64,000 nt of DNA from the NCBI RefSeq assembly GCF_000334215.1, contig NZ_AMQY01000011.1:1-64000 (forward strand), read 5' to 3'. The first letter of the stretch is position 1. Every line of letters starts with the position of its first letter. The DNA is from Vreelandella jeotgali Hwa (GTDB lineage Bacteria > Pseudomonadota > Gammaproteobacteria > Pseudomonadales > Halomonadaceae). This document shows positions 1 through 64,000 of the stretch, in pieces. The notes below the pieces were generated by a model. The model saw only the letters and a program-made list of their open reading frames with translations, did not search any database and was not told the DNA's origin. The position numbers and the translations under genes were made by a program.

Positions 1-2345
<2,345 letters not shown>

Positions 2346-2441
2346 CTATAACACCCAAGGGGTCGGGTCGCAGGACAACGAGAGACGCAACACCGTCGGA
2401 TACGCGAGACGTGTCACAGCAGCTTGATATACGACCGGTCA

Positions 2442-2560
2442 TGCCTGACGACCATAGCGGGCGGGAACCACCTGAACCCATGCCGAACTCAGCCGTGAAA
2501 CCGCCCAGCGCCGATGGTAGTGTGGGGTCTCCCCATGCGAGAGTAGGTCATCGTCAGGCA
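2442..2560 (+). rRNA. rrf: 5S ribosomal RNA
   Basis: The sequence begins TGCCTGACGACCATAGCGGG and ends with the complementary GTCAGGCA, closing helix I. It contains the conserved GAACCACCTGAACCCATGCC and CCGAACTCAG elements. Its length of about 119 nt is typical. It follows the 23S gene after about 95 bases, in the normal order of an rRNA operon, and a terminator follows directly. Confidence 0.96.
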
Positions 2561-2575
2561 CGTACAGTGCAGAGA

Positions 2576-2598
2576 ACCCGGCCGAGTGCCGGGTTTTT
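2576..2598 (+). terminator. Rho-independent terminator of the rRNA operon
   Basis: A perfect 7-bp stem ACCCGGC / GCCGGGT encloses a 5-base loop and is followed by a run of T (TTTTT). It lies 15 bases after the 5S gene and ends the rRNA operon. Confidence 0.9.
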
Positions 2599-2651
2599 GT
2601 GTGGGCGGGTTTTATGCGTGGGCGTAGGAAAACTGGCCGCCGCCTCCTACG

Positions 2652-2677
2652 TAAAGCCCTTTTATAAAGCCCTTTTA
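2652..2677. repeat. 13-bp tandem duplication downstream of the rRNA operon
   Basis: TAAAGCCCTTTTA occurs twice back to back between the rRNA terminator and the 3' end of hisC. It is one of several short tandem duplications in intergenic DNA of this window. No function is visible. Confidence 0.85.
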
Positions 2678-2702
2678 TATTGATGGTTTTGCAACTGGCC
2701 GC

Positions 2703-3764
2703 TTATCTGCAGAGTACTTCCAGCGTTTCCAGCAGGGTGTTCATTTCGTCGTCGGTGCCGATGGAGATACGTAAAAAGTTGTTGAGTCCTGCCTTGTTGA
2801 AGTGGCGCACCAGAACGCCGCGCTCGCGCAGGCCGGCAAACAGCTGCCCGCCGTCGTATGTGCTGTGCTGTACCAGCAGGAAGTTGGCAGAAGAGGGCAG
2901 AACCTCGAATCCCAACGATTCCAGCCGCGTTCGGGTACGCTCGCGGGTGGCCATGACGCTATTGCGACAGGCATCGAAGTGTTCGGTATCTTTCAGTGCC
3001 GCGATGCCGATCTCCTGCGTCAGGCGGTCGACGGGGTAGGAGTTGAATGAGTCCTTGACCCGGTTGAGGCCTTCGATCAGTTCCTCTGAGCCGATGGCGT
3101 AGCCCAGGCGAATCCCGGCAAGACTGCGGGATTTGGAAAACGTGCCGGTGATCAGCAGGTTGGGATAATGCCGGGTCAGCGCCACAGCGCTTTCTGCACC
3201 GAAGTCGACATAGGCTTCATCCACCAGCACGACGCGGTCGGTAACACGCTGCAAAAGCGATTCCAGCGCAGCGGGCGAATGCGCGTGGCCGGTAGGCGCG
3301 TTGGGATTGGCCAGAATGACGCCGCTTCTATCGTGTGCCTCTGCCAGTGCCGCCAGATCCGTTTCCCGTTTCCCATTCAGGGGATGCTGCCGCAGTTCCA
3401 CGCCGTAAAGCCGGGCGTAGACCGGGTAGAAGCTATACGTCACCTCGGGCACATCCAGCGGCGCGTCGTGGCAGAAGAAGGCCTGAAAAGCAAAGGCCAG
3501 AACTTCATCCGAGCCGTTGCCCACAAAGACGTTGTCGGCCGGCATGTCGTAGGTATCGGCCAGCGTTTGCCGCAGCGCCGTGGAAGTCGGATCGGGGTAG
3601 AGGCGCAGCTGGCTGGTGGCATAGTTGCGCAGCACCTCGCCAACACCCGGCGCAGGCGGGTAGGGATTTTCATTGGTGTTAAGCTTGATGACCCGATCAA
3701 CGGGCTGCTCGCCGGGTACGTAAGGCGTGAGCTTACGCACGGCGGGACTCCAGAACTGGCTCAT
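2703..3764 (-). CDS. hisC: Histidinol-phosphate aminotransferase
   Basis: A 353-residue PLP-dependent class I/II aminotransferase that converts imidazole acetol phosphate plus glutamate to histidinol phosphate in histidine synthesis (cytosol). It begins with the HisC-typical LxPYVPGEQP and KLNTNENPYPP segments. It has the VLANPNAPTGH-type cofactor region (about residues 149-160), VDEAYVDF near 181-188, and the Schiff-base lysine K211 in TGTFSKSRSLAGIRLGYA. The length is normal for the family. It stands alone, convergent with the rRNA operon, about 6 kb from the hisBHAF operon. Family identity is firm; a role on related phosphorylated substrates cannot be excluded from sequence. Confidence 0.93.
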   Translation of the reverse strand: MSQFWSPAVRKLTPYVPGEQPVDRVIKLNTNENPYPPAPGVGEVLRNYATSQLRLYPDPTSTALRQTLADTYDMPADNVFVGNGSDEVLAFAFQAFFCHDAPLDVPEVTYSFYPVYARLYGVELRQHPLNGKRETDLAALAEAHDRSGVILANPNAPTGHAHSPAALESLLQRVTDRVVLVDEAYVDFGAESAVALTRHYPNLLITGTFSKSRSLAGIRLGYAIGSEELIEGLNRVKDSFNSYPVDRLTQEIGIAALKDTEHFDACRNSVMATRERTRTRLESLGFEVLPSSANFLLVQHSTYDGGQLFAGLRERGVLVRHFNKAGLNNFLRISIGTDDEMNTLLETLEVLCR

Positions 3765-3917
3765 TGAACATGACCTGAATCGGTTGGCACTGTGACGTTA
3801 TGGTCGCTTGGGAGGAAAAAAAGCGCAAGTTACGTGCAGGGGTGGGCGTGATAGCGTGAAGCCGTTATGCTGTTACCAGCGTTTTTTGACCAGTTTGATG
3901 TAATGAGGAGAGACACC

Positions 3918-4367
3918 ATGCGCTTGAGAAGCATGCTGATCGGGTCGGCGATGCTGTCATTGCTGGCCGGCTGTGCCGGCGGGCCGACGGATTCCGCCAG
4001 TCAGGAGTCCATCGAGCCGGCGGTAGCGACCTATCAGGGCTCCCTGCCTTGCCGCAACTGCGACGGTATCGGTCTGGACGTGGAATTGACCGGTGAGGAA
4101 GCGGACGCCATGAAGGATCGAACCTTCACGCTGACGGCGTCCTACATGAATCATCCGCAGAATCCGCCGGATGAGGATTACGCCGGCAACTGGGAAGTGC
4201 TGAGCGGCACCCCCTCCGATCCGGATGCCACCGTCTATGAGCTGACGCCGAATAACGAAGGCCAGACGTACTATTTTCTGCGCATGAATGAAAGCACGCT
4301 CGAGCTGATCGATCCCGAGCGTCGCCGCTTTGAAAACGGGGAAAAGCTGCGCCTCAAGCGCCAGTGA
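3918..4367 (+). CDS. NlpE-like N-terminal domain lipoprotein
   Basis: A 149-residue predicted lipoprotein. The signal peptide MRLRSMLIGSAMLSLLAGC ends in lipobox LAGC, giving an acylated Cys at about residue 19. The mature part starts with a YQGSLPCRNCDGI segment matching the conserved copper-resistance NlpE N-terminal domain (CxxC then GI), followed by a short beta-barrel-like domain. The length suggests only this domain, without the second OB-like domain of E. coli NlpE. NlpE proteins sense envelope or surface stress; that role is inferred only. The ATG at 3918 is preferred over one 51 bases upstream because GAGGAGAG precedes it and the signal peptide starts there. It diverges from hisC. 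Confidence 0.8.
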   Translation: MRLRSMLIGSAMLSLLAGCAGGPTDSASQESIEPAVATYQGSLPCRNCDGIGLDVELTGEEADAMKDRTFTLTASYMNHPQNPPDEDYAGNWEVLSGTPSDPDATVYELTPNNEGQTYYFLRMNESTLELIDPERRRFENGEKLRLKRQ

Positions 4368-4395
4368 TAAATCCTCGCTGACAGTGCAAGTCAAA

Positions 4396-4430
4396 CACAG
4401 CAAAGGCGGCCCGGGGCCGCCTTTGCTGTG
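4396..4430 (+). terminator. Intrinsic terminator after the NlpE-like gene
   Basis: A long near-perfect hairpin (CACAGCAAAGGCGGCC / GGCCGCCTTTGCTGTG, 3-base loop) lies about 28 bases after the stop codon. The 3' arm has only a short CTTTG stretch and no long T run, so efficiency is uncertain, but stem length and position fit. Confidence 0.7.
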
Positions 4431-4486
4431 TCATGGTGGTATCACCCGGATTGTCTTGTCATGGCTAACGTAAAGGAGCGTGCCGC

Positions 4487-5863
4487 GTGGCCAAAGCCAA
4501 AAGCGCTTTTGTGTGTACCGAATGCGGTGCCGAATTCCGCAAGTGGCAGGGGCAGTGCAGCAGCTGCCGGGAATGGAATACGCTCAGCGAGGTGCAGCTG
4601 GCCGCATCGCGCCCCGGCGCTGCTACGGGCGCCTCTTCGGGACGCGGCGGCTATAGCGGTGCGCTGACGCGGGAAGTAGTGGATCTGGGTCAGGTCGACC
4701 TGAGCGAAGTGCCGCGCATGACGTCCACCTTCGGCGAGTTTGACCGCGTGCTGGGCGGCGGTCTGGTGCCCGGATCGGCGGTGCTGCTGGGCGGCCATCC
4801 CGGCGCGGGCAAGTCGACGCTGCTGCTGCAGACGGCGTGTTTACTGGCTCAGACCCGGCAAATCATCTATGTCACCGGCGAAGAATCGCTGTCCCAGGTG
4901 GCCATGCGAGCGCACCGGCTGCAGCTGCCCACCCAGGGCCTCAAGATGCTCGCGGAAACCAGCATCGAGACCGTGCTGGCGGTTGCCCAGCGGGAAAAGC
5001 CCGACATTCTGGTCATCGACTCCATCCAGACGATGCACCTGGAAGACATTGCCTCGGCGCCCGGGGGCGTGGCCCAGGTACGCGAGTCTGCCGCGGCGCT
5101 GACGCGTTTTGCCAAGCAGACCAGCACCGTATTGCTGCTGGTGGGGCACGTGACCAAGGACGGCACCCTGGCCGGCCCCAAGGTACTGGAGCATATGATC
5201 GACGCCTCGCTGCTGCTTGAAGGCGGGTCGGATTCGCGTTTCCGCACGCTGCGCGGGCAGAAAAACCGCTTTGGCGCGGTCAACGAGCTGGGCGTGTTTG
5301 CCATGCTGGAGCAGGGGCTGAAAGAGGTAAAAAACCCCAGCGCTATCTTTCTCTCCCGCAATGAAGAGCAGGCGCCGGGTAGCCTGGTCATGGTGGTGTG
5401 GGAAGGCACCCGCCCGATTCTGGTCGAGGTCCAGGCGCTGGTGGATGAGTCGGCGCTGGGCAATCCGCGTCGGGTAGCCGTCGGGCTGGACCATAACCGT
5501 CTGGCGATGCTGCTGGCCGTGCTCAATCGCCACGGCGGGCTGTTTACCGGCGATCAGGACGTGTTTCTCAACGTGGTTGGCGGGGTCAAGGTGCTGGAAA
5601 CCAGCGCCGATCTGGCCGTGCTGCTGGCGGTGGTGTCGAGTCTGCAGAATCGCGCGCTGCCTCGGGAGCTGGTGGTGTTCGGCGAAGTGGGCCTGTCGGG
5701 GGAGATCCGCCCGGTACCAAGCGGCCAGGAGCGCATTGCCGAAGCCGCCAAGCACGGCTTTACCCGGGCGATTGTGCCCCGCGCCAACGCGCCCAAAACT
5801 TCCCCCAAAGGCATGACCGTCACCCCGGTCGACAAGCTCAGCGATGCGCTGGATGCCCTCTAG
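4487..5863 (+). CDS. radA: DNA repair protein RadA
   Basis: A 458-residue RecA-like ATPase that helps branch migration and processing of recombination intermediates. A four-Cys zinc finger lies at residues 10-27 (CTECG...CSSC). The Walker A GHPGAGKSTLL is near residue 105, the RadA-specific KNRFG motif is in the middle, and a C-terminal Lon-protease-like P5-type domain follows (GGVKVLETSADLAVLLA onward). The length matches E. coli RadA (460). The start is a GTG at 4487, chosen because it gives the canonical MAKAKxxFVCxxCG beginning. selD follows after about 70 bases on the same strand, possibly in one transcript. Confidence 0.96.
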   Translation: MAKAKSAFVCTECGAEFRKWQGQCSSCREWNTLSEVQLAASRPGAATGASSGRGGYSGALTREVVDLGQVDLSEVPRMTSTFGEFDRVLGGGLVPGSAVLLGGHPGAGKSTLLLQTACLLAQTRQIIYVTGEESLSQVAMRAHRLQLPTQGLKMLAETSIETVLAVAQREKPDILVIDSIQTMHLEDIASAPGGVAQVRESAAALTRFAKQTSTVLLLVGHVTKDGTLAGPKVLEHMIDASLLLEGGSDSRFRTLRGQKNRFGAVNELGVFAMLEQGLKEVKNPSAIFLSRNEEQAPGSLVMVVWEGTRPILVEVQALVDESALGNPRRVAVGLDHNRLAMLLAVLNRHGGLFTGDQDVFLNVVGGVKVLETSADLAVLLAVVSSLQNRALPRELVVFGEVGLSGEIRPVPSGQERIAEAAKHGFTRAIVPRANAPKTSPKGMTVTPVDKLSDALDAL

Positions 5864-5936
5864 TGTGCGCTGCAATGGTAAGCTGACCGCCTTTCAAACC
5901 GCGCTGTTTGTTTCAAACGCCCAGGGAGACACCTCA

Positions 5937-6974
5937 ATGAGCACTATCCGCCTGACGCAATACAGCCACGGCGCCGGCTGCGGCTGCAAGATCGCCCCCG
6001 ATGTGCTGGACGGCATCCTCGCCAAGGCCGGGCCCCCCGCGAGCAGCGAGCGTCTGGTGGTCGGCAATCAGGGCCGCGAAGACGCCTGCGTGTATGATTT
6101 GGGCGACGGTCGCGGCATGATCGCGACCACCGACTTTTTCATGCCCATTGTCGACGATCCCTTTGATTTCGGCCGCATTGCCGCGACCAACGCGATTAGC
6201 GACGTCTACGCCATGGGCGGCGACCCGGTGATGGCGTTGGGGATTCTCGGCTGGCCACTGGACCAGCTCGATGTTGCTATCGCCGGCGACGTCATGGCCG
6301 GCGCTCAGGCGGTTTGCCGCGAGCACGGCGTAGCGCTTTCCGGCGGGCATTCCATCGACGCCCCGGAGCCGATTTTCGGCCTGGCGGTCAACGGTCTGAT
6401 CGACCTGAAACGCCTCAAGCTCAACAGCGCCGCGCAACCCGGCGATCTGCTGTTTCTCACCAAGCCGCTGGGCGTGGGCATGCTCACCACGGCGGAAAAA
6501 CGCGGCCTGCTCGCCGATGAACACCAGGGCCTGGCCCGGGAAACCATGCTGGTGTCCAACCGTATCGGCGTCGAGCTTGCCGGCGTGGACGGCGTGCACG
6601 CCATGACCGACGTCACCGGCTTTGGCCTTGCCGGCCATCTGAGCGAAGTCTGCGCGGCCAGCGATGTTGCCGCAACGCTGGACTTCAGCCGCCTGCCGCA
6701 CCTGCAAGCGGCGGAAAACTATCGCCGCCAGGGCGCTGTTCCCGGCGGTACCGGGCGCAACCGCGATGCGCTGGGCGCGGCGCTGCCGGCCATGGACGAC
6801 GCTCACTGGCAGTGGCTGTGCGATCCGCAAACCTCCGGCGGGCTTTTGCTGGCGGTTGCCCCGGACAGCGCGGCAGAGGTCCAGCGCCTGGGCCGCGAGC
6901 ACGGTCTGGAACTGGAAGCCTTTGGCGTATTGAAAGCGGCTGCCGGCGATGCTCGAGTCGAGGTGCAAGGGTGA
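5937..6974 (+). CDS. selD: Selenide, water dikinase
   Basis: A 345-residue enzyme making selenophosphate from selenide and ATP. The N-terminal loop HGAGCGCK carries Cys15 (equivalent to catalytic Cys17 of E. coli SelD) and Lys18 (Lys20), so this is the Cys rather than the selenocysteine form. The following DFFMPIVDDPFDFGRIAATN segment is diagnostic. The ATG at 5937 is preceded by GGGAGAC. Its stop overlaps the GTG start of mnmH by four bases. Together the pair supplies selenophosphate for 2-selenouridine in tRNA; no selA or selB is visible in the window. Confidence 0.96.
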   Translation: MSTIRLTQYSHGAGCGCKIAPDVLDGILAKAGPPASSERLVVGNQGREDACVYDLGDGRGMIATTDFFMPIVDDPFDFGRIAATNAISDVYAMGGDPVMALGILGWPLDQLDVAIAGDVMAGAQAVCREHGVALSGGHSIDAPEPIFGLAVNGLIDLKRLKLNSAAQPGDLLFLTKPLGVGMLTTAEKRGLLADEHQGLARETMLVSNRIGVELAGVDGVHAMTDVTGFGLAGHLSEVCAASDVAATLDFSRLPHLQAAENYRRQGAVPGGTGRNRDALGAALPAMDDAHWQWLCDPQTSGGLLLAVAPDSAAEVQRLGREHGLELEAFGVLKAAAGDARVEVQG

Positions 6975-8077
6975 ACGATGACCGCGTAGACGCCGATGCC
7001 GCCCTGGTAGGCGATGGCAGACCGCTGGTCGACGTGCGCGCCCCGGTAGAGTTTGCTCAGGGCGCGCTGCCGGGCGCCGTCAACCTGCCGCTGATGAACG
7101 ATGACGAGCGCCATCAGGTGGGTGTCGCGTATAAAAACCACGGTCAGAAAGCCGCTATCGAGCTGGGGGAAACCCTGGTCAGCGGCACGTTGAAAGCCGC
7201 CCGGGTGAACGCCTGGCGGGACTATCTGGCCGCCTACCCGGACGCGTTGATTTACTGTTTTCGTGGCGGCCTGCGCTCGCGTATTGTCCAGCAGTGGCTG
7301 TGGGACGCCGGCCTGAGCGCGCCGCGTATTGACGGCGGCTGGAAGGCCATGCGTCAACGTCTCTGCCAGCGCGTCGATGCCGCCGCGGAACAGCCCATGC
7401 TGGTGGTCAGCGGGCTCACCGGCTGCGCCAAGACGGTGCTGATCAACCGCCTGGCGAACAGTGTCGACTTGGAAGGGCTGGCCCGCCACAAGGGCTCGGC
7501 GTTTGGCCGCATGCCCGAGCCGCCGCCATCGCAAATTGATTTCGAGCACGCGCTGAGTAAACGCCTGATGTCGCTGCCGGGCCCGCTGGTGCTGGAAGAC
7601 GAGTCGCGCCGGGTCGGCAGCGTCAACGTGCCGCTGACGTTCTGGGAAGCCATGGAGCAGGCGCCGCGCATTCGCGTGGAAATGCCGCTGGATTGGCGGC
7701 TGGATCAGCTGCAAAAGGACTACATCGTTGATCTGGAGCGTGCCCACTGCGAGCGCTTCGGTGAAGAGGAAGGCTGGCAGCGCATGCAGCAACAGCTCGG
7801 CAATGCGCTGCTGCGGCTGAAGAAGCGCCTGGGCAGCGCGCGGCTTGGCCGCCTGCAGCGGCTCCAGGCGCTGGCGTTTTCCGCTCACGAACAGGGCGAC
7901 CGTCAGGCCCACGAGGCCTGGCTGGCTCCGCTGCTCACGGAATATTACGATCCGCTGTATCGCTACCATCTGGCGCGCAAGCAGGAAGCCGGCCTGCAGG
8001 AATACCACGTCGGCGACTGGGCCAGCTGCCTTGAAGCCGCCCAACAGTGGCAGGCCGAGCATGACCCGGCGCGGTAG
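6971..8077 (+). CDS. mnmH: tRNA 2-selenouridine synthase
   Basis: A 368-residue rhodanese-like enzyme that replaces sulfur by selenium (via geranylation) at the wobble mnm5s2U of tRNA Lys, Glu and Gln. The N-terminal rhodanese domain has its active Cys96 in YCFRGGLRS. A P-loop domain follows. The Walker A at 148-155 reads GLTGCAKT, where Ala replaces the usual Gly before Lys. The GTG start overlaps the selD stop (GTGA), implying translational coupling. The length matches E. coli MnmH (364). The identity is firm; the effect of the P-loop change is unknown. Confidence 0.94.
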   Translation: MNDDRVDADAALVGDGRPLVDVRAPVEFAQGALPGAVNLPLMNDDERHQVGVAYKNHGQKAAIELGETLVSGTLKAARVNAWRDYLAAYPDALIYCFRGGLRSRIVQQWLWDAGLSAPRIDGGWKAMRQRLCQRVDAAAEQPMLVVSGLTGCAKTVLINRLANSVDLEGLARHKGSAFGRMPEPPPSQIDFEHALSKRLMSLPGPLVLEDESRRVGSVNVPLTFWEAMEQAPRIRVEMPLDWRLDQLQKDYIVDLERAHCERFGEEEGWQRMQQQLGNALLRLKKRLGSARLGRLQRLQALAFSAHEQGDRQAHEAWLAPLLTEYYDPLYRYHLARKQEAGLQEYHVGDWASCLEAAQQWQAEHDPAR

Positions 8078-8107
8078 CTGGGGGAATTGGGGGCGTTGTC
8101 GGGTACG

Positions 8108-8797
8108 TCAGCCCTGCGTCGCTGACTGCAGCCACTGACTCAGCACCCGGTCGAGTAAAGGCGCCAGACGGTTAAAGCTGTCGTGGTCGGCGCGTATAGC
8201 TTCCGCCGGCTGACGGTAGTCGTCGCGACCGGCGGGCGGCGTTGCGTTTTCCAGCAGTGTGGCGACGCTTTGCGGCGTGGCGTGCAGCTGGCCCAGCAGG
8301 CCCATCACGCGGCTGCCGTCCCAGGCAAAACCCTGCACCGGCGCGGCGGCCGTGGCGCCCAGCGGCAGGGCGCCATCCGGCAGGCTGAAAACCGTGCGGT
8401 GCCACATGAAGGCGGCAAACTGTTCGGGCAGGTCAAAAGGCGTGTGCTCGGCCAGCGTCAGGGGATGAAAGCCGACTTCGGGAAAGGTACCCGGTGCCAC
8501 CGTTGCCCCCAGCGCATCGGCGATCAGATGCGCGCCGAGGCCAATCCCCAGCAGGGGCTTGCGGCCGTCGAGATAGCGCTCGATCAGCTTTTGTTCCCCC
8601 CGCTGCCAGGGCGGCGGTGAGTCCAACAGGGCTTCATCACCGTCGAGAACGATCAGCGCATCGCTGTCCCCGGGGCGCGGCGCCAGCTCGCCGTCATCCA
8701 GATGAAACACGGTATGGCTGTGGCCCATGCTGGAAAGCCAGTCCGCCAGGCGCGCCGGCCCGTGGTGCGGACCATGCTGTAGCAGATGAACGTGCAT
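8108..8797 (-). CDS. Class I glutamine amidotransferase-like protein lacking the catalytic Cys
   Basis: A 229-residue protein with the class I amidotransferase fold seen in GMP-synthase-like standalone proteins (it starts MHVHLLQHGPHHGPARL, typical of that group). The nucleophile elbow, normally GxCxGHQ, here reads GIGLGAHLIADALG, so the catalytic Cys is Gly. The HPE triad element near the C terminus reads LHATPQS, so the Glu is also missing. Glutaminase activity is therefore unlikely, and a binding or regulatory role is possible. The start at 8797 is chosen because GAGGAGA precedes it and the family N terminus fits. It is convergent with mnmH and divergent from yjaG. Confidence 0.72.
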   Translation of the reverse strand: MHVHLLQHGPHHGPARLADWLSSMGHSHTVFHLDDGELAPRPGDSDALIVLDGDEALLDSPPPWQRGEQKLIERYLDGRKPLLGIGLGAHLIADALGATVAPGTFPEVGFHPLTLAEHTPFDLPEQFAAFMWHRTVFSLPDGALPLGATAAAPVQGFAWDGSRVMGLLGQLHATPQSVATLLENATPPAGRDDYRQPAEAIRADHDSFNRLAPLLDRVLSQWLQSATQG

Positions 8798-8936
8798 GAT
8801 AGTCTCCTCACCCGATAAAGATTTCCCGATAATCGCTGTACCGGCAAAACGAGCGTTGCCCTGGCGGGCACGCCAGGCGCAGCCATTTTGCACAGGCGGC
8901 CCGAACGGCGTGGGGAACACGCACAGGAAGTTTAAC

Positions 8937-9530
8937 ATGGCATCGACACAACCGGGCTTTTACCAACGCCTGCAGCAGCTTGATCTACCGGCCCAGCAAG
9001 CGTTCATGGCCGCGCTGTGCGAGCGTCAGCTGCCCAACTATGCGCTCTATGCGCAAACCACCGGCCACGGCGACTTGCATACGCTGCGCACCGTGCTGGA
9101 TCTGGTCTGGGAGCAGCTGGCTGTGCCCGGCGCCAGTATCGACTTTGACCGCCAGGCGGAAAAGCTTGCCGAGTGCGAGCCGCCCGCCGATGACGACAGC
9201 TTTGGCGCCCGCCGGGCACTTGACGCCGTGGTATCGGTGTCGTCGCTGCTGGATACCCTGCGCGGTGAGGCGCTCGAAGCGGTGGTCGACGTCAGCCGGA
9301 CGTCGCGGGCCGGCGTGCGCGGCTTTATCGAGCTGACCGAAGGCGAGGAGGAGGCGGAAAAGCTGGCGCTGCTGATCCGCGACCATCCGCTGACCGAGGA
9401 CGAAAACGGTTTTCAGGACGCGGTGCTGGACAGCGTCTCGCAGCCGCTGGGCAAGACAGTGCTCAAGGATATCCGCCGGCTGGGCAAAAACGATGGCGTC
9501 AGCAACCTGGGCCTTACGCTGGAATCCTGA
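8937..9530 (+). CDS. DUF416 family protein (YjaG-like)
   Basis: A 197-residue acidic, helical, soluble protein of the YjaG/DUF416 family. Conserved features include the N-terminal FYQRLxxLxLxxQQAFMAALCERQLPNY-type segment (residues 8-36) and the ALDAVVSVSSLLDTL stretch near 97-111. No catalytic motif or signal peptide is seen and the family function is unknown. The ATG at 8937 follows AGGAAG. It is a monocistronic gene convergent with the outer-membrane protein gene of the his operon. Confidence 0.85.
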   Translation: MASTQPGFYQRLQQLDLPAQQAFMAALCERQLPNYALYAQTTGHGDLHTLRTVLDLVWEQLAVPGASIDFDRQAEKLAECEPPADDDSFGARRALDAVVSVSSLLDTLRGEALEAVVDVSRTSRAGVRGFIELTEGEEEAEKLALLIRDHPLTEDENGFQDAVLDSVSQPLGKTVLKDIRRLGKNDGVSNLGLTLES

Positions 9531-9554
9531 GGCCTCTGGATTCCGCCCGCCGGG

Positions 9555-10103
9555 CTAGATGCGGATGCCGGCGTTAAGCAGCACGCCGGCGGTGCCGAAC
9601 AGTACCAGGTCGGTTTCCACCCGCCCCCGGCGCACGCCCATCGAGGGCAGAATGGCCGGGGCGATGCCGTAGTGGTTGAACGGAATCTTGTGCTTTTTAT
9701 TGCCCTTGTAGCCGCGCAGGGCACCGGCGGTGAGCTTGGCGCGAACCTCCCATTCGGGCGCCGGCCGCCACAGGGCAAATTCGCGCCCGGCGTAGAAGTA
9801 CCACACCGGCTGGTCGAAGGAGTTTTTCAGCCAGGCCGTGCCCGCCATCCAGCGGTCGGGGTTGTGCACCTCCACGCCGATCAGGTTCTGGTCCTCGTTA
9901 TACCCTTCGCTGCCCGAATAGTGCTGGGTGGTCAGGCTGGTTTGTACAAAGGTGTGGTCGTAGCGCCAGAAGCTGCTGTTGGTGTCGTCGCTGTGGCCAT
10001 TGCCGGCGTTGTCGGCAGCCACGGGCAGCGCGGAAAGGCCAAGCGCCGCGCCGAGCAGCCAGCGGCGTGTGCGGGCAGCGCGCGTATGAGGTGGGTAGCG
10101 CAT
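9555..10103 (-). CDS. Outer-membrane beta-barrel protein at the end of the his operon
   Basis: A 182-residue protein with a twin-Arg-like basic start and a cleavable signal peptide (LLGAALGLSALPVAADN, cleavage near 29-31). Alternating aromatic strands follow (SSFWRYDHTF, TAWLKNSF, PVWYFYAGREF), as in small outer-membrane barrels related to PagP-like or glycerol-3-phosphate-transporter-annotated proteins of Pseudomonas. It has no recognisable active site. Its start codon lies one base from the hisF stop, so its ribosome-binding site is inside hisF and it is probably translationally coupled. A link to histidine synthesis is not expected; this may be simple read-through from the his promoter. 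The ORF extends upstream, but the ATG at 10103 gives the signal peptide. Confidence 0.7.
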   Translation of the reverse strand: MRYPPHTRAARTRRWLLGAALGLSALPVAADNAGNGHSDDTNSSFWRYDHTFVQTSLTTQHYSGSEGYNEDQNLIGVEVHNPDRWMAGTAWLKNSFDQPVWYFYAGREFALWRPAPEWEVRAKLTAGALRGYKGNKKHKIPFNHYGIAPAILPSMGVRRGRVETDLVLFGTAGVLLNAGIRI

Positions 10104-10104
10104 A

Positions 10105-10878
10105 TCAGAGCCGCATCTCGACGCTGCGTTCCGCCATGTAACGCTTGGTTTCGGGGATGCTGTATTCGCCGAAGTGAAAAATACTCGCGGCAAGTACCGC
10201 ATCGGCGCCGCCCTTGAGGACGCCGTCTACCATGTGGTCGAGGGTGCCCACCCCGCCCGAGGCAATAACCGGTACGCCAACGGCTTCGGCCACGGCCCGG
10301 GTCAGGCCCAGGTCAAAGCCTTCCCGGGTGCCGTCCTGATCCATGCTGGTCAGCAACAGCTCGCCGGCGCCGTAATCGACCATCTGTTGCGCCCAGGCCA
10401 CCGCGTCCAGCCCGGTCTCGCGCCGGCCGCCGTGGGTGAAAATCTCCCAGCGCGGCTCTTCATCATCGCCGGAGACGCGCTTGGCATCCAGCGCCACCAC
10501 GATGCACTGGCTGCCAAAACGCTCGGCGGCTTCGCGAACAAAGGTCGGGTGGGTGATCGCGGCGGTATTGATGGCGACCTTGTCCGCGCCCACGTTGAGC
10601 ATGGTGCGGATGTCGTCGCAGCTGCGGATGCCGCCGCCCACGGTCAGGGGAATAAAGACTTCGCCGGCAATGCGCTCGACCATGTCCACGGTGGTATCGC
10701 GGCCTTCATGGCTGGCGGTGATGTCGAGAAAGGTAATCTCGTCGGCGCCCTGCTGGTTATAGCGCTGGGCGATTTCCACCGGATCGCCGGCATCGCGGAT
10801 GCCGATGAAGTTGACGCCCTTGACCACGCGGCCGGCGTCGACGTCGAGGCAGGGAATAATGCGTTTGGCCAGGGTCAT
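10105..10878 (-). CDS. hisF: Imidazole glycerol phosphate synthase, cyclase subunit
   Basis: A 257-residue (beta/alpha)8 barrel. It works with HisH to turn PRFAR plus ammonia into imidazole glycerol phosphate and AICAR. The N terminus [21 protein letters not shown] is canonical, with catalytic Asp11 in PCLDVD, and Asp130 equivalent in VVALDAKR. Phosphate-binding segments are VGGGIRS and [12 protein letters not shown]. The length is normal. The start overlaps the hisA stop by four bases, fitting coupled synthesis in the hisBHAF operon. Confidence 0.97.
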
Positions 10879-11621
10879 GCTTGTCCTCCGCTCAGCCGGT
10901 CGCTGAGGCGCTGGGCTTCCGCGACGTCAAGGCTGCCTTCGTAAATGGCGCGGCCGGTAATTGCGCCCAGGATGCCGTTGTCAGCGGCATGGCTCAGCGC
11001 CTGAATATCATCAAGGTTGGTAATCCCGCCCGAGGCGATTACCGGCAAGCCGCCGTCTCGGGCCAGCGCCGCCGTGGCTTCGACGTTAACGCCCTGCATC
11101 ATGCCGTCCCGGGCGATATCGGTATAGACGATGGCCGAGACGCCGTCGTCGGCAAAGCGCCTGGCCAGATCGGTGGCCCTGACGGTGGATACCTCGGCCC
11201 AGCCGTCGGTGGCCACGAAGCCGTCCCGGGCGTCCAGCCCCACGATGATGCGGCCGGGAAACGCGCGGCACATCTCGCTGACAAACGCCGGCTGCTTCAC
11301 CGCCTGGGTGCCGATGATCACGTAGGACACCCCGGCATTGAGGTAGTGCTCGATGGTTTCGGCATTGCGGATACCGCCGCCGATCTGGATGGGCAGGTCC
11401 GGGTAGGCCCGGGCAATGGCGGTGACCGCCTCGCCGTTGACCGGCCGGCCGGCAAAGGCACCGTTGAGATCGACCAGGTGCAGGCGCCGGGCGCCGGCGT
11501 CGACCCAGCGCGCCGCCATGGCCACCGGGTCGTCGCCGTAGGTGGTGGCGTCGTCCATGCGGCCCTGCTTCAGGCGCACGCACTGGCCGTCTTTCAGATC
11601 AATCGCGGGGATGACTAGCAT
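10875..11621 (-). CDS. hisA: Phosphoribosylformimino-5-aminoimidazole carboxamide ribotide isomerase
   Basis: A 248-residue (beta/alpha)8 barrel that isomerises ProFAR to PRFAR in histidine synthesis. It starts [20 protein letters not shown], with catalytic Asp8 in AIDLKDG. The second catalytic Asp is in YTDIARDGM, and the phosphate site is IQIGGGIRN and IASGGI. It sits between hisH (34-base gap) and hisF (4-base overlap). Typical length. Confidence 0.97.
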
Positions 11622-11655
11622 GTCAGTGTTACCTTGTTAAAGCGCGCAGGGCGGA

Positions 11656-12297
11656 TCAGGGCGACCAGGTCACGAAATTTTCCAGTAGCTTGAGGCCGGC
11701 GCGCGAGCTCTTTTCCGGGTGAAACTGTACGGCAAAGGTGGATTCGTGACCAATGGCGACGTGGGCGTTGATGTGGCCGTACCGGGTCGAGCCGAGAACG
11801 TCGGCTTCCTCGGCCGCCTCCACGTAGTAGCTGTGGACAAAGTAAAAGTGTTCGTGGCTGTCGATGCCTTCCCACAGCGGATGGTCGCCGCGCTGATCGA
11901 CGAGATTCCAGCCCATGTGCGGTACTTTCAGCCGGGCATTGTTGTGGTCGCGCATGCCGTCGGGGAAGCGCCTGACCTCGCCCTTGAACGTGCCCAGGCA
12001 GGTGACACCGCCGCTTTCCGCGCTGTGTTCCAGCAGCATTTGCTGACCCACGCAGACGCCCAGCAGGGGCTTGCCCTGGCGGGCGAGGACGTCTTCCACC
12101 AGGCCGCGCAGATCCAGGCGCTCCAGCTCGCCCATGCAGTCGCGGATGGCGCCCTGGCCGGGCAGGACCAGACGCGTTGCGCCCTTGATGCAGCGCGAAT
12201 CCCGGGTAATGATCACCTTCTCGTGGGTGACGTGCTCCAGCGCCTTGGCGACGGAGTGCAGGTTGCCCATTCCATAGTCGATGACGGCAATGGTCAT
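11656..12297 (-). CDS. hisH: Imidazole glycerol phosphate synthase, glutaminase subunit
   Basis: A 213-residue class I glutamine amidotransferase that channels ammonia to HisF. It starts MTIAVIDYGMGNLHSV, as usual for HisH. The nucleophile Cys is in LGVCVGQQMLLE and the His/Glu pair is in VQFHPEKSS, so the triad is complete, in contrast to the other amidotransferase-like protein at 8108-8797. The ATG at 12297 follows an AAGGAG-like site. It is ten bases downstream of hisB. Confidence 0.96.
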   Translation of the reverse strand: MTIAVIDYGMGNLHSVAKALEHVTHEKVIITRDSRCIKGATRLVLPGQGAIRDCMGELERLDLRGLVEDVLARQGKPLLGVCVGQQMLLEHSAESGGVTCLGTFKGEVRRFPDGMRDHNNARLKVPHMGWNLVDQRGDHPLWEGIDSHEHFYFVHSYYVEAAEEADVLGSTRYGHINAHVAIGHESTFAVQFHPEKSSRAGLKLLENFVTWSP

Positions 12298-12307
12298 GGC
12301 GTGCTCC

Positions 12308-12901
12308 TTATAAACGGCCTTTGGTCGACGGCATCTGCCCGGCCATGCGCGGATCCTCGGCGACCGCCATGCGCAGCGCGCGGCCGAACGCCTTGAAAAG
12401 GGTTTCGGCCTGGTGATGCACGTTGGTGCCCTTGAGGTTGTCGAGGTGCAGCGTGACCGCCGCGTGGTTGACAAAGCCCTGGAAAAACTCCTGAAACAGC
12501 TGGGTATCCATCGACCCCACCGTGTCCCGGGTGAAGGCCACGTCCATGAACAGCCCCGCGCGTCCGGAGAAGTCCACGACCACCCGCGAGAGCGCTTCGT
12601 CCAGCGGCACATAGGCGTGGCCATAGCGATAAATGCCGCGCTTGTCGCCAATCGCCCGGGCAAACGCCTGCCCCAGGGTGATGCCGACATCTTCCACCGT
12701 ATGGTGGTCGTCGATATGCGTATCCCCCGTGGCGCTGATATCCAGATCAATCAGGCCGTGGCGGGCGATCTGGTCGAGCATGTGATCGAGAAAGGGCACG
12801 CCGGTTTCGCCGTTGAGTCGGCCGGCACCGTCGAGATCCACGCCGACCCTGACCTGCGTTTCCTGAGTGTCACGGCTGACCGTGGCGCTACGCGCTGACA
12901 T
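12308..12901 (-). CDS. hisB: Imidazoleglycerol-phosphate dehydratase (monofunctional)
   Basis: A 197-residue dehydratase converting imidazole glycerol phosphate to imidazole acetol phosphate. Diagnostic metal-binding motifs are [16 protein letters not shown] (about 37-52), [11 protein letters not shown] (about 67-77) and [15 protein letters not shown] near the C terminus. It lacks the N-terminal histidinol-phosphate phosphatase domain of the enterobacterial fusion, as in pseudomonads. The start is at 12901, just after CAGGAGAACC. It is the first gene of the hisBHAF operon; a -10-like TATAAT about 200 bases upstream may be the promoter. Confidence 0.96.
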
Positions 12902-13098
12902 GATGGTTCTCCTGCGCAAGGGCGCCCCCGTGGGCGACGCCGGTGGCAACCCGCACCCTTTGGCGCGGTAAACAGGTCAGCGCCCGGCGGGCTTCGGCAA
13001 GGAAGGCCCGGCAAGGCGCAGACCACCGGATGAGCAGGGCAAACCTGCGAATCAAGCGACTGTGACTCAAATATGGCTCCAGGATGAGTCGAGCCGCC

Positions 13099-13104
13099 AT
13101 TATA
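13099..13104 (-). promoter_or_regulatory. Candidate -10 element of the hisB operon
   Basis: TATAAT is present on the minus strand about 197 bases upstream of hisB. No good -35 hexamer sits 16-18 bases further upstream, so the assignment rests on the perfect -10 and its location. The long leader shows no His-rich leader peptide or attenuator. Confidence 0.4.
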
Positions 13105-13180
13105 GTGAATCCGCCCGCCCATCGGCTACAATGGCCGGACAATACTCGCCTGACAGACCGGGCCAGGAGGACGATACGTC

Positions 13181-13630
13181 ATGCCGGTGACACTGCAGCA
13201 CCTTGATCAGAGCCGCTGGGAAGAGGACGCCCAGGCGCGGCAGGATCTGATACGCATCTACCTTGACGCGCCCGCCGAGCGCATGGCGGATACCGCCGCT
13301 GAGCCGTTTATCCGGCAGCGGCTGCAAGCGGGGAACGGTTTTGCCTGCGCGCACTTCAACGCTCGCCTGCTGGGTGCGGTGGTGTTGGCGCCGGCGGCCA
13401 ACGGCGACTGGTGGCTGAGCGACCTGTGCGTGCGCGCCACAACGCGGCGGCGCGGCGTGGGCACGCGGCTCATGGCGCTGGTGGCCGCCGAAGCGCACGC
13501 CGAGGGGCACGACCTGCGCGTTGCCAACGCCACCTTGACCCATGCCGATCGCATGCTGATGTCGCGCCTGGGCTATCGGCCCGACGGCGACGAGAGCCTG
13601 ATACTGGCTGCACAAGGAGCCACACCATGA
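13181..13630 (+). CDS. PanZ/PanM-like GNAT protein (acetyl-CoA sensor family)
   Basis: A 149-residue GNAT-fold protein. The segment FACAHFNARLLGAVVL aligns with the PanZ-typical YAARFNERLLAAVRV, and LCVRATTRRRGVGTRLM is the acetyl-CoA pyrophosphate-binding motif (R/QxxGxG). PanZ binds acetyl-CoA and promotes self-cleavage of aspartate decarboxylase PanD, setting beta-alanine and CoA supply; that role is inferred. It is somewhat longer than E. coli PanZ (127). The stop overlaps the asmA start (ATGA). An ordinary N-acetyltransferase is the alternative. Confidence 0.65.
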   Translation: MPVTLQHLDQSRWEEDAQARQDLIRIYLDAPAERMADTAAEPFIRQRLQAGNGFACAHFNARLLGAVVLAPAANGDWWLSDLCVRATTRRRGVGTRLMALVAAEAHAEGHDLRVANATLTHADRMLMSRLGYRPDGDESLILAAQGATP

Positions 13631-15921
13631 AGCAGGTCCTGCGCATTTTGCTCGCCGCCGTGGGGATTCTCGGCGTGGTCGCCGTGGCGGCGGTGGTCTA
13701 CGTCACGACCTTTCTGGACCCGGAAGACTTCAAGCCCCGCCTGACCGCCGTGGTTGAAGACTATACCGGGCTCAACGTCGAGCTGGACGGTGCCCTGTCG
13801 TGGTCGTTTTATCCGCGTATCGGCGTGAGCGTGGAAAAGACCCGCGCCTGGCTGAGCGACCAGGCGGATGACGCGGACCCCTTTGCCGCGGTAGACCGCG
13901 CCGAGGTCAGCGTTGCCTTTGCCCCGCTGCTGCGCGGTGAAATCGCCGTGGACGGCCTGACGCTAGACGGTATGCGTCTGAACCTGCGCCGTGACACCCA
14001 GGGCGAGGGCAACTGGGAGCCGCTGCTGGAGCGCATGGCCGAGCGCGATGAAAAGGCGGAAACCGTGCTGGCCCCCGCCAGCGCCGGGCCGAACGCCGAT
14101 GCCGGCAGCCTGGACGTCGCCTTGAGCATTGCCAGCGTCAATATCAACAACGCCGATATCAGCCTGCGCGATGCCCAAAGCGACACCTTCTGGCACGCGG
14201 AAGAGCTCAACATCAGCGGCAGCAACGTCAATCCCCGGGACGCCTTTCCGCTCAAGGTGATGCTGACACTCAATCGTCACGACACCCTGGACGCCGAAGT
14301 GCTGGCGCAGCCGCCGGATTTCAGCAGTGAAATCAACCTGGATACGCGTTTCAACCTGGCGCTGGCCGAGCACCGCTTCACCATGGACAAGCCGGTGCTG
14401 ACCACGCGAAACCGCCTTGAACCCGAGCAAAAGCCCCAGGAGCTGAGTCTTGAAGCCGGCCGCGTCGAGGCCAGTCTCGATGCTCAGCAGCTTGCGGTGA
14501 CCGATGGCATCGTGAAGGCCACCCTGCATCATCCGCAAAACTGGAAGGGCGGGCTGGCGCTGGCGCTCAAGTTTGCGCTGGAAGGCGACTGGGATGCCCG
14601 GACGGCCACCCTCAGCGACCTCCAGCTCAGCGGCCCCGACGGTCTTGACGCCAGCGGTCGGCTGCAGCTGGATAACTGGCTGAGCGATCTGCACTACGCC
14701 GGCAAGGTAACGCTCTCGCCGCTGTCGCTGCGCCCCTGGCTGGCTCGTGCCGGGGTTGAGCTGAATACGCGCAACCCCGGCGCGCTGTCCGATGTGGCGC
14801 TGACCAGCCCCATCGAGGGCGACGCCGAGACCCTACGCCTGCCCGAGCTGTCGCTGGTCGTGGATGACACCACCCTGACCGGCCGGCTGGCCGCCGGGCT
14901 GGATGGCACCGCGCTTGATATGGACCTGGAAGGCGACACGCTCAACGTCGACCGCTACCTGCCCGCGCCGCCAACAGACGATCAGGCCGGATTCGGTCTG
15001 GTGCGCCGGGCGCTGGCCGACGAGCCGGCGCTGCTGCCCCGGGAGTTACTGAACGGGCTGGACCTCGACGCCGCGCTGACGCTGGAGTCGCTGACGCTTA
15101 GCGGGCTGACCTTTGACCAGCCAACGCTGCGCCTGAAAGGGCAGGACGGTGTTCAGCGGCTCGACGCCTTCGAGGCCGGTTTTTACGACGGCTCGTTGAA
15201 CGCCACGGGTCGCGTGGACGCGCGCCAGGAGCCGCTGGCGTGGAGGCTGGCGCCGCGTGTCTCGCGGGTGAAAACCGCACCGCTGCTGGACGCGCTGGGC
15301 AAGCGCGACGCCGCGCTCAGTGGCCGGCTCAACGCCAGCGGCGAATTCACCACCCGGGGCAATACCCGCGCCGATCTTGTGCGCCGGCTGAACGGCAGCG
15401 CCAGAGTCGAGTTGAATGACGGCGCCATTGCTGACGTCAACGTCTCGCAGCAGCTGTGCGAGGCGGTCGCCGGTCTGCAGGGCCGCGAAACCCGCCGCGA
15501 ATGGCGAGACAAGACCCGTTTTGACCACGCGGCGGCCACCTTCGACGTGCGCGACGGCGTGGTGCACAGCGACGACGTGCGCGTTAGCGTACCGGGTATC
15601 AACGTCAACGGCGAAGGCCGTTACGACCTCGGTCGGCAGCGGTTCGATGTTCTGGCCGGCATCCGCCTGGTCAATACCGCCGACGCCGCCTGCAAGGTCA
15701 ACCCGCGGCTGGAACAGCTGGCGCTGCCGGTGCGCTGCGAAGGCGCTACCGACGCCGACCCGGGCGAGTGGTGTAGCATCGACCGCGACGCCTTCAAGGA
15801 AAACGTGGGCCGCCAGCTGGGCGATGAGGTGGAAAACCGCCTGAAGGACAAGCTTGATGAAGAGCTGGGCGATGGCGCGGCCGACGAGCTGCGCGATGGC
15901 CTGAAGCGTCTTTTTGACTAA
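13627..15921 (+). CDS. asmA: AsmA family inner-membrane protein
   Basis: A 764-residue protein with one N-terminal transmembrane helix (LLAAVGILGVVAVAAVVYV, about residues 8-26). It then has the AsmA signature FLDPEDFKPRLTAVVEDYTG and LSWSFYPRIGVSVEKT, and a long beta-rich periplasmic part ending in the AsmA C-terminal region. A run of acidic and basic residues (EVENRLKDKLDEELG) closes it. AsmA-like proteins are bridge-like periplasmic proteins linked to phospholipid transport between the membranes. It is translationally coupled to the PanZ-like gene upstream (4-base overlap), and mutY starts 14 bases after it. Confidence 0.88.
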   Translation: MKQVLRILLAAVGILGVVAVAAVVYVTTFLDPEDFKPRLTAVVEDYTGLNVELDGALSWSFYPRIGVSVEKTRAWLSDQADDADPFAAVDRAEVSVAFAPLLRGEIAVDGLTLDGMRLNLRRDTQGEGNWEPLLERMAERDEKAETVLAPASAGPNADAGSLDVALSIASVNINNADISLRDAQSDTFWHAEELNISGSNVNPRDAFPLKVMLTLNRHDTLDAEVLAQPPDFSSEINLDTRFNLALAEHRFTMDKPVLTTRNRLEPEQKPQELSLEAGRVEASLDAQQLAVTDGIVKATLHHPQNWKGGLALALKFALEGDWDARTATLSDLQLSGPDGLDASGRLQLDNWLSDLHYAGKVTLSPLSLRPWLARAGVELNTRNPGALSDVALTSPIEGDAETLRLPELSLVVDDTTLTGRLAAGLDGTALDMDLEGDTLNVDRYLPAPPTDDQAGFGLVRRALADEPALLPRELLNGLDLDAALTLESLTLSGLTFDQPTLRLKGQDGVQRLDAFEAGFYDGSLNATGRVDARQEPLAWRLAPRVSRVKTAPLLDALGKRDAALSGRLNASGEFTTRGNTRADLVRRLNGSARVELNDGAIADVNVSQQLCEAVAGLQGRETRREWRDKTRFDHAAATFDVRDGVVHSDDVRVSVPGINVNGEGRYDLGRQRFDVLAGIRLVNTADAACKVNPRLEQLALPVRCEGATDADPGEWCSIDRDAFKENVGRQLGDEVENRLKDKLDEELGDGAADELRDGLKRLFD

Positions 15922-15934
15922 CGCCGGAGGTGCC

Positions 15935-17050
15935 GTGACCCGACCCGCGCCGGACAGGCCCGCGCCCGTTCTCGATGCCGCCACCTTCCAGCAGCGTCTG
16001 CTGGACTGGTTTGACCGCCACGGCCGCCACGACCTGCCCTGGCAGGCGCCGCGCACGCCGTACCGCGTCTGGGTGTCGGAAATCATGCTGCAGCAGACGC
16101 AGGTCGCCACCGTGATCGGCTACTTCGAGCGCTTCATGCAGCGTTTTCCCACGCTTGCCGACCTGGCCGCGGCTCCGCAGGACGAGGTGCTGCATCTGTG
16201 GACCGGGCTGGGCTATTACGCCCGGGCGCGCAACCTGCACAAGGCGGCCCGGGTCGTGGTGGAGGAATACGGCGGCGAGCTGCCGGTCGCAAGTGTGGAT
16301 GAGCTCACCGCGCTGCCGGGCATCGGCCGCTCCACCGCCGGAGCCATCGTGGCCCAGAGCACTGGCGCGCGCGCCGTAATGCTCGACGGCAACGTCAAGC
16401 GCACGCTCACCCGCCTGCACGCGGTGGCAGGCTGGCCCGGACGACCGGCGGTGGAGCGCGACCTCTGGGCGCTCGCCGACCACTACACGCCGGATACCCG
16501 GCTGGCCGACTACACCCAGGCGATGATGGATCTGGGCGCTACCCTGTGCAAACGCGGCCGGCCGGACTGCGCGGTCTGCCCGTTCAACGACGTCTGCCGG
16601 GCCCACGCTCAGGGCGAGGAACGCCGCTACCCCGAGTCCAAACCCAAAAAGGCTATCCCCACGCGCGAGACCCTGATGCTGATGCTGCACGACGGGGCCG
16701 GGCGCATCTGGCTGGAGCAGCGCCCGCCCGCCGGGCTTTGGGGCGGGCTCTGGTGTCTGCCGCAGTTCGACACCCACGAACAGCTCAACGACTGGCTGGA
16801 CTGCCACGTCGACGCCCCCGAGCCCGAACCGGCGCGGCCCGGTTTTACCCACGCTTTCAGTCATTTCCGTCTGGCGATTACGCCCCGGCCGGTAGCCTGT
16901 CGCGACCTCCTCGAGGTGCGTGAAGGCGGCCTCTGGTACGACGTCGGCCAGCCGCCGGCGCTGGGGCTGGCGGCCCCGGTCAAGCGTCTGCTGGCCGAGT
17001 TTGCCGCCGAGCGGGCGCCATTTCGCCTGACCGGTGATACTTATGGATAA
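15935..17050 (+). CDS. mutY: A/G-specific adenine glycosylase MutY
   Basis: A 371-residue base-excision repair enzyme removing adenine mispaired with 8-oxoguanine. The catalytic Glu is in SEIMLQQTQV, the helix-hairpin-helix is LPGIGRSTAGAI, and the catalytic Asp is in LDGNVKRTLTR. The 4Fe-4S cluster motif C-x6-C-x2-C-x5-C appears as CKRGRPDCAVCPFNDVC. A C-terminal NUDIX-like domain follows. The start is taken as GTG 15935, seven codons inside the longest ORF, because GGAGG lies just upstream and the extension overlaps asmA. yggX follows after 61 bases, the usual partner order. Confidence 0.96.
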   Translation: MTRPAPDRPAPVLDAATFQQRLLDWFDRHGRHDLPWQAPRTPYRVWVSEIMLQQTQVATVIGYFERFMQRFPTLADLAAAPQDEVLHLWTGLGYYARARNLHKAARVVVEEYGGELPVASVDELTALPGIGRSTAGAIVAQSTGARAVMLDGNVKRTLTRLHAVAGWPGRPAVERDLWALADHYTPDTRLADYTQAMMDLGATLCKRGRPDCAVCPFNDVCRAHAQGEERRYPESKPKKAIPTRETLMLMLHDGAGRIWLEQRPPAGLWGGLWCLPQFDTHEQLNDWLDCHVDAPEPEPARPGFTHAFSHFRLAITPRPVACRDLLEVREGGLWYDVGQPPALGLAAPVKRLLAEFAAERAPFRLTGDTYG

Positions 17051-17111
17051 TCTGTCCGGCCGTGCGTAGCCTGTTATCCGAATCCGTATGCATTGCTGCA
17101 AGGAGTCAGCC

Positions 17112-17384
17112 ATGAGTCAGACCGTATTTTGCCGCAAATATCAGCAGGACATGGAAGCGTTGCCGTTTCCGCCGCTGCCCGGCGAGAAAGGCCAGCAAAT
17201 CCAGGCGAACGTCTCCAAACAGGCATGGGACGAATGGCAGGCGCTGCAGACCCGCCTGATCAACGAGCAGCACCTGAATATGCTCGACCCCGATGCCCGG
17301 GCCTATTTGATGGATCAGATGGAGCGCTTTCTGGATAACCGCGAAACCGACCGCGCGGAAGGCTATGTGCCGCCCGAAACCTGA
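17112..17384 (+). CDS. yggX: YggX, probable Fe(2+)-trafficking protein
   Basis: A 90-residue protein with the family N terminus MSQTVFCRKYQQDMEALP, containing the single conserved Cys7, then PFPPLPGEKGQ and the helical VSKQAWDEWQALQTRLINE segment. The YggX family protects Fe-S enzymes and is linked to oxidative resistance and MutY. The length is standard. The ATG at 17112 is preferred over one eight codons upstream because AAGGAG precedes it and the family start matches. Confidence 0.95.
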   Translation: MSQTVFCRKYQQDMEALPFPPLPGEKGQQIQANVSKQAWDEWQALQTRLINEQHLNMLDPDARAYLMDQMERFLDNRETDRAEGYVPPET

Positions 17385-17490
17385 ACGTCTCGGCGGGTTG
17401 ATGCTGCGCCAAACGCCAGGCGCGTAGAACATGAACGGCGAAAATGAAAGGCTGTATCCCGGCAGGCGGTGAAGAAAGTTGCCGAGGGTA

Positions 17491-17519
17491 TTGACGCCGG
17501 GCGCCGGTTTTAGTTTAAT
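17491..17519 (+). promoter_or_regulatory. Strong sigma-70 promoter of the tRNA cluster
   Basis: TTGACG (17491-17496) and TTTAAT (17514-17519) are separated by exactly 17 bases, each matching consensus at five of six positions. A GC-rich discriminator follows, as in stringently controlled stable-RNA promoters. The first tRNA starts 20 bases after the -10 element. Confidence 0.82.
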
Positions 17520-17538
17520 ACGCTCCGTTGGCGCGGCA

Positions 17539-17614
17539 GGCCGGATAGCTCAGTTGGTAGAGCAGTGGATTGAAAATCCTCGTGTCGGCGGTTCGATTCC
17601 GTCTCCGGCCACCA
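17539..17614 (+). tRNA. tRNA-Phe (GAA)
   Basis: A 76-nt cloverleaf with encoded CCA. The acceptor stem GGCCGGA pairs with TCCGGCC, the anticodon loop is TTGAAAA with anticodon GAA, and the T loop is TTCGATT. The anticodon stem GTGGA/TCCTC has a T-T opposition at positions 28 and 42, where a base pair is expected; all other stems pair, allowing G-T. It is the first of three tRNAs. Confidence 0.95.
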
Positions 17615-17626
17615 ACCGCCAACCGT

Positions 17627-17701
17627 TGGGGTATAGCCAAGTGGTAAGGCACCGGTTTTTGGTATCGGTATGCGCAGGTTCGAATCCTGCTACCCCAGCC
17701 A
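17627..17701 (+). tRNA. tRNA-Gln (TTG)
   Basis: A 75-nt cloverleaf with encoded CCA: acceptor TGGGGTA/TACCCCA, D arm GCCA/AGGC, anticodon loop TTTTGGT (anticodon TTG), T arm GCAGG/CCTGC. The U at position 1 and weak first pair are typical of tRNA-Gln. Its wobble U is a predicted substrate of the MnmH encoded at 6971-8077. Confidence 0.96.
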
Positions 17702-17748
17702 TTATTCCGACAATGACCGCAAGCGGTGATTAACAGGATAATGCCTGA

Positions 17749-17824
<76 letters not shown>

Positions 17825-17865
17825 CGCGAAAGGCCGCGTTACCAATGCCTTGCAGACAATCAAAA

Positions 17866-17889
17866 GCCGCCCTTCGGGGCGGCTTTTTT
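17866..17889 (+). terminator. Rho-independent terminator of the tRNA cluster
   Basis: The stem GCCGCCC / GGGCGGC with a TTCG tetraloop is followed by TTTTTT. This is a strong canonical terminator. Confidence 0.95.
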
Positions 17890-18338
17890 GTTTTACGTAA
17901 ATCCTTACGTAGATCCTTTATTTTCCTGTGGGTTTTTTATGGGCTTTTTATGTGACCTGCCCGGTGTTACGGGGCTGGGCCCATACCCTGGGGTAGAGAG
18001 CCTGAAGCCGACAGCGATTACGTCTATCGTCTAAGGCGTTAATCCTTTCCTGCATGTCATATATCTTCTATTTTGCCTTGGTGAACGCAAAAAACGATGT
18101 CGAAGGCCGATAGGCTGGTGAAAATTGCTTTTATGCTTTTACTGCCGCCGGTTCGACTGCATAACGACAATGATTCATCCCACAGGGTCTGTCTGCACCG
18201 GATTTATCCGCACAAGGCTTACTTCGTACAGGGTCTTTTCTACCCATAGCGCGTCCACAAAGAACGCATCCACAAGAAACGTACCCCCAAAAAGCGTATT
18301 CAGACAAAACGCATTCCTACAAGACAAGGATCAATGGC
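17890..18338. other. 449-base intergenic region with short tandem duplications
   Basis: No gene is supported here. It holds two tandem pairs, TTACGTAAATCC/TTACGTAGATCC (17893-17916) and TGGGTTTTTTA/TGGGCTTTTTA (17929-17950), and a longer degenerate array at 18249-18324 just ahead of the nhaC-like gene. It probably also contains the promoter of the nhaC-kbl-tdh operon, but no convincing -35/-10 pair was picked out. A weak ORF at 18125-18577 overlaps nhaC and is not believed. Confidence 0.6.
18249..18324. repeat. Degenerate ~15-bp tandem array upstream of nhaC-kbl-tdh
   Basis: Five imperfect units follow one another: GCGCGTCCACAAAGA, ACGCATCCACAAGAA, ACGTACCCCCAAAAAG, CGTATTCAGACAAA, ACGCATTCCTACAAGA. 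The array ends 14 bases before the nhaC start codon, so it is part of the mRNA leader or promoter region. The purine-rich ACAAGACAAGGA at its end may provide the ribosome-binding site. Confidence 0.65.
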
Positions 18339-19841
18339 ATGGCAGAGACATCCGCATCGCCAGGGCAGGAACAGCCGCCCGTGGCTTCCCTGTCGTTTCG
18401 TTTCGGCGCTCTGGGCGCCGCTATTCCGCTGGCATTTTTTGTCGTCTGGGCGATCACCATCAGTGTGCTGGGCCTGTCGTCGGAACTCGGCCTGGTCATG
18501 GGCGCGCTGTTCGGCATTATTCTTGGGCTTTTCTGCTGTGTAAGCCGCTGGTCGGATTATGCCAACGGCCTGTTTGAAGGCATGACCCAGCCGGTGGGCG
18601 TCGTCGCCATCGTTGCCTGGTTTTTTGCCGGCATGTTCGCCCAGGTGCTGCAGGTCGGCGGCCTGGTTGAAGGGCTGGTATGGCTAGGCGGCGTATCCGA
18701 CGTGACCGGGGGGCTCTTTGTCGCCATGACGTTCGTGCTCGCGGGGGTTTTCTCCACCGCCGTGGGCACCGGCTACGGCACCACGGTGGCGTTCTGTACG
18801 CTGATGTACCCCGCCGGAGTGGCCGTGGGCAGCGACCCGATCATGCTGTTTGCCGCGATTCTTTCCGGGGCGATCTTTGGCGACAACTTGGCGCCGGTGT
18901 CGGACACCACCATCGTCTCTGCCACCACCCAGGGTGCCGATGTGCCCGGCGTGGTGCGCAGCCGCTTCAAGTATTCCATTGCCGCGGCAATTCCCACGGC
19001 CATCCTGTTTGCCATGTTCGGTGGCGGTGGCGACGCCAGCTTTGCTGATCCGGCCGCCCTCGAAGAGATGATGAGCTCTACCGACCCCATGGGGCTGTTG
19101 ATGCTTATCCCCTTTGCTCTGGTGTTGATTCTGGCGCTGTCCGGTCAGCACCTGCTGACCTCGCTGACCTGGGGTATCATTACCTCGATTCCGGTGATTC
19201 TGCTGTCCGGCACCGGATCGCTGGGCGATATCATCGGCTTTGATCCCGACGCCGACACGGTGATGACCGGCGCGCTGGTGCAGGGGGTCCAGGGCTACGT
19301 CAATATGGCGATCCTGATCCTGCTGATTGTCGCCTCGGCCTATCTGCTCAAGCTGGGCGGCACCATGGAAGTGGTCACCGGCAAGCTGGTGGCCTGGATC
19401 AAGCAGTCCGTGCGCAAGGCCGAGCTGGCCATCTGGGGCATCGTCGCGCTGTTGAACACCGCGATTACCATCAACACCGCCGCCGAAATCGCCGCCGCGC
19501 CCTTCGTACGCGAGCTGGGCGAGCGCTACCGGATTCACCGCTATCGCCGGGCCAACATGCTCGACGCCATGACCTCGGCGCTGGGCTACATCTTCCCCTG
19601 GGGCGCGCCGGTGCTGCTCGGCTGGTCGACCATCAAACTGATGCAGGATACCTACGAATGGCTGCCGAGCGTGGCGCCCACCGAGGTATTCCCGTTTGTC
19701 TTCCAGGGCTGGCTGCTGGTCGTGATCATGCTGGGAGCGGTACTGACCGGCTGGGGCCGGCGCTATGAAGGCCCGGGCGGCAAGGAACTCAAGCATCCGC
19801 CGGAAGACGCCACGCAGAATGTAAACGAGGAAGAGGTATGA
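18339..19841 (+). CDS. NhaC family Na+/H+ antiporter-like membrane protein
   Basis: A 500-residue integral membrane protein with about 11-12 hydrophobic segments. The family-typical half-site motifs are [21 protein letters not shown] (residues about 139-159), [15 protein letters not shown], and in the second half [20 protein letters not shown]. NhaC relatives exchange Na+ for H+ or for organic anions such as malate/lactate. The stop overlaps the kbl start (ATGA), so it is translationally coupled to threonine catabolism. A substrate linked to that pathway is therefore as likely as plain pH or sodium homeostasis. Confidence 0.85.
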
Positions 19842-21031
19842 CTCAGGCATTTCAGCAACAGCTCCAGCGTCAGCTCGACGAGCTTCACGAAGAAGGCCTC
19901 TACAAGCACGAGCGCGAGCTGATGTCGCCTCAGCGCGCGCGGGTAAGCGTGGCCCAGGGCGAAGTGATCAACTTCTGCGCCAACAACTACCTGGGGCTGG
20001 CCGATGATCCGGCGCTGATCAAGGCCGCCGAGCGCGGCCTGCACCAGCAGGGGCTGGGCATGGCGTCGGTGCGCTTTATCTGCGGCACCCACGCCGAGCA
20101 CCGCCGGCTGGAAAAGCGCCTGGCCGACTTTCTGGGCATGGACGACGCCATTCTTTACTCCTCGTGCTTCGACGCCAACGGCGGGCTGTTCGAAACGCTG
20201 CTGGGGCCGGAAGACGCGGTGATTTCTGATGCGCTCAACCACGCCTCGATCATCGACGGCATCCGCCTGTGCAAGGCGTCGCGCTATCGCTACGCCAACA
20301 ACGACATGGCCGAGCTGGAAGCGCGGCTGAAGGAAGCCGACGAGGCCGGTGCGCGCTTCAAGCTCATTGCCACCGACGGCGTCTTCTCGATGGACGGCGT
20401 GGTCGCCAACCTCACCGCCGTTTGCGATCTGGCGGAGAAGTACGGCGCCATGGTCATGGTCGACGACTGCCACGCCACCGGCTTTATGGGCGAGGGCGGC
20501 CGCGGCACCCACGAGTACCATGACGTCATGGGCCGGGTGGATATCATCACGACCACCCTGGGCAAGGCGCTGGGCGGTGCCTCGGGCGGCGTGACCGCGG
20601 CGCGCGGGGCGATTGCCGAATGGCTGCGCCAGCGCTCGCGGCCGTATCTGTTCTCCAACGCTCTGGCGCCGCCCATTGTGGCCGCGAGCCATGAGGTGCT
20701 CGACATGGTGGAGCAGGGCAGCAAGCTGCGTCAGCGGCTCTGGGACAATGTCGCCCGCTTCCGCCAGGGGCTGGAAAAGGCCGGCTTTACCCTGACCGGC
20801 GCCGACCACCCCATCATCCCGGTGATGCTGGGCGACGCCCGGCTGGCATCGACCTTCGCCGAGCGGCTGCTGGCGGAGGGCATCTACGTCATCGGCTTTT
20901 CCTTCCCGGTGGTGCCGCGCGGGCAGGCTCGCATTCGCACGCAGATGTCGGCGGCGCACACGCCGGCGCAAATTGACACGGCCATTGACGCATTCACACG
21001 CATCGGCCGGGAACTGGAGGTGATTGCATGA
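19838..21031 (+). CDS. kbl: Glycine C-acetyltransferase (2-amino-3-ketobutyrate CoA ligase)
   Basis: A 397-residue PLP enzyme of the alpha-oxoamine synthase family that cleaves 2-amino-3-ketobutyrate with CoA to glycine plus acetyl-CoA. It carries [15 protein letters not shown] near the N terminus, [24 protein letters not shown] (Asp of the pyridine ring), and the Schiff-base Lys in [13 protein letters not shown]. The length matches E. coli Kbl (398). It overlaps both neighbours by four bases (nhaC-like upstream, tdh downstream), giving a tightly coupled operon. Confidence 0.97.
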
Positions 21032-22053
21032 AAGCACTGGCCAAGAGCAAAGCCGAGCCCGGCATCTGGATGATCGACGCGCCGGTGCCCGAACCCGGGC
21101 ACAACGACGTGCTGATCAAAATTCACCGCACCTCGATCTGCGGTACCGACCTGCACATCTACCACTGGGATGAATGGGCGCAGAAATCCGTGCCGGTGCC
21201 GATGATTACCGGCCACGAATACAGCGGTGAAATCGTCGCCCTGGGCGAAGGCGTTGACGGCTTTGCCGTGGGCGACCGGGTCTCCGGCGAAGGCCATATC
21301 ACCTGCGGTTACTGTCGCAACTGCCGTGCCGGGCTGCGCCATCTCTGCCGCAATACGGCCGGTGTCGGCGTCAACCGTCAGGGCGCCTTTGCCGAATACA
21401 TGACCCTGCCGGCCTACAACCTCTTCAAGCTGCCCGACGAGGTTTCCTTTGATCTGGCGGCGATTTTCGATCCCTTCGGCAACGCCGTACATACCGCGCT
21501 GGCGTTTGATCTGGTGGGCGAGGACGTGCTGATTACCGGCGCCGGCCCCATCGGCATCATGGCCGCCGCCGTGGCCCGCCACGTCGGCGCGCGCCACGTG
21601 GTGATCACCGACATCAACGATGAGCGTCTGGCGCTGGCCGACCGCATGGGCGTCACCCGTGGGGTCAATGTCTCGCGGGAATCGCTGGAAGATGTCATGG
21701 CCGAGCTGAACATGTCCGAAGGCTTTGACGTCGTGCTGGAAATGTCCGGCGTCGCCTCCGCCATCAACCAGATGCTCGATGCCATCAACCACGGCGGCAA
21801 AATCGCCATGCTGGGTATCCCGCCCGGGGAAATGCCCATCGACTGGAGCCGGGTCATCTTCAAGGGGCTGACCATTCGCGGCATTTACGGCCGGGAAATG
21901 TTCGAGACCTGGTACAAGATGTCGAGCCTCATCCAGTCGGGGCTCGACCTGGAGCCGGTGATTACCCACCGCGTCGCCGCCGACGACTACGAGCAGGCCT
22001 TCGCCATCATGGAAGAAGGCAGCTCGGGCAAGGTGGTCATGAACTGGGACTGA
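21028..22053 (+). CDS. tdh: L-threonine 3-dehydrogenase
   Basis: A 341-residue zinc-dependent medium-chain dehydrogenase oxidising threonine to 2-amino-3-ketobutyrate. The catalytic zinc site is [15 protein letters not shown] and GHEYSGE, the structural zinc Cys cluster is [15 protein letters not shown], and the NAD-binding motif is [13 protein letters not shown]. The length is identical to E. coli Tdh (341). It is the last gene of the operon and Kbl completes the two-step conversion of threonine to glycine and acetyl-CoA. Confidence 0.97.
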
Positions 22054-22059
22054 TCCCCC

Positions 22060-22085
22060 GCGGCTTGCCGGCACCGGCAAGCCGC
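22060..22085. terminator. Bidirectional terminator between tdh and thrB
   Basis: A perfect 12-bp stem GCGGCTTGCCGG / CCGGCAAGCCGC with a 2-base spacer lies between the convergent genes. The T tract is weak (CTTCTTCC), so its action may rely on stem strength. Confidence 0.75.
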
Positions 22086-22106
22086 GCTTCTTCCAGCCGC
22101 TGTGGA

Positions 22107-23075
22107 TCAGGCCTCGGTGGCCGAGGGTTCCGGCAGCGGCAGAGCACCGTTCAGCTGGCGCGCCTTGAAGATGGTGCGAAACTGCGTGGGGTCGTGGGGC
22201 GTGAGATCGTGTGCCGGCGGGTTGACGTAAACCACCAGCAGCCGCGAAAGCCAGTAGCGCAGCGCCGTCATGCTCAGCATGGTCGGCCACACCTTGCGCT
22301 CATCGCGGGTAAAGGGCCGGCGCGCCTGGTAGGCTTCCAGCAGCGCGTAATACCGCGCTTCATCCAGACGGCCATCCGCGTGGGTCGCCCAGTCGTTGAC
22401 TGCAATGGCAACGTCAAACAGCAGCTCGCCGGTGCAGCCGTTGTAAAAGTCGATGATACCGCCCAGGCGCTCGCCTTCGAACAGGGTGTTATCCCGGAAC
22501 AGATCGCCGTGAAGCACCCCCTGGGGCAGCTCGCCGTGGGCGGCCAATTCGCTCTCGAAATCCTCTACGGCGTTTTTCATCAGCGTCTGGTCGTCATGGC
22601 TCAAAAAGCCCAGCACCTTGTGGTGCATGGCCTGCAGCCAGCTCAGATCGCGGGGGTTGGGGCGATGCCCGGAAAACCCCCGGGAGACGCGGTGCATGCG
22701 CCCCAGGGTATCGCCAAGCACGCGGCACTGTTCAAGGCTGGGGGTTTCCGGATGGCGGCCGGGCAGGCGCGGAAACAGCAGCGCGGGCTTGTCCGCCAGG
22801 CGCTGTAGCGCAATGCCGTCGCGGTCGTGAATCGGGCCGGGCACGGGCAGGTTATGCTCGTCGAGGTAATCCAGCAGATCGACAAAAAACGGCAGCTCTT
22901 CCTGCTCGCCCTGCTCAAACAGCGTGAGCACCAGCTCGCGTTCGTCGGTGGTGACAAAAAACGTCGAGTTTTCCGTGCCGCCGGTCACGCCCTTCAACGA
23001 TACCAGGCGGCCCACGTCAAACGATGCCAGAAACGTAGCGACCTGCGCGTCGCCAAGCGGAGTGAATACAGCCAT
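22107..23075 (-). CDS. thrB: Homoserine kinase (ThrB type II, choline-kinase fold)
   Basis: A 322-residue aminoglycoside-phosphotransferase-like kinase that phosphorylates homoserine in threonine synthesis, the form used by pseudomonads and alphaproteobacteria. It begins MAVFTPLGDAQVATFLASFD, with a GGTENSTFFV nucleotide loop, catalytic loop GVLHGDLFRDNTLF and metal-binding IIDFYNGC. The start at 23075 trims a 21-residue extension not found in the family. The ribosome-binding site is weak. It is convergent with the threonine-degrading tdh and divergent from polA. Confidence 0.93.
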   Translation of the reverse strand: MAVFTPLGDAQVATFLASFDVGRLVSLKGVTGGTENSTFFVTTDERELVLTLFEQGEQEELPFFVDLLDYLDEHNLPVPGPIHDRDGIALQRLADKPALLFPRLPGRHPETPSLEQCRVLGDTLGRMHRVSRGFSGHRPNPRDLSWLQAMHHKVLGFLSHDDQTLMKNAVEDFESELAAHGELPQGVLHGDLFRDNTLFEGERLGGIIDFYNGCTGELLFDVAIAVNDWATHADGRLDEARYYALLEAYQARRPFTRDERKVWPTMLSMTALRYWLSRLLVVYVNPPAHDLTPHDPTQFRTIFKARQLNGALPLPEPSATEA

Positions 23076-23239
23076 GAGAATCTCGCTCAGGTTGCCGGAC
23101 CCCGCATTGTAGCGATTTGCCGCCCGTCTTGGCAGCATCGCAAGGCAATCAGGCGGGGGTTATTTCGTCCAACGGCTTCATGCCAGGGTCACAGCAGGTA
23201 TTATAGCCCCCATCATCTTCTGGCAAACGGATACTGGCT

Positions 23240-26023
23240 ATGGCTCGCGCACCCATCGTTCTAGTGGACGGTTCTTCCTACCTTTATCGGGCGTATCACG
23301 CCCTGCCGGCGCTGACGACCGCCTCCGGGCAGCCCACCGGCGCCGTGAAAGGCGTGCTCAACATGCTCAAGCGCCTGATCAAGGACTATCCGCAAAGCCC
23401 CATGGCGGTGATTTTCGACGCCCCGGGCAAGACCTTCCGCGACGAGATCTACAGCGAATACAAGGCCAACCGCCCGCCGATGCCCGATGACCTGCGCGGC
23501 CAGATCGAACCGCTGCACCAGTGCGTCAGGGCGCTGGGGCTGCCGCTTTTGAGCATCGGCGGCGTCGAGGCCGACGACGTTATCGGCACCCTGGCCCGCC
23601 ACGCCACCGACGCCGGGCGCGACGCGGTGATTTCCACCGGCGACAAGGACATGGCTCAGCTGGTCAACGGCCACATTACCATGGTCAACACCATGAAAAA
23701 CGAAACCCTCGACGTCGCCGGCGTCGAGGAAAAGTTCGGCCTCCCGCCCTCGCTGATCATCGACTACCTGGCGCTGATGGGCGACAAGGTCGACAACATT
23801 CCCGGCGTGCCCGGCGTGGGGCAGAAAACTGCCGTGGGCCTGCTGCAGGGCATGAACGGCGGGCTGGATATAATCTACGGCGACCTCCAGCGGGTAACGA
23901 CGCTGGACTTTCGCGGCGCCAAAACGCTGCCCAAAAAGCTCGAGGAACACCGCGACAAGGCGTACCTGTCGTTTGATCTGGCCACCATCAGGACCGACTG
24001 CGAGCTGCCCGCCGGAGTGGACGATCTGGAAATCGCCCACCCCGACCGCGAGGCGCTGGTCGAGCTGTACCGCGAGCTGGAGTTCAAACGCGAGCTCAAC
24101 GAGCTGCTGGAAGGCCGGGATCAGGGCGTGGACGACGTTGAAGGCGGCAGCCCCGCCCCGGCTGACGCATCGGCCAGCGAGGGCGACGCGGCGGATGAAC
24201 CCGGCGCCCAGAGCCAGCGCCGCGACGTGGTGATCACCACACAGAAAACTCTCGACGCCTGGCTCGAACGGCTGCACGCCGCCGAGCGTTTCTGCTTTGA
24301 CCTGGAAACCACCAGCCTCGACTACATGGAGGCCGAGATCGTCGGCGTGGGGCTGGCGCTGGAAGCCGGCGAGGCGGCGTACATTCCGCTGGCCCACGAC
24401 TATCTCGACGCCCCCGAGCAGCTCGACCGCCGTGCGGTACTCGAATCGCTAACGCCGATTTGGCAAAACACCGGCAAGACCAAAATCGGCCAGAACCTTA
24501 AGTACGATATTTCCGTGCTGGCGAACTACGGCATCGCCGTCGCGCCGCCGCTGGCCGACACCATGCTGTCGTCCTACGTGCTCAACTCCACGGCCACCCG
24601 TCACGACATGGACTCGCTGGCATCCCGATATCTGGGCGAAACCACCACGTCGTTCCAGGACGTGGCGGGGAAGGGCGCCAAGCAGCTGACATTTAATCAG
24701 GTCGCACTCGAACAGGCCGTGCCTTACGCTTGCGAAGACGTGGATATCACCCTGCGCCTGCTGGATACCCTTGCGCCGCAGGTGGAAAAAGAAGGCCGGC
24801 TGGCGGAAGTGCTGGAAACCCTGGAGCTGCCGCTGATCCCGGTCCTCTCGCGCATGGAGCGCGCCGGCGTGATGCTGGACGTGGAACGCCTGCATGCTCA
24901 GAACCAGGAGCTTGAGGCGCGCATTCACGAGCTGGAGCAAAAGGCCTTCGAGCTCGCCGAGCGCGAATTCAACCTGAGCTCGCCAAAGCAGCTGGGGGAA
25001 ATTCTGTTCGACGAGCAGCAAATCCCCGTGCTCAAGAAAACCCCCAAGGGCGCGCCGTCCACCGCCGAAGCGGTGCTCGAAGAGCTGGCGCTGGACTACC
25101 CGCTGCCCAAGGTGATTATCGAACACCGCGGGCTGTCCAAGCTCAAATCCACCTACACCGACAAGCTGCCGCGGCTGGTGAACAAGGCCACCGGGCGCGT
25201 TCACACCAGCTACCATCAGGCGGTGACCGCCACCGGGCGGCTGTCGTCGTCGGATCCCAACCTGCAGAACATTCCCATCCGCACCGACGAAGGGCGCAAG
25301 ATCCGCCAGGCGTTTACTGCGCGCCCGGGCTACCGCGTGGTCGCCGCCGACTATTCCCAGATCGAGCTGCGCATCATGGCGCACCTGTCGGAAGACAAGG
25401 GCCTGCTCAACGCCTTCGCCGAAGGCCAGGACATCCACGCCGCCACCGCCGCCGAGGTGTTCGGCACGCCAGTGGACAAGGTCTCAAGTGACCAGCGCCG
25501 CAGCGCCAAGGCCATCAACTTCGGGCTGATCTACGGCATGAGCGCCTGGGGGCTGTCGCGCCAGCTGCACATCGAACGCAACCAGGCGCAGACCTACATC
25601 GACCGCTACTTCGACCGCTATCCCGGTGTGGCGCGCTACATGGAGCGCATTCGCGCTCAGGCCGCCGAGGACGGCTTTGTCGAAACCGTCGCCGGCCGCC
25701 GGCTCTACCTGCCGGAAATCAACGCCCAAAACCGCAATCGCCGCCAGGCCGCCGAGCGCACCGCGATCAACGCGCCCATGCAGGGCACCGCGGCGGACAT
25801 CATCAAACAGGCGATGATCGACGTCGACGCCTGGCTACAGCAAAGCGACTTCGACGCGCTGATGGTCATGCAGGTCCACGACGAGCTGGTGTTTGAAGTC
25901 GCTGAAAGCCAGCTCGACGCCTTTAAGGAAGAAGTCGCTAAACGCATGCAAAACGCCGCCAGCCTCAGCGTCGCGCTAACGGTCGAAGCCGAGAGCGGCA
26001 CCCACTGGGACGAGGCGCATTAA
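23240..26023 (+). CDS. polA: DNA polymerase I
   Basis: A 927-residue three-domain enzyme matching E. coli Pol I (928). The N-terminal 5' nuclease begins IVLVDGSSYLYRAYHALPAL and has GVEADDVIGTLA and STGDKDMAQLV. The 3'-5' proofreading domain keeps the exonuclease motif FDLETTSLDYME. The polymerase domain has DYSQIELRIMAHLS (motif A), RRSAKAINFGLIYGMSAWGL (O helix) and QVHDELVFEV (motif C). It functions in gap filling, primer removal and repair. The last 198 bases have a diverged duplicate at 27538-27735, so the 3' end here may have been replaced by recombination. Confidence 0.98.
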   Translation: MARAPIVLVDGSSYLYRAYHALPALTTASGQPTGAVKGVLNMLKRLIKDYPQSPMAVIFDAPGKTFRDEIYSEYKANRPPMPDDLRGQIEPLHQCVRALGLPLLSIGGVEADDVIGTLARHATDAGRDAVISTGDKDMAQLVNGHITMVNTMKNETLDVAGVEEKFGLPPSLIIDYLALMGDKVDNIPGVPGVGQKTAVGLLQGMNGGLDIIYGDLQRVTTLDFRGAKTLPKKLEEHRDKAYLSFDLATIRTDCELPAGVDDLEIAHPDREALVELYRELEFKRELNELLEGRDQGVDDVEGGSPAPADASASEGDAADEPGAQSQRRDVVITTQKTLDAWLERLHAAERFCFDLETTSLDYMEAEIVGVGLALEAGEAAYIPLAHDYLDAPEQLDRRAVLESLTPIWQNTGKTKIGQNLKYDISVLANYGIAVAPPLADTMLSSYVLNSTATRHDMDSLASRYLGETTTSFQDVAGKGAKQLTFNQVALEQAVPYACEDVDITLRLLDTLAPQVEKEGRLAEVLETLELPLIPVLSRMERAGVMLDVERLHAQNQELEARIHELEQKAFELAEREFNLSSPKQLGEILFDEQQIPVLKKTPKGAPSTAEAVLEELALDYPLPKVIIEHRGLSKLKSTYTDKLPRLVNKATGRVHTSYHQAVTATGRLSSSDPNLQNIPIRTDEGRKIRQAFTARPGYRVVAADYSQIELRIMAHLSEDKGLLNAFAEGQDIHAATAAEVFGTPVDKVSSDQRRSAKAINFGLIYGMSAWGLSRQLHIERNQAQTYIDRYFDRYPGVARYMERIRAQAAEDGFVETVAGRRLYLPEINAQNRNRRQAAERTAINAPMQGTAADIIKQAMIDVDAWLQQSDFDALMVMQVHDELVFEVAESQLDAFKEEVAKRMQNAASLSVALTVEAESGTHWDEAH

Positions 26024-26050
26024 TCAAAAGACAAAGCGCTTGATTTGAGG

Positions 26051-26082
26051 TGCCGTTGTGGGAGGCCGGATCCGCCGGGCGC
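26051..26082. repeat. REP-like element 1
   Basis: TGCCGTTGTGGGAGGCCGGA then TCCGCCGGGCGC. It resembles the element at 26513-26544 base for base except for a few changes, and its TGTGGGAG start with an imperfect GC-rich palindrome is like Pseudomonas-type REP sequences. It lies 28 bases after polA. Confidence 0.6.
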
Positions 26083-26106
26083 TGGCAGGCGCCTATGGCT
26101 TATGCG

Positions 26107-26454
26107 CTACCCGAAGAAACAGCAGTTCTTGTCAGCGTGGACGATCGCCAAAACATCATCGATGGTGCGTGCCTCGGGCTCCGGCATGTAGGCATGCCAT
26201 TTCAGGTCACTGCGCATCCAATAGATTTTCCAGCGCTGGTTTTTTTTGACGTAGGTAGCTTTTGCCGCTGGCGTCTCTATGGTTTCTGTCGGATCGCGAA
26301 AGTCCGGGGCAACCTCGATAACTTGTACGCTCTGGTCGGCTACCCGGATGTCAAGATCCAGCTGGGTGCGAACAGCAGCTGGCGGGCGCATGATGTCCCG
26401 CCATGTTGCTGCGGCTCGCTCAACTTTCTTTTGTTCAAACTCGCTAAATGCCAT
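26107..26454 (-). CDS. DUF3024 family protein
   Basis: A 115-residue soluble protein matching DUF3024. Its aromatic C-terminal half is characteristic (KKNQRWKIYWMRSDLKWHAY followed by a PEPEA segment) and so is the helical start FSEFEQKKVERAAATWRDIM. No catalytic motif is recognised. Such genes are often scattered among accessory genes. It is flanked by two REP-like elements and lies between polA and the polA 3' duplicate. No clear Shine-Dalgarno sequence precedes the ATG. Confidence 0.75.
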   Translation of the reverse strand: MAFSEFEQKKVERAAATWRDIMRPPAAVRTQLDLDIRVADQSVQVIEVAPDFRDPTETIETPAAKATYVKKNQRWKIYWMRSDLKWHAYMPEPEARTIDDVLAIVHADKNCCFFG

Positions 26455-26512
26455 ACGAAATTTCTTTATCAGCAGTGAATGAAGGGCGAAAAATCACGAA
26501 AAATGGCTATTG

Positions 26513-26544
26513 TGCCGCTGTAGGAGGCCGGATCGCGCCGGGCG
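26513..26544. repeat. REP-like element 2
   Basis: TGCCGCTGTAGGAGGCCGGA then TCGCGCCGGGCG, closely similar to the element at 26051-26082, in the same orientation on the other side of the DUF3024 gene. Confidence 0.6.
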
Positions 26545-26580
26545 AAGGTGTCCAAACCCGCCACTGCACCCTCTACGCGT

Positions 26581-26662
26581 CATCGTGAGCTTGCGAAGCG
26601 ATCTCCTCACTGTGCTAGTCGCAAGAACCCCCGAGATTGCTTCACTGCGTTTTCAGTGACAT
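26581..26662. repeat. Imperfect inverted repeat, small interspersed-repeat-like
   Basis: The left arm contains GAAGCGATCTCC and the right arm GAGATTGCTTC, which are complementary over 11 bases with one mismatch. Both are part of the AGATTGCTTCGC..CGCAATGACA type of sequence that recurs between genes in many proteobacteria. It lies between the DUF3024 gene and tspO. Confidence 0.5.
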
Positions 26663-26705
26663 AGGGGGCAGGCGCCTGTGGTATGCCTGTCTCAGACGCT
26701 TCGTC

Positions 26706-27203
26706 TCACCCCAGCACCTGCGGATTCAGCTGCCACACCGAATAGTTGAGCGCCGCGGCGAAGCTAATCCACAGCAGGTAGGGGACGAGAAGGGCACCGG
26801 CAAGCCGCTGAACCCGCCAAAAGCCCACCAGCGTCCCCGCCACCAGCACAATCAGCAGCAGAATATTGGCAAACCCGAGCGCGCCCTGGTGCCAGACGAA
26901 GAACACCCAGCTCCACAGCGCGTTTACCGCCAGCTGCACAAGAAACAGAGTGAGCGCCCACCGCTGGCGCTGAACCCCGCCACGCCGCCAGACCAGCCAG
27001 GCGGCAACGCCCATCAGCGCATAAAGCGTCGTCCACACCGGCCCGAATACCGACGCCGGCGGCGCCCAGTCAGGCTGTGCAAGCTGGCCGTAAAAGGCGC
27101 TGGCCTGTATCGAGGCAACGGCCCCCACGGCAGACGCCGCAAAGCACACGGCCAGCCAGCCCAGCAGGCCAAGGGCTTGTTTCTGTTTTGAATACGGTGA
27201 CAT
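26706..27203 (-). CDS. tspO: TspO/MBR family tryptophan-rich sensory protein
   Basis: A 165-residue protein with five hydrophobic segments and the TspO pattern of Trp and Pro residues: QPDWAPPASVFGPVWTTLYALMG (split here only for description, about residues 43-65), VNALWSWVFFVWHQG, and PYLLWISFAAALNYSVWQLN. TspO proteins bind porphyrins and cholesterol-like ligands and affect stress and tetrapyrrole handling. The family length is typical (150-170). The gene sits alone between polA and the duplicated polA 3' end, so it may be accessory cargo. Confidence 0.93.
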   Translation of the reverse strand: MSPYSKQKQALGLLGWLAVCFAASAVGAVASIQASAFYGQLAQPDWAPPASVFGPVWTTLYALMGVAAWLVWRRGGVQRQRWALTLFLVQLAVNALWSWVFFVWHQGALGFANILLLIVLVAGTLVGFWRVQRLAGALLVPYLLWISFAAALNYSVWQLNPQVLG

Positions 27204-27382
27204 ATAGATTTCCGGTTGTTGCGTAACGCCGCGCTCTGCTTCGCTTTAGTGGGTACAGCAGGCAGGGTACCAGCGCTGGCTTTCCTGCCTCTACCGTATG
27301 GGCCAAGGTGCTGCCGTCATTTATGAAACCAAGCACTTATCGCACTTTATCGGGAAAAGCGGCACGACGCTTCGATAGCGTT

Positions 27383-27411
27383 TGGTGGGAGCGGGCCTTA
27401 GTCCGCGATGA
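27383..27411. repeat. REP-like element 3
   Basis: The sequence GGTGGGAGCGGGCCTTAGTCCGCGATGA has a GTGGGAGCGGGC head and an imperfect palindrome GCGGGC/GTCCGC. This closely resembles the common Pseudomonas REP core (GTGGGAGCGGGCTT..CCCGCGA). It lies upstream of tspO. Confidence 0.65.
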
Positions 27412-27465
27412 ATCTGCCTCAATGCCAGCGTGATTTAACCCCCGCCTTCCTGGTTGGGAGGATGT

Positions 27466-27485
27466 TGCTCTGCTCTGCTCTGCTC
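27466..27485. repeat. TGCTC x4 microsatellite
   Basis: Four perfect tandem copies of the pentamer TGCTC lie in non-coding DNA about 50 bases before the duplicated polA fragment. Confidence 0.9.
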
Positions 27486-27537
27486 CGGTCAGCGTCGGCG
27501 GCCGGTAGTCGTATTTCTCGGTTTGCCAGCGCTGCCA

Positions 27538-27735
27538 GACGCCTGGCTACAGGAAAGCGACTTCGACGCGCTGATGGTAATGCTGGTTCACGATGAGTTG
27601 GTATTCGAAGTCGCCGAAAGCGAGCTCGACGCCTTCAAGGAAGAAGTCGCCAAATGCATGGAGCAAGCCGCCAGCCTGAGTGTGGCGCTAACGGTCGAAG
27701 CTGAAAGCGGCACTCATTGGGATGAACCGCACTGA
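27538..27735 (+). pseudogene. Duplicate of the 3' end of polA (66 codons including stop)
   Basis: This stretch aligns without gaps to polA 25826-26023 over exactly 198 bases, including the stop position. I count 29 base differences (about 85% identity). Twenty codon differences are synonymous and seven change the residue, including Q to L in the QVHDE polymerase motif and R to C. A mostly synonymous pattern means most of the divergence arose while the sequence was a working polA, so it is likely the end of another strain's or the ancestral polA, not a recent copy. An ORF runs into it from non-homologous upstream DNA (27454) with no convincing start. It cannot make a functional polymerase. Confidence 0.9.
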
Positions 27736-27765
27736 AGTGCGTGGTATCAGGATTCAAGAAGGGAG

Positions 27766-27787
27766 CCGCCCGGTATAAGCCGGGCGG
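27766..27787. terminator. Hairpin after the polA 3' duplicate
   Basis: A perfect 8-bp stem CCGCCCGG / CCGGGCGG with a 6-base loop lies 31 bases after the duplicated polA stop. No T tract follows, so termination is uncertain. It may be the original terminator of the displaced polA end. Confidence 0.5.
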
Positions 27788-27848
27788 GTAGAGGCATTTA
27801 ATAAAGTCTGCTGCGGAAGAATGACTATTTTTATCGTTCCCTTCTATG

Positions 27849-28924
27849 TGTAGGGTCCCTGATGATCAAATGAGTGATAGAAGTTACCCTCTGCTGATAG
27901 CAAGAGAGCTTCTACAGCAGTTCATCCGGGAGCAGAGACATGGACATCAAGCTGCATAAGCAGGCCACCACCACACCAAAGATCCGTGCTGACATCCAGG
28001 CAGCGCCCGCCAGCATCAGCGATAGCGAGTTGGCGCGCCAGTACGGTGTTGGTGATTCGACGATACGCCGTTGGCGGTACCGCGACGATGTTCATGATCG
28101 GTCCCATACACGCCATAACCTGCTGGCTACGCTCACGTCCGAGCAGGAGGAAGTGCTGATCGCCGCTCGCGAGTTCCTGCGCCTCGGTCTGGATGACTTG
28201 CTCGTCGTGGCACGTGAGTTTCTGAATCCTCGGTTGTCACGCTCCGGCTTGCATCGCATGCTTAAGCGCCGTGAGGTGCCGACACTCGCGGAACTGGCCC
28301 GTCAGGATGCCGGAGATGATGGCAAGCCTCGGCACAAGCCCTTCAAGGACTACGAGCCTGGGTATGTGCATGTCGATATCAAGCACCTGCCCCAGATGCC
28401 CGACGAGGAGCAAAAGCGCTACCTATATGTTGCCATCGACCGTGCCACACGTTGGGTCTATCTGGAAGTCAGGCGCAGCCAGTCCGCCAGGGATGCCAAG
28501 GCGTTCATGAAGTGTGTGGAGGAAAAGGCGCCCTTCACGATCCAGACGGTGCTGACTGACAACGGCAAGTCGTTCACCGATCGCTTCACGCGGGCAGGTG
28601 AGCGCAGGCCCAGCGGCCGCCATCCCTTCGATCTGGAGTGCCAGGCCCATGGTATCGACCATCGCCTGATCAAGCCGGGAAGGCCGCAGACGAACGGTAT
28701 GGTAGAACGGTTCAACGGCCGCATCAGCGACGTGCTGGCCACCCGGCGCTATACCTCAGGCGAGGATCTGGAGCAGACGCTCAAACGCTACGCTTGGCTG
28801 TACAATCACCACATCTCGCAGAAGGCACTGCATCATCAATCACCGATTGCGGCGATGAAGGAGTGGCAGGCCAAGCGACCTGAGTTATTTACCAAGCGGG
28901 TTGTTAATCACACGGGACCCGACA
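27849..28924 (+). mobile_element. IS481-family insertion sequence, copy 1 (1076 bp)
   Basis: The element starts TGTAGGGTCCCTGATG and ends GGGACCCGACA, so the terminal inverted repeats are TGTAGGGTCCC and TGTCGGGTCCC, with the 5'-TGT...ACA-3' ends usual in this family. It appears identical to copy 2 at 31291-32366, in the opposite orientation, and has the same length. The flanks CTATG and TATAT do not match, so no target duplication is visible here. Confidence 0.9.
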
Positions 28925-28944
28925 TATATTCATTTATTCTCTAA
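27940..28944 (+). CDS. IS481-family transposase (copy 1)
   Basis: A 334-residue DDE transposase. It has an N-terminal helix-turn-helix (DSELARQYGVGDSTIRRW, about residues 28-45) and an rve integrase-core domain. The triad is placed in VHVDIKH, VLTDNGKSF and GMVERFNGR. The reading frame has no stop before the end of the element: it runs through the right inverted repeat into host DNA and gains ten residues (IYSFIL end) before stopping. The ATG at 27940 follows GGGAGCAGAG. Confidence 0.92.
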   Translation: MDIKLHKQATTTPKIRADIQAAPASISDSELARQYGVGDSTIRRWRYRDDVHDRSHTRHNLLATLTSEQEEVLIAAREFLRLGLDDLLVVAREFLNPRLSRSGLHRMLKRREVPTLAELARQDAGDDGKPRHKPFKDYEPGYVHVDIKHLPQMPDEEQKRYLYVAIDRATRWVYLEVRRSQSARDAKAFMKCVEEKAPFTIQTVLTDNGKSFTDRFTRAGERRPSGRHPFDLECQAHGIDHRLIKPGRPQTNGMVERFNGRISDVLATRRYTSGEDLEQTLKRYAWLYNHHISQKALHHQSPIAAMKEWQAKRPELFTKRVVNHTGPDIYSFIL

Positions 28945-29256
28945 ATAAGAGAATAGTGACTTTTCAAATGCGCCGGTTGAAACACATCTTGCTTCTTGAG
29001 AGCTCAAAGAGTTCCCGTAGGCGTTTCTTATGTTAATGTCGCCACTCCCAAAAACAGATACGATAACTTTTGTTTTTCAGGTTTAATTGAACGTACTACC
29101 ACGTTGATGTTTCCACCAATGTTTTCCATTTTTGCTGATGCCCAACTTATTTGTCCTGTGGCTTGCCCGCAATCTAGTTCGTCAAGTGTGCGAAGGTGTC
29201 GTGACGAAGTTATTAACCCGTCTCCCTTATTTATTTTTCCAAGGGAGTGTTGTTAA
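28930..29256 (-). pseudogene. Frameshifted AT-rich gene remnant next to IS481 copy 1
   Basis: On the minus strand one frame gives a plausible protein stretch (GDGLITSSRHLRTLDELDCG through INVVVRSIKPEKQ). A second frame continues it (VIVSVFGSGDINIRNAYGNS to FSYLENK, stop at 28930-28932). Adding one A to the AAAA run near 29067-29072 joins them. No good start codon is visible upstream, so the 5' end may also be damaged. The family is not recognised. The stop lies five bases from the IS481 end. It is downstream of and co-oriented with the 44-residue lipoprotein, suggesting a former operon. Confidence 0.5.
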
Positions 29257-29276
29257 CAGCAAAGAACTCAATAATG

Positions 29277-29411
29277 CTATTCCATGTTTTTCATAGCTTG
29301 AGCTAATTGTTTTAATATTATTGATGTTTCTTTTTCTGGAAGATTTTGTCCTGCACCGACACAGCCAGCTATAGCTATAGACGTTATAATGACCAATATT
29401 ATTTTATGCAT
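29277..29411 (-). CDS. Small lipoprotein, 44 residues
   Basis: A short ORF below usual size cut-offs. MHKIILVIITSIAIAGC is a textbook lipoprotein signal peptide with lipobox IAGC and acylated Cys at residue 17. A short polar tail (VGAGQNLPEKETSIILKQLA...) ends after residue 44. AAGGTG lies eight bases before the ATG, a good ribosome-binding site. The base composition is AT-rich, unlike the rest of the window, suggesting transfer. It lies between two insertion sequences. Its function is unknown; an entericidin-like or immunity-type peptide is possible but unsupported. Confidence 0.7.
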   Translation of the reverse strand: MHKIILVIITSIAIAGCVGAGQNLPEKETSIILKQLAQAMKNME

Positions 29412-29560
29412 TTAATTTCACCTTGTAAGTTACTTCATGGGGTTTTGGCTTTTCTATTAAGTTATGCTGAAGTTTGTTAGTATATACTCATCATAGATGT
29501 GCAGCCGGAACACAAGCATATAAAATGTAATTTAAATAATTTTATTATATTCTTCAATTT

Positions 29561-30662
29561 CCTGAATTCATAGAATAACTGCAGCACTTTGGCCAGCACG
29601 GTAGAGGTAGGAGGGTCAGCGCCGGTACCCTTCCTGCTTTACCGACCAAAGTGAAGCAGAGCATGGGATACCAACAGCTGACCCAGACGCAACGATACCA
29701 GATTTACGCCCGCCATGACTTGGGTAGAAGCCAGCGACAGATCGCCAGGGAGCTGAGGCTCCACAGCAGCACGATTAGCCGTGAGCTGCGCCGCAACGCG
29801 ACGGCCGGTGGCTATGATCCCGAACAGGCTCAGGCGTGTAGCGATAACCGACGACGCACCGCCTGGAAGTGGAAAAAGCGTTTGCCTAGCCTGATCGCTG
29901 TGGTTGCAGACCGACTGCGTGAGGAGTGGAGCCCAGAGCAGATCAGTGGGTTCATGGCACCGTTGGCCGGCGTCGGCGTCAGTCATCAATGGATCTACTC
30001 TCTGATCTGGGATGACAAGGCCAGCGGTGGCACGCTTTGGCAACATCTCCGGCAGCCCAAGAGACGCAGCAAGCACCGTGCACACGCCAAAAGCGCAGGG
30101 CTTGGCAAGATACCTGATCGCGTGGGTATCGAGCATCGCCCGGCCGAGGTTGAGAAGCGGCGCTACATCGGCCACTGGGAGGGTGACACGGTACTGCAGG
30201 GGCATAAGCAATCAGGCATCGTCACGCTGGTTGAGCGACGCAGCGGTTATCTGCTGGCGGCACGGCTACCCAGCATTACAGCGGCGTTGACGAAAACGGC
30301 CATGATCCGCCTGCTGAAGCCTCGTCGAGGGGCGGTGAAAACCATCACGCTGGATAATGGATCGGAGTTTTCGGAGCACCAGACCGTGGCGAGAGCCGTA
30401 GCAGCGCGAACCTACTTTTGCGACGCCTACTGCTCGGGACAGCGCGGAACCAATGAAAACACCAACGGCTTGATTCGGCAGTATTTTCCCAAGGGAACCA
30501 GCTTCCGCCAAGTCACTGATGCCGAGCTACGCAGGGTGGTGAGAAAGCTAAATGACCGCCCTCGAAAACGACTCGGCTATCGAACACCGGCACAGGTGTT
30601 TCTGGGGGAATACTCCGGAGCACTGAATACCGCAGGTGCTGCGCTTATTGGTTGAATTCAGG
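29561..30662 (+). mobile_element. IS30-family insertion sequence (1102 bp)
   Basis: The left end CCTGAATTCATAGAATAACT and the reverse complement of the right end CCTGAATTCAACCAATAAGC share CCTGAATTCA, AATAA and then GCAGCAC, forming imperfect inverted repeats of about 26 bp. TTT flanks both sides, fitting the 2-3 bp duplication of this family, though in T-rich DNA this is weak evidence. It encodes one full-length transposase. Confidence 0.87.
29651..30655 (+). CDS. IS30-family transposase
   Basis: A 334-residue transposase. The N-terminal IS30 helix-turn-helix is RSQRQIARELRLHSSTISREL (about residues 26-46). The DDE core includes HWEGDTVLQ, TLDNGSEFSEH and GTNENTNGLIRQYFPKG. It ends with the typical LNDRPRKRLGYRTPAQVF. 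It is intact. The start is GTG 29651 or ATG 29663; neither has a strong Shine-Dalgarno site, and the ATG gives the commoner MxYxxLT beginning. Confidence 0.93.
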   Translation: MKQSMGYQQLTQTQRYQIYARHDLGRSQRQIARELRLHSSTISRELRRNATAGGYDPEQAQACSDNRRRTAWKWKKRLPSLIAVVADRLREEWSPEQISGFMAPLAGVGVSHQWIYSLIWDDKASGGTLWQHLRQPKRRSKHRAHAKSAGLGKIPDRVGIEHRPAEVEKRRYIGHWEGDTVLQGHKQSGIVTLVERRSGYLLAARLPSITAALTKTAMIRLLKPRRGAVKTITLDNGSEFSEHQTVARAVAARTYFCDAYCSGQRGTNENTNGLIRQYFPKGTSFRQVTDAELRRVVRKLNDRPRKRLGYRTPAQVFLGEYSGALNTAGAALIG

Positions 30663-31285
30663 TTTTTAAGAAAAGCTCGTCTCCCTCACTGGCGTTGGGT
30701 AATTTATTTTTGCGCATTCATACCATGGTTCTACGGGTCTATGTAATCTGCTGCTTCAGAGAAAAAATCATTTAGAGTTAATATAATATGCTTTTCCAGA
30801 ATTTGTGACGTGATGTCATCTAATTCATTTGATAAGTCAAACTGTCCCTCTTGGTGATCTTCGGTTTCTTTCACTTCGTAGTTTTTGAAAATATTTCTTT
30901 TATCCTGCTCTATCGTATATTTAGCATCAAAGTCGGCAATTATGTCGTACTCGTCGGATGCAAAGCCAAGACTTGCAATCCCTTTGCCCAGGCTTTTGCC
31001 AAATTCATAGTCGGAATAAGCGGGACCTTTTTGTCATGAGCAATAATTTGCACGTGAAGTTTTAGATCAGCGCTATTTTCCGCATAGTTAACGGATGCCG
31101 GGAGCTGCTCAAGCATCAATTCGGGGAAGTCCCTTAATGTAGAAGCTGAGGCAACCGAAAGCTCAGCGTCTTCCAGCGGTGTCAATGACTGCTGCTCTCC
31201 CTCGGTAAAAATTCCTGGCTGTGGCTGACTGTAAAGAATATCATAGCTGAGTGTTTTGTTTTGATATGATGCGTTTTGTACTTGA

Positions 31286-31290
31286 CTAAC
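31286..31290. repeat. Target-site duplication of IS481 copy 2, left
   Basis: CTAAC precedes the element, and the same CTAAC follows it at 32367-32371. Excising the element with one copy restores the lipoprotein reading frame. Confidence 0.9.
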
Positions 31291-32275
31291 TGTCGGGTCC
31301 CGTGTGATTAACAACCCGCTTGGTAAATAACTCAGGTCGCTTGGCCTGCCACTCCTTCATCGCCGCAATCGGTGATTGATGATGCAGTGCCTTCTGCGAG
31401 ATGTGGTGATTGTACAGCCAAGCGTAGCGTTTGAGCGTCTGCTCCAGATCCTCGCCTGAGGTATAGCGCCGGGTGGCCAGCACGTCGCTGATGCGGCCGT
31501 TGAACCGTTCTACCATACCGTTCGTCTGCGGCCTTCCCGGCTTGATCAGGCGATGGTCGATACCATGGGCCTGGCACTCCAGATCGAAGGGATGGCGGCC
31601 GCTGGGCCTGCGCTCACCTGCCCGCGTGAAGCGATCGGTGAACGACTTGCCGTTGTCAGTCAGCACCGTCTGGATCGTGAAGGGCGCCTTTTCCTCCACA
31701 CACTTCATGAACGCCTTGGCATCCCTGGCGGACTGGCTGCGCCTGACTTCCAGATAGACCCAACGTGTGGCACGGTCGATGGCAACATATAGGTAGCGCT
31801 TTTGCTCCTCGTCGGGCATCTGGGGCAGGTGCTTGATATCGACATGCACATACCCAGGCTCGTAGTCCTTGAAGGGCTTGTGCCGAGGCTTGCCATCATC
31901 TCCGGCATCCTGACGGGCCAGTTCCGCGAGTGTCGGCACCTCACGGCGCTTAAGCATGCGATGCAAGCCGGAGCGTGACAACCGAGGATTCAGAAACTCA
32001 CGTGCCACGACGAGCAAGTCATCCAGACCGAGGCGCAGGAACTCGCGAGCGGCGATCAGCACTTCCTCCTGCTCGGACGTGAGCGTAGCCAGCAGGTTAT
32101 GGCGTGTATGGGACCGATCATGAACATCGTCGCGGTACCGCCAACGGCGTATCGTCGAATCACCAACACCGTACTGGCGCGCCAACTCGCTATCGCTGAT
32201 GCTGGCGGGCGCTGCCTGGATGTCAGCACGGATCTTTGGTGTGGTGGTGGCCTGCTTATGCAGCTTGATGTCCAT
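31286..32275 (-). CDS. IS481-family transposase (copy 2)
   Basis: Identical to the copy 1 transposase over the shared length (329 residues here). The DDE motifs VHVDIKH, VLTDNGKSF and GMVERFNGR are intact. The stop codon TAG is formed from the first base(s) of the 5-bp target duplication (GACAGTTAG), so again the element supplies no stop of its own. Confidence 0.92.
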   Translation of the reverse strand: MDIKLHKQATTTPKIRADIQAAPASISDSELARQYGVGDSTIRRWRYRDDVHDRSHTRHNLLATLTSEQEEVLIAAREFLRLGLDDLLVVAREFLNPRLSRSGLHRMLKRREVPTLAELARQDAGDDGKPRHKPFKDYEPGYVHVDIKHLPQMPDEEQKRYLYVAIDRATRWVYLEVRRSQSARDAKAFMKCVEEKAPFTIQTVLTDNGKSFTDRFTRAGERRPSGRHPFDLECQAHGIDHRLIKPGRPQTNGMVERFNGRISDVLATRRYTSGEDLEQTLKRYAWLYNHHISQKALHHQSPIAAMKEWQAKRPELFTKRVVNHTGPDS

Positions 32276-32366
32276 GTCTCTGCTCCCGGATGAACTGCTG
32301 TAGAAGCTCTCTTGCTATCAGCAGAGGGTAACTTCTATCACTCATTTGATCATCAGGGACCCTACA
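31291..32366 (-). mobile_element. IS481-family insertion sequence, copy 2 (1076 bp)
   Basis: The same 1076-bp element as 27849-28924, inverted. The ends TGTCGGGTCCCGTGTG and AGGGACCCTACA define it. It is flanked by a perfect 5-bp direct repeat and disrupts a lipoprotein gene on the minus strand. Identity to copy 1 indicates recent movement. Confidence 0.93.
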
Positions 32367-32371
32367 CTAAC
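32367..32371. repeat. Target-site duplication of IS481 copy 2, right
   Basis: The second CTAAC of the 5-bp duplication generated by insertion; see the copy at 31286-31290. Confidence 0.9.
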
Positions 32372-32505
32372 AACAGGCATCTTTATTTCAGCATGGGTGG
32401 CGCAGCCGCTTAGAAGTCCAATTAATAAAAGTAATGCTATTTTTCTCATGTTAGTGCTTCTCATTTTTTGAGGTTGTAGCGCTAGGCTTGGCGAAATTTG
32501 CAGAA

Positions 32506-32534
32506 ATTCTAGCGATGACGTGTCTTCGTGTCAC
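32506..32534 (-). promoter_or_regulatory. Sigma-70 promoter of the disrupted lipoprotein gene
   Basis: On the minus strand, GTGACA (32534-32529) and TAGAAT (32511-32506) are spaced by exactly 17 bases, each five of six to consensus. The start codon lies 57 bases beyond the -10. It would still drive transcription into the IS481 copy. Confidence 0.65.
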
Positions 32535-32590
32535 TGACTGTGATCAAGTTTTCCCGATGAATGGTTGGGCGTGCCGCCACCCAACGCAAA

Positions 32591-32612
32591 ACGGCCGCCC
32601 GTGGGCGGCCGT
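32591..32612 (-). terminator. Terminator of proX
   Basis: The stem ACGGCCGCCC / GGGCGGCCGT has a 2-base loop and is followed on the minus strand by TTTTGC. It lies 35 bases after the proX stop. Confidence 0.82.
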
Positions 32613-32646
32613 ATAACTTTTCTCTTGCGCCCGTGTTGGCAACGCT

Positions 32647-33639
32647 TCAGGCGTCGGGCAGGTCGAGCTTTTTCTTGACGGTCGGCCAGGCGGGGTCGCC
32701 GCTGCGGGTGGTGACGCCGTCAAGAAATGCCTTGATGCGATCGGGGTTGTCCTGCATCCAGCTCATGGCGACGTCGTCGGAGGGGCGGTCTTCAAAGCTC
32801 AGGCCGCTGATCATCTGACTTTGCTGATCCGCGGTAAAGACGATCTGTTCCAGCAGCCGCGTCGCGTTGGGGTTTTGCTCGGCGAAGGCCTGGGTGGTCA
32901 GGGAGCGCACGTCGCTGCGGCCGCCGTCCGGGCCCCAGGCATCTTCCGGGTCGTCGAGGAATTCGATGTCGTATTCGATGCTTGCCCAGTGCGGCGTCCA
33001 GGCGTAGAAGACGATCCATTCGTCGCGGTCGATCGAGGCCTTGGCCTGGCTGAACATGCCCGAGGCCGAGGTTTCCGAGAGGTTCCATTCGTCCAGGCAG
33101 TAGGTGCCGCTGTCCTGCATGTCCGACAGCAGGTCGCTGGTGCCCGAGCCGACTTCAATGGAATAGATCGTGCCGCCGGCCTTCTCTCGCAGGTCCTCGC
33201 TGCACAGGTCCTTGCCCGAGGTGTAGCCGGCTTCAAAGATGTAGTCCGGCACGACAAACCCGAGCCGCGCGCCGTCGACGTTGGTGCCCAGGTCGACCAG
33301 CTGATTCTCGCCGCTGGTGGCGGTGTCGTACATGCCCTGCTGAGCGGGCAGCCAGGCGGCAAAGTAGGCGTCGAGTTCGTTTTCGCCCAACGCCTGGTAG
33401 GCAATGGTGGCGCCCAACTCTTCCTGTTTGGGGGCGTAGCCCAGGGCGTCAAACAGCGTGGCGGCGAGCTCGGATTTGACGGTAACGCCGGGCCAGGGCG
33501 GCACGGCAAAGCGAATGGCTTCAGGTTCAGTCGCCGCCGTGTCGGCGCTGGCGACGGTGGGGGCCGTGAGCATCACGGTGGCGAGGGCGCAAGCGGCGGT
33601 GCCGGCTTGAAGGCGGGTACGGCGGAGGCAAATGGTCAT
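32647..33639 (-). CDS. Glycine betaine/proline-type ABC transporter substrate-binding protein
   Basis: A 330-residue periplasmic protein with a signal peptide (basic start, AACALATVMLTAPTVASADT, cleavage near residue 33). It has an OpuAC/ProX-type fold: IRFAVPPWPGVTVKSELAAT near the start, the Trp-rich YFAAWLPAQQG, and IVFYAWTPHWASIEYDIEFLDDP (about 220-242), which in this family forms the aromatic box for quaternary amines. No permease or ATPase gene is adjacent, so it is either an orphan or serves a transporter elsewhere. A 34-bp repeat array lies upstream. Betaine, choline or a related osmolyte are likely ligands. Confidence 0.87.
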   Translation of the reverse strand: MTICLRRTRLQAGTAACALATVMLTAPTVASADTAATEPEAIRFAVPPWPGVTVKSELAATLFDALGYAPKQEELGATIAYQALGENELDAYFAAWLPAQQGMYDTATSGENQLVDLGTNVDGARLGFVVPDYIFEAGYTSGKDLCSEDLREKAGGTIYSIEVGSGTSDLLSDMQDSGTYCLDEWNLSETSASGMFSQAKASIDRDEWIVFYAWTPHWASIEYDIEFLDDPEDAWGPDGGRSDVRSLTTQAFAEQNPNATRLLEQIVFTADQQSQMISGLSFEDRPSDDVAMSWMQDNPDRIKAFLDGVTTRSGDPAWPTVKKKLDLPDA

Positions 33640-33770
33640 CCAGTCTCCTTTGCATGGCTTTGGTGCGCTAGACCCTAGCGTTAGTTACTGCTGACCGCAA
33701 TGTGTCATCCACCACCTTTAGCCGTACTATCTTTTAAAACGTCTCAGCCCAAAATGCCTCAGCCGCGCCC

Positions 33771-33902
33771 CAATCCGGAACACCCGAACTAATCCAAAGC
33801 GCCCCAATCCGGAACGCCCGAACTAATCCAAAACGTCCCAATCCGGAATGCTCCAACTAATCCAAAACGCACCAACCCGGAGCACCCCAACCTAAAACGC
33901 TC
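33771..33902. repeat. 34-bp tandem repeat array (about 3.9 copies) upstream of proX
   Basis: Units start at 33771, 33805, 33839 and 33873 and share the pattern CAATCCGGAAC-CCCGAACTA followed by ATCCAAAACGYCC. The first three are 34 bases and about 85-90% alike; the fourth is shorter and more degenerate. Looser relatives (AAAACGTCTCAGCCCAAAATG) extend the array to about 33735. It lies between the proX 5' end and the terminator of the iron-binding protein gene. Confidence 0.9.
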
Positions 33903-33926
33903 CAGTGCAGAATGGCCCAGCGCAAA

Positions 33927-33952
33927 ACGGCCCGCCATCGAGGGCGGGCCGT
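33927..33952 (-). terminator. Terminator of the iron-binding protein gene
   Basis: A 10-bp stem ACGGCCCGCC / GGCGGGCCGT with a 6-base loop is followed on the minus strand by TTTTGCG. It lies 34 bases after the stop at 33987. Confidence 0.87.
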
Positions 33953-33986
33953 ATCCGGTTGTGCGCGGCGCGATCAGCGCGCGGGC

Positions 33987-35015
33987 TTAGCGCCAGCCGA
34001 CGCGGTCGAAGATGCGTACGGCTTCGGGGTTATTCTCACCCAGGACACTGACGTTGACGTCGTCTTTCTTGAAGTTGCCCCAGGATTCCAGCACCGGGTC
34101 CTTGTGGATGCCGTCAACTACCGGGAACTCGTTGTTGCCGGAAGCGAAGATGTGCTGGGCGGTATCCGAGGCGAGGAATTCGAGGAAGCGTACGGCGTTG
34201 TCGCGGTTGGGCGCGTTTTCGACGACGCCCGCACCGCCCACGTTAACGTGAGTGCCGCGGTCGTCCTGGTTGGGGAAGATGATCCCCACTTTGCGCGCGG
34301 CTTCGCGGTCGGCATCGTCGTCGGACTTGAGCAGGCGCACGTAGTAGTAGTGGTTGGCCACGGCCAGGTTGCACTCGCCGCTGGCGACGCCGAGCAGCTG
34401 GTCGGTATCGCCGCCTTCGGGGTCGCGGGCCATGTTATCAACGATGCCCTGGGCCCACTGTTCCGCGTCGTCTTCGCCGTGTTCGGCGATCATCGAGGCC
34501 AGCAGCGACTGGTTGTAGATGTTGTTCGACGAGCGAATGCAGATATCGCCCTCGAAGCGGTCGTCGGCCAGGTCTTCGTAGCGGTTGATCTCGCCGGGAT
34601 CGACCTCTTCGCGGTTGTAGAAGATGGCCCGGGCGCGCTGGCTGAAGCCGAACCAGAGGCCGTCCGGGTGGCGCATGGAGTCCGGCACGCGCTCGTTGAG
34701 CTTGTCGGACTCGACGCTCTGGAAGATGCCTTCGTCCTCGGCGCGCCACAGGCGCCCGGCGTCGACGGTGATCATGACGTCGGCGGGGCTGGCCACGCCT
34801 TCGCGCTGGATGCGCTCGATGAGCTGGTCGGAGCCGCCTTCCAGCACGTTGACGTCGATGCCGGTCTCGTCGGTGAAGGCTTCATACAGCCGGTCGTCGG
34901 AGTCGTAGTGGCGGGCCGAATAGACGTTGATGTCATCGGCCGCTGCCGAGGTGGCGAAGGCGCTTCCGGCGACAACGGCCGCAATGGATGCGGCGAGGCG
35001 TGCTGATTGCATCAT
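33987..35015 (-). CDS. fbpA: Ferric-iron ABC transporter substrate-binding protein
   Basis: A 342-residue periplasmic Fe(3+)-binding protein of the FbpA/FutA class. The signal peptide is MMQSARLAASIAAVVAGSAFATSAAADD, cleaved after AAA. The mature start INVYSARHYDSDDRLYEAF and the consecutive tyrosines in NHYYYVRLL, which coordinate Fe(3+), are diagnostic. The start at 35015 (AAAGGA six bases before) is preferred over 35051, because the longer form would read through the Fur box. The gene is transcribed away from the ATPase gene, and the permease is further on. Confidence 0.92.
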   Translation of the reverse strand: MMQSARLAASIAAVVAGSAFATSAAADDINVYSARHYDSDDRLYEAFTDETGIDVNVLEGGSDQLIERIQREGVASPADVMITVDAGRLWRAEDEGIFQSVESDKLNERVPDSMRHPDGLWFGFSQRARAIFYNREEVDPGEINRYEDLADDRFEGDICIRSSNNIYNQSLLASMIAEHGEDDAEQWAQGIVDNMARDPEGGDTDQLLGVASGECNLAVANHYYYVRLLKSDDDADREAARKVGIIFPNQDDRGTHVNVGGAGVVENAPNRDNAVRFLEFLASDTAQHIFASGNNEFPVVDGIHKDPVLESWGNFKKDDVNVSVLGENNPEAVRIFDRVGWR

Positions 35016-35030
35016 CGAGTATCCTTTCTG

Positions 35031-35049
35031 GTTAATGATAATGAATTGC
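35031..35049 (-). promoter_or_regulatory. Fur box upstream of fbpA
   Basis: GTTAATGATAATGAATTGC matches the classical 19-bp Fur consensus GATAATGATAATCATTATC at 14 of 19 positions, with the left half nearly perfect. It ends 16 bases before the fbpA start codon, consistent with iron-dependent repression. Confidence 0.75.
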
Positions 35050-35241
35050 ATTTTTTATCGGTTTTCATTTAACCCTTTCGTTCGCGGATCGTCAAGCGCC
35101 CGGGCGTCAGCAACGTCGGCCGGGTAAAAGGCGGGCGATGGATGCATTGCGCGCCGGGAAAAACTAGAATGCGAATGGCTTTCAGTTATCCCGGCAGCGA
35201 GGCACCTCAGCCGCTGCCCTCGACAATGGCGGAATACGATA

Positions 35242-36393
35242 ATGGCAACCATGCAAACGCCGGCGGCATCCTCGACCTCCGCAAACGTCGCGCCACCATC
35301 CAGGGGCGCCGAGGGCCGACCCCCGGCGCTGGCGCTTGGCGACGTGCGCCACCGTTTCGACCGGCAGCCGGTAGTCAACGGGGTGGATCTCAACGTGGCG
35401 CCGGGGGAAGTCGTCTGCCTGCTGGGCCCGTCGGGCTGCGGCAAAACCACGCTGTTGCGCATTGCCGCCGGGCTGGAGGTGCTGCAGGAAGGGGAAGTCA
35501 GCCTGGAGGGCAGGACCGTTGCCGCGCCGGGTCGGCGCCATGTGCCGCCGGAAAAGCGCAGCGTCGGCCTGGCGTTTCAGGAGTCGGCGCTGTTTCCGCA
35601 TCTCTCGGTGGTGGAAAACGTCATGTTCGGCCTCAAGCCGCTGCCGGCGTCCGAGCGCCGCCGGCGGGCGCTGGCGCGTCTCGAACAGCTGGGCATGGCC
35701 GACTACGCCGAGACCTATCCGCACATGCTTTCCGGCGGCCAGCAGCAGCGCGTGGCGCTGGCTCGGGCGCTGGCGCCGGAGCCCCGACTGATGCTCCTCG
35801 ACGAGCCGTTTTCCAGCCTCGATGCGCGCCTGCGCGACCGCATCCGCGACGATACCCTGCACGTGCTCAAAAACGTCGGCGCGGCGACGCTGCTGGTCAC
35901 CCACGACCCCGAAGAGGCGATGTTCATGGCCGACCGCATTGCCCTGATGCGCGACGGCGAGATCGTTCAGACCGGCACCCCGCGCGAGCTTTACTGCGCA
36001 CCCTGCGATCCGTTCGTGGTGACGTTTTTCGGTGGGGTCAACGAACTGGCCGGCGTGGTGGAAAACGGCAGGGTAGCGACCCCGGTGGGCACCATCGAGG
36101 CCGGCTGGCTGCCCGAGGGCAGCGACGCCACGGTGATGGTGCGCCCGGAGGCGCTGCGTATCAGCGAGCGCGACGCCGACCACAACGACCACGCCCACAG
36201 CCATGTGATCATGGCCAAGCTGCTGGGGCGTTCAAGCCTGATTCACCTCTGCGCCCACGGCCCGGGCGGTGAAGATGCCCACCTCCACGCTCGGGTGCCG
36301 GGGGTGTTTTTGCCCGCCGAAGGTCAGCCGGTGGATATTCATCTGGATCTATCCCAGGTCTTCGTCTTTGCCGACTCGGCTGCCGGGGCGTGA
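35242..36393 (+). CDS. fbpC: Ferric-iron ABC transporter ATPase
   Basis: A 383-residue ABC ATPase. Walker A is GPSGCGKTTLLR (about residues 61-72), signature LSGGQQQRVALARAL, Walker B LMLLDEPFSSLD, and switch His in VTHDPEEAM. A C-terminal TOBE-type regulatory domain follows (VMVRPEALRIS onward). It energises Fe(3+) import with FbpA and FbpB. It has an Ala/Pro-rich 25-residue N-terminal extension. It is divergent from fbpA, and its last 45 bases overlap the 3' end of the oppositely oriented permease gene. Confidence 0.92.
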   Translation: MATMQTPAASSTSANVAPPSRGAEGRPPALALGDVRHRFDRQPVVNGVDLNVAPGEVVCLLGPSGCGKTTLLRIAAGLEVLQEGEVSLEGRTVAAPGRRHVPPEKRSVGLAFQESALFPHLSVVENVMFGLKPLPASERRRRALARLEQLGMADYAETYPHMLSGGQQQRVALARALAPEPRLMLLDEPFSSLDARLRDRIRDDTLHVLKNVGAATLLVTHDPEEAMFMADRIALMRDGEIVQTGTPRELYCAPCDPFVVTFFGGVNELAGVVENGRVATPVGTIEAGWLPEGSDATVMVRPEALRISERDADHNDHAHSHVIMAKLLGRSSLIHLCAHGPGGEDAHLHARVPGVFLPAEGQPVDIHLDLSQVFVFADSAAGA

Positions 36394-38067
36394 ACGCCGC
36401 ATGGCGAGGCTCAGCAGAATCACCGGGATGATGCCGGCTACCACGATGGCCAGCGATGAGGTCGAGGCCTCGGCCAGGCGCTCGTCGGACGCCAGGCTGT
36501 GCGCCCGCACCGCCAGGGTGTCGAAGTTGAACGGGCGCAGGATGATGGTGGCGGGCAGCTCCTTCATGGCGTCGACAAACACCAGAATGCCCGCGGCCAG
36601 CAGGCTGGAGCGCATCATCGGCGTGTGAATGCGCCGCAGGGTGCCGCCGGCGGTCTGCCCCAGGGTGCGCGCGGCGGCGTCCATGCTTGGCGTTACCTTG
36701 CCCAGGCTGGCCTCCACGGCGTTGAACGACACCGCCAGAAAGCGCGCCACGTAGGCGTAGATCAGGATGAACGCCGAGCCGCTGAAGATCAGCCCGACGA
36801 CCCTGCCGTAGTGCTCGTTGAGCCAGACGTTGAGGGTGTTATCCAGCCAGGCGAACGGAATCAGAATGCCCACGGCGACCACCGAGCCGGGAATGGCGTA
36901 GCCCATGGACGCGACCCGGGAGCTGATCCGGGCGAAAGGCGTGTTGTGAATACGCACCCCGTAACTCAGCAGCAGCGCCATGCCCACCGCGATGACCGCC
37001 GCGCTGGCCGAGAGCCCCAGACTGTTGGCCGTGAGGCCAATAAAGCGCGCGCCGAACAGCGCATCGCCGTGGTCAACGGCCAGGCTGAGCAGAATACCGG
37101 CGGGCAGCACAAAACCCACCAGCACCGGCAGCAGGCAGGCCAGCAGGGCGGCGCCGGCGCGCCAGCCGCCGAGGCGGTACTCGGGCAGCTGCTGGTAGCG
37201 GTTGGTGGTATGAAAGTAGCGTCGCTTGCCCCGTGACCAGCGCTCCAACAGCACCAGCACGATGACAAACGCCAGCAGGCAGGCCGCCAGCTGCGCCGCC
37301 GCCACCTGTTCGCCGAGGCCGAACCAGGTGCGGTAGATGCCGGTGGTGAAGGTGTCGACGCCGAAGAACTGCACCGCGCCGAATTCGTTGAGCGTTTCCA
37401 TCAATACCAGCGATACGCCGCCCACCAGCGCCGGGCGCGACAGCGGCACGGCCACGCTGGCGAACAGGTGCCAGGGCCCGCGCCCCAGGGTGCGGCCGAC
37501 GTCGAGCACGCATACCGACTGCTCGAGAAACGAAGCCCGGGCGAGCAGATAGACGTAGGGGTAGAGCACCAGCGTAATCAGCGTGGCCGCGCCGCCCAGC
37601 GAACGCACGTTGGGGAAATAGTAGTCGCCGTATTCCCAGCCGGTAAGCTCGCGCAGCAGGCTTTGCAGCGGCCCCGCCACCTGGAGAAAATCGGTGTAGG
37701 CGTAGGCGATGACGTAGGTGGGTACAGCCAGCGGCAGCAGCAGCGCCCACTCGAAGATCCGCTTGCCGGGAAAGCGACACATCACCACCAGCCAGGCGGT
37801 ACCGGTACCGATGATCAGCGTGCCCGTGCCCACGCCCAGTACCATCCAGAACGTATTGATCAAATACCCCGGCAGCACCGTCGAGGCCAGGTGCTGCCAG
37901 ACATCGCCGGCCGGAAAAAGAATATGGCTGAACACCACGATCACCGGCAGCGCCACCAGCAGCGCAATGGCAAAGAGCATCAGGGCCCAGGGGCTGATGC
38001 CCGGCATGCGGCGGTAGCGCAGGCGGTGAAAGAGGGCGGGCAGCCCGCGACCAACGGCATGAGACAA
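36349..38067 (-). CDS. fbpB: Ferric-iron ABC transporter permease (fused two-domain)
   Basis: A 572-residue inner-membrane protein with about 12 transmembrane segments and two ABC permease domains in one chain, as in FbpB/SfuB. The domain-specific EAA-like loops are DVGRTLGRGPWHLFASVAVP (about residues 191-210) and DAAARTLGQTAGGTLRRIHTP (about 460-480). It partners FbpA and FbpC. The gene is convergent with fbpC with tail-to-tail overlap. A Fur-like sequence lies about 40 bases upstream of the start. A good AAGGAGGGTTG ribosome-binding site precedes ATG 38067. Confidence 0.93.
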   Translation of the reverse strand: MSHAVGRGLPALFHRLRYRRMPGISPWALMLFAIALLVALPVIVVFSHILFPAGDVWQHLASTVLPGYLINTFWMVLGVGTGTLIIGTGTAWLVVMCRFPGKRIFEWALLLPLAVPTYVIAYAYTDFLQVAGPLQSLLRELTGWEYGDYYFPNVRSLGGAATLITLVLYPYVYLLARASFLEQSVCVLDVGRTLGRGPWHLFASVAVPLSRPALVGGVSLVLMETLNEFGAVQFFGVDTFTTGIYRTWFGLGEQVAAAQLAACLLAFVIVLVLLERWSRGKRRYFHTTNRYQQLPEYRLGGWRAGAALLACLLPVLVGFVLPAGILLSLAVDHGDALFGARFIGLTANSLGLSASAAVIAVGMALLLSYGVRIHNTPFARISSRVASMGYAIPGSVVAVGILIPFAWLDNTLNVWLNEHYGRVVGLIFSGSAFILIYAYVARFLAVSFNAVEASLGKVTPSMDAAARTLGQTAGGTLRRIHTPMMRSSLLAAGILVFVDAMKELPATIILRPFNFDTLAVRAHSLASDERLAEASTSSLAIVVAGIIPVILLSLAMRRSRPGSRVGKDEDLG

Positions 38068-38108
38068 AACAACCCTCCTTCGCGTCCGGGTTTGGCGGGG
38101 TGACAGGT

Positions 38109-38127
38109 GATAATGCGATTAACTCTC
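38109..38127 (-). promoter_or_regulatory. Possible Fur box upstream of fbpB
   Basis: GATAATGCGATTAACTCTC matches the 19-bp Fur consensus at 13 positions, with a perfect first half-site GATAATG. It lies 42 bases upstream of the permease start and fits joint iron control with fbpA. Confidence 0.5.
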
Positions 38128-38298
38128 AGCGGTAAATCGTATCATTGGCGCCACCCGACCTGTAGCTTTATTGGACCGTACGCGTGGTAGACGGTGAAAA
38201 TCGCCCGGGCAGTCGACAACGACGCGCGCGCCACGATGCAGATGAAGCGACGCAAACAATACGCGGCAAACCATACACGGCAAACAACAGGAGGCCGG

Positions 38299-40485
38299 AT
38301 GAGCAAAGGGCGGCTGCCGGATAGCCACCGGCGCGGCATCAGCGCCGTGCTACACCATATCGCCAGGCTGGCGCGCCGCCGCACTCGCCGGCTGCTGTGG
38401 CTGGAAGGCGATGCGGCGACCGGGCGCTGCCGGGCGCTGGCGCTATGGCAGGCGCGCGACTGGGCCGCGCCGCTGTGGATGGGGACGCCGGCTGAAGAGA
38501 CCGCCGATCTGCCGCCAACGCTGCCCCCGAGCAAGGCGCGCACCCGCCTGGGGCAGGAGCACGAGCTGGTGGTGGTCGATGCCACCACGGGCCTGAATCC
38601 GGATGCGCTGGGCGCGTTGGGCGGCACCCTCACCGCCGGCGGGTTGCTGGTATTGATAACGCCCGCCGGCTGGGGCAACGAGCCGGACGCCGACTACCGG
38701 CGCATTGCCGACCACCCCCACGCCTGGCAGGACCTCAGCGCGCACTACCTCGCCCGGCTGGAACGCTGCCTGGCCGCCGATGCCGGCGTTATTCGCTGGC
38801 GCGCCGGGGTCGCCGCGCCCTGGCTGCCGCGCTTTTCCGCTTCGTCGGCGGCTTCCGCGATACCCGAGGATTCGGCCTGCATAACCGAGGATCAGGCCCG
38901 GGCGGTCGCTCGCCTCTCGCGGTTGAAACGCCGACGGCCGCTGGTGATTACCGCTGATCGGGGCCGGGGCAAAAGCGCCGCGCTGGGTATCGCCTGCGCC
39001 CGGCTGCTGGCGCGCGGCGTGGCGCACATCGCCGTGACCTCGCCGCGCCCCGATGCCGTGGCGGCGCTGTTTGCCCACGCCGCCGCCGAGGCGGGCGTTC
39101 GCCCGGAAAAAACCGGGCGGCTGACGCGGGAAAACGGCGGCGTGCTGGAGTTCTTTGCCCCGGATGCGCTGACCGCCGCCGTGGAGGCGGGCACCCTGGG
39201 CGGCGACGGCAGCTATCTGATGGTCGACGAAGCCGCTGCGATCCCCCCGGCGCTGCTGGGGCAGTGGCTTGACGCCTTCCCACGGATTGCCTTTGCCACC
39301 ACCGTTCACGGCTACGAAGGTTCCGGGCGCGGCTTTGCGCTGCGGTTCCGCGAGCGCCTGACGCGCCAGACACCGCAATGGCAGGCGCTGACGCTGACCG
39401 AGCCGGTGCGCTTCGCCCCAAACGACCCGCTGGAGGCCACGCTCAACCGGCTGCTGCTGTTACGCGCCGCGCCGCCGGCGCCGGTAAGCCACGAGGGTAG
39501 CGCCGTGGGTTGGCGCGAACGCGAGACGCTGGCGCAGGACGAGCCAACGCTGGAAGCGCTTTTCGGCCTGCTGGTGCAGTCGCACTACCGCACCACGCCG
39601 GACGATGTGCGCCAGCTGCTCGACGGGCCGGCGACCCGCATCGGCGTGCTGGGCGACGCCCGGGCGCCCGCCGGGGTTGCGGTCATGCGCGAAGAGGGCG
39701 GTTTTGACGCCGCGCTGGCCGAGCAGGTGGCGCGCGGCGAACGCCGCCCCCAGGGGCATCTGCTGGCGCAGTCGCTGGCGGCTCACGTCGGTTGCCGCGA
39801 CGCGTTAACCGCGCGGTGGCAGCGGATAACGCGGATTGCAGTGCACCCCGATGAGCGACGGCAGGGCGCCGGCCGCCGGCTGCTGGCGGCGGCCGAAAAA
39901 GCAGCGCGAGACGATCATGCCGATCTGCTGGGCGCCACCTTCGGCGCCGAGGCGGGGCTTCTGGCGTTCTGGCAGACCGCCGGGTTTGTCCCGGTGCGGC
40001 TGGGAATCTCCCGGGATACCGCCACCGGCGAGTACGCGCTGATGGTCGCCCGGGCGCTGACCCCGCGCGGCGAAGCGGTACTCGGCGAGCTGTCCCGGCG
40101 TTTTGCCCGGAACCTGCCGGGGCTGTTGGCCTTTGATCTGGCCGGCTTGCCGCCCGCCGCGCTGGTGCGGCTGCTGCCGGCGCTGCCGCCGCCGGCGGTG
40201 CCGGAGGCAGCGCGCCAGGCCATGTACGACGTGGCCTACGCCCGCCGGGACCCGCGCCTGGCACGGCCGGCGCTACAGGCGCTGGCCGTGGCCGCCGCGC
40301 ATCGGCTGCTGGGGGCCCGGGCGCATGACGCCTGCGCCGAGCTGGCGGGCTTTGCCTTTCAGAATCGCCCTCTGGCGGGGAGCCATCGCGAGCACGTCAG
40401 CGCGCTGCGCCACGCGACCGCGACCTTGCTGAACGCGGCCGGGCACAGCGGCGGTACGCTTTCGCCCGTGGGGACAGGGGAGTAA
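38299..40485 (+). CDS. tmcA: tRNA(Met) cytidine acetyltransferase
   Basis: A 728-residue enzyme that makes N4-acetylcytidine at the wobble base of elongator tRNA-Met using ATP and acetyl-CoA. It has an N-terminal DUF1726-type domain, an RNA-helicase-like module with Walker A ITADRGRGKSAALG and Walker B YLMVDEAAAIP, and a GNAT domain with RIAVHPDERRQGAGRRLLAA. A C-terminal tRNA-binding part follows. The start at 38299 is selected because AGGAGG precedes it; the longer ORF is an upstream artefact. It is somewhat longer than E. coli TmcA (671), with GC-rich linkers. Confidence 0.94.
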   Translation: MSKGRLPDSHRRGISAVLHHIARLARRRTRRLLWLEGDAATGRCRALALWQARDWAAPLWMGTPAEETADLPPTLPPSKARTRLGQEHELVVVDATTGLNPDALGALGGTLTAGGLLVLITPAGWGNEPDADYRRIADHPHAWQDLSAHYLARLERCLAADAGVIRWRAGVAAPWLPRFSASSAASAIPEDSACITEDQARAVARLSRLKRRRPLVITADRGRGKSAALGIACARLLARGVAHIAVTSPRPDAVAALFAHAAAEAGVRPEKTGRLTRENGGVLEFFAPDALTAAVEAGTLGGDGSYLMVDEAAAIPPALLGQWLDAFPRIAFATTVHGYEGSGRGFALRFRERLTRQTPQWQALTLTEPVRFAPNDPLEATLNRLLLLRAAPPAPVSHEGSAVGWRERETLAQDEPTLEALFGLLVQSHYRTTPDDVRQLLDGPATRIGVLGDARAPAGVAVMREEGGFDAALAEQVARGERRPQGHLLAQSLAAHVGCRDALTARWQRITRIAVHPDERRQGAGRRLLAAAEKAARDDHADLLGATFGAEAGLLAFWQTAGFVPVRLGISRDTATGEYALMVARALTPRGEAVLGELSRRFARNLPGLLAFDLAGLPPAALVRLLPALPPPAVPEAARQAMYDVAYARRDPRLARPALQALAVAAAHRLLGARAHDACAELAGFAFQNRPLAGSHREHVSALRHATATLLNAAGHSGGTLSPVGTGE

Positions 40486-40516
40486 AGTGGGAGGATTATC
40501 CCAAAGACGAGTTGTC

Positions 40517-41992
40517 ATGAACGAACATCTTGACGCGCTGGCCCCGGTACCGGTCTGGCGCCATTTCCGTACCCTGTGCAATACGCCCCGGCCCTCGGGC
40601 CACGAAGAGGCGCTGGTGGCCGCGCTGGAAGCCTGGGCCGACGAGCGCGGGCTGGCCCACGACAGCGATGCCTTTGGCAACCTGCGGATTCAAAAGCCCG
40701 CCGCCAAAGGCAGCGAAAACGCGCCCGGCGTGATTTTGCAGGGCCATCTGGACATGGTCGCCCAGGCCAACGCCGACCGCCCCCACGACTTCACCCGAGA
40801 CCCCATCAGCACCTACGTGGCAGATGGCTGGCTGCACGCCGACGGCACGACGCTGGGCGCCGACAACGGCCTGGGCGTGGCGGCGGCGCTGGCGCTGCTG
40901 GAAAGCACCGACGTCGCCCACGGCCCGCTGGAGGCGCTGTTTACGCTGGAGGAAGAGACCTCAATGGGCGGTGCCCTGGCGCTGGCGGAAGACTGGCTGG
41001 AAGGCAGCCTGCTGCTCAACCTGGACAGCGAAGAGGGCGGTGAAGCCTATATCGGCTGCGCCGGCGGCAGCGATGTCGTGGTGGACGCGCGCCTGCCGCA
41101 GACGCCGGTGGAGTCCCACGAGCGCTGCCTGGATATCGCCCTCACCGGACTCCAGGGCGGCCATTCGGGCATGGATATTCATCGCCCGCTGGGCAACGCC
41201 AACCGCCTGCTGATGCGTGTGCTGCGCATGCTGGAGTTTGCCGGCGCGCGGCTGGTGAGCTATCAGGGCGGCACCCTGCGCAATGCCATCCCCCGGGAGG
41301 CCTTCGTGCGCGTTGCCCTGCCGGCGGACGAGGTGGATGCCGTGACGGCGAGAATGCCGTCGCTGGAAGCCACGCTGCGCAGCGAGCTGGGCCGGGCCGA
41401 AGCGCCCATCACCCTGAGCGTCACGCCCACGGCGGCGGAAAACGTCCCCGCCGAAGCGCTCAACCCCGATGCCAGCGCCATGCTGGTGGCCGCGCTGCAC
41501 GCCGCGCCCTGCGGCGTGGAACGCATGAGCGCCGAGGTCGACGGCGTGGTGGAAACCTCCAACAACCTGGGCGTGTTGCAGCTGGAAGACGGCCGCTTTC
41601 ACCTCTGCGCCCTGGTGCGTTCGCTGCACGACAGCGCCGTTGCCGCGATGACCGACCGCTTTCGTGCGCTGTTCGGGTTGATCGGCGCCAGGGTCAAGGC
41701 CGAGAACGCCTACCCCGGCTGGGTGCCCGACCCGCAAAGCCCCTTGCTGCAGAGCTTTATCGACTGCCATCGGTCGCTGCAGGGCGGTGAGCCGGCGGTC
41801 AAGGTGATCCACGCGGGGCTTGAGTGCGGCATTCTGGGCAGCAAGTACCCGGGGCTCGACATGATCTCCTTCGGCCCCACGATTCGCGGCGCCCACTCGC
41901 CGGACGAACGCGTGGAGATTGCCTCGGTCGACGCCTTCTGGGCGCAGCTCAAGGCGCTGGCGGAAGCGCTGGGGCGCCAGACCGCAGCGTAG
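40517..41992 (+). CDS. pepD: Aminoacyl-histidine dipeptidase (cytosol non-specific dipeptidase)
   Basis: A 491-residue M20-family dizinc peptidase that hydrolyses dipeptides, including carnosine-type Xaa-His. It has PRPSGHEEAL near the N terminus, metal ligands in GHLDMVAQ and GTTLGADNGLGVA, catalytic Glu in FTLEEETSMGGA, and the dimerisation-domain GGHSGMDI. The length matches E. coli PepD (485). ATG 40517 is chosen over GTG 40487, since the family starts with this MNEHLDALAP-like segment. It is 31 bases after tmcA. Confidence 0.95.
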   Translation: MNEHLDALAPVPVWRHFRTLCNTPRPSGHEEALVAALEAWADERGLAHDSDAFGNLRIQKPAAKGSENAPGVILQGHLDMVAQANADRPHDFTRDPISTYVADGWLHADGTTLGADNGLGVAAALALLESTDVAHGPLEALFTLEEETSMGGALALAEDWLEGSLLLNLDSEEGGEAYIGCAGGSDVVVDARLPQTPVESHERCLDIALTGLQGGHSGMDIHRPLGNANRLLMRVLRMLEFAGARLVSYQGGTLRNAIPREAFVRVALPADEVDAVTARMPSLEATLRSELGRAEAPITLSVTPTAAENVPAEALNPDASAMLVAALHAAPCGVERMSAEVDGVVETSNNLGVLQLEDGRFHLCALVRSLHDSAVAAMTDRFRALFGLIGARVKAENAYPGWVPDPQSPLLQSFIDCHRSLQGGEPAVKVIHAGLECGILGSKYPGLDMISFGPTIRGAHSPDERVEIASVDAFWAQLKALAEALGRQTAA

Positions 41993-42036
41993 CCCCGGGG
42001 TTTATAAGAGCTTGATCAGCAAAAAATACGACGAAA

Positions 42037-42064
42037 AAAACGGCACCTCGAAGGGTGCCGTTTT
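42037..42064. terminator. Bidirectional terminator between pepD and dps
   Basis: The stem AAAACGGCACC / GGTGCCGTTTT has a 6-base loop. The A and T tracts serve both converging genes. Confidence 0.93.
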
Positions 42065-42090
42065 CGTATGGTGCGGGCGAATCGGGGCGT

Positions 42091-42567
42091 TTAACGGCCC
42101 AGGTAGGCGTTGAGCATCCAGATGGTTTTTTCCTGCTCGCGGATGTACTGCCCGGCCTGGTCGGCGGTGCCTTCGTCGCCGGCGTCTTCGGTGAGCTTGA
42201 GCACTTCGCGCTGTAGCTCGATCAGCGTCTGGTAGCCCCGGACGATGCCTTCCACGCAGGCCTTGCCGTCGCTGACATCCTTGTCTTCATGGATGCGCGA
42301 GAGTTTGACGTAGTCGCTGTAGGCGTGAACCGGCGTGTAGCCCAGCGTCAGAATACGCTCGGCAACTTCGTCCACCTTGAGCAGCAGATCGTCGTAGAAT
42401 TCTTCGAACTTGGGGTGCAGCTGAAAGAAATCCTGGCCTTTGACGTTCCAGTGGTAGCCGCGCACGTTCATGTAAAAGATCTGGTAGTTGGCCAGCAGCT
42501 GGTTGAGCTTGTCGGCCAGCTGTTCGGCGCTGGTCTGTTTCAGGCCAATGCTGTTGATATCGGTCAT
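42091..42567 (-). CDS. dps: Dps family DNA-binding ferritin
   Basis: A 158-residue ferritin-like protein that binds and oxidises Fe(2+) with peroxide and protects DNA in stationary phase. The inter-subunit ferroxidase ligands are in YHWNVKGQDFFQLHPKFEEF (His, His, Asp/Glu spacing), about residues 35-56. Helices D/E end the protein at AYLGR. The start at 42567, after CAGGAGGCAG, is preferred to an ATG 45 bases upstream. It is convergent with pepD. Confidence 0.93.
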   Translation of the reverse strand: MTDINSIGLKQTSAEQLADKLNQLLANYQIFYMNVRGYHWNVKGQDFFQLHPKFEEFYDDLLLKVDEVAERILTLGYTPVHAYSDYVKLSRIHEDKDVSDGKACVEGIVRGYQTLIELQREVLKLTEDAGDEGTADQAGQYIREQEKTIWMLNAYLGR

Positions 42568-42708
42568 ACTGCCTCCTGGTGAAAGCCGCGTGGCGGCATT
42601 GGAATCAGTCAAACCCGTGTCCGTGCACGTTTTGGCTTACTCCGGTATATGCCGGCGAACAGCGCCGGATTCAAGGGGCGGGCTCCTGTTCAGCCGACTT
42701 TTATCCGG

Positions 42709-43842
42709 CTATCCGGCGGCGTGCCATAGCCGGGCAATGCTGTCGCAGCGGTCGGTCAGCAGGTCGGCGGTGCGGGCCACGGCGTCTTCGAGACTGGTGG
42801 GGCCGTCGGCCAGGGCAAAGGCGGCGGTGACGCCTTCGTCGTAGCAGGCCTGCCAGCCGTCGCCCAGGCTGCCGGCGAGCACGACCACCGGCTTGCCTGC
42901 AGCCTGGCCCGCGCGGGAGACGCCGATGGGGGTCTTGCCCGCCAGGCTCTGGCCGTCGAGCCTGCCTTCGCCGGTGATCACCAGGTCGGCTTCGGCCAGG
43001 CGCTCGGCCATGTTGGCCTGCTCCATGATCATCTCGATGCCGGGTTTCAGCGCGGCGCCCATGAAGGCCCGGGCGGCAAAGCCCATGCCGCCGGCGGCGC
43101 CGGCGCCCGCCATGTCGCGGTCGTCTTCGCCCAGTGCGGCGGCGCTGACGTCGGCAAAGTGGCCCAGCGCGCGGTCGAGCTCGTCGACGACCTCGGGCGC
43201 GGCGCCTTTCTGCGGGCCGAAAACCGCGCTGGCGCCGTGGCCGCCGAGCAGCGGGTTGTCGACGTCCACGGCGGCTTCCAAGGCCAGCGTTGCCAGGCGC
43301 GAATCCAGCCCCGAGAGGTCCAGGGTCTCAAGCCGGGCCAGATCAGCACCGCCCGCGGCGAGCTCCTGGCCCTTGGCGTCGAGCAGGCGCGCGCCCAGCG
43401 CCGTCAGCATGCCCGCGCCGGCGTCGTTGGTGGCGCTGCCGCCGAGCAGCAGCAGGGCTTTTTCCGCGCCGGCATCCAGCGCGGCGGCAAACAGCTCGCC
43501 CACGCCGTAGGTGGTGGTCACCCGGGCATCGCGCTCGTCCGGCGTCAGCGCCTGGAGGCCGCTGGCTTCGGCCAGTTCGATAAACGCCGTGCGCTCTTCG
43601 GCCAGCCAGCCCCAGGTCGCGGTCGCCGGGCGGCCCAGCGCATCCTGCACCCGGGCCTCGCGGCGTTCGGCGCCGGTCGCCATGATCAGCGATTCGAGGC
43701 TGCCTTCGCCGCCGTCGGCCAGCGGGCAGGTGCGGGTATGCGCCCCGGGCAGGGCGCGTTGAATACCGCACGCCATGGCATCGGCGGCGCCCTGGGCGCT
43801 CAGGGCATCCTTGAAACTGTCGGGGCAGAGCAAAACGTGCAT
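42709..43842 (-). CDS. Glycerate kinase (GarK/GlxK type)
   Basis: A 377-residue class I glycerate kinase phosphorylating D-glycerate. It begins MHVLLCPDSFKDALSAQGAA, with the nucleotide/substrate segment PLADGGEGSLE, LLGGSATNDAGAGML, and VITGEGRLDGQSLAGKTPIG near residue 285. The true start is 43842, after AAGGAGTTGGCACG; the longer ORF to 44106 would overlap the entericidin-like gene region. A TATAAT lies at 43881-43876 on the minus strand, plausibly its -10. Whether the product is 2- or 3-phosphoglycerate cannot be told. Confidence 0.93.
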   Translation of the reverse strand: MHVLLCPDSFKDALSAQGAADAMACGIQRALPGAHTRTCPLADGGEGSLESLIMATGAERREARVQDALGRPATATWGWLAEERTAFIELAEASGLQALTPDERDARVTTTYGVGELFAAALDAGAEKALLLLGGSATNDAGAGMLTALGARLLDAKGQELAAGGADLARLETLDLSGLDSRLATLALEAAVDVDNPLLGGHGASAVFGPQKGAAPEVVDELDRALGHFADVSAAALGEDDRDMAGAGAAGGMGFAARAFMGAALKPGIEMIMEQANMAERLAEADLVITGEGRLDGQSLAGKTPIGVSRAGQAAGKPVVVLAGSLGDGWQACYDEGVTAAFALADGPTSLEDAVARTADLLTDRCDSIARLWHAAG

Positions 43843-43875
43843 CGTGCCAACTCCTTGTAGTGATCTCTTATAAGT

Positions 43876-43881
43876 ATTATA
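43876..43881 (-). promoter_or_regulatory. Candidate -10 element of the glycerate kinase gene
   Basis: A perfect TATAAT lies 34 bases upstream of the start codon on the minus strand. No matching -35 hexamer at normal spacing was seen, so this is tentative. Confidence 0.4.
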
Positions 43882-44045
43882 CGAAAGGCCAAGCATGGCG
43901 AAGTCGACAAAGCATAGCAGGCAAGCCCCCGCTGCGAACCCCCCGAGCGCGATCCGACAGTGCGCTGGCGTCAGCGAACGTTGCCGTCGAGCGGTCGACG
44001 CTGCCAGGCTGCGGGTGTATTCCATAACGGCAACAGGAGACACAC

Positions 44046-44207
44046 ATGACTTCAATGACAAACCGCAACGTATTCGGCAGGGCGCTGTTGGGCGGCCTCG
44101 CCGCACTGCTCGTGGCCGGCATGCTCACCGGCTGCAATACCCTGGCCGGCGTGGGCCAGGATGTCGAAGAGGGCGGTGAAGCCGTGCAGGAGGCCGCCCA
44201 GGGGTAA
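44046..44207 (+). CDS. Entericidin A/B-like small lipoprotein
   Basis: A 53-residue ORF too short for many gene finders. It has a basic start, a hydrophobic helix (ALLGGLAALLVAGMLTGC) with lipobox LTGC and acylated Cys, then NTLAGVGQDVEEGGEAVQEA, the signature tail of the entericidin EcnA/EcnB family. CAGGAGAC lies seven bases before the ATG. E. coli entericidins form an antidote/toxin pair; here only one member is present. A hairpin follows 13 bases after the stop. It is divergent from the glycerate kinase gene. Confidence 0.88.
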   Translation: MTSMTNRNVFGRALLGGLAALLVAGMLTGCNTLAGVGQDVEEGGEAVQEAAQG

Positions 44208-44220
44208 GCCGCCGGCGGCA

Positions 44221-44241
44221 GCCGGGTGTGGCACACCCGGC
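44221..44241. terminator. Hairpin between the entericidin-like gene and purU
   Basis: The stem GCCGGGTGT / ACACCCGGC has a 3-base loop, between two convergent genes. No T run, so termination is probable but not proven. Confidence 0.65.
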
Positions 44242-44258
44242 TCGGCGATGCCCTGGCG

Positions 44259-45113
44259 TCAGGCAAACACCACGGTTTTGTTGCCGTGAATGATCACGCG
44301 ATCCTCCAGGTGCCAGCGCAGGCCTCGGGCCAGGACGTTTTTTTCCACGTCGCGGCCAAAGCGCATCAGATCCTGCGGCGTGTGGCAGTGGCTGACGCGG
44401 TGAATCCCCTGCTCGATGATCGGCCCGGCATCGAGTTCCTGAGTCACGTAGTGGCAGGTAGCGCCGATCAGCTTGACCCCGCGTTCATAAGCCTGATGGT
44501 AGGGCCTGGCGCCGGCAAAGGAGGGCAAAAAGCTGTGGTGAATGTTGATCACCCGCCCGGCGTAGCGTGCGCATAAATCCGGCGGCAAAATCTGCATGTA
44601 GCGCGCCAGCACGATGCAGTCGGCGCGCATGTCGTCCACCAGCTGCTCAACCCGAGCGAACGCCGGCGCCTTGTTGTCGGCGTCGACCGGGACGTGGTGA
44701 AAGGGAATGCCGTGCCATTCGGTCAGTGAGCGCATACTTTCGTGGTTGGACACCACGCCGACGATATCGCCGCCCAGCTCGTCGTTGCTCCAGCGGTACA
44801 GCAGGTCCGCCAGGCAGTGATTCTCCTTGGTCACCATAAGCACGATTCGCTGGCTGTCGCGGGAATCGGTCATCGCCCAGTCCATCTCGAAGGCGTCGGC
44901 GATGGGCGCAAACGCGGCCCGGAAATCGCCGTGGGTCATGTTGATGCTGTCGGCGCGCACTTCGTAGCGCATGAAAAACCGCCCGGTTTGCAGGTCGGAG
45001 TGCTGGCTGGCTTCGGTGATGGAGCCGCCGTGGTCGGCAATAAACCCCGACACTCGGGCAACGATACCCACGCGGTCGGGGCAGGAAACAATCAGGCGAT
45101 AAAAACAGGACAT
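44259..45113 (-). CDS. purU: Formyltetrahydrofolate deformylase
   Basis: A 284-residue enzyme hydrolysing 10-formyl-THF to THF and formate, balancing one-carbon pools. An N-terminal ACT domain (YRLIVSCPDRVGIVARVSGF) precedes the formyltransferase-like catalytic domain. The catalytic Asn/His/Asp elements appear in VINIHHSFLPSFAGARPYHQ and GATCHYVTQELDAGPIIEQ. The length matches E. coli PurU (280). It is the last gene of a minus-strand run, 69 bases after the voltage-sensor-like gene. Confidence 0.95.
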   Translation of the reverse strand: MSCFYRLIVSCPDRVGIVARVSGFIADHGGSITEASQHSDLQTGRFFMRYEVRADSINMTHGDFRAAFAPIADAFEMDWAMTDSRDSQRIVLMVTKENHCLADLLYRWSNDELGGDIVGVVSNHESMRSLTEWHGIPFHHVPVDADNKAPAFARVEQLVDDMRADCIVLARYMQILPPDLCARYAGRVINIHHSFLPSFAGARPYHQAYERGVKLIGATCHYVTQELDAGPIIEQGIHRVSHCHTPQDLMRFGRDVEKNVLARGLRWHLEDRVIIHGNKTVVFA

Positions 45114-45182
45114 GCAGGAACCATCATTGTGGCTTGGGCAAAGCCGGTTGAAAGAAAGCCGCGGCTTTGGCGCGCGGCGGCG

Positions 45183-46190
45183 TTACTCATAGCGATCCTT
45201 CCACGCCTGGTGGCTGACCTGCTCCTTGAGCATTTCCAGCGCGTCCACCAGCACCGCTTCGGTGACCTCGGCGCTGCCCGCGTCGACGGTCAGCCAGGCG
45301 TCAAAGCCGCTTTCGGCGGTATCGCTGACCAGGGTGCGAAACCCGGGGGTATGAATCCCCTGTGCCAGTTCGTCCACCAGCCGGTGCGCCACGCCGGCCA
45401 GCGACGCCTCCAGGCTGCCGGAGACCGCGCTGCCCATGGGCAGCCGTTCCAGCCGGCGGATTTCCGGGCTCTCGCGCAGAGTGTGATTGACCACTTCGCT
45501 GATGTAGCGCATCACCGCGTCGCGGTTGCCGTCGTAGGCGCGCCCGGCGCTGGTTTCGAGGCGCTGGGTGATCTCGCGGATGAGCTGTTCCTTGCGCGGG
45601 ACGACCACGCGGTTGATCAGGCCGTCGGCCAGGGTGCTGTCGGCCTTGACCTGCTGCTGGACGTTGTTCAGCAGGCGCACGGCAATGCGGTCGGAAAGCT
45701 CTTCGAGGAGGATGTCGTAATACTTGGCGACAAAGCGGTAGGCCGTCCAGCGCTCGATGTGCACCAGCCCCAGGCGATTCAGGCGGTGTAGCAGCGAGAT
45801 AACGCGCAGCGCACGCAGCAGGCGAAAGCCGCCGAGCGGGATACAGCCGAGCACGTCGTACCAGTGGATGAACGGGTAGAAAAACCAGCGGTGGTAGCGT
45901 TTTTCCACGATGGCCAGGGTCCAGCCCAGCAGCACGTCGGCGACGAACAGCGCCACGAAGGCCAGATCGATCCGGAAAAAGCGCTGATGAATGACGCTGT
46001 CATAAAAGCCGTGGGCGCCGGGGGCGACGGCCTGAAACGCCTCGTTGAGCGGCTCGATCAGAAACAGCGAGTCCACCAGCAGCAGCGTCAGATTGGCGAC
46101 CACGGCGATGATGATCAGCACGTCCCCGCCCAGATGGACGAGCTCGACGGCGCGCCGGCGTTTGCGGGTAAGCGGCGATGTGGCCGACAT
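45183..46190 (-). CDS. Ion-channel-like membrane protein with voltage-sensor-like N-terminal domain
   Basis: A 335-residue protein. The first half has about four hydrophobic helices: LGGDVLIIIAVVANLTLLLVD (about 20-40), FFRIDLAFVALFVADVLLGW (about 71-90), a third around FFYPFIHWYDVLGCIPLG, and an arginine-rich helix RLLRALRVISLLHRLNR (about 122-138) with Arg every third residue, like the S4 helix of voltage-gated channels. No pore loop or selectivity filter follows. The second half is soluble and helical. Such proteins are often annotated only as ion-transporter-like. It follows the thioesterase gene by 19 bases. Confidence 0.65.
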   Translation of the reverse strand: MSATSPLTRKRRRAVELVHLGGDVLIIIAVVANLTLLLVDSLFLIEPLNEAFQAVAPGAHGFYDSVIHQRFFRIDLAFVALFVADVLLGWTLAIVEKRYHRWFFYPFIHWYDVLGCIPLGGFRLLRALRVISLLHRLNRLGLVHIERWTAYRFVAKYYDILLEELSDRIAVRLLNNVQQQVKADSTLADGLINRVVVPRKEQLIREITQRLETSAGRAYDGNRDAVMRYISEVVNHTLRESPEIRRLERLPMGSAVSGSLEASLAGVAHRLVDELAQGIHTPGFRTLVSDTAESGFDAWLTVDAGSAEVTEAVLVDALEMLKEQVSHQAWKDRYE

Positions 46191-46209
46191 GGGCTACCTC
46201 CGGGCGGCG

Positions 46210-46734
46210 TTAGCGGTTGGCCTGGTGTTCCTGCTGGGCGCGCTCCTCGGCCTGTTCGGCTTCCTTGCGCAGCTTCTTGCGCAATGCGGCCTTTTCAAAG
46301 CGCAGCTCCTGCAGCGGGGTCTTCAACGCCAGCGGCGGCACTTTGGCCGGCTTGCCGTTATCGTCGACGGCGACCATGGACAGATAGCAGCTGTTGGTAT
46401 GGCGGATGACCTGGTCGCGGATATCTTCCGCCACCACCTTGATACCCACCTCCATGGACGAGCGGCCGACGTGGTTGACGCAGGCCAGAAACGTCACCAG
46501 CTCGCCGACGTGAATGGGCTGCTTGAACAGCACCTGATCCACGGACAGCGTGACCACGTAGTGGCCGGAGTAGCGGCTGGCGCAGGCGTAGGCGACCTCA
46601 TCGAGTTTCTTGAGAATCGCGCCGCCGTGAACCTTGCCGCTGAAGTTGGCCATATCCGGCGTCATCAGCACGGTCATGGAAAGCTCATGCTGGTCGGGCA
46701 GCATGTCGTGGTACGCATCGGTATTGTCAGTCAT
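46210..46734 (-). CDS. Acyl-CoA thioesterase (hotdog fold)
   Basis: A 174-residue hotdog thioesterase of the BACH/YciA-type family. It has MTVLMTPDMANFSGKVHGGA (about residues 20-39) followed by ILKKLDEVAY with the conserved active Asp, then YSGHYVVTLSVDQVLFKQPI and the strand VGRSSMEVGIKVVAED. A charged coiled-coil-like tail (EKAALRKKLRKEAEQAEERA) extends the C terminus. It hydrolyses acyl-CoAs of unspecified chain length. It lies between atoE and the voltage-sensor-like gene on the same strand. Confidence 0.92.
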   Translation of the reverse strand: MTDNTDAYHDMLPDQHELSMTVLMTPDMANFSGKVHGGAILKKLDEVAYACASRYSGHYVVTLSVDQVLFKQPIHVGELVTFLACVNHVGRSSMEVGIKVVAEDIRDQVIRHTNSCYLSMVAVDDNGKPAKVPPLALKTPLQELRFEKAALRKKLRKEAEQAEERAQQEHQANR

Positions 46735-46833
46735 GAAAAGCCTTCGGATAAAAGGGCCGTCGCCCTGTTTTTGGGCGCAGTGTTTTGGGGAACAATAGAG
46801 AAACGCCGCCGCGGCGTACAGCCGTGATGTGGC

Positions 46834-48189
46834 CTATAGCCAGAGCAGCCCGGCGCCGATGACCAGGCCGGTCACCACCAGCTGAATCAGCCCGACGCCG
46901 AGAATGTCGCGGGCCCTGAGGCCGGTGATCGCCAGCATCGGCAGCGCCCAGAACGGCTGGATCAGATTGCTCCAGGCGTCGCCCCAGGCCACGGCCATCG
47001 CCGCGCGGGGGAGATCCATGCCCAGCGTTTCGGCGGAGTGGATAACGGCCGGGGCCTGCATCAGCCACTGTTCGCCGCCCGGCGGCACCAGCAGGTTAAG
47101 CGTCCCGGCGCCGAGAAACACCCACAGCGGCAGCGAGGCAGCGGTCGCGGGTGCCAGCAGGGTGTCGGTCAGCGACAGCGCCAGCCCCGACTGTGCCATG
47201 ACCGCCATTATGCCGGCGTAAAGCGGGAACTGGAGAATCACTCCGGCGGTTTTGGCAGCGCCGGCTTCCAGGCAGTGGTACAGCTGTACGGGCGTGCGGT
47301 GGAGCACCAGAGCCGTTGCCAGCAGCCCCAAAATCAGCGTGTTGAGGGTCAACCCTCGACCCAGCCAGAGGGCATCGTAGGCGACGAACAGCAGCGCCGG
47401 CGCGGCCAGCAACCCGGCCAGCCAGTGGCTCTGCGCCAGCCGTTCGGCCAGGTGGGTCCGGCGCGGGCGCGGTAGCGGCTCCTGCGCCTCAGGCGTCGGG
47501 CCTTCCGGGGTGCCGGTAAGGCCCAGCAGCCGGTTGAGCAGCGGCAGGATTACCGCGAGCCCGGCGAGAATGCCAAGGTTGTACGGCGTCAGCAGGGTGT
47601 CGGCGAGTGCCAGGGTGCCGATGCGCTCGGCGAAGTCGTGGCCCTGGGCGGCGATCATCTGCGGTATGCGACCGCTCAGCCCGCCATGCCAGACCACCAG
47701 GCCCGAATAGGCGCTGGCGACCAGCAAACGGTAGTCCACCGCTATTTGGCGCGCCAGCGCCCGCGCCATCAGCGCGCCGGCCACCAGCCCCAGTCCCCAG
47801 TGCAGCAGGCTGGCGGTGAGCGCAACCAGCGTCACCCACGCCAGGGCGCGGCCGGGGGTAGCGATGATCCCGGCGATCCGCTCCAGTGCCCGGTTGAGCG
47901 GCGCCGCGCCGGCCAGCGCCATGCCCGCCAGCGTCAGCAGCAACACCTGCATTGACAGCGCCAGCTGGCTGAAGGCGCCGTTGCCCCACAGGCTCAGCAC
48001 CTCCAGCGGCGGCCGGCGCTCAACGGCGACCGCGGCCACGATGACCCCGATGGTCAGCAGCAGGGCAATGGTCAGCGGGTCCGGCAGGTGGCGTTCCACC
48101 GGCCGGCGTATTCCGCCAACAAGCGGGCGGGTCAGGGTGCGTAGGGCAGATGTCAGCATGGCATCCCGTGTGTGAGTGTCAGAAAGCAT
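46834..48189 (-). CDS. AtoE family short-chain fatty acid transporter
   Basis: A 451-residue membrane protein with about 12 hydrophobic segments, of the AtoE family. Characteristic elements are ASAYSGLVVWHGGLSGRIPQ, LQFPLYAGIMAVMAQSGLA and LVPPGGEQWLMQAPAV (about residues 372-387), which are near-invariant in these putative butyrate/acetoacetate carriers. The N terminus is uncertain (48189 or Met 11 at 48159). It is 27 bases downstream of the MATE gene and upstream of an acyl-CoA thioesterase, a plausible functional link in short-chain acyl handling. Confidence 0.88.
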   Translation of the reverse strand: MLSDTHTRDAMLTSALRTLTRPLVGGIRRPVERHLPDPLTIALLLTIGVIVAAVAVERRPPLEVLSLWGNGAFSQLALSMQVLLLTLAGMALAGAAPLNRALERIAGIIATPGRALAWVTLVALTASLLHWGLGLVAGALMARALARQIAVDYRLLVASAYSGLVVWHGGLSGRIPQMIAAQGHDFAERIGTLALADTLLTPYNLGILAGLAVILPLLNRLLGLTGTPEGPTPEAQEPLPRPRRTHLAERLAQSHWLAGLLAAPALLFVAYDALWLGRGLTLNTLILGLLATALVLHRTPVQLYHCLEAGAAKTAGVILQFPLYAGIMAVMAQSGLALSLTDTLLAPATAASLPLWVFLGAGTLNLLVPPGGEQWLMQAPAVIHSAETLGMDLPRAAMAVAWGDAWSNLIQPFWALPMLAITGLRARDILGVGLIQLVVTGLVIGAGLLWL

Positions 48190-48216
48190 CGCCGGGGCGG
48201 AGCGTGGCCGGCTGTG

Positions 48217-49542
48217 TCAGCCGTCGCGCTGGCGCCAGCGGGTGCGCCGGTAGCGTTGATAATAGCCGACCAGCACCGCCGAGCGCACCAGCGTAAACAG
48301 CATAAAGGCCAGCCAGAGGCCGTGGTTGCCCAGCGGCTGTGCCAGCCACCATACCGGCAGATACACCGCCAGGCCGATGAAAATACTGTTGCGCATCTCC
48401 CTGACGGCGGTGGTGCCGATGAACACGCCGTCGAAAAAATAGCTCCATACCGCGATCAGCGGCATGGCGACCATCCAGGGCAGGTAGACCGCGGCGGTGT
48501 CGCGCACCTCGGGCAGATCGGTCAGCAGCGCGATCAGGGCGTTGCCGCCCAGCGCAAAGCATAGCGCCGCGATGGCGGCGGTGTAGAGCGACAGGCGCGC
48601 GGTGGCGCTCACGGTTTGGGCAAAGGCGCGCCAGTCGTCGCGGCCGAAGGCGCGCCCTACCAGCGACTCCGCGGCGTGGGCAAAGCCGTCCAGCCCGTAG
48701 CTGGTGAGCATGATGAACTGCAGCAGCACGGCGTTGGCGGCGAGCACGGTATCGCCCTGGCGGGCGCCCTGGGCGGTGAAAAACGCCATGGCGAAGAGCA
48801 GGCCCAGGGTGCGTACGAAGAGGTTGGCGTTGACGCTGAACAGCGCCTTGTAAGCGCCCAGGGCCAGCAGCCGCCGGCGCAGAAACTGCCCCGGCAGGCG
48901 CCCCAGCTGGCGCAGCACCAAGGAGCCGCCGAAGGCCAGCGCCGCATAGTCGGCAATGACGCTGGCCCAGGCCACGCCGTCGCTGCTCATGCCCAACCCC
49001 ACCACGAACCACAGGTCCAGAATAATGTTGACCACGTTGGTCAGCAGCAGAATCCAGAGCGTGACCCGCGAATTCTGCTGGCCGAGAAACCAGCCCAGAA
49101 TAACGTAGTTGGCCAGCACCGCCGGGGCCGAGAACAGGCGGATGTGCGCATAGTCCCGGGCCAGCGGCGTAGCCGTGGGGCTGGCATCCAGCAGCCACAG
49201 CCCCAGCGTAATCAGCGGTGAAGCCAGCAGGATCAGCAGCACGCCGATGAGGCCTGCCATGATCAGCGCCTGACCCAGCAGATTCCTGACCGCCATATTG
49301 TCGCCGCGTCCCACGGACTGGGCGGTCAGCCCCGTGGTGCCCATGCGCAGAAAACCGAAGCCCCAGTAGAGAAAGCCGAACAGCGTCGCCCCCAGGGTAA
49401 CCGCCGCGAGGTAGCGGGAATCCGGCAGGTGGCCGACCACGGCGGTATCCACCAGCCCCAGCATGGGAACGGTGATGTTGGAGAGAATAATCGGCCATGC
49501 CAGCGCCCAGATACGCCGGCGGGTAGGGGCGAAGTCAGACAC
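48217..49542 (-). CDS. MATE family efflux transporter (DinF-like)
   Basis: A 441-residue multidrug/toxin extrusion protein with 12 hydrophobic segments. It starts RRRIWALAWPIILSNITVPM and has LVDTAVVGHLPDSRYLAAV, typical of the DinF subfamily. The second half includes LMLTSYGLDGFAHAAESLVG-like sequence. It is predicted to export cationic drugs or organic compounds using Na+ or H+. It has a basic C terminus (YRRTRWRQRDG). The gene is 121 bases downstream of the ferredoxin gene. Confidence 0.92.
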   Translation of the reverse strand: MSDFAPTRRRIWALAWPIILSNITVPMLGLVDTAVVGHLPDSRYLAAVTLGATLFGFLYWGFGFLRMGTTGLTAQSVGRGDNMAVRNLLGQALIMAGLIGVLLILLASPLITLGLWLLDASPTATPLARDYAHIRLFSAPAVLANYVILGWFLGQQNSRVTLWILLLTNVVNIILDLWFVVGLGMSSDGVAWASVIADYAALAFGGSLVLRQLGRLPGQFLRRRLLALGAYKALFSVNANLFVRTLGLLFAMAFFTAQGARQGDTVLAANAVLLQFIMLTSYGLDGFAHAAESLVGRAFGRDDWRAFAQTVSATARLSLYTAAIAALCFALGGNALIALLTDLPEVRDTAAVYLPWMVAMPLIAVWSYFFDGVFIGTTAVREMRNSIFIGLAVYLPVWWLAQPLGNHGLWLAFMLFTLVRSAVLVGYYQRYRRTRWRQRDG

Positions 49543-49663
49543 GGTGTTTCCTTGCGGGAAGCGTCCCCGGCGTCGGGGGCGGGAAGAAAAAGAAAGGCGG
49601 AAAAACAGGAAAGCGGTGACGCGATCGCCGGCGCCCGAGCGTTAAGCGCCCTGCCCGAGCGCG

Positions 49664-52310
<2,647 letters not shown>

Positions 52311-52480
52311 GCCGGGTTCCTCGTGGTGCGGTAATGAAAAAACGGATAACGTGGCGCGCATGGTGCGAACGCCGGAAACGGACAGTTTATCGCCTGCGAT
52401 CATAGCACCGGCCATGCAACGGCGTCATGCCGCAAGCGCCCAGGGCTGGTAGAATCACGCTTTTTGGCCGGGAGGCTGCC

Positions 52481-53221
52481 ATGTCATCAGCCATCTCATC
52501 AGTCGGGTCGTCACAGCCCCGGGCGATGCCGTCGGCGCCCAGCCGGGTGGTGGATTCACCCCAGCCCGGCCCGCACCATGATCTGTCGCGCCGGGTCGCG
52601 CGGGCGTTCGCCCGGCCGCTGCAGAAACCCCTGGCCGAGCATACCCGGGTCGCGTTCGCGCGTGCCGATGCCTGGCTGGCGGCGCAGAATCGGCCGCTGA
52701 TAGTGGATGCCGGCTGCGGCGTGGGGCTCTCGACCCGGCGTCTGGCGGCCGCGTACCCTGGCCATGCGGTAATCGGCGTGGATCGCAGCGCCGACCGCCT
52801 GGGGCGTGAAATCGGTGCGGTGCCCGACAACGCCCTGCTGGTACAGGGGGATCTGGTGGACTTCTGGCGGCTGGCCTTTCGGGCCGGGTGGTCGCCGGAG
52901 CGCCATTATTTGCTGTACCCCAATCCGTATCCCAAGGCCGCGCAGTTGAAAAAGCGCTGGCACGGTCACCCGGTACTGCCGTGGATGCTGGCGCTGGGCG
53001 GCCGGCTGGAACTGCGTACCAACTGGCGTCTGTACGCCGAGGAGTTTGCCCTGGCGGTCGGACAGGCTACCGGCCGAACGCCCACCCTCGGGCCGTACTC
53101 GCCGCCGGAGGCGGCCGATAGCGAACCTCTGACACCGTTTGAAGCCAAGTATGCACGAAGCGGTCAGCCGCTCTGGCAGCTGACGGTCAACCTGGAGCGA
53201 CAATGGCATTTATTTACCTGA
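52481..53221 (+). CDS. TrmB-like SAM-dependent methyltransferase
   Basis: A 246-residue class I methyltransferase. Motif I is IVDAGCGVGLSTRRLAAAYP (about residues 72-91), followed by VIGVDRSADRL. The motif YLLYPNPYPKAAQLKKRWHG corresponds to the FPDPWPKxRHxKRR signature of tRNA (guanine-46-N7) methyltransferase but is altered. It has a longer N terminus than TrmB and lacks the usual basic R-rich start. It may act on tRNA or be a paralogue with another substrate. The start at 52481 follows GGGAGGC. The stop lies 19 bases inside the SMR gene. Confidence 0.72.
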   Translation: MSSAISSVGSSQPRAMPSAPSRVVDSPQPGPHHDLSRRVARAFARPLQKPLAEHTRVAFARADAWLAAQNRPLIVDAGCGVGLSTRRLAAAYPGHAVIGVDRSADRLGREIGAVPDNALLVQGDLVDFWRLAFRAGWSPERHYLLYPNPYPKAAQLKKRWHGHPVLPWMLALGGRLELRTNWRLYAEEFALAVGQATGRTPTLGPYSPPEAADSEPLTPFEAKYARSGQPLWQLTVNLERQWHLFT

Positions 53222-53532
53222 TTCTGGCGATCGTGGCGGAAGTCGTGGCCACCAGCGCGCTGAAGTCGTCCGCCGGCTTTACCCGGCTTGCGCCCAGTCT
53301 GGTGGTCGTGGTCGGCTACGGTCTGGCGTTTTATCTGTTGAGCCTGGTGCTGCGCACGCTGCCGGTGGGCGTGGCTTACGCCATCTGGGCGGGGCTGGGG
53401 ATTGTGCTGGTCACGCTGGTAGGCGTGGTGGCGTACGGCGAGCGGCCGGATATGCCCGCCGTCGCCGGTATCCTGCTGATTGTCGCCGGCGTCGTGGTGC
53501 TGCAGATGTTTTCCCGGATAAGCGTCCATTAG
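53203..53532 (+). CDS. Small multidrug resistance (SMR) family transporter
   Basis: A 109-residue protein with four transmembrane helices. It carries the essential Glu in IVAEVVATSALKSSAGF, YGLAFYLLS in helix 2, and GVAYAIWAGLGIVLVTLVG in helix 3. EmrE-like SMR proteins exchange cationic toxins for protons as dimers. Only one subunit is present, implying a homodimer. It starts within the last 19 bases of the methyltransferase gene in another frame, so the two are probably co-translated. Confidence 0.92.
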   Translation: MAFIYLILAIVAEVVATSALKSSAGFTRLAPSLVVVVGYGLAFYLLSLVLRTLPVGVAYAIWAGLGIVLVTLVGVVAYGERPDMPAVAGILLIVAGVVVLQMFSRISVH

Positions 53533-53552
53533 CGCTCAGGCCCAGGCCAGCT

Positions 53553-53600
53553 CCGGGACCAGCCCAAAGAACAGTCCTGGGGCCAGTCCAGAGAACTGTC
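53553..53600. repeat. 24-bp tandem repeat upstream of dacB
   Basis: Two imperfect units, CCGGGACCAGCCCAAAGAAC AGTC and CTGGGGCCAGTCCAGAGAAC TGTC, followed by a partial third (ACGGGCC). It ends 37 bases before the dacB start. Confidence 0.7.
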
Positions 53601-53637
53601 ACGGGCCCCGTTCCAATAAAAGACAAGGAGAGTGGCC

Positions 53638-55122
53638 ATGACCCCGGCCATGAATGATGCTGTTTTGCCCCGCACGCGCCCCGGGCGTCCGCTGGCCGTT
53701 CTCGTCGTGGCCGCGCTGGTGCTGTTCGCCGTGCCGGTCGCGCAGGCGGACTTTTCCCGGCTGGCGGGGCTGGCCGACGCGGGCTTTGCGATCAGCGCCG
53801 AGGCGCGCCTGCTCGACGGCGAGCAGCCCGTTCTGGGGCGTATGAGCCCCGACCGGGCGCTGTCGCCGGCGTCGGTGACCAAGACCTACATGGCCGCCGC
53901 CGCGCTCAACCGCTTCGGCCCTCAGCACCGCTTCACCACGCGGCTCAAGAGTTTGGCCGATGTCGATGATGACGGCGTGCTGGACGCTGATCTCTGGCTC
54001 GAAGGCGGTGGCGACCCGGGGCTCACCAGCGAAAATCTCTGGCGGCTGGTGCAGCGCCTGCAGCAGGCGGGAGTGCGGCGGATCAACGGCGGTCTGGTGA
54101 TCAGCCAGTGGCGGTTCGGGCCGGTCCGGTGCGTTACCGAGGACCGCTGCGAGGCGCGCGAGCGGGTGGCCAACGCCTACAGCGCACCGCTGTCGTCCGC
54201 GGGGGTGAATTTCGGCAGCTGGTGCGTCAACGTGGCGCCCGCGGATACCGCCGGCGAGCCGGCGCGCATTACCCACTGCGACGGCCCCCGGGCGCTGACC
54301 GAAGTGGACAGCCGGCTGATCACCGGGGACAACGGCAGCCGAACGCGCATTGGCGCCGAGCGGATTACCGGTGAGCACGGCGATGTGATCCGTATCAACG
54401 GGGAAATGGCGCTCGATGCTCAGGCGCGGGATGTGTATCGCGGTGCCGGCAACGGCGCGGAGCAGACCGCGGATACCCTGCTGGCGATGCTCGGCCGCTT
54501 TGGTATTACCCTGGCCAATGCGCCGCGAGTGACCGCAGACCAACCGCCCGAAGCCGCCGACACCCTCGCCGCGGTGGACGGCCGGCCGCTGCAGGAGCTG
54601 GTGCGGCGCACGCTGAACTATTCCAACAACTACATGGCCGATGTGCTCGCGCTGGACCTGGTGGAAACGCCCCATGCCCAGCTGGCGCAGGCCGGCGAGG
54701 CGCTCGAAGCCTATGCCGCGGGGCTGGATGACCACGGTGAGCTGACCCTGAAAAGCGGCAGCGGCCTGACCACCGACAACCGCACCACGGCCCACGGGGT
54801 TAACGTCATGCTCGCGTCGATGTACCGTCAGAGCTCGCTGTTTCCGGCCTATGTGGCGGGCTTTCAGTCGCCGGAAAACGGCGTGATGCACTTTATTCGC
54901 CGGGGGCCGGAGAGCTTTCAGCACAACGTGATGCTCAAGACCGGTACGCTCAACGAACCCTACGCGGTGCGCGCGATGGCCGGCTACTTTCGCACCCAAA
55001 GCGGGCGCTGGGGCGTGTTCAGCGTGCTGGTCAACGGCGATAGCACGACGCCCTATCTGAACTGGACCAAAGTGTTCAAGCCCCTGACCCGTGACCTGGC
55101 GGAGATGATCGATGCGCACTGA
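53638..55122 (+). CDS. dacB: D-alanyl-D-alanine carboxypeptidase/endopeptidase (PBP4, DacB)
   Basis: A 494-residue class C penicillin-binding protein of peptidase family S13 that trims or cleaves D-Ala cross-links in periplasmic peptidoglycan. The signal peptide is LAVLVVAALVLFAVPVAQAD. Active-site motifs are SxxK in LSPASVTKTYMAAAALN, SxN in NYSNNYMADVLAL, and KTG in MLKTGTLNEPYA. The large inserted domain between SxxK and SxN is present, and the length fits (E. coli 477). ATG 53638 is chosen because AAGGAG is seven bases upstream. Two Cys pairs in the insertion may form disulfides. Confidence 0.94.
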   Translation: MTPAMNDAVLPRTRPGRPLAVLVVAALVLFAVPVAQADFSRLAGLADAGFAISAEARLLDGEQPVLGRMSPDRALSPASVTKTYMAAAALNRFGPQHRFTTRLKSLADVDDDGVLDADLWLEGGGDPGLTSENLWRLVQRLQQAGVRRINGGLVISQWRFGPVRCVTEDRCEARERVANAYSAPLSSAGVNFGSWCVNVAPADTAGEPARITHCDGPRALTEVDSRLITGDNGSRTRIGAERITGEHGDVIRINGEMALDAQARDVYRGAGNGAEQTADTLLAMLGRFGITLANAPRVTADQPPEAADTLAAVDGRPLQELVRRTLNYSNNYMADVLALDLVETPHAQLAQAGEALEAYAAGLDDHGELTLKSGSGLTTDNRTTAHGVNVMLASMYRQSSLFPAYVAGFQSPENGVMHFIRRGPESFQHNVMLKTGTLNEPYAVRAMAGYFRTQSGRWGVFSVLVNGDSTTPYLNWTKVFKPLTRDLAEMIDAH

Positions 55123-55184
55123 CGCGGCAACCGCAAGCAGGCGCCATGCACAGCCGGTGCGCGAGTGCGATGGAGGTCAGCGTC

Positions 55185-55556
55185 ATGAAGCCTGAACGCA
55201 CCGGGCTCGCGCATCTGCGCGATTCTACGCGCTACTCTGTCAAGGGGCTGACCGCCGCGTTTCGCCACGAGGCGGCGTTTCGTCAGGAAGTGGCGCTGAG
55301 CGTCGCGCTGCTGCCGCTGACGCTGTGGCTGGGGCAGACCCCGACCCAGGTGCTGCTGCTGATCGGCAGCTGCGTGCTGGTGCTGATAACCGAGCTGCTC
55401 AACAGCGCCGTGGAGAGCGTGGTCGATCGCATCGGCACCGAGCACCACGAACTGTCCGGCCGGGCGAAGGATATCGGCTCGGCGGCGGTCATGCTGGCAC
55501 TGTTGTTGGCCGGGCTGACCTGGGCGCTGCTGCTCTGGCAGCGGCTGTGCGGTTAA
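55185..55556 (+). CDS. dgkA: Diacylglycerol kinase
   Basis: A 123-residue inner-membrane kinase with three transmembrane helices that recycles diacylglycerol to phosphatidic acid. It starts after GGAGG at 55185 (MKPERTGLAHLRDSTRYSVKG). It contains EAAFRQEVALSVALL and the catalytic segment TELLNSAVESVVDRIGTEHH, the family signature. The length equals E. coli DgkA (122). It lies about 60 bases after dacB and 41 bases before glnE. Confidence 0.96.
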   Translation: MKPERTGLAHLRDSTRYSVKGLTAAFRHEAAFRQEVALSVALLPLTLWLGQTPTQVLLLIGSCVLVLITELLNSAVESVVDRIGTEHHELSGRAKDIGSAAVMLALLLAGLTWALLLWQRLCG

Positions 55557-55597
55557 GGCACTCGCCCGGGCGGTAAACGCACAAGGAGAGCGAAGCG

Positions 55598-58558
55598 ATG
55601 GCGCAGGATAACGAGATTTTTCCGCTGAGCGGCCTGCCCGAGGCGCTGCAGGACGTCGCCGGCCAGGCGCGCGAACGCCTGGCCGATACGCTGGCACAGG
55701 AAGACGCAGACAGCCGGGCCGTCTGGCAGGCGCTCACCCCCGAGCGGCAGACCGCACTGGCGCGGGTGGTCACGGTATCCAACTTTGCCCAGGACGTGCT
55801 GGTGCGCACTCCGGCGCTGCTGGGTGAGCTGCAGGCGGCCGGCGAGCTGGACGCCACGCCGGCGCGGCCGGTGCTGGAGCGCCGGCTGGCGGATGCGCTG
55901 GCTCAGGCCGACGACGAGGAGACGCTTTACGCCGCCGTGCGGCGCTTTCGCCAGGCGAAAATGCTGGGGATTATCTGGCGCGACCTGAACCGCCCCGCCG
56001 GCCATGACGTCTGGCACACCACCGCCGCGGTTACCCTGCTGGCCGAGGTCACGCTGGAGGCCACGCTGGCCTGGCTTGAAGCCTTTTACACCCCGCGCTG
56101 GGGGCGTCCGGCGCCCTGCGAGGACGGCTCGGCCCAGCGGCTGGTAGTGCTGGGCATGGGCAAGCTGGGCGCCGGCGAGCTCAATCTGTCGTCGGATATC
56201 GACCTGATTTTTGCCTACGCCGAAGACGGCGAGACCCACGGCGGGCGCAAATCGCTGGCCCACCAGGAATACTTCACCAAAATCGGGCAGAAGCTGATCG
56301 CCGCGCTGGACAGCGTTACCGCCGACGGCTTTGCCTTTCGCGTGGATATGCGCCTGCGCCCGCTGGGCGACGGCGGCCCGCTGGTGGGCAGCTTTGCCGC
56401 GCTTCTGGCCTACTATCAGGATCAGGGCCGCGAGTGGGAGCGCTACGCCATGCTCAAGGCGCGGCCGGTGGCCGGCGATGTGGTCGGCGGCGCCGGGCTG
56501 CTGCGCGGGCTGCGTCCGTTCGTGTATCGCAAGTATCTGGACTTCGGCGCGATTGAATCCCTGCGCGGGCTCAAGACCATGATTCATCGCGAGGTCAAGC
56601 GGCGCAGCATGGAAAGCAACGTCAAGCTCGGCCCCGGCGGTATCCGCGAGGTGGAGTTTGTGGTTCAGGCGTTTCAGCTGATTCGCGGCGGTCGCGACAC
56701 CGAGCTGCAGCAGACCTCGCTGCGCGCCGCGCTGACACGGCTGCCGGCGCTGGGGCTGCTGCCGCAGGACGCCGTCGACGAGCTGCTGCCGGACTATGCG
56801 TTTCTGCGCGACCTCGAACACGCGCTACAGGCGCTGGACGACCGCCAGACCCAGCGACTGCCCGACGACCCCGACGCCCGGGAACGCGTCGCGCTGGCGC
56901 TGGGCTTTGCCGACTGGGCGGGCGTGATCGCGCGCCTGGGCGAAGGTCGCGAGCGCATCCAGGGGTATTTCGACGACGTCATCGCCGAGCCCGAAGAGGA
57001 TGTCGAAGACGCCGACAGCGACACCCCGGACCTTGAGCAGTGGCGCCAGCTGTGGCGCGGCGAACTGACCCCGGAGGCCGCCGTGCGGCGCCTGGGCGAA
57101 GCCGGGTTCGACGATCCCGACGGCGCGCGCAAGCGCCTGGAACGGCTGTATCATTCCCGCGCGGTGCAGGGCATGCAGCGCATCGGTTTTGAGCGCCTGG
57201 ATGCGCTGATGCCGCTGCTCCTCGATGCGCTGGCGCAGAATCCCACGCCCGACACCGCGCTGCCCCGGGTGCAACCGCTGATCGAAGCGGTGCTGCGGCG
57301 CACCGCGTATCTGGCGCTGCTGCGGGAAAACCCCCATGCCCTGGAACATCTGATGCGCCTGTGCGCGGCGAGCCCCTGGATCGCCGACCAGCTGGCGCGC
57401 TATCCGATTCTGCTCGACGAGCTGTTGACCCCGGAGTCGCTGTATACCCCGGCGAGCAAGGAGCGCCTGGCCGACGAGCTGCGCCAGACGCTGAACCGCC
57501 TGCCCGAGGACGACGAGGAAGCCCAGCTGGAAGCGCTGCGGGTGTTCAAGCACGCCCAGACGCTCCACGTCGCGGCGTCGGATATCGCCGGCACCCGCCA
57601 CCTGATGAACGTCAGCGACTACCTGACCTACATCGCCGAGGTGATTCTCGATGCGGTGCTGGCCATGGCCTGGAAGCATCTGACCCGTAAACACGGTGTG
57701 CCCCCGGGCATGCACCGCGACCTGGCCGAATTTCTGGTGGTGGGCTACGGCAAGCTCGGCGGCATCGAGCTGGGCTACGGTTCCGATCTGGACCTGGTGT
57801 TCCTCCACCGCGCCACTCGGGGAGCCACCGATGGCCGCCGCCCGGTGGACGCCTCGGTGTTCTTCACGCGCCTGGGGCAGCGCATGATTCATCTGCTGAC
57901 CGCGATTACGCCCGCCGGCAGCCTGTATGAAGTCGACATGCGCCTGCGCCCGTCGGGCAACGCCGGGCTGCTGGTGACGTCGCTGGCCGCCTACGCCGAC
58001 TACCAGCGCCAGAACGCCTGGACCTGGGAGCATCAGGCGCTGGTACGCGCCCGGGTGGTGGCCGGCGATGCTACCCTCGCCGAGCGTTTCAACGCCGTGC
58101 GCCGGGAGGTGCTGGGGCAGGCTCGGCCGCGGCCGACGCTGCGCGATGACGTGGTTCACATGCGCCAGCGGATGCGCGCCCACCTGAGCAGCCGCACCCG
58201 GGAAACCTTTGACGTCAAACAGGACGCCGGCGGCATGGTGGATATCGAGTTTCTTTGCCAGTATGCCGTGCTCGCGCGGGGTGCCGAGGCGCCGGCGCTG
58301 CTGACCTACAGCGACAACGTGCGCATTCTGGATACGCTGCTGGACACCGGCTACCTGCCCGCCGACGAGGCCCGGGAACTGCGCGATGCCTATCTGGCCT
58401 ATCGCAGCACCGCCCATCGCGCCGCCTTGACCGGCGACCGGGCCCGGGTCGCGGCGGGCACCTTCGAGGCCCACCGCCGCGCCGTCACCGAGCTCTGGGC
58501 GCGGGTGTTCGAGCCGGCGGCGACCGACGAAGGCGCGTCGTCGTCACTCCCGGGTTAA
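55598..58558 (+). CDS. glnE: Glutamine synthetase adenylyltransferase/deadenylase
   Basis: A 986-residue bifunctional nitrogen-regulatory enzyme that adds or removes AMP on glutamine synthetase. The two nucleotidyltransferase halves each have a G-GKLG motif: GMGKLGAGELNLSSDIDLIF (about residues 184-203, deadenylase half) and GYGKLGGIELGYGSDLDLVF (about 715-734, adenylylase half). Linker helices with acidic runs join them. The length matches the family (about 945-1000). It is co-directional with dacB-dgkA and ends 12 bases before the AEC gene. Confidence 0.97.
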   Translation: MAQDNEIFPLSGLPEALQDVAGQARERLADTLAQEDADSRAVWQALTPERQTALARVVTVSNFAQDVLVRTPALLGELQAAGELDATPARPVLERRLADALAQADDEETLYAAVRRFRQAKMLGIIWRDLNRPAGHDVWHTTAAVTLLAEVTLEATLAWLEAFYTPRWGRPAPCEDGSAQRLVVLGMGKLGAGELNLSSDIDLIFAYAEDGETHGGRKSLAHQEYFTKIGQKLIAALDSVTADGFAFRVDMRLRPLGDGGPLVGSFAALLAYYQDQGREWERYAMLKARPVAGDVVGGAGLLRGLRPFVYRKYLDFGAIESLRGLKTMIHREVKRRSMESNVKLGPGGIREVEFVVQAFQLIRGGRDTELQQTSLRAALTRLPALGLLPQDAVDELLPDYAFLRDLEHALQALDDRQTQRLPDDPDARERVALALGFADWAGVIARLGEGRERIQGYFDDVIAEPEEDVEDADSDTPDLEQWRQLWRGELTPEAAVRRLGEAGFDDPDGARKRLERLYHSRAVQGMQRIGFERLDALMPLLLDALAQNPTPDTALPRVQPLIEAVLRRTAYLALLRENPHALEHLMRLCAASPWIADQLARYPILLDELLTPESLYTPASKERLADELRQTLNRLPEDDEEAQLEALRVFKHAQTLHVAASDIAGTRHLMNVSDYLTYIAEVILDAVLAMAWKHLTRKHGVPPGMHRDLAEFLVVGYGKLGGIELGYGSDLDLVFLHRATRGATDGRRPVDASVFFTRLGQRMIHLLTAITPAGSLYEVDMRLRPSGNAGLLVTSLAAYADYQRQNAWTWEHQALVRARVVAGDATLAERFNAVRREVLGQARPRPTLRDDVVHMRQRMRAHLSSRTRETFDVKQDAGGMVDIEFLCQYAVLARGAEAPALLTYSDNVRILDTLLDTGYLPADEARELRDAYLAYRSTAHRAALTGDRARVAAGTFEAHRRAVTELWARVFEPAATDEGASSSLPG

Positions 58559-58570
58559 TCGGAATATCGC

Positions 58571-59464
58571 ATGCTTAGCCAGATTCTGACCACGCTTCTC
58601 CCCGTCTTTCTGATTGCCGGCTGCGGCACGCTTTACGGGCATTTTCGCACGCCGGATATCCGCAGCCTGAACACCCTGAACATGGAGCTGTTTGTCCCGC
58701 TGCTGGTGTTTGCGGTGCTCGCCGAGCGCGATGCGCCGCTTTCCGACTACGCCTGGCTGGCGCTCGGCGCCGCCGCCGTGGTGCTGGGATCGGGGCTGGT
58801 GCTGTGGCCGCTGGCACGCTGGTTGCGCATGGCGCCCAGGATGTTTCTGCCGCCCATGATGTTCAACAACACCGGCAATATGGGGCTGCCGCTGATCGTG
58901 CTGGCGTTTGGCGACCAGGCGCTGCCCGCGGCGGTAGTGGTGTTTATCGTCGAGATGGTGCTGCATTTTTCGGTGGGGCTTTACATGGTAGACCCCGGCA
59001 CGCCGCTGTGGCGGCTGATGCGTCTGCCCATCGTGCTCGCGAGTCTCGCCGGGCTGGCGGTAAATCTGGCGGGCGTAGCGCTGCCCGAGTGGTTGATCGC
59101 GCCCATGCACACCCTGGGGGAAGTCAGCATCCCGCTGATGCTGTTTGCGCTGGGCGTGCGCCTGCTGGAGGTGGATTTCGGCGACTGGCGCACCGGGCTG
59201 CTGGGCGCGCTGGCATGCCCGGTGTCGGGGATATTGGTGGCGCTGCCGCTGGCCTGGCTACTGCCGCTGGATACGCTGGGGCTGGCGGTGCTGCTGGTGT
59301 TTGCCGCGCTGCCGCCGGCGGTGCTCAATTACCTGGTGGCCGAGCAGTACCGGCTCTCGCCGCACCGGGTTGCCTCGCTGGTACTGATCGGCAACCTGGG
59401 CAGCCTGGTGGTCATGCCGCTGATCCTGGCCGCCGTGTTTACCTGGGTGCACGCGCCGGCCTGA
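58571..59464 (+). CDS. AEC family transporter
   Basis: A 297-residue membrane protein of the auxin-efflux-carrier superfamily with about 10 hydrophobic segments. Conserved elements are LNTLNMELFVPLLVFAVL, MFNNTGNMGLPLIVLAFG and the C-terminal VLIGNLGSLVVMPLIL. Bacterial AEC proteins move organic acids such as malate; the substrate here is unknown. It starts 12 bases after glnE and so probably shares its transcript. Confidence 0.9.
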   Translation: MLSQILTTLLPVFLIAGCGTLYGHFRTPDIRSLNTLNMELFVPLLVFAVLAERDAPLSDYAWLALGAAAVVLGSGLVLWPLARWLRMAPRMFLPPMMFNNTGNMGLPLIVLAFGDQALPAAVVVFIVEMVLHFSVGLYMVDPGTPLWRLMRLPIVLASLAGLAVNLAGVALPEWLIAPMHTLGEVSIPLMLFALGVRLLEVDFGDWRTGLLGALACPVSGILVALPLAWLLPLDTLGLAVLLVFAALPPAVLNYLVAEQYRLSPHRVASLVLIGNLGSLVVMPLILAAVFTWVHAPA

Positions 59465-59471
59465 CCCGGGG

Positions 59472-59825
59472 CTAACGCTCTCGGGGTTCGTCGTCCCTGA
59501 TGGAATAATGCCCTTCCAGGGTTTCGTGCGGCCCCGGCGGCTCACGGCGGGCATTGCCGCCGCCGATATCGGTGGCCTGGTGGGCGCGCGCCGCTTCCAT
59601 GCGCTTTTTCATGCGGTGGCGTAAAAACGGCATCATCGCCCAGCCGATGAGCAGCAGCACCAGCCCCAGCACCAGCGCTATTATCATCATGGCGCCAAAC
59701 AGCAGCCAGGTAAAAAACAGCTTGATACTGCTCGCCAGGCTGTCCGGGCGGGTTTGTGCCGCGCGGGCACGCCAGCGGTTGGCGGCCTGCCAGGCGGCAT
59801 TGCGCGAGTTGTGAGGATCGGGCAT
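59472..59825 (-). CDS. Uncharacterised small membrane protein
   Basis: A 117-residue protein with a soluble N terminus (MPDPHNSRNAAWQAANRWRA), one long or two short hydrophobic helices (LFFTWLLFGAMMIIALVLGLVLLLIGWAMMP region, about residues 35-65), a basic cytosolic loop (RHRMKKRME), and an acidic tail (YSIRDDEPRER). No family is recognised. The start at 59825 follows GGAG eight bases upstream; the longer ORF to 59927 has no support. It is convergent with the AEC gene with an 8-base gap. Confidence 0.7.
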   Translation of the reverse strand: MPDPHNSRNAAWQAANRWRARAAQTRPDSLASSIKLFFTWLLFGAMMIIALVLGLVLLLIGWAMMPFLRHRMKKRMEAARAHQATDIGGGNARREPPGPHETLEGHYSIRDDEPRER

Positions 59826-60049
59826 GAGGCGGTCTCCACGAGCGAATAACGGCTCGGTGTCGAGGGTTGATACCGTATTGGAACACAGCCGGCCGTTTGG
59901 GTTCAGCCGCGTGGGCGTGGCTGTCATTCCCGGATTTATATTCAGGTTCGCTTATGCGAACAGGCCGCTGAGCTGGTAGAGTCTGCACGGCGCCGGCCCG
60001 GCATTGTGTCCGGTCGACGACGAATCCAACGCGAGGTCAAGGAGACGAC

Positions 60050-61675
60050 ATGGCAAATCACGGCGGCAGGACGGTATTCATTGCCTCAACGGTGATTATT
60101 CTGGGGCTGGTCCTCGTCGGCGCCGCGTTCCCCGAGGCTTTTGGCCATGCGGCCCAGGCCGCGCTGGATAGCATTACCCGGCTGTTTGGCTGGTTTTATC
60201 TGTTTTCGGTATTCGGTTTCGTGGTGTTTTTGCTGGGGCTGGCGTTTTCCCGTTATGGCAAGGTGCGGCTGGGCCCCCAGGACAGCCGGCCCAACTACAG
60301 CTTTTTTTCCTGGGTGAGCATGCTGCTGGCGGCCGGCTTTGGCGTGGGGCTGGTGTTTTACGGCATGGCCGAGCCCATGTCGCACTTCATCGAGCCGCCC
60401 TACGGCGACCAGCAAGCGGGCACTACCGAAGCCGCGCGCCTGGCCATTCAGTACACCTACTTTAACTGGGGCATTCACCAGTGGGCGGCGTTTTCCGTCG
60501 TGGGGCTGATCATTGCCTACTTCCAGTTCCGCAAGGGCCAGGCGGGGCTGGTGTCGTCGGTGCTCTCTTCGGTGACCGCCAAATATCCCCGGGTGCGCCG
60601 CTACGCCTCCTGGCTGGACGTGTTCGCCGTCGTGGCCACGGTCATGGGCGTGGCCACATCGCTGGGGCTGGGTGTGCTGCAGATGAACGGCGGGCTCAAC
60701 GCGGTTTTCGGCCTGCCGGAAAACGGCTGGTGGCAGTTCGTGATTCTGCTGGTGATGTTCTGCGCCTACATGGCCTCAACCTGGTCGGGCCTCGACAAGG
60801 GCATCAAGCGTTTGTCCAACCTCAACATGGCGATGTGCATCCTCCTGATGCTGTACGTGCTGCTCTCGGGGCCCACCGTGGCGATTCTGGAAACCATCAC
60901 CCTGGGCATCGGCGACTACCTGCAGAACTTCATCAGCATGAGCCTGCGCATCGCGCCGTATACCGACACCAACTGGGGCAGCGACTGGACGATTTTCTAC
61001 TGGGCCTGGGTGATCGCCTGGTCGCCGTTTGTGGGCACCTTCGTGGCCCGGGTGTCGCGCGGGCGTACCATCAAGGAATACGTCTTCGGCGTGCTGCTGG
61101 TGCCGCCGCTGCTGGCCTGCCTGTGGATCGGCGTGTTCGGCGGCGCCGCGCTGCACATGGAGCTGGGCGGCGGCGATATCGGCCTGGCGCAGGCGACCCA
61201 GGACAACATCACCGTGGCGCTGTTTGAAATGTTCGACCTGATGCCGTTTTCCGGCCTGCTGTCGATCATGGCGATGCTGTTGATCTTCGTCTTTCTGGTG
61301 ACCTCGGCGGATTCGGCGTCGTACATTGTGGCGCAGATGACCGATAACGGCTCGATCAATCCGCCGCTGTACAAGCGCGTGCTCTGGGGCGTGCTGATCG
61401 CCGCGATCTGCCTGACGCTGATTGTCGCCGGCGGGCTGACCGGGCTGCAGTCGGCGGCGGTGCTGTCGGCGTTGCCGTTCACCTTCATTCTCTACATGAT
61501 GATCGTGGTGCTGCTGCGCGAACTGCGCGCCGACCGCAAGGCGATGCTGACTCAGCTGTACCGCCGCCACGGCGAAACGCCCGTGGGCGCCGATGCCTTC
61601 GAGGCCGATCAGCTGGGCGAGGAGGAGCGTCTGCGGCGTGCGCCCAGCGTGGTCAATCGGCGCATCAATCATTAA
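60050..61675 (+). CDS. BCCT family betaine/carnitine/choline transporter
   Basis: A 541-residue carrier with 12 transmembrane segments. It has LAAGFGVGLVFYGMAEPMSH (about residues 93-112) and the BCCT signature WTIFYWAWVIAWSPFVGTFV followed by ARVSRGRTIKEY (about 322-354). It imports quaternary ammonium osmolytes, driven by Na+ or H+. The short charged C-terminal tail could sense osmolality, but is shorter than that of BetP. A 53-residue membrane protein gene starts two bases after the stop. ATG 60050 follows AAGGAGACG. Confidence 0.93.
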   Translation: MANHGGRTVFIASTVIILGLVLVGAAFPEAFGHAAQAALDSITRLFGWFYLFSVFGFVVFLLGLAFSRYGKVRLGPQDSRPNYSFFSWVSMLLAAGFGVGLVFYGMAEPMSHFIEPPYGDQQAGTTEAARLAIQYTYFNWGIHQWAAFSVVGLIIAYFQFRKGQAGLVSSVLSSVTAKYPRVRRYASWLDVFAVVATVMGVATSLGLGVLQMNGGLNAVFGLPENGWWQFVILLVMFCAYMASTWSGLDKGIKRLSNLNMAMCILLMLYVLLSGPTVAILETITLGIGDYLQNFISMSLRIAPYTDTNWGSDWTIFYWAWVIAWSPFVGTFVARVSRGRTIKEYVFGVLLVPPLLACLWIGVFGGAALHMELGGGDIGLAQATQDNITVALFEMFDLMPFSGLLSIMAMLLIFVFLVTSADSASYIVAQMTDNGSINPPLYKRVLWGVLIAAICLTLIVAGGLTGLQSAAVLSALPFTFILYMMIVVLLRELRADRKAMLTQLYRRHGETPVGADAFEADQLGEEERLRRAPSVVNRRINH

Positions 61676-61677
61676 CT

Positions 61678-61839
61678 ATGGCAAGATACTCACGCCGTGG
61701 CGCAACCCGCCAACCGTCCACCCGCGATGCCGCCAACGGCAACCGGTTTGACCGCTGGCTGAACGCGGCGGTGTCGTTGGCCGTGGTGATTGCGATGACG
61801 GTGGGAGCGGCGGCCGTGCTTGCGCACTGGCTGCTGTAG
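61678..61839 (+). CDS. 53-residue single-pass membrane protein behind the BCCT carrier
   Basis: The ORF starts two bases after the BCCT stop codon and is too short for standard size cut-offs. A basic, polar N terminus (MARYSRRGATRQPSTRDAAN) is followed by one transmembrane helix (LNAAVSLAVVIAMTVGAAAV, about residues 29-48) and a short end HWLL. The high-GC codon use matches the neighbours. Translation would depend on coupling to the BCCT gene, since no independent ribosome-binding site is obvious. The position suggests a small accessory or regulatory subunit of the carrier; no family is recognised. Confidence 0.65.
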   Translation: MARYSRRGATRQPSTRDAANGNRFDRWLNAAVSLAVVIAMTVGAAAVLAHWLL

Positions 61840-61904
61840 CGTCCCGCCTTGCGCTGCTCCGCCGGCGTTTTTAGCTACCGACACCGATAACACCGGAAAC
61901 TGCC

Positions 61905-63278
61905 ATGCCGTCCGAATCGTCCCGTCGCGACCCCGCTCAGGCCCCGCCGTCGGCATACGCCTCGCGCCGGGAAATTCTCGGCTGGGCGATGTTCGATTTC
62001 GCCAATCAGGCCTATACGCTGCTGATTATCACCGTGGTATTCGGCGAGCTGTTTACCACGGTGATTGTCGGCGAGCATCACGGCAGCTACCGGCTGGCCA
62101 ACTTTCTCTGGAGTCTGGCGCTGGCCATCAGCTATCTGATGGTGGTGGTCACGGCGCCGCTGTGCGGGGCGGTCATGGACGGTCGTGCCGCCAAGAAGCG
62201 CTTTCTGTGGTGGAGCTATCTGGCCACGGTGGCGTCGACCGCGATGCTCTACTTTGTCGCGCCGGGATACGTGGCGCTGGGCTTCGTGCTGATTATTGTC
62301 TCCAACTATGCCTATTCCATGGGCGAGTCGTTTATCGCGGCGTTTCTCCCCGAGCTGGGGCCGCCGTCGGCGCTGGGGCGGATTTCCGGCTTCGGCTGGG
62401 CGCTGGGGTACATCGGCGGGCTGTTCGCCGCCGGCTTTACTCTGGTGGTGCTGGGCGAGGCCACCGCCGACAACTTTTCGCGTATCCGCTTTGTGGGGCC
62501 GTTTGCCGCCGGGTTTTTCCTGCTGGCGGCGCTGCCGACCTTTGCCTGGCTGAAAGAGCGCGGTACCCCCCGGGCGGTGAATGAGCCCTACCGCCGCATT
62601 GCCCGCCGGCGCCTGATGGTAACGCTGCGCGACCTGCGCCACTTTCAGGACCTGAGCCGGTTTCTGGTCTCGCTGCTGTTTTCCATGGCCGGCGTTTACA
62701 TTGTGATCGCCTTTGCCTTTATCTATGGCGGCCAGGTCATCGGCTGGGACGCCGGGGTGCGCAACATCATGTTTATTATCGTACAGCTGACCGCGGCGGC
62801 GGGGGCGCTGGGCTTCGGCGCGCTCCAGGACCGCCTGGGCGCAAAGTTTACCTACCAGATGACGCTGGTGCTGTGGGTCGCCTCCATTGTGGCGATCTGG
62901 GCCACGCCGACGCTGACCGCATGGGTCAACGCGCAGCTGGGCTGGCACTGGCAGGCGCAGTACCTGTTTCTGGTGGTAGGCTGTCTGGCAGGGTTGAGCC
63001 TGGGCTCCAGCCAGTCGGCCAGCCGGGCGCTGGTGGGGCTGTTTTCACCGGCGGGCAAGGCGGCCGAGTTTTTCGGCTTCTGGGGGCTGGCCAACAAGCT
63101 GGCCGGCGTTTTCGGCATTGTGCTGCTGGGGTTGCTTCAGGCCCTGATCGGGCTGGCGGCCTCCATCCTGCTGTGTGCGGGGCTGTTCATGGCGGCGATG
63201 CTGATTTGTGCCCGGGTGAATGAGACCCGGGGGCGTGCCGCGGCCTGCCGGTGGCAGCCGGCGGCGGACGGCACTTAG
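61905..63278 (+). CDS. MFS transporter (UMF1/Atg22-like)
   Basis: A 457-residue membrane protein with about 12 hydrophobic segments. The segment EILGWAMFDFANQAYTLLII (about residues 23-42) and LPELGPPSALGRISGFGWAL followed by GYIGGL are typical of the UMF1/Atg22-like branch of the major facilitator superfamily, often annotated as amino-acid or unknown-solute exporters. The substrate is unknown. The start at 61905 follows an ACCGGAAACTGCC stretch with weak GGAA. It ends 8 bases before the protease gene. Confidence 0.85.
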   Translation: MPSESSRRDPAQAPPSAYASRREILGWAMFDFANQAYTLLIITVVFGELFTTVIVGEHHGSYRLANFLWSLALAISYLMVVVTAPLCGAVMDGRAAKKRFLWWSYLATVASTAMLYFVAPGYVALGFVLIIVSNYAYSMGESFIAAFLPELGPPSALGRISGFGWALGYIGGLFAAGFTLVVLGEATADNFSRIRFVGPFAAGFFLLAALPTFAWLKERGTPRAVNEPYRRIARRRLMVTLRDLRHFQDLSRFLVSLLFSMAGVYIVIAFAFIYGGQVIGWDAGVRNIMFIIVQLTAAAGALGFGALQDRLGAKFTYQMTLVLWVASIVAIWATPTLTAWVNAQLGWHWQAQYLFLVVGCLAGLSLGSSQSASRALVGLFSPAGKAAEFFGFWGLANKLAGVFGIVLLGLLQALIGLAASILLCAGLFMAAMLICARVNETRGRAAACRWQPAADGT

Positions 63279-63286
63279 GAGGCTAT

Positions 63287-63808
63287 ATGTCAGCACGGAA
63301 CGGAGGGCGGCGCGGCGGTATCGTCATGATGCTGCTGTTCTGGATACTGCTGATGACCGTCGGCACCTGGTGGCTGCAGGGCGGACTGGAGTCGCTGACC
63401 CACCCCAACGCCGATCTGGTGACCACCGCTGACAGCGGCATGCCGCTAACCCTGGAGCGCAACCGCGCCGGGCATTTCAAGGCGCCGGGCGAGATCAACG
63501 GCGAGCCGGTTACGTTTCTGCTGGATACCGGCGCGACCTATGTGGCGCTGCCCGGCGGGCTGGCCGACAGGCTGGGGCTGAAACGCGGCGAGCGCGTCTG
63601 GTTCAGCACCGCCAACGGCCGGGTCAAGGGGGCGCGGGTGCAGCTGGATTCGGTCGGCCTGGGCGGTATCCGCATGCGCGATGTTCAGGGCTCGGTGAGC
63701 CCCAACATGGACAACGACACCGTGCTGCTGGGCATGAGCTTTTTAAGCCGGCTGAGCATCCGCATTCACGACGGCGAAATGGTGCTTTCCCTGCCCGATT
63801 CCCCCTGA
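63287..63808 (+). CDS. Retropepsin-like aspartic protease (clan AA, TIGR02281 type)
   Basis: A 173-residue protein with one N-terminal transmembrane helix (MMLLFWILLMTVGTWWLQGG, about 14-33) and a single-lobe aspartic protease domain. The catalytic motif is FLLDTGATYVALP (Asp-Thr-Gly, about residues 84-96), with DTVLLGMSFLSRLSI as the second conserved segment of clan AA. It probably works as a homodimer on the periplasmic side; its substrate is unknown. AGGAGG precedes the ATG at a 6-base spacing. It is 8 bases after the MFS gene. Confidence 0.88.
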   Translation: MSARNGGRRGGIVMMLLFWILLMTVGTWWLQGGLESLTHPNADLVTTADSGMPLTLERNRAGHFKAPGEINGEPVTFLLDTGATYVALPGGLADRLGLKRGERVWFSTANGRVKGARVQLDSVGLGGIRMRDVQGSVSPNMDNDTVLLGMSFLSRLSIRIHDGEMVLSLPDSP

Positions 63809-63971
63809 TAACGGCCGGCAGGCAGCAGGACGCGGGAAACGCCAGCCGTAGCCGTCGTCGAAAACAGCGCAATGTCGCGGGCAGCGCGGAATCGTCGTGT
63901 CGGCGTCCTTGCTGTATGCTGATGCCGATCATGCCGCAAGGCGGCAGTATTCCACACTTCAAGGAGCGGCC

Positions 63972-64000
63972 ATGGGGATTGAAACCGGAGGTCTGCTGGG
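63972..64000 (+). CDS. Start of a gene cut by the window end (MGIETGGLL...)
   Basis: Only nine codons are visible after an AAGGAG ribosome-binding site. MGIETGGLL resembles the start of short phospholipase D N-terminal-domain-like (PLDc_N) membrane proteins, but this is too little sequence to decide. Confidence 0.5.

Follow-up and report, generated by a model that had tools for sequence, protein, structure and literature searches.

The window analysed here, a stretch of 64,000 nucleotides from Vreelandella jeotgali Hwa (contig NZ_AMQY01000011.1), carries near its 3' end an open reading frame (ORF) of 53 codons that begins with an ATG at position 61678 and ends with a TAG at 61837-61839. The BCCT ORF upstream stops with a TAA at 61673-61675, so that two bases (CT) precede the ATG of the small ORF. 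The locus comprises the following features:

60050..61675, + strand: gene for a BCCT family transporter, 541 aa (PF02028, E 5.4e-176), a frequent but not constant upstream neighbour of the small gene
61676..61677, + strand: gap of 2 bases (CT) separating the small ORF from the BCCT gene; the 97 other entries read have 15-300 bases here
61678..61839, + strand: gene for the GATRR-DRWL small membrane protein, 53 aa (translation and homologue searches)
61699..61713, + strand: residues 8-12, GATRQ (GATRR in the family), the N-terminal signature (alignment of 123 distinct sequences)
61750..61761, + strand: residues 25-28, DRWL, ahead of the hydrophobic stretch (alignment of 123 distinct sequences)
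61762..61836, + strand: predicted single transmembrane helix with a conserved face of V32, A35/V36, A39, G43 and A46 (hydropathy, conservation period and structural model)

The upstream protein also matched TIGR00842 above the cut-off and NF047988 below that model's own cut-off, and a Pfam search identified the product of the downstream gene (61905-63278) as an MFS/Atg22-like transporter. The original prediction of a 53-residue, one-helix protein encoded two bases past the BCCT stop was borne out by coordinates, hydropathy and an AlphaFold2 model, and its remark that the codon use is that of the surroundings held roughly: judged by GC content at codon positions 1/2/3, the small gene (0.66/0.58/0.79) is flatter than the BCCT gene (0.60/0.43/0.87) and the next gene (0.63/0.49/0.84).

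Hydropathy analysis gave a best 19-residue mean of 2.41 for the segments beginning at residues 30 and 31, and the first 28 residues contain 7 K/R versus 2 D/E. Because of the positive-inside rule, the N-terminus is presumably cytoplasmic. The AlphaFold2 model, made with 23 sequences from the window and the named genomes, consists of one helix spanning residues 15-52 (mean pLDDT 80.8), with mean pLDDT values of 89, 98 and 96 for residues 21-30, 31-40 and 41-50 and of about 60 for residues 1-20. Taking such proteins to have about 60 residues or fewer and one hydrophobic helix, the product is a small single-pass membrane protein. The family signature runs from RxGATRR through DRWL(N/D) to the single transmembrane helix, and among the 123 distinct sequences G8, A9, W27, L28 and A39 are invariant (123/123), T10, D25, V32, V36 and A46 are present in at least 95% and G43 in 94%. 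Across residues 28-51 of these sequences conservation is periodic at 100 degrees, as for an α-helix (moment of 10.6, whereas no other listed angle between 60 and 180 degrees, in steps of 10, exceeds 6.2). When positions, not lineages, were shuffled, the 100-degree signal was matched by 1 of 5000 permutations for the 123 sequences, by 2 of 5000 for the 37 diverse rows of our broader profile (A2) and by 11 of 5000 for the 36 rows without an adjacent BCCT gene alone; these 36 rows retain A39 (36/36), A46 (35/36) and G43 (29/36). One face of the helix is thus conserved, a pattern that packing against another helix would produce and that suggests such a contact through this face, in which case the packing partner would be protein rather than lipid.

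None of the models of Pfam, NCBIfam and PHROGs fits the small protein. The window's protein matched none of the Pfam or NCBIfam families at the cut-off, and 37 members compared with both libraries returned single weak matches only, the best with an E-value of 0.007 and none common to two members. A search of solved structures returned two matches only, to photosystem I subunit XII (PsaM) at E-values of 0.85-0.97, a likeness that we read as chance. Among six weak profile matches in the g42 genomes, one (G113, locus L144) is a DUF2970 protein (PF11174), which differs from the family in that it lacks GATRR and DRWL and in that its match spans model positions 32-56 only; the other five fall in the same half of the model. 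In the full-text literature on small membrane proteins of Halomonas and the Halomonadaceae and on BCCT accessory subunits we found no report of such a protein. The one match for "small membrane protein" in PMC9006882 is a reference about PMP3, and the passages considered from this paper and from PMC10710835 treat other proteins. The family is thus one for which we found no existing description, one-helix membrane proteins as a kind being already known.

Relatives with the same BCCT gene do not lack a conserved ORF at this position, the outcome that the original prediction had named as its refutation: all 61 genomes of the genus among 97 relatives gave a match at 1.8e-8 or better in a search with the single sequence, which matches itself at 1.3e-30, so that chance similarity is far exceeded. 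Across the window's family the single-sequence search recovered 209 of 275 genomes (E 0.001), among them all 82 of the genus. Profile A1, applied to 65 of the 66 misses with the best 99 first-look candidates scored per genome, added 14 further members and a broken frame in G192, which was scored as lacking an intact gene; four of its 25 matches (G213, G259, G112 and G117, whose frames run to 331-725 residues and in one case contain a stop) were left out, and the last of the 66 misses, G310, gave no match. Profile A2, applied to the 50 remaining genomes with the best 121 candidates scored, added seven more, namely all seven g53 genomes, which have a divergent member; the six g42 matches to this profile, which cover the helix half only, were left out, and G259 was counted afterwards through a different match found with A2. 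Members were thus counted in 230 of the 275 genomes, a total of genomes with a counted match of which not all are proven intact, since for example G054 (L009/L034, also a row of profile A1) has a frame without a start codon. The named carriers (73 loci) are species of Vreelandella, Halomonas, Halovibrio and Billgrantia, and from their record titles we infer that the family is Halomonadaceae; several genomes are entered twice in our locus sets, for example as L033 and L153. Among 390 genomes of the order searched with A2 (best 16 first-look candidates scored per genome), no convincing member was found outside the family. Seventeen extra-family matches appeared at E-values of 5.6e-5 to 0.0075, of which 14 lie in frames of at least 195 residues; the short-frame matches in G617, G529 and G478 were rejected as chance, none of them uniting GATRR, DRWL and a hydrophobic helix. 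We confirm that the ORF encodes a real protein.

The original prediction also cast this protein as a partner of the BCCT carrier. The part that stood is a conserved one-helix protein often encoded beside a BCCT gene; the partnership itself is opposed by the genome counts that follow. BCCT sequence lies directly upstream of the small gene in 61 of the 73 named loci, some of it in pieces and that of L202 a remnant only, and 12 loci have none. Adjacency at this frequency would be unneeded for a wholly unrelated pair and counts against independence. An orthologue of the BCCT gene is present somewhere in 180 of the 275 family genomes (E 1e-150), and with genomes taken as independent the small gene occurs in 154 of these 180 versus 76 of the 95 without it, the 95 including frame-broken BCCTs (Fisher odds ratio 1.48, p = 0.24). 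The small gene does not, then, clearly accompany the BCCT gene and vanish with it as a dedicated accessory should, and genome content gives no support to the BCCT as an obligatory partner. The two-base spacing, offered as a sign of coupling, is found at no other locus read: the gap is 15-300 bases in the 97 other entries (at one entry with 15, the small gene is broken) and -59 in two entries of one genome's BCCT remnant.

A search for BCCTs, run alongside two positive controls, covered 21 genomes that have the small gene and no intact adjacent BCCT gene. All 21 have other BCCTs elsewhere; G132 has a relative of 70% identity, and the remaining 20 have no closer full BCCT than a paralogue of at most 43% identity (G057 has an adjacent remnant as well). 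Loci without the BCCT orthologue had no BCCT of any kind beside the small gene within flanks of 3-4.5 kb. Conversely, 26 genomes have this BCCT (69-86% identity) and no small gene was found in them; they come from 50 genomes scored as without the small gene, among which the seven g53 genomes were reassigned later, and all 50 have at least one BCCT. Within 1200 bases downstream of the BCCT gene at these 26 loci (116 bases only at L093), no forward frame proved to be a member in an A1 search at maximal sensitivity (best E 0.56), and the same genomes searched whole with A2 yielded nothing but the helix-half matches of g42.

Some BCCT regions beside the small gene are irregular. The small gene of Vreelandella aquamarina MB598 (L048/L202) has beside it a remnant of a BCCT, covering about residues 463-540 at 78%, together with further pieces. 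At the Billgrantia lactosivorans locus (L057/L220), a stop-free frame of 637 codons in L057, on the BCCT strand and out of the BCCT frame, enters the small gene. The BCCT is split across several frames in L034/L161 (Halomonas sulfidaeris) and L047/L183 (Vreelandella olivaria), by sequencing error or decay.

Trees of neighbouring genes indicated that the BCCT state has changed repeatedly. It switches at least six times in the MFS-neighbour tree, where 15 of 44 rows have no full BCCT, and at least five times in a tree built from an LLM-class oxidoreductase encoded nearby, where 28 of 59 rows have none; both are quick trees that contain the small gene in every row by construction and some genomes twice, score the frame-broken BCCT of L086 as absent and do not separate gain from loss. 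The only direct sign of BCCT loss is the remnant in G057. Selection on the small gene was compared after identical DNA, L139 and any rows of odd length or containing N had been taken out, which left 123 of 142 rows. The median dN/dS was 0.38 for 1332 pairs with an adjacent BCCT versus 0.49 for 349 pairs with none adjacent, these being non-independent pairs with synonymous differences of 0.05-0.65 only. Values are mostly below 1 with or without BCCT, some pairs reaching 1.1, and the higher median without BCCT could reflect some relaxation. Because the presence of the small gene shows no clear link to the BCCT gene, because some genomes have the BCCT only and because the BCCT state changes, these comparisons argue against a dedicated BCCT partner, and the small protein is probably not the adjacent BCCT's own.

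Other neighbours were weighed as partners as well. A frame for a protein of 151 aa at 59472-59927 on the - strand has a hydrophobic stretch by eye and no Pfam or NCBIfam match, and its product was present in 48 of the 62 family genomes tried, often near the small gene; since it is also found in genomes without the small gene (for example 7/7 g46 and 4/4 g42), it is not specific, and we rejected it. Outside the window's genus, a divergent LLM-class oxidoreductase of the MsnO8 type is a frequent neighbour of the small gene; we take this enzyme to be soluble, as its family is, and hence regard it as a positional neighbour. The downstream neighbours of the small gene vary between loci.

The region directly upstream of the small gene held a second recurrent element. 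Loci were classed as Vreelandella-type by AHW or AHL at the C-terminus. At 47 of 57 distinct loci of this type the small gene's start codon is overlapped by the stop of a short ORF, as TAATG, TGATG or ATGA (e.g. L048, L033 and L049), and at 46 of the 57 the short ORF has its ATG at -17 and 5 or 6 codons. Identical upstream sequences and the window's own locus had been removed for this count, leaving 57 Vreelandella-type and 62 other loci; the loci are related, so the 47 short ORFs are not independent events. Such an ORF occurred in 3.8% of shuffled sequences and at 2 of the 62 loci from other genera. In 44 of the 47 cases the short ORF follows a stretch that resembles, by a loose definition, a Shine-Dalgarno sequence. 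BCCT-less loci also have the -17 short ORF (L033, L035, L042, L045, L182 and L184). The encoded peptide differs between loci (MERGC, METAC, MKGND and others, the last codon often Cys), and this variation makes a role in translation more probable than one for the peptide itself. The spacer with the short ORF is missing from the window, where the BCCT stop lies two bases ahead of the start. Of the nearest relatives compared, L031 and L032 have no short ORF and L179 has one at -23; the loss is thus not confined to the window. At non-Vreelandella loci such as L053, L059 and L067 we noted by eye a GTAAGCTC-like string about 30-45 bases upstream of the small gene, which occurs with and without a BCCT gene between the string and the LLM gene and is possibly part of the small gene's leader or promoter.

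Judging from these sequence comparisons, we think it probable that the ORF belongs to an autonomous family of Halomonadaceae membrane proteins with a single helix, whose partner is not this BCCT. The small-residue face (A39, G43 and A46) would pack on a helix supplied by a second copy or by a different membrane protein, the GATRR segment may contact a cytoplasmic domain or acidic head groups, and the partner would be a component that these bacteria share, not this BCCT. Translation of the small gene in Vreelandella would probably proceed by termination-reinitiation from the short ORF, which would have its own Shine-Dalgarno sequence, and in the window's genome the BCCT stop would stand near the usual position of the missing short ORF's stop. 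More tentatively, and as a possibility only, the protein might be a lineage-wide one-helix subunit of a core Halomonadaceae membrane complex, recognised through GATRR and the helix face, the synthesis of which in Vreelandella is metered by the reinitiation ORF of 5-6 codons, a control that in this genome would have given way to direct coupling with the BCCT stop.

If the protein were a subunit or modulator dedicated to the neighbouring BCCT carrier, with a putative effect on binding or uptake as first proposed, this would account for the same-strand BCCT sequence directly upstream at 61 of the 73 named loci (a remnant in one case) and for the two-base spacing in the window. Such a role is difficult to reconcile with a small gene that is present in 76 of the 95 genomes without the orthologue and missing from 26 of the 180 with it, that without an adjacent BCCT keeps its helix face and a dN/dS mostly below 1, and that persists beside the BCCT remnant in G057, and we hold this explanation to be very unlikely. 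Loss of the adjacent BCCT would leave the target in place if the protein modulated other or several BCCT paralogues, or other osmolyte carriers, and both the BCCTs found elsewhere in 21 of 21 genomes without an intact adjacent copy and the halophilic nature of the carrier organisms are consistent with this. Yet BCCTs as such do not predict the small gene, since all 50 genomes then scored as lacking it have at least one, and no BCCT stands beside it at orthologue-less loci (3-4.5 kb flanks), so that we consider such a modulator unlikely.

The conservation of A39-xxx-G43 and A46 on a single helix face, along with the varied downstream neighbours, would also suit a homo-oligomer that acts alone through small-xxx-small packing, for instance as a component of the envelope stress response or as a peptide that shapes the membrane or resembles a pore; the nearly invariant N-terminal GATRR instead suggests a second contact, and we rate this explanation as quite unlikely. 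That the ORF is non-coding or spurious, as its shortness and the absence of a model from the libraries searched might be taken to indicate, is hardly conceivable given a protein signature in 230 of 275 genomes, dN/dS values mostly below 1 and a helical period of conservation.

For the favoured autonomous family, the most likely reading by analogy is that the small protein would work like the one-helix regulators AcrZ or MgtS, with no claim to membership in their families. As described in passages of PMC10710835, AcrZ has 49 aa and binds AcrB, and MgtS, MgtU and MgtR (28-31 aa) stabilise, inhibit or direct the turnover of transporters. By its description, AcrZ resembles the small protein as a one-helix membrane microprotein of similar length that packs along the helices of another membrane protein, but its partner is an RND pump; the three Mgt proteins, likewise compared by description, are small proteins that act on transporters but are shorter and tied mainly to Mg2+ homeostasis. 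To our knowledge, AcrZ has no GATRR-like segment.

Bacteria of the Halomonadaceae type are used for ectoine and PHB production, and to this group an unnamed and strongly conserved protein family is added here. GATRR, DRWL and A39/G43/A46 provide concrete residues for mutation. The locus also illustrates how two genes that lie side by side in a single genome, with hardly a gap between them, can hint at a partnership that whole-genome comparison fails to support.
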